From Candidatus Termititenax sp. (GTDB taxonomy: Bacteria; Margulisbacteria; Riflemargulisbacteria; GWF2-35-9; DYQY01), in the NCBI GenBank assembly GCA_020719045.1, contig DYQY01000015.1, positions 19,636-33,629 of the forward strand: a DNA stretch of 13,994 nt, written 5' to 3'. Below, piece by piece: positions 1-13,994 of the stretch; the stretch's first letter is position 1; every line of letters starts with the position of its first letter. Both the position numbers and the translations under genes were made by a program. The notes under the pieces are model-generated. The model was not told the DNA's origin and searched no databases. It was given only the letters and a program-made list of their open reading frames with translations.

Positions 1-3000
1 AACTCTATCTTCTTGCACCATATAACTTATAAGAGCTTTTCTGTTCTCTTCTCCAGCTACGGCATCCTTCATCGCTACAGGATTCTCATTAACATATCTA
101 GCTACTGCTATAGGATTATTTAAGGCCATTAACTGTTCAGTCTTATTAGCAACAGGCTCATTACTACTAAATATCTTTGCTAAATTACCATCCCTGCTCT
201 TTGTTAAGCTTATTGTCTCAACCGTTGTCTTTAGGTCAGCTATCGCTGCTTGTACTTGTGGCGATACCTCCACCTTCGTACTTGCACTCTGTTTTGCAAC
301 GCTCTCACTTATTTCGCTAACTACTTGTGATAGAGTTTCCATGCTCTTCTTGCTACTTAAATCATTCTTACTTACCTGCTGGATTAGCTCCGCTGATATC
401 GGAACACTCTTACTAAGCTCCTTTAACGCACTGGTTAACTTAGCAACAGCTTCTTTCTCTTGCACTTCAACAACTTCAGGACTACTCTTACTCCTATCTA
501 TAAATGGATTATGAAACGTCTCTATTATTTGCTGTATATTTGCAATCGATTGTGCTGGTGATGTCTCTGACTTTCTTTCCAGCTCGCTTAACATACCAGC
601 ATCTGTCTGTTTTGCCTTTGCTACCTCTGGAACACTACTAATATTTTGTATCTGAACATTACTACTATTAACAGCAGCAACTGCTTGTGTTGATGCTGCT
701 ACTGCTTGAATATTAGCATCCTGCTCAGAAACACTATCAGAAACACTAAAAGAAGAATCACTATTAATTGTCTGAGATGTATTTACTGTGACACTTGTTG
801 AAGTTCTATTTGCCACAGAATCCTTAACACTTGACGGAGCACCTTGTAACTTTAAATCATTATCACGACCATCAGAGTCCATCATTATTTTTCCATCAGA
901 CATAACTGAACTATAATCAGCATGGTTTTTATTGACCATTGCTGTAACCTTCACATTACTATTTGCTTCAACATTAACATCCATCGCTAATAACAAATTA
1001 GCATCACTAGCAGCCTTATTAGGTTTTTCTGAAATACTGAGTACACCATTCTCACTGTTGGTTGACGCTGCTTTGAAATCCAAACTATAAGTAGCCTTGT
1101 TTTTGGTAAATTCAGCAGAAATATGGGCAGTACCATCCTCGTTTGTTGTAATAAAAAGCTTATAATTATTAATTTGCAATTTTTCAGCTAAAGCAGTCGC
1201 TACTAGCATAGCAATATCGCAATCTTTAACATCTTTTTGATACTTACTAAAAACATCCAGTTTTTGCAGCTTTTTAAGGTTAGCACTTAATGTTTTTTCG
1301 GTTAATGCTTCATTTATCTTTTCATATATAGCAGTTTGATCTTTACTTAATGTAGATACCTTCAAACTTGAACTAATCTGACTATTATTATGAATAATAT
1401 TTTCACTTGAAATCGACTCCATATTAGACGATGAGGGCTTTGCTGAAGAAGCTGAATCAACTAAACTTTCTTTCTTACCTAAAACATCTTGAAGAAACTC
1501 TACAATACCAACTTTCTCCAAGGCATCGGCTACTGCCTTTTTGACTTCGGAAATAGACAAAGATGCCTGGAACACATCAATGGCCTCTTGAATCACAGCC
1601 TGAAAAGCAGTAGTAGGGTTAGAGTTTATGCCCTGAATCGCTGAATTAAAGTTAGCACCCTGAGAAGTTCCAGTGGCTGATGACTGTATAATAGCAGCGG
1701 TTGATGCACGCTGTGAAACAGCATCTTGAATACTCTTAGTAAGTAGCTTTGTTGCTATCTCAAGGTTAAATTGTTTTAATCCAAAAGCTGCATTCTTCAC
1801 TTCAAGATACTCTTTTGTTAAAGCTGCCTTGCCTGCATCATCTGTTATTCCCATCGACTTAGCTTTTGCATCTAAGTAGGCTTTGTCAGCAGCTGTCCCC
1901 TGAAAATTATTCATACTTTCTTCTCCACCAAACCTTCTTGCACTAAAAAATGGTGCCCCAGCAAACTTATTAAACTTACTAAAGAACCCCTCAGTAGCCA
2001 CTACTTGATTTGTATTCTTCGTTGCTACTGGTGTTGCTGCAGTATTTGATGCAGACGTTGCAGCAGATGGTGCTGCTGGAGTCCCCGCTGGTTTTGCCTC
2101 TGTTCCTGCTACTCCTCCTGCTGCTTGTAGTGTTGCACTTGTATTGTTTTGGTTATTATTCTCTACCTTAGTAGCCTCATTTTTTGCTGTCTCACTTGTC
2201 TTGCTTAAGGAAGGCAATACTTTCATCGCCAGTCCAACAGCAGGAACGAGGTTACTAATAAAGGAAGGAGCCGCTGATCCTCCTGCTTTCCCTTCATTTT
2301 TTTCAGCAGAAGCCTTTGTCTCTGATTTAGGATCAGTATTATTTGTTGATGAAGGTGAAAGGCTAGCTGTTGTATTAGCATTCGGATTGACAGCTGCAGG
2401 ATTAGCTACTACATTAGGTGCAGGTGCTGGCATTACTGCAGCAGGAGCAGCAATTGGTGTTGCTGTTGTTGAACCTGAGTCTAGTGTTACTGCCGGAGTG
2501 TCTTTTGCAGGGTCTTTAAAATCACTTAAGATTGCGCCCTTAAGTGCATTAACAAGCGCTAAGGCAAAGGCCTGAATCATTGCATCATACATTTGTTGTT
2601 GTCTGTTAGACAAGGTCATCGCATACGAATTTGATTCGGCTTTCTTTGCATTGCTTATAGCAAGGTTAGATAGCGCAGTATTTTTTCCCATTGACTGATT
2701 ATTACCAAAAGCTCTGTCAGCCTTTGCTTCCGCACCATCCCGATACTTATCCCTTGCCACTTTCTCGAAATGCTCTTTCAGAAGCTCCATTATTAAGCTT
2801 CTTAATAATCCCATTAGTGCATTTGTAACTGCATGAGTCATACCAGAACCTTCACCACCATAACCAGTAACCAAAGCCATTACTGCTTTCATTGTGCCTG
2901 ACAAGTCACTAGTAAATCCTTTTCCGTCAGAACTAGTCCCAGATTTAATCCCATCAGCTAGTTGAATAGCTCCACCTACAGCTTGTAAGGCAGCAAATAT

Positions 3001-6000
3001 TATAGTAATCATGCCTGCAGCTTTCATAGCAGATAAGTCTTCCTCTGCCTGGGCAATAGCATTAATTGAAGCAATCTGCATTTTAGCTAATGCTACAGCA
3101 AGAGATAAAGCTATATTCATCGCCTGACCTTGATACTGAACAATAGCTGAAGTTATCTGAAAGTTCTCAACTGTTGATGGTGTTCTAAAAAGCATAGACA
3201 TAACAGCTTGTTTCGCCTCAGCTACTGATTGTGCCACTGCAATCTGTGCTGTCCATGTTCTCATCCAATTCTTAATAGCTGCCTGTGCTGCAAGTGCTGG
3301 AGCTGGATCATAAGCTACTCTACCTCCACCAGATGACACTATCATGCCACTTGCCGCATTGTTTACAGTATCAAATGCTGACTGTGTAAGAGAACTATTC
3401 GTTCCTGAATTTTCTATTTCTTCAAAATTAATCCCAAACATTTCTGAATATGTTTCTTTCATTCTATCAATATTCGCCTGTGCATTATCTTGCATTTCAA
3501 AGGTCTGTGCTATAGACGCTAGTGCTTGCAAAATAGCTGAAACTGCAATAATAATATTAGCAATTGTCTTAACCATCTCTGCTAAATCCTTTAATATTTG
3601 CACTATCTTTAATGCACTTCCAATAGCTGATAAACAAGACAAACCAATACTTATCCATCCCCAAGTATTGGCTGTCTTCATATCATCTTTAGCTTTCTTA
3701 ATTGCTAAAATAGCATCAACGAGTATCTTATCCACCTGTTGCTTAATTTGCTCTTTCTGAGACTCAAAATTCCTCATCTCCATTACATATGAACCAAAGG
3801 CTTGAAATGCAGCCATTGTATATTTAGCTTGGCTTCCCACATTAACTCCAAATAACACAGTTATAACTATAGAGCTTGCCTCTTGGGCAGCAGAAGCAAT
3901 AGCTAACACAGCAAACATCTGTGCTAAAAAGTTCGAAACATTATCAGTACTTGCGCCTAATGCACCAGTCATGGCACTATTTAGTCCCTGATATAATACC
4001 CCCATATCGCCACTTTCTGCATCAATACCTTCATATAACCAATCAGGCACATAAAAAGTAGGCCCCAACGAAAATTCATCCTTGTAGTCTTCATACAATT
4101 TCTTAGCAAACTTATAGGTTTCCTCTGCCTCTTTCATCGAGTCAAGGGCATTATAAATACCCCAAAGAGCTCCCGCAATTGAAATTGCAATTCCGCCTGG
4201 AACAAAAGCTGCCGCTAATGATGCAATTGTCACAAAACTATTGATAATGTGCATAGTCATTTTATGCTTCAACTGTCCAATTTGTTGATTAACACTCTTT
4301 AACTGCATCTCAACTTGTAGTTTTCTGTTTGCTTCCTGAGTTCTAGAAAACAACATCGAAGCATTATAATCAAACGCAGAACTTATATTTGCGAATGTTC
4401 CATTTACCCAAGTTTGAAGCACTTGCATACCATCAACTTTGGTTTGCACGTTGAACAACACCTGCATAACAGCGCTACTAGCATCTGCCATAGCATCAAA
4501 TATAGCAATCATAGCAAGTATCATAATCTGACAGGCCATTATTTGTGCGTTGTAATCATTTATTTGACCAGAATCGCTCATTGCACCCACTAAACCCCAA
4601 GCATTTGCAACCACATTATTTAGTTGACCCCCAAAACTAGTTGCCATAGTATTTGTGCTTATAATGTTCCCAACAGAATTACCACCACTACCATATTCTT
4701 GAGCAATATTATCAATAAAAAGTAAGTTATATTGTAAAGTTACATCGTTCTCTAAATTAAGTTTCATTTGCTCCAAGATTTCTAACTGATATTCCATTTG
4801 ATCATAACCATATCCAAATAAAGCATACCCAATTGGACCCAAAAGACCACTCATAAAAGCTGAAAAAACAGACTGCCCTTGGGCCAAAGCTACGATCATA
4901 GTTAAAATTTGGCCAATAACAGGAATAAAAGCCAAGCAAGAGGTTAATAATCCACTCCAGAAACTTGGTGCATCTTTAACCTTATCCCACAAAGCTGCAG
5001 CGTCACCATATCGCTTTTGAGCAAGCTTTATATTTTCTTCCATCTGAACAGCAATCTTAAGGAAACTTGAATACCTGGATATCCACTGCTTTTCTGCTGA
5101 CCTAAATGCTGCAGCAATAGCTGCTATATTTGCCTTATCATCACTTTTTGAATTTATGCCAAAGAGCACCTTCAAAACCAAGCTTGCAACATCCATTGTA
5201 GTTTCTGATATTAAATAGCCAGTCTGTTCCTGCATAACCATTGTGTCAAACCTTGCAGAAACAATTAAATTATTCTCAACAGACTCTCCCTCTAAAACTT
5301 GCTGCCAAATATTATCACTTTCCCAAGAACTTTTAATTGATGATATTTTCTCCATAGCTGCTTTGCAAGACTCAATCATCATGTTGTTAACACCACTGTA
5401 TTGTTGTAATAAAAGTAAACTTGCATGTGAAACGAGCACATTCTCGTAAGATGATCGTTTTTTAGAATCTACCTTCTGAGCACATTTCTCAGCTATACGC
5501 TTTGCTTCTTCCATATTGTGTTCATAGGCTTTCTGATTAGCCTCATTAGCATCTTCAAGTGCCATTGAAATAATCGTATCAAGATGACTAACGGCTGAAG
5601 AATAACTATCAGAGATTCTCTGTGAAGATAACACCTCAACACTCTCATACTCATATTGAAATAAATACTCAATTATCATCTTCTTCACATCAAGCAGCTC
5701 ATTAAACAAAATTACTGCAGCCATCATAATGTAAATCTGAATTTGAATACCTATAAACTGGTCAACCATCCCCTCAAAATCAACACCAGTAAATGGCATC
5801 CAGTTTCCTGCTGCAAAGGCAGCGGTTTCTTCTGTAACCCCAGAAAGGTCTACACCTATCTCATAGAAGTATTGTTGATAATTAATTAAATTCTGAACAT
5901 GCACATTGTATTGTGCTTGTGCATTTAAAAATACATTAATAATACTATTCATTGCTACTGAAGAATTAACTTGGCTTGTACTCGCAGCAGCTGTATACAT

Positions 6001-7926
6001 ACTTGTCTCATAATGGGGGTTCTCAAAAACTAATGTCTCTCCTGAATATGAGTACACCTCTAAGCTATTCTGATTAAAGGATACATTATATTTACTAGTG
6101 TCTACGACAGACAAAGACTCTATGCTATTAATAGTCTTTGCACTTGTAAGATCGAAAGCAATTGTAGTGCCTAACCCACTAGTATATCCAGCAACTACGT
6201 GCCCCTGATCATCTTTATTACCATTCTCTATATAAACCTTCAACTTATCTTCAGAAACTCCTGCAGCAAGACAAATATTTACAAACAAAATAGTTAAATC
6301 TTCGCAATCTCCTCCACCATTCTCAATAGTACTTTCAGCTTTTTGCCAAACTAACCCTGATTCTTCATCACTAAAATATTCATACTCTTTAATAACATAA
6401 TTATATACAGCGACAGTCACCTCTTCTTCGGACATTGACGGAGTAATTAACCCAGCTGTTTTCATTTCTTGCACTATATCTGTAACTATAAAATTGTCTG
6501 ACTCAATAAAGGTTCTAACATCAACAGTATCTGCTCCGTCATATGCTAAAACAGTTGGCTGAGTAACTGTTCCATCCATATTAAATATCTTAATAAAACT
6601 AGCTTCCTCAATTATTTTTGTATCATTGATGGTGCTAATTTCTTTCTCCTTAGACACATCCAATTCACGAATAACATTATCTTCTGTTACATATCCAACA
6701 ACCAATTCTTCTAAAATACTTCCTTCTGGAGTATTCATAAAAACTTTCACTTTGCTCTCGTCAACTCCTGCTGCCAAATATAGATTTGCCAACAATAAAC
6801 TCCTATCTTCGTTGTTTCCCTGTCCTTTCGTGATTGTTGTTGAAGATGGTTGCCAAATAAAGGCTACTTCTGCATCTTCATAAAACTCATACTCTCTTAC
6901 TACATAGTTAAAAATCGCAACGATAACCTCTTCTTCGCTCATGTCATCATCTAATATGCCATCGGCCTTCAAATTTTCTATTACTTCTAAAACTTCAACA
7001 TCCTCTGGCTTAATAAAAATATGAACGTCTCTTGTTTTTCTTTGTCCCAATAAAATGAAATCTGTTCTTTCAGGCGGTGCTTCTTCAGCACCAAGAATAT
7101 CTTTTAAGCTATCTTCTATACTAACTTCGACAATCTCTATATCAGGATTGCTCCTAACCAACTCTTCGGCTTTAATCATTATTTCTTCTAATTTTTTAGC
7201 GGCAACGTGGATACTATCCTCAACGCTAAATTGCTCTTCCTTATCTAGTTTGTTTATTGCTACCTGAATAGTTTCATCTAGCAAAACAAATTCTTCTTCT
7301 GAAAACAAAACCTGTTCTCCAGAAAATATTTCTTCAGAATCCTCTGACGGTATTTTTGGTTCTAATGTATCAATAATGCCAAGCATCTCATCTAATATCC
7401 CAGCAATATTTTCTCCTACTGCCTCAATCTCAATTGGAAAGCTAGAAGTTTCCTCAATTTTATTAACGATTCTACCTAACAGACTAACAACTTCTTCTAA
7501 ACTATCAGTTAGCGAGACCTGTTCATTAACAATTTTAACTAAATTCGTGTTGTATTCATCAACAATCGCATTTACTTCTTTTCCTTGCCCAACTTGGCTC
7601 TGAAAAAACTTAGTTACTTCCTCATCGATTACAGCTGCACCCTCTTCAAGTAACTGCATTACATCATCATTTAAAATATATGATTTATCCTCTTGGATTG
7701 CTTTCATTAGAGTCTTTTTTACCGATTTAATATCAGTACCAATTGATGAGCCATTCTCTGAGCCTGAGCTAGCTCCGGAAATAAAGAGCTTATCGTCTTC
7801 TATCCTACCTACCTCAAGGTCATCATCATCAATTATATAGTTTCTATCTACTAAACCTGCACCAGCTAAGCCATCAATGCCTATTCCTTGGTCGTTAGTA
7901 ATCTCCATATTATTTTGTATTTCCAT
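1..7926 (-). CDS. Giant multidomain protein with transglutaminase-like peptidase domains and repeated hydrophobic helical modules (C-terminus beyond window)
   Basis: I checked every codon of this frame. It has no stop from the ATG at 7926 to the window edge: 2642 codons, C-terminus missing. I do not recognise the whole protein. Layout by residue: 1-60 acidic and probably disordered; 60-290 acidic helices; 300-423 and 469-592 duplicated transglutaminase-like domains; 725-1670 five degenerate helical modules with hydrophobic stretches near 989-1036, 1227-1260, 1422-1476 and 1636-1662; 1805-1980 Pro/Ala/Thr/Asn linker; 2191-2285 a third Cys/His/Asp fold; 2300-2642 Ser-rich, then helical. No Sec signal peptide is visible at the N-terminus. 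The start fits a GGGGG(A) run just upstream and a TATAAT that would give a leader of about 20 bases; ATG at residue 7 is the alternative. A large surface, secreted or membrane-inserting protein processed by its own peptidase domain is inference. Coding assignment is certain, function is not. Confidence 0.9.
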   Translation of the reverse strand, partial: MEIQNNMEITNDQGIGIDGLAGAGLVDRNYIIDDDDLEVGRIEDDKLFISGASSGSENGSSIGTDIKSVKKTLMKAIQEDKSYILNDDVMQLLEEGAAVIDEEVTKFFQSQVGQGKEVNAIVDEYNTNLVKIVNEQVSLTDSLEEVVSLLGRIVNKIEETSSFPIEIEAVGENIAGILDEMLGIIDTLEPKIPSEDSEEIFSGEQVLFSEEEFVLLDETIQVAINKLDKEEQFSVEDSIHVAAKKLEEIMIKAEELVRSNPDIEIVEVSIEDSLKDILGAEEAPPERTDFILLGQRKTRDVHIFIKPEDVEVLEVIENLKADGILDDDMSEEEVIVAIFNYVVREYEFYEDAEVAFIWQPSSTTITKGQGNNEDRSLLLANLYLAAGVDESKVKVFMNTPEGSILEELVVGYVTEDNVIRELDVSKEKEISTINDTKIIEEASFIKIFNMDGTVTQPTVLAYDGADTVDVRTFIESDNFIVTDIVQEMKTAGLITPSMSEEEVTVAVYNYVIKEYEYFSDEESGLVWQKAESTIENGGGDCEDLTILFVNICLAAGVSEDKLKVYIENGNKDDQGHVVAGYTSGLGTTIAFDLTSAKTINSIESLSVVDTSKYNVSFNQNSLEVYSYSGETLVFENPHYETSMYTAAASTSQVNSSVAMNSIINVFLNAQAQYNVHVQNLINYQQYFYEIGVDLSGVTEETAAFAAGNWMPFTGVDFEGMVDQFIGIQIQIYIMMAAVILFNELLDVKKMIIEYLFQYEYESVEVLSSQRISDSYSSAVSHLDTIISMALEDANEANQKAYEHNMEEAKRIAEKCAQKVDSKKRSSYENVLVSHASLLLLQQYSGVNNMMIESCKAAMEKISSIKSSWESDNIWQQVLEGESVENNLIVSARFDTMVMQEQTGYLISETTMDVASLVLKVLFGINSKSDDKANIAAIAAAFRSAEKQWISRYSSFLKIAVQMEENIKLAQKRYGDAAALWDKVKDAPSFWSGLLTSCLAFIPVIGQILTMIVALAQGQSVFSAFMSGLLGPIGYALFGYGYDQMEYQLEILEQMKLNLENDVTLQYNLLFIDNIAQEYGSGGNSVGNIISTNTMATSFGGQLNNVVANAWGLVGAMSDSGQINDYNAQIMACQIMILAMIAIFDAMADASSAVMQVLFNVQTKVDGMQVLQTWVNGTFANISSAFDYNASMLFSRTQEANRKLQVEMQLKSVNQQIGQLKHKMTMHIINSFVTIASLAAAFVPGGIAISIAGALWGIYNALDSMKEAEETYKFAKKLYEDYKDEFSLGPTFYVPDWLYEGIDAESGDMGVLYQGLNSAMTGALGASTDNVSNFLAQMFAVLAIASAAQEASSIVITVLFGVNVGSQAKYTMAAFQAFGSYVMEMRNFESQKEQIKQQVDKILVDAILAIKKAKDDMKTANTWGWISIGLSCLSAIGSALKIVQILKDLAEMVKTIANIIIAVSAILQALASIAQTFEMQDNAQANIDRMKETYSEMFGINFEEIENSGTNSSLTQSAFDTVNNAASGMIVSSGGGRVAYDPAPALAAQAAIKNWMRTWTAQIAVAQSVAEAKQAVMSMLFRTPSTVENFQITSAIVQYQGQAMNIALSLAVALAKMQIASINAIAQAEEDLSAMKAAGMITIIFAALQAVGGAIQLADGIKSGTSSDGKGFTSDLSGTMKAVMALVTGYGGEGSGMTHAVTNALMGLLRSLIMELLKEHFEKVARDKYRDGAEAKADRAFGNNQSMGKNTALSNLAISNAKKAESNSYAMTLSNRQQQMYDAMIQAFALALVNALKGAILSDFKDPAKDTPAVTLDSGSTTATPIAAPAAVMPAPAPNVVANPAAVNPNANTTASLSPSSTNNTDPKSETKASAEKNEGKAGGSAAPSFISNLVPAVGLAMKVLPSLSKTSETAKNEATKVENNNQNNTSATLQAAGGVAGTEAKPAGTPAAPSAATSASNTAATPVATKNTNQVVATEGFFSKFNKFAGAPFFSARRFGGEESMNNFQGTAADKAYLDAKAKSMGITDDAGKAALTKEYLEVKNAAFGLKQFNLEIATKLLTKSIQDAVSQRASTAAIIQSSATGTSQGANFNSAIQGINSNPTTAFQAVIQEAIDVFQASLSISEVKKAVADALEKVGIVEFLQDVLGKKESLVDSASSAKPSSSNMESISSENIIHNNSQISSSLKVSTLSKDQTAIYEKINEALTEKTLSANLKKLQKLDVFSKYQKDVKDCDIAMLVATALAEKLQINNYKLFITTNEDGTAHISAEFTKNKATYSLDFKAASTNSENGVLSISEKPNKAASDANLLLAMDVNVEANSNVKVTAMVNKNHADYSSVMSDGKIMMDSDGRDNDLKLQGAPSSVKDSVANRTSTSVTVNTSQTINSDSSFSVSDSVSEQDANIQAVAASTQAVAAVNSSNVQIQNISSVPEVAKAKQTDAGMLSELERKSETSPAQSIANIQQIIETFHNPFIDRSKSSPEVVEVQEKEAVAKLTSALKELSKSVPISAELIQQVSKNDLSSKKSMETLSQVVSEISESVAKQSASTKVEVSPQVQAAIADLKTTVETISLTKSRDGNLAKIFSSNEPVANKTEQLMALNNPIAVARYVNENPVAMKDAVAGEENRKALISYMVQEDRV
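1072..1356 (-). other. Candidate third transglutaminase-like fold (residues 2191-2285)
   Basis: A helical lead-in (SKDQTAIYEKINEAL) is followed by KDCDIAMLVATALAEKL with Cys2236, then TAHISAEF with His2268, then YSLDFKA with Asp2283. The spacings of 32 and 15 residues are close to the 35 and 16 of the clear copy at residues 541, 576 and 592. The pattern of a helix starting at the Cys and two strands carrying His and Asp is the same, though overall identity is low. It was recognised by eye and is less certain than the tandem pair. Confidence 0.5.
1987..2514 (-). other. Low-complexity Pro/Ala/Thr/Ser/Asn linker (residues about 1805-1980)
   Basis: Two low-complexity runs rich in Ala, Pro, Thr, Ser and Asn (about 1810-1888 and 1905-1975) flank a short hydrophobic piece (FISNLVPAVGLAMKVL, from residue 1889). 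They separate the repeated helical modules from the Ser-rich C-terminal part. This looks like a flexible spacer in a modular protein. The antisense open frame at 2144-2575 is a by-product of this biased composition. Confidence 0.6.
2917..5754 (-). repeat. Five degenerate hydrophobic helical modules inside the giant protein (residues about 725-1670)
   Basis: A signature of roughly (D/E)(A/V)xxxhhxxLFxh, where h is hydrophobic, recurs five times. The LF cores are at residues 755-756 (IIEYLFQYE), 921-922 (VLKVLFGIN), 1157-1158 (VMQVLFNVQ), 1358-1359 (VITVLFGVN) and 1579-1580 (VMSMLFRTP), spaced 166, 236, 201 and 221 residues. The last four copies are followed by amphipathic helices and then a hydrophobic Ala/Gly/Ile/Val stretch; in the first copy the main hydrophobic stretch (728-745) comes before the signature. 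The DNA copies have diverged too far to look like nucleotide repeats, so the duplication is old. The hydrophobic hairpin-like segments recall alpha-helical pore formers and type III translocators, but that likeness is only in general character. Confidence 0.65.
6151..6522 (-). other. Transglutaminase-like cysteine peptidase domain with intact triad, second copy (residues 469-592)
   Basis: The motif GGGDCEDLTILF carries Cys541, DDQGHVVAGY carries His576 and AFDLTS carries Asp592. The order and spacing (35 and 16 residues) resemble the bacterial transglutaminase-like cysteine proteinase family (LapG-type; Cys135, His172 and Asp189 in LapG as I recall). In that family the reaction is calcium-dependent cleavage of a large adhesin. 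Whether this copy cleaves its own chain, another protein, or acts as a transferase cannot be told from sequence. Confidence 0.75.
6658..7029 (-). other. Degenerate transglutaminase-like domain, first copy (residues 300-423 of the giant protein)
   Basis: This segment aligns without a gap to residues 469-592 (offset 169). I count about 45 identities over the first 113 aligned positions. Shared landmarks are the DV..FI opening, MSEEEV.VA..NYV..EYE, a WQ pair, G.G..ED and LAAGV....K.KV. At the catalytic Cys position this copy has Asn372 (GQGNNEDR against GGGDCEDL). At the His position it has Glu407, while Asp423 is kept. Copy one is therefore probably inactive and may serve as a structural, binding or inhibitory partner of copy two. 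Confidence 0.8.
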
Positions 7927-7952
7927 AAATCCCCCAAGTAGACTCTATGTCT

Positions 7953-7958
7953 ATTATA
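7953..7958 (-). promoter_or_regulatory. Possible -10 element for the giant gene
   Basis: The minus strand reads TATAAT here, which would start transcription near 7946, about 20 bases before the ATG at 7926. The short leader would hold the GGGGGA run as ribosome-binding site. No good -35 hexamer is present at the right distance (best three of six), so the promoter is weak or activator-dependent. The 203-bp region 7927-8129 otherwise shows no gene and no clear RNA structure. Confidence 0.4.
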
Positions 7959-8103
7959 CTTAATATCCATAATTATTCTATTAACTGCTAGCTATTTATT
8001 AATAAAAAGCAAAACACCTTATCCCACGTTATTAAACGCTCAAATCTCCGTCTCTTTTGCATTAATTCTTCTTAATGTTTAATCACCAAATAACTAAGCT
8101 TAC

Positions 8104-8131
8104 TTGAAAAGGGATGGATAACACTTATAAT
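8104..8131 (+). promoter_or_regulatory. Promoter overlapping the start of the YcaO gene
   Basis: TTGAAA (8104-8109), a 16-bp spacer and a perfect TATAAT (8126-8131) form the best promoter-like sequence in the intergenic region. The -10 overlaps the first in-frame ATG (8130). If used, transcription would begin near 8138, so translation would start at the second in-frame ATG (8142) on an almost leaderless message. Confidence 0.45.
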
Positions 8132-9680
8132 GGTAAATACAATGTATGAAGAATATCAACTCCAACCATCCCCAAAAGGATATAACGAAGATCAAGATAA
8201 AACTATCTTACCAGAAGACACCTACAAAAACACTTTTGCTGCTCTTCAAAAAGCTTTCCCTAATAATACATTCACTTTAACAGAGCTAAAAAGCACCGAA
8301 TTCTATTCTGTTTATGATTTTGATGATGGACTTTTAGGCTCACACGGAAAAGGAGCATCAAACCATCAGTCCAAGGCCAGCGCAATAATGGAATATGCAG
8401 AAAGAAAATCTTGGTATGAATACGATTTCTCAAAAGCTAAAGGATTTATCAAGGCAAGCTATAATGAACTAAAAGACAAAATAGATATGTCTATTTATGA
8501 AGACATTTTTAAAATTCACTATTTTAATGATAAAGAAAAAACTCAAGAACTACTGAGAACAATACCTATGTATTGGATAGAAGCTTACAATCTTACTAAA
8601 AAAGAACCTGTTCTGTATCCAGTAACCTTCAACGACCTTCTAAAATCATCTAATGGCCTTGCAGCTGGCAATACAAAAGAAGAGGCCCTGACTCAAGGAC
8701 TCTGTGAACTAATAGAAAGAGAGCATATTGATAATTTCATACTTGATGCTTATAACGCAAAAACAAGAATAATAGACCATTCAACACTTAAAAACCCTTA
8801 CCTGCTTAATTTGCTTAAATGGGCGAAAATGAATGATATTAATGTTTACTTTTTAGATATCTCTAACACGGTACCTATAACAACAATACTTACACACTGT
8901 GTTGACAACAATCCTCCTGTTGAATACGCGCGCACTGGGGAGGGATACGGAACACATAATGACCCAGAAAAAGCTATGATTAGAGCTTTAACAGAGTATC
9001 TTCAAGGAAGGGAAATTTATATTACTGATCTCCCAAAAGAATTCAATTTAAAAGTTGGCAATTGGCAAACCCACCTAAATCTTGATTTTACTAGAGTTAT
9101 TAATAATGCAAAAACTATATCCGTTAAAGAGTGCTACCACGTAAACCATGATGATTTTAAAAAAGATGCTGAAAAAATAATTGAGTTACTAAAACAAAGA
9201 GGACATGATGTTGTTGCATTAAGCTTAACTCACAAAGAATTAAAAGTACCAGTCTATCGTTTACTAATTCCAAAATTTAAAACTGGAGACGAATTCTCGC
9301 CTTTTGCTAGGAATCAACATTACATAATTAGTTTTTTATTAAAAATAGCCAAACTTGATGACCAAGCTTGGGAATATTACCAAAAACATAAACATAAAAT
9401 AACAACAATAAATAGTGAATCGCTAGAACTTATAAAACAAATAAATAAAATTACGAATTATGGACTTAATGCTGAAGACACCCAAAGAAGTCTTCTTCAC
9501 GATGATGTTCTTTATAAAATAATGATGCCAAGAAATCACATGGCGACATTCAAATTCTCCTCTTATGTAAAAAGAAATATCCTTGCTGCCATAGAAGTTT
9601 TAGGCGGAGTAATTATTAATAAGCCAGAAGCGAATACAACAAACACACCTGAGCAGGAGCTAACGACTGTTCAAGATTAA
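8130..9680 (+). CDS. Standalone YcaO-family ATP-dependent protein
   Basis: This 516-residue protein has the YcaO ATP- and magnesium-binding signatures in order: SxxxAxxExxER at Ser81-Arg92, NGLAAGNTKEEAL with an ExxER at Glu193-Arg197, and TExxQ at Thr288-Gln292. YcaO enzymes phosphorylate a backbone amide oxygen to make azolines, thioamides or amidines in peptides; E. coli YcaO instead supports beta-methylthiolation of ribosomal protein S12. This one lacks the Pro-rich C-terminus of azoline-forming members, ending in an Asn/Thr/Glu tail, and has no partner-protein gene or obvious precursor peptide nearby. Its substrate is therefore unknown. Residues 340-500 are a helical C-terminal extension. 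The start is uncertain: ATG 8130 lies inside a good -10 box and has no well-placed ribosome-binding site, so ATG 8142 (512 residues) is a serious alternative. The 3' end overlaps the convergent GH13 gene by 65 bp. Confidence 0.9.
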   Translation: MVNTMYEEYQLQPSPKGYNEDQDKTILPEDTYKNTFAALQKAFPNNTFTLTELKSTEFYSVYDFDDGLLGSHGKGASNHQSKASAIMEYAERKSWYEYDFSKAKGFIKASYNELKDKIDMSIYEDIFKIHYFNDKEKTQELLRTIPMYWIEAYNLTKKEPVLYPVTFNDLLKSSNGLAAGNTKEEALTQGLCELIEREHIDNFILDAYNAKTRIIDHSTLKNPYLLNLLKWAKMNDINVYFLDISNTVPITTILTHCVDNNPPVEYARTGEGYGTHNDPEKAMIRALTEYLQGREIYITDLPKEFNLKVGNWQTHLNLDFTRVINNAKTISVKECYHVNHDDFKKDAEKIIELLKQRGHDVVALSLTHKELKVPVYRLLIPKFKTGDEFSPFARNQHYIISFLLKIAKLDDQAWEYYQKHKHKITTINSESLELIKQINKITNYGLNAEDTQRSLLHDDVLYKIMMPRNHMATFKFSSYVKRNILAAIEVLGGVIINKPEANTTNTPEQELTTVQD

Positions 9681-10905
9681 CAGGCACTCTCTTAATTTGT
9701 TTTTCTAAAGAGACATCAACTATATTCTTCACTGGCACACCCATTATCTCTGCTATGTTTAATCTGACATGCTGTGTCTTAGTTGTATCCTTATTGATAA
9801 TTATCAATACCTTTTCCGTTCCATCGTTAGAAGTTTTCAGAATAGAAAACACTTTCTCGTTGTCATTCCAAATAACCTGATACTGATTATCTTCTTTAAA
9901 AACCTTATACTTCTTCTTTAAAGAATTAACAGCAGTAATGTACTCCACTAAATCAAGCTGAACTGGCTCCCAATTCTCAGGTAAAGTCTTAACAACATTA
10001 ACACTTTCTTTAAACCCATACTCCAAGCCAAGCGGCATCATAACGCCTGTAGAAAAAATAGCTGAAAAAAGATATTTCATCTTTATTGCAGCTTCATTAC
10101 CATTCAGTTCATCAGCTAACCTTGGTGTATCATGAGACTCTGCAAAAGAAATTGAAGGAGAAACAGGAGCGTTCTCTCTATATTGTTTTAAGCACCACTC
10201 TTCTTTAAAATCCCACCATTTAGAACTATTAAAATTATAATCAAATCCTGCTTTAGCTAAGGCTATTACGTCCTCTATTTCACACCCTAAAGTCTCAGCA
10301 AAAAAAACTACTTTTTTATTTTCTTCATGTATTGTTCCAATAAGGTATTCCCACAATGAAACTGGAACTTGATAAGCCGCGTCGCACCTAAAACCATCAA
10401 CGCCAAGCTTAATAAAATACCTGACTAGCTCTAACCAATACTTCCAAAGATTCTCTCTGTCAGATGAAAACTCGTTATCTATTTCAGCCAAATCACCCCA
10501 AGTACAAACGAGCTTGTCGCCTTCCCATACTTGTGGGTTCTTTATCTTACCGTCTGGTTTACGCTGGTACCAATCAGGGTGCTTTTCCACTAATACTGAA
10601 TCAATAGCAGTATGATTAATAACCAAATCAAAAATAACTTTTACGCCTTCTAAATGAGCACGATGAATCATATTCCTTACTTGATTATCTTCAGACATTC
10701 TACCCTTCAAAAACAAAGGGTTTATTCTGTAATAATCCTTAATAGAATACAAACTACCAGAAAAACCAGGATACTGTATTGGATTAATATACACCCAATT
10801 AAATCCCATTTTCTTTGCACGTTTAAAGTGATCCTGCCAATCACTCATTGGACCAATTAACCTTGGAAATAAGTTAAAAATTAGTACACTTGGTTTTCTG
10901 CTCAT
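9616..10905 (-). CDS. GH13 alpha-amylase-family glycoside hydrolase or glucanotransferase
   Basis: The 429-residue protein has the four conserved regions of the GH13 barrel: IFDLVINH (Asp93, Asn97, His98), GFRCDAAYQ with the nucleophile Asp175, FFAETLG with the acid/base Glu204, and FAESHDTPR with Asp259. The opening residues (FNLFPRLIGPMSDW, then PGFSGSLYSIKDYY) are a beta-1 region I associate with maltosyltransferase-like and related GH13 members rather than classical amylases. A small beta-sandwich C-terminal domain follows at about 340-429. No signal peptide is present, so it should act on glycogen or maltodextrins in the cytoplasm. The start ATG has no Shine-Dalgarno sequence (CCTCC sits directly before it), and a TATAAT lies 7 bases upstream, which suggests a leaderless message. 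It lies 33 bp after cca. Exact substrate and reaction are unassigned. Confidence 0.9.
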   Translation of the reverse strand: MSRKPSVLIFNLFPRLIGPMSDWQDHFKRAKKMGFNWVYINPIQYPGFSGSLYSIKDYYRINPLFLKGRMSEDNQVRNMIHRAHLEGVKVIFDLVINHTAIDSVLVEKHPDWYQRKPDGKIKNPQVWEGDKLVCTWGDLAEIDNEFSSDRENLWKYWLELVRYFIKLGVDGFRCDAAYQVPVSLWEYLIGTIHEENKKVVFFAETLGCEIEDVIALAKAGFDYNFNSSKWWDFKEEWCLKQYRENAPVSPSISFAESHDTPRLADELNGNEAAIKMKYLFSAIFSTGVMMPLGLEYGFKESVNVVKTLPENWEPVQLDLVEYITAVNSLKKKYKVFKEDNQYQVIWNDNEKVFSILKTSNDGTEKVLIIINKDTTKTQHVRLNIAEIMGVPVKNIVDVSLEKQIKRVPVNLEQSLAPAQVCLLYSLLAY

Positions 10906-10912
10906 GGAGGTT

Positions 10913-10941
10913 ATTATAATGTTTATTTGAAGATTTGTTTA
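10913..10941 (-). promoter_or_regulatory. Possible promoter abutting the GH13 start (leaderless)
   Basis: The minus strand has TAAACA (10936-10941, four of six against TTGACA), a 17-bp spacer and a perfect TATAAT (10913-10918). The expected start of transcription falls at about 10906, at or next to the ATG (10905). The -35 overlaps the stop codon of cca. It would let the GH13 gene be expressed apart from the upstream genes. Confidence 0.4.
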
Positions 10942-12108
10942 GCTGTTTAACAAATATTCTCTTGTATTATTCTCAGGCTGCCTCATTACATCATCAAGCA
11001 TTGCACTAAGCCTTTTGCCAACTTGCTTACCCTTTAATCCAACTCCAATTAGGTCATCACCATTAACTACTAAATGAGCAAGCAAATATGGTTCATTATT
11101 TTCAACTATTTGCTTGGACATATCTTTTATCTTTTCCGCTTCTTTACCAGAAGATAAACCCAAATATTTTCTAATACTTAATAATCTCAGTAAGTCCAGT
11201 AAGCCCATTACGTTCATAACCTTCTTTACTTCATAGCTACTCTCTAAACTACTGCTAATGCTCTGTACTATTGTTTGCGTCCTTAGCTTAGTTGTTCCAT
11301 CCACTTTCAGACAAACTGGGAACTTCTGCCTAAAATAAAGATACATAGCTAAAACACTTAGCTCATCAAATGCTTCTTGCCTGTTAAAAATCTCTATCAT
11401 TTCCCACTGTTCCATGGAAATATCCTTATAAAAATCTTCCCAAACAGAACAATCCTTTAAGTAACTTACAGCTTTTACTATGAAACCACCTTTAAAGAAC
11501 TTACTCATTTCAATACCCACTCTTTCAAAGGAAATTGTATCTAATAAATGTGCGTATTTTTTAATATTACTTAAAGTTTCTTCTTCAATATCAAACCCAA
11601 ATCTAGAGACAAACTGGATTGCTCTAAGTGCCCTCAAATAATCTTCCTTGATACTATTATTAGATAGCTGTCTTAGCTTCTTGCTTCTTAAGTCAACAAC
11701 TCCTCCATATGGATCGATTATCTCTCCCGTCAGGACTTCTTTAGCTATAGCATTAACAGTAAAGTCTCTTCTCCTTAGATCTTCCTGTAAAGATATTTGA
11801 GGACCAGCCTCTACTATAAAATCAATATGAAGGTCACCAGTAGAGACCTCTTTGCGAGGGAAAGCAATGTCTATCTCTTGACCATCTTTAAAGCATTTAT
11901 AGACACCAAAGCTTTTACCAACAAACTGAACCTTGCAATGCTTTGATAGGATATTTTCAAAAATTTTAGGCTCTATGCCAGTAACTACTAAATCGATGTC
12001 CTTGGTTTGTACACCCAGCAACTCATCTCTTACAAACCCACCTACATAGTAAAGTTTCGCACCTAATGTTGTAAGGTCAGCACTAAGTTTATTTATAAAC
12101 TTACTCAT
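10939..12108 (-). CDS. cca: CCA-adding tRNA nucleotidyltransferase (class II)
   Basis: This 389-residue enzyme adds or repairs the 3'-CCA of tRNAs from CTP and ATP without a template. The class II motifs are all present: YYVGGFVRD at 20-28 with the metal-binding DxD at Asp37/Asp39 (KDIDLVV), RRRDFTVNAIA at 112-122, DPYGGVVDL at 132-140, EDYLRALR at 155-162 (motif D, which pairs with the incoming CTP or ATP), and SFERVGIEM at 193-201. The C-terminal part is all-helical, ending in a region (NGDDLIGVGLKGKQVGKRL, 349-367) typical of the family's tail domain. The length is normal. No clear Shine-Dalgarno sequence precedes the ATG, only an A/T-rich stretch, so it may rely on coupling to the permease gene ending 12 bp upstream. 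A bacterial poly(A) polymerase is the main alternative and is less likely given the length and tail. Confidence 0.93.
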   Translation of the reverse strand: MSKFINKLSADLTTLGAKLYYVGGFVRDELLGVQTKDIDLVVTGIEPKIFENILSKHCKVQFVGKSFGVYKCFKDGQEIDIAFPRKEVSTGDLHIDFIVEAGPQISLQEDLRRRDFTVNAIAKEVLTGEIIDPYGGVVDLRSKKLRQLSNNSIKEDYLRALRAIQFVSRFGFDIEEETLSNIKKYAHLLDTISFERVGIEMSKFFKGGFIVKAVSYLKDCSVWEDFYKDISMEQWEMIEIFNRQEAFDELSVLAMYLYFRQKFPVCLKVDGTTKLRTQTIVQSISSSLESSYEVKKVMNVMGLLDLLRLLSIRKYLGLSSGKEAEKIKDMSKQIVENNEPYLLAHLVVNGDDLIGVGLKGKQVGKRLSAMLDDVMRQPENNTREYLLNS

Positions 12109-12120
12109 TATTTTTAAAAA

Positions 12121-13083
12121 CTACTGAATTAAAAAAGGGCTTAAAAAATTAAAAATATATCCTGTAAAAATAATACCAACGGATACTATTGAAAAGAAGA
12201 TAGCTATTAACTTAAGGTTCATTGCTCTTCTTAAAATAACTGCTTCTGGTAAACTCAAAGCTGATACAGCCATCATAAAAGCCAACGCAGTACCAATTGG
12301 CATGCCTTTTTCAAAAAGAACTATTGCAATAGGAACTATTGCCGCACAACTTCCATACATAGGAACACCAAGAATTACAGCAATTGGAACTGCAAAGATA
12401 CCAACTGAACCAACTATCGCTTGAATAGTCTCGCTTGGAACATATCCATGTAAAAGTGCTCCAACACCAACACCAAAAAGTATCCATTTCCATAACTTCT
12501 TTATGATTCCTAACGCTTCCTTAATACCGAAAAAAATTCTCTCCTTTTGACTCAACAACTTTAAATCATCAGTGGTATCATCTGAAGACACTAAATCTTT
12601 TTCTATGTATTTACTAGCATCAAGTTTATCTAACAGCAAACCAGCTATTACACCTATTAGCACGCCACTAATGGCATACATGGCTGCAACTTTCCAACCA
12701 AAATAACCAAGCATTAGTACAAACAAATACTCATTTAATATAGGTGAAGTTATAAGGAAAGACATACTTACGCCTAAGGGAATACGCATTTTAACGAAAG
12801 ATAGGAACAATGGAATTGATGAACATGAACAAAAAGGAGTAAGTGCCCCAAACATAGAAGCAGAAAAATGAGCTAGAATTTTATTTCTAGACTCCACCCA
12901 CTCTTTAACTTTGCTTAATGGAAGATAAGTTCGAACATACCCTATTATTCCTATCATAACAAAAAGTAGCATTAATACTTTTATGGTGTCATAAACAAAA
13001 AAATGAAATATTTCTACTAAATGATTATGCGAATCAAGTTTTAGAAAATCATAAAAAATGAAATTTACTAATCTTTGCAACAC
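12121..13083 (-). CDS. ArsP/UPF0718-type permease with CSCSS motif
   Basis: The 320-residue integral membrane protein has about eight hydrophobic segments (roughly 27-50, 73-97, 103-128, 132-152, 197-215, 220-243, 245-278 and 288-315), with a charged cytoplasmic-type loop at 152-190. The motif TPFCSCSSIP (Cys85, Cys87) followed by an NE pair (117-118) is the hallmark of the predicted permease family that includes the methylarsenite exporter ArsP. A weaker repeat of the same pattern occurs in the second half (MYGSCAAIVP at 242-251, then LPE near 280), fitting an internal duplication. The substrate is not settled; a thiol-reactive metalloid or metal is reasonable. The start is GTG at 13083 with AAGGA nine bases upstream, and it overlaps the end of the Cys-rich miniprotein gene by 16 bp, so translation is probably coupled. 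Confidence 0.85.
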   Translation of the reverse strand: MLQRLVNFIFYDFLKLDSHNHLVEIFHFFVYDTIKVLMLLFVMIGIIGYVRTYLPLSKVKEWVESRNKILAHFSASMFGALTPFCSCSSIPLFLSFVKMRIPLGVSMSFLITSPILNEYLFVLMLGYFGWKVAAMYAISGVLIGVIAGLLLDKLDASKYIEKDLVSSDDTTDDLKLLSQKERIFFGIKEALGIIKKLWKWILFGVGVGALLHGYVPSETIQAIVGSVGIFAVPIAVILGVPMYGSCAAIVPIAIVLFEKGMPIGTALAFMMAVSALSLPEAVILRRAMNLKLIAIFFSIVSVGIIFTGYIFNFLSPFLIQ

Positions 13084-13217
13084 TTTTTAGAATCCTTATT
13101 CTTGTTGCCAGTTATTTTTGGCTCTTCTGCGCAGCCACAACCACAACCACAGCTTTTATTGGATTCCTTTTGAAGAAACTTATCTATTGCTTGATATATT
13201 TTCTGGAATAATTTCAT
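13068..13217 (-). CDS. 49-residue Cys-Gly repeat miniprotein
   Basis: After an amphipathic helical lead (MKLFQKIYQAIDKFL) comes SCGCGCGCAEE (four alternating cysteines, Cys23-Cys29), then a Lys-rich tail ending KKCCKD. Alternating and paired cysteines suggest binding of a soft metal or metalloid, or a redox role; I know of no named family to assign. A strong AGGAGG at 13223-13228, five bases before the ATG, fixes the start. The same frame stays open upstream into the tRNA, but that part is tRNA sequence and not protein. The gene sits 29 bp after tRNA-Leu and overlaps the permease gene by 16 bp, so it probably hands metal to, or senses cargo for, that permease (inference). Confidence 0.8.
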   Translation of the reverse strand: MKLFQKIYQAIDKFLQKESNKSCGCGCGCAEEPKITGNKNKDSKKCCKD

Positions 13218-13222
13218 AGTAA

Positions 13223-13228
13223 CCTCCT
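13223..13228 (-). promoter_or_regulatory. Strong Shine-Dalgarno of the Cys-rich miniprotein
   Basis: AGGAGG on the minus strand lies five bases before the ATG at 13217. It decides the start of the miniprotein against the longer frame that runs into the tRNA gene. Confidence 0.8.
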
Positions 13229-13246
13229 GGTTATTAAATGGTGGTG

Positions 13247-13335
13247 TGGTGCCGAGGGCCGGAATTGAACCGGCACGAAAATGAATTTTCATGGGATTTT
13301 AAGTCCCACGTGTCTACCAATTCCACCACCCCGGC
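13247..13335 (-). tRNA. tRNA-Leu (anticodon UAA), CCA encoded
   Basis: The 89-base gene folds with an acceptor stem GCCGGGG/CCTCGGC, a D-arm containing GGTAGACAC, an anticodon stem GGGA/TCCC with loop CTTAAAA (anticodon UAA at 13299-13301, reading UUA and UUG), a long class II variable arm and the T-loop GGTTCAATTCC. ACCA follows the acceptor stem in the DNA. The long variable arm and the anticodon agree on leucine. It is the first gene of the minus-strand unit and is followed within 30 bp by a protein gene. Confidence 0.97.
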
Positions 13336-13377
13336 GGAAACACAACAATAACTCTAAGCAATCAACTTAGGCAAATA

Positions 13378-13406
13378 ATTATATAGAATAATCCATATAG
13401 CGACAA
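13378..13406 (-). promoter_or_regulatory. Promoter of tRNA-Leu and probably the downstream genes
   Basis: On the minus strand TTGTCG (13401-13406), a 17-bp spacer and a perfect TATAAT (13378-13383) sit about 43 bases before the tRNA. Transcription would start near 13371. A small inverted repeat (CTAAG, seven bases, CTTAG; 13354-13370) lies right at the start of the transcript. No terminator is visible between the tRNA and the Cys-rich gene, so read-through is likely. Confidence 0.6.
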
Positions 13407-13436
13407 CCACTATTTACAAACATAACTAATGATTAT

Positions 13437-13465
13437 TTGATTTTATCTATAACTTATCTTATTAT
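13437..13465 (+). promoter_or_regulatory. Possible promoter of the outer-membrane-protein-like gene
   Basis: TTGATT (13437-13442), a 17-bp spacer and TATTAT (13460-13465) match four and five of six consensus positions. Transcription would begin near 13472, leaving a leader of about 44 bases with AAAGGAG at 13504-13510. It is divergent from the tRNA-Leu promoter about 30 bp away. Confidence 0.45.
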
Positions 13466-13515
13466 CTCTACTGATAACGCAGTAAATAGCTGTATTTTAT
13501 ATCAAAGGAGTTAAA

Positions 13516-13994
13516 ATGAAAAAAACTATACTAAGTATTCTTGTTGTCCTGGTTCTAACGATATCCTTCTGTAATGATTCCTCCACAAAACTCTATCCAT
13601 TTCTTGGCTACGCAAGTTTTCATGATGCTATAAATTTAAAAAATAGCATTATTTTAGGTGCTGGAATAAACCAACCAATTGCTGAAAATCTTAGGATTAA
13701 TCTTGCTGGAGGTTATATCCCCAGCGAATTAAAAACTACTGGGCAAAGCATGCCAGTTTTCTATGGATATATTAGCGAGGAACTATTACTTCCAAAACTA
13801 TGCTGCGGCGCAACACCATTTCTAATGGCTGGCCTTAGTGTTTTTGCTTATGACAACAAAATAGATAACGGGATTGAAATTGGTCTAGGATTATACACAC
13901 TAACAAAAAAATCCATTGAAAATAAATTTGAACTAAAAGCTAGGTATAACCCAGGAGACAAAGCATCTGACTTTATTGCTATTTTTAGCTTAGG
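13516..13994 (+). CDS. Small exported beta-barrel-like outer membrane protein (3' end beyond window)
   Basis: The 159 visible codons begin MKKTILSILVVLVLTISFC, a clear signal-peptide core; the start has AAAGGAG five bases upstream. After it the protein shows alternating hydrophobic and polar strands with Gly and aromatic residues (YPFLGYASF, IILGAGINQP, LRINLAGGY, FYGYISEELL, TPFLMAGLSVF, IEIGLGLYTL, FELKARYNP, DFIAIFSLG). This pattern resembles small eight-stranded OmpA- or OmpW-type barrels. Cys19 does not sit in a proper lipobox because the residue before it is Phe, so a lipoprotein is unlikely. Two cysteines side by side (LCCGATP) are odd for a barrel. The last visible strand resembles a closing barrel strand, so the gene probably ends shortly after the edge. 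It points to a diderm host. The role is unknown. Confidence 0.75.
   Translation, partial: MKKTILSILVVLVLTISFCNDSSTKLYPFLGYASFHDAINLKNSIILGAGINQPIAENLRINLAGGYIPSELKTTGQSMPVFYGYISEELLLPKLCCGATPFLMAGLSVFAYDNKIDNGIEIGLGLYTLTKKSIENKFELKARYNPGDKASDFIAIFSL

What the first reader, a model, noticed from the sequence alone, without database searches (positions are those of the whole stretch)
1..7926. Giant modular protein of at least 2642 residues with no recognised overall family
An unbroken frame covers 7.9 kb and leaves the window. It combines cysteine-peptidase-like domains near the N-terminus, five hydrophobic helical modules, low-complexity linkers and a third Cys/His/Asp fold, and has no visible Sec signal. 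I know of no described protein with this order. It could be a self-processing surface or secreted giant, or a membrane-inserting effector.
Basis: partly seen in the sequence, partly recalled or inferred. Interest (0 to 1): 0.8.

Follow-up and report, generated by a model that had tools for sequence, protein, structure and literature searches.

The report
Giant protease protein of uncultured Margulisbacteria
This is a real gene for an undescribed giant bacterial protein that joins a LapG-like cysteine protease to five repeated hydrophobic helical units; comparison with relatives ties the family to a flagellum-like protein-export machine without a flagellar filament, which would make it a candidate giant secreted protein of a phylum about whose biology very little is known.

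Summary
The giant frame is real. Window 1-7926 (-) encodes 2642 residues; it stops at the window edge because a 100-N scaffold gap lies there. Beyond the gap the frame runs to a stop (3541 codons counting the gap) and is followed by two more genes. The organism belongs to the order of Candidatus Marinamargulisbacteria. Orthologues exist in six relatives. Near the N-terminus are two transglutaminase-like domains: the first is dead (N/E/D), the second has an intact Cys541-His576-Asp592 triad and folds like the protease LapG. Five ~110-residue hydrophobic helical modules are genuine diverged repeats. The third Cys/His/Asp region is unproven. There is no Sec signal, RTX repeat, anchor or named full-length family. 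Related giants (up to 7430 aa) occur in 31 of 55 Margulisbacteria. In several other families they lie within about 2-6 kb of the axial gene cluster of a phylum-wide, flagellin-less, flagellum-type type III export system, which the window's genome also has. Best explanation: a type III-exported giant protease that acts outside the cell, possibly on membranes. Export, secretion and substrate are inferred. In the window's own order the gene is not adjacent to that system.

The parts
1..7926 (-). Giant gene, first 2642 codons; continues across a 100-N gap to a stop (L005:6937-17562, G000:C29)
7747..7926 (-). N-terminal 60 residues without Sec signal; GIGIDGLAGAG stretch shared with orthologues, loosely similar in short paralogues
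   Evidence: similarity by eye, not tested statistically
6622..7047 (-). TG1, catalytically dead transglutaminase-like domain (N372/E407/D423), residues 294-435
   Evidence: repeat of TG2, E 1.8e-27
6064..6618 (-). TG2, LapG-like cysteine protease domain, intact triad Cys541-His576-Asp592, residues 437-621
   Evidence: Pfam Transglut_core 3.9e-9; triad conserved; AF2 pLDDT 78.5 and Foldseek to LapG 1.2e-6
5353..5787 (-). Helical module M1, residues 714-858
4936..5277 (-). Helical module M2, residues 884-997
4234..4578 (-). Helical module M3, residues 1117-1231, followed by a hydrophobic stretch
3655..3957 (-). Helical module M4, residues 1324-1424, followed by two hydrophobic stretches
2998..3315 (-). 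Helical module M5, residues 1538-1643
1957..2499 (-). Ala/Pro/Thr/Asn-rich low-complexity linker, residues 1810-1990
1042..1314 (-). Possible third TG-like region (C2236, H2268, D2283); found only in the window's genus
   Evidence: not significant
1..549 (-). First C-terminal repeat CR1 (residues 2460-2642); CR2 and CR3 lie beyond the gap

Best explanation
The gene encodes a new family of giant protein in Margulisbacteria. It carries a LapG-like cysteine protease (TG2) near its N-terminus, then a train of amphipathic/hydrophobic helical modules, linkers and C-terminal helical repeats. I propose that it is exported, without a Sec signal, by the cell's flagellum-type type III export machinery, most likely the phylum-wide flagellin-less system called 'system B' here, and acts outside the producing cell, the modules associating with membranes or other helices and TG2 cleaving a target protein. 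Shown: gene, domains, intact triad, conserved architecture, and genetic linkage of related giants to system B genes in other families. Inferred: export, the route, membrane action, and the protease target.
For: TG2 has a conserved Cys-His-Asp triad across the phylum and a confident model whose best solved matches are LapG. Related TG proteins occur in 31 of 55 genomes, in ORFs up to 7430 aa. FHIPEP (FlhA) occurs in 52 of 55 genomes but flagellin in only 8. The FlhA tree has a flagellar clade limited to the window's class and a separate phylum-wide clade including the window genome's second copy. The FlgE/F/G-like protein of system B is in 54 of 55, and the window's genome carries its FliM/N-O-P-R-FlhB-FlgE/D-like cluster. 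In eight genomes a TG gene lies 1.9-6 kb from the small axial gene A5 of that cluster. In class-mate G007 the giant, homologous to G003/G004 giants over TG and modules (E 1e-13, 1e-7), is followed four genes later by a system B cluster protein (4e-56). Short TG paralogues lie just upstream of the flagellar flhA in G000, G001 and G002. No Sec signal.
Against: In the window's own order the giant is not beside system B genes; its neighbours are YcaO, an amylase-like gene and two unknown genes. The A5 query was built from six of the eight linked loci, so the chance estimate is optimistic; among the other seven A5-positive genomes only two are linked, and in G012 the cluster is intact without the giant. 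The modules do not match the needle-like C-termini (hhalign about 1%), nor SseC translocators. The module model is too poor to use (pLDDT 51). Secretion and proteolysis were not tested.
Confidence: 0.45

Rival explanations
1. The giant is a structural or assembly part of the system B organelle (cap, ruler-like, sheath or scaffold) rather than an effector; TG2 trims an axial protein during assembly.
For: Linkage is to axial genes (FlgE-like, small A5 protein, the ~280-aa family), not to obvious effector genes. Size and copy number of repeats vary between species.
Against: 24 of 55 genomes have no TG match at E 1e-6, although system B is nearly universal; an essential part should not be missing. 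G033, however, has another giant beside its ~280-aa gene.
Confidence: 0.2
2. A self-processing or LapG/LapA-like surface adhesin: TG2 cleaves its own chain or partners to release it from the cell surface.
For: TG2 is LapG-like; LapG cleaves giant adhesins at di-alanine motifs (PMC6890996); a TAAA sequence follows TG2 in the window's genus.
Against: No RTX family match, no Sec signal, no anchor; the di-alanine site is absent in other orthologues.
Confidence: 0.15
3. An intracellular giant scaffold or regulator, not exported; linkage to export genes is incidental.
For: No secretion signal of any kind was shown; window-order neighbours are housekeeping-like.
Against: Repeated linkage to the export cluster in several families and in G007.
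Confidence: 0.15

Closest known systems
LapG / bacterial transglutaminase-like cysteine proteinases (BTLCP, Peptidase_C93)
   Same: Fold of TG2, GDCED motif and Cys-His-Asp triad
   Different: LapG is a small stand-alone periplasmic enzyme beside LapD and an RTX adhesin; here the domain is fused into a giant helical protein without Sec signal
Giant type III effectors carrying a cysteine protease domain, such as the LifA/Efa1 family (from memory, not tested)
   Same: Very large chain with a cysteine protease, exported without Sec by a type III system (inferred here)
   Different: No sequence relation was shown; here the export system is flagellum-like and flagellin-less
Type III translocators of the SseC/IpaB/YopB kind
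   Same: Coiled helices next to hydrophobic stretches
   Different: SseC profile does not match the giant; known ones are single proteins, not trains of five modules
Flagellar-type T3SS with true flagella (as in the window's class)
   Same: FliF, FliM/N, FliP-R, FlhA/B and FlgE-like parts are shared with system B
   Different: System B genomes outside the class have no flagellin and mostly no MotB

Membership tests
LapG / BTLCP | Transglutaminase-like fold with Cys-His-Asp triad | tested here: met
   Pfam Transglut_core 3.9e-9; triad in TG2; Foldseek LapG E 1.2e-6
LapG / BTLCP | Match to Peptidase_C93 above the curated cut-off | tested here: not met
   12.1 bits against 27 for the giant; the short paralogue s1 passes with 32.0
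LapG / BTLCP | Stand-alone Sec-exported periplasmic protein beside LapD and an adhesin | tested here: not met
   Fused in a 3541-codon frame, no N-terminal hydrophobic segment; no such neighbours recognised among the ORFs listed
LapA-like RTX adhesin | RTX repeats and type 1 secretion end | tested here: not met
   No RTX family in Pfam or NCBIfam scans of the window part
Type III translocator (SseC/IpaB) | SseC profile match | tested here: not met
   Only match in the genome is elsewhere, 13.5 bits, below cut-off
Type III needle proteins | Needle-type helical hairpin in the modules | tested here: not met
   hhalign of needle-like C-terms against modules, probability about 1%
Type III export substrate | Gene linked to a type III export or axial cluster | tested here: inconclusive
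   Met in G007 and several other families, not in the window's order
Type III export substrate | Export through the apparatus by an N-terminal signal | not testable with these tools
   Needs an experiment; N-terminal similarity to short paralogues seen by eye only

The most novel reading that the evidence does not exclude
Margulisbacteria, relatives of Cyanobacteria, carry an undescribed, vertically inherited, flagellin-less flagellum-type secretion system, and this giant family comprises its secreted protease effectors, each carrying its own train of membrane-active modules.
Probability: 0.35. Interest if true: 0.85.

Novelty: new variant of a known kind. Interest (0 to 1): 0.62.

Why it matters
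If right, a phylum with no isolated representatives (PMC6784892) has a widespread secretion organelle of flagellar descent and giant proteases as its likely cargo. It would extend what flagellar export machines are used for, and offer a molecular handle on how these bacteria interact with other cells; one member of the same group, Ruthmannia eludens, is an intracellular symbiont of a placozoan (PMC6784892).

Tried and rejected
Modules as needle or rod proteins: looked alike by eye, rejected by profile comparison. Modules as SseC translocators: no match. Structure of the modules: pLDDT 51.5, not used for a fold search. Module profile against PDB sequences: only a keratin and other helical chance-like hits. 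Small axial A5 profile against PDB: nothing convincing. Needle-like C-term of short TG proteins: T3SS_needle_F at E 0.006, one of five members, below cut-off; PDB none. Di-alanine self-cleavage site: not conserved. Third TG domain: in register but not significant. Anti-phage defence or phage origin: no PADLOC or PHROGs match. Sigma-28-like promoter upstream of the gene: no match for the window gene; weak ten-of-twelve matches only for G004 and the genome's own system B flhA. Literature: none of the paper searches found a description of the giants or of a flagellin-less type III system in this phylum; Margulisbacteria are listed among phyla with flagellins (PMC7018530).

Full report
Observation. 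Window 1-7926 on the minus strand is one frame of 2642 codons, improbable by chance at about 10^-80. The window is G000:C29:19636-33629, and base 1 follows a 100-N gap. Past the gap the frame goes on to a stop, 3541 codons with the gap placeholder. A 545-bp DNA repeat of 83.7% identity flanks the gap, and C-terminal repeats CR1 (2460-2660), CR2 (2675-2875) and CR3 (about 3097-3267) are seen. Two genes of 528 and 359 aa follow, the first starting 4 bases after the stop. Relatives show the same: G001 56% identical over the first 1672 residues, split over contigs; G004 4258 aa and G003 4311 aa complete; G002, G005 and G006 cut by contig ends. Neighbouring amylase-like, YcaO or downstream genes are shared with several of them.

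Organism. A scan of named genomes matches G002 and G005 to Candidatus Marinamargulisbacteria MAGs. They are in the window's order, so the window comes from that order of Margulisbacteria. The species itself is not named by the tools.

Domains. Pfam gives Transglut_core at 3.9e-9 at residues 493-557. Two tandem TG domains (E 1.8e-27 to each other) differ: TG1 has N/E/D, and S/Q/D in G001, at the catalytic positions; TG2 has Cys541, His576, Asp592. In an 18-sequence alignment across the phylum W, GDCED, H and D are invariant. AlphaFold2 of TG2 has pLDDT 78.5 and Foldseek's five best PDB matches are LapG of Legionella, E 1e-6 to 8e-6. Five modules at 714-858, 884-997, 1117-1231, 1324-1424 and 1538-1643 match each other in HMM searches (M2 to M4 1.5e-4, M3 to M4 2.9e-4, M1 to M3 5e-3; no shuffled sequence was hit by the full profile) and in profile comparison (M1-M3 92%, M2-M4 96%, M3-M5 84%; M1-M5 only 3%). 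All five line up one to one in the orthologues (M1 is truncated in G006 by a contig end). The module profile also matches giants G053/L053 (1.7e-5) and G039 (2.7e-5). Hydrophobic stretches follow the modules. The modules' fold is unknown. A possible third TG-like region at C2236/H2268/D2283 is found only in the window's genus and is not significant.

Relatives and neighbourhood. The TG profile finds 31 of 55 genomes, in ORFs up to 7430 aa. FHIPEP is in 52 of 55 genomes, flagellin in 8, all of the window's class. The FlhA tree splits with 100/100 support into a flagellar clade confined to that class and a second clade across the phylum with the window genome's C28 copy. FliF is found in 21 of 23 genomes searched, one copy in those without flagellin and two in the window's class. 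The FlgE/F/G-like protein of the second system is in 54 of 55, and gene clusters hold FliM/N-like, FliO, FliP, FliQ, FliR, FlhB and FlhA. MotB is absent from most flagellin-less genomes; G012, G017 and G020 have weak matches. I call it system B. In G025, G030, G039, G041, G045 and G049 the TG giant is divergently next to a cluster of A5 (about 100 aa), an 800-900-aa protein (331 aa in G025), a ~280-aa protein and a ~570-aa protein, ending in the FlgE-like protein where the contig reaches that far, with a ~190-aa gene between. G020 and G028 also have a TG gene within 6.1 kb of A5. The query A5 came from the first six, so those do not count as independent; G020, G028 and especially G007 do. In G007, a class-mate, the 4325-aa giant is followed by genes of 370, 254, 103 and 268 aa, the last a member of the ~280-aa family at 4e-56, and its giant is homologous to G003 and G004 giants over TG and modules. 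The window's genome has the ~280-aa family at C17 next to a small 112-aa gene and the export cluster on C1, but the giant is elsewhere.

Short paralogues. Two shorter TG proteins (383 and 588 aa) exist in the genome. The first lies near the flagellar flhA; relatives G001 and G002 keep this order, and G004 has a TG-less version. Their C-termini look needle-like, but the Pfam evidence is weak, and they do not resemble the modules by profile.

Mechanism. What is shown is a giant with an intact LapG-like catalytic site, repeated hydrophobic helical modules and no Sec signal, in a family whose members are often linked to system B. I infer export through a flagellum-type apparatus and action outside the cell. 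A structural role in the organelle, a LapA/LapG-like surface role and an intracellular role remain possible.

Novelty. No library names the giant, and none of the searched papers describes it or a flagellin-less type III system in the phylum. The protease fold and the export machinery are known kinds; their combination with a train of helical modules in a giant is not described in what I could search. I rate it a new variant of a known kind.

Noticed in passing
G000:C28 (L075:9948-12047) and G000:C1 (L134:6047-13422); relatives L077, L079, L080, L104: A flagellin-less flagellum-type type III export system (FlhA clade separate from flagellar FlhA, FliF, FliM/N-like, FliP/R, FlhB, FlgE-like) across Margulisbacteria, mostly without MotB outside the window's class.
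   Followed up: partly
L007:7349-8500 and L008:6252-8018; L098:5794-7488; L096:7875-8576: Short TG proteins with a needle-like C-terminus; the first lies just upstream of the flagellar flhA in G000, G001 and G002; G004 has a version without TG.
   Followed up: partly
window 8130-9680: YcaO cyclodehydratase-type gene (Pfam 2.9e-57) divergent from the giant; similar genes lie beside the giant in G001, G004 and G006.
   Followed up: no
window 9616-9680: The 3' ends of the YcaO and amylase-like genes overlap convergently by 65 bases.
   Followed up: no
L008:6252-8018: The 588-aa TG paralogue contains stretches resembling calcium-binding repeats (GTDGDDVI, GGQGNNTI); seen by eye only.
   Followed up: no
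L005:5346-6932 and L005:4270-5349: Two unknown genes (528 and 359 aa) directly downstream of the giant; the first has homologues near the giant in G001, G003 and G004.
   Followed up: partly
L161:8893-15999 (G033): Another giant frame of over 2369 aa beside a ~280-aa system B protein in a lineage without a TG match.
   Followed up: no
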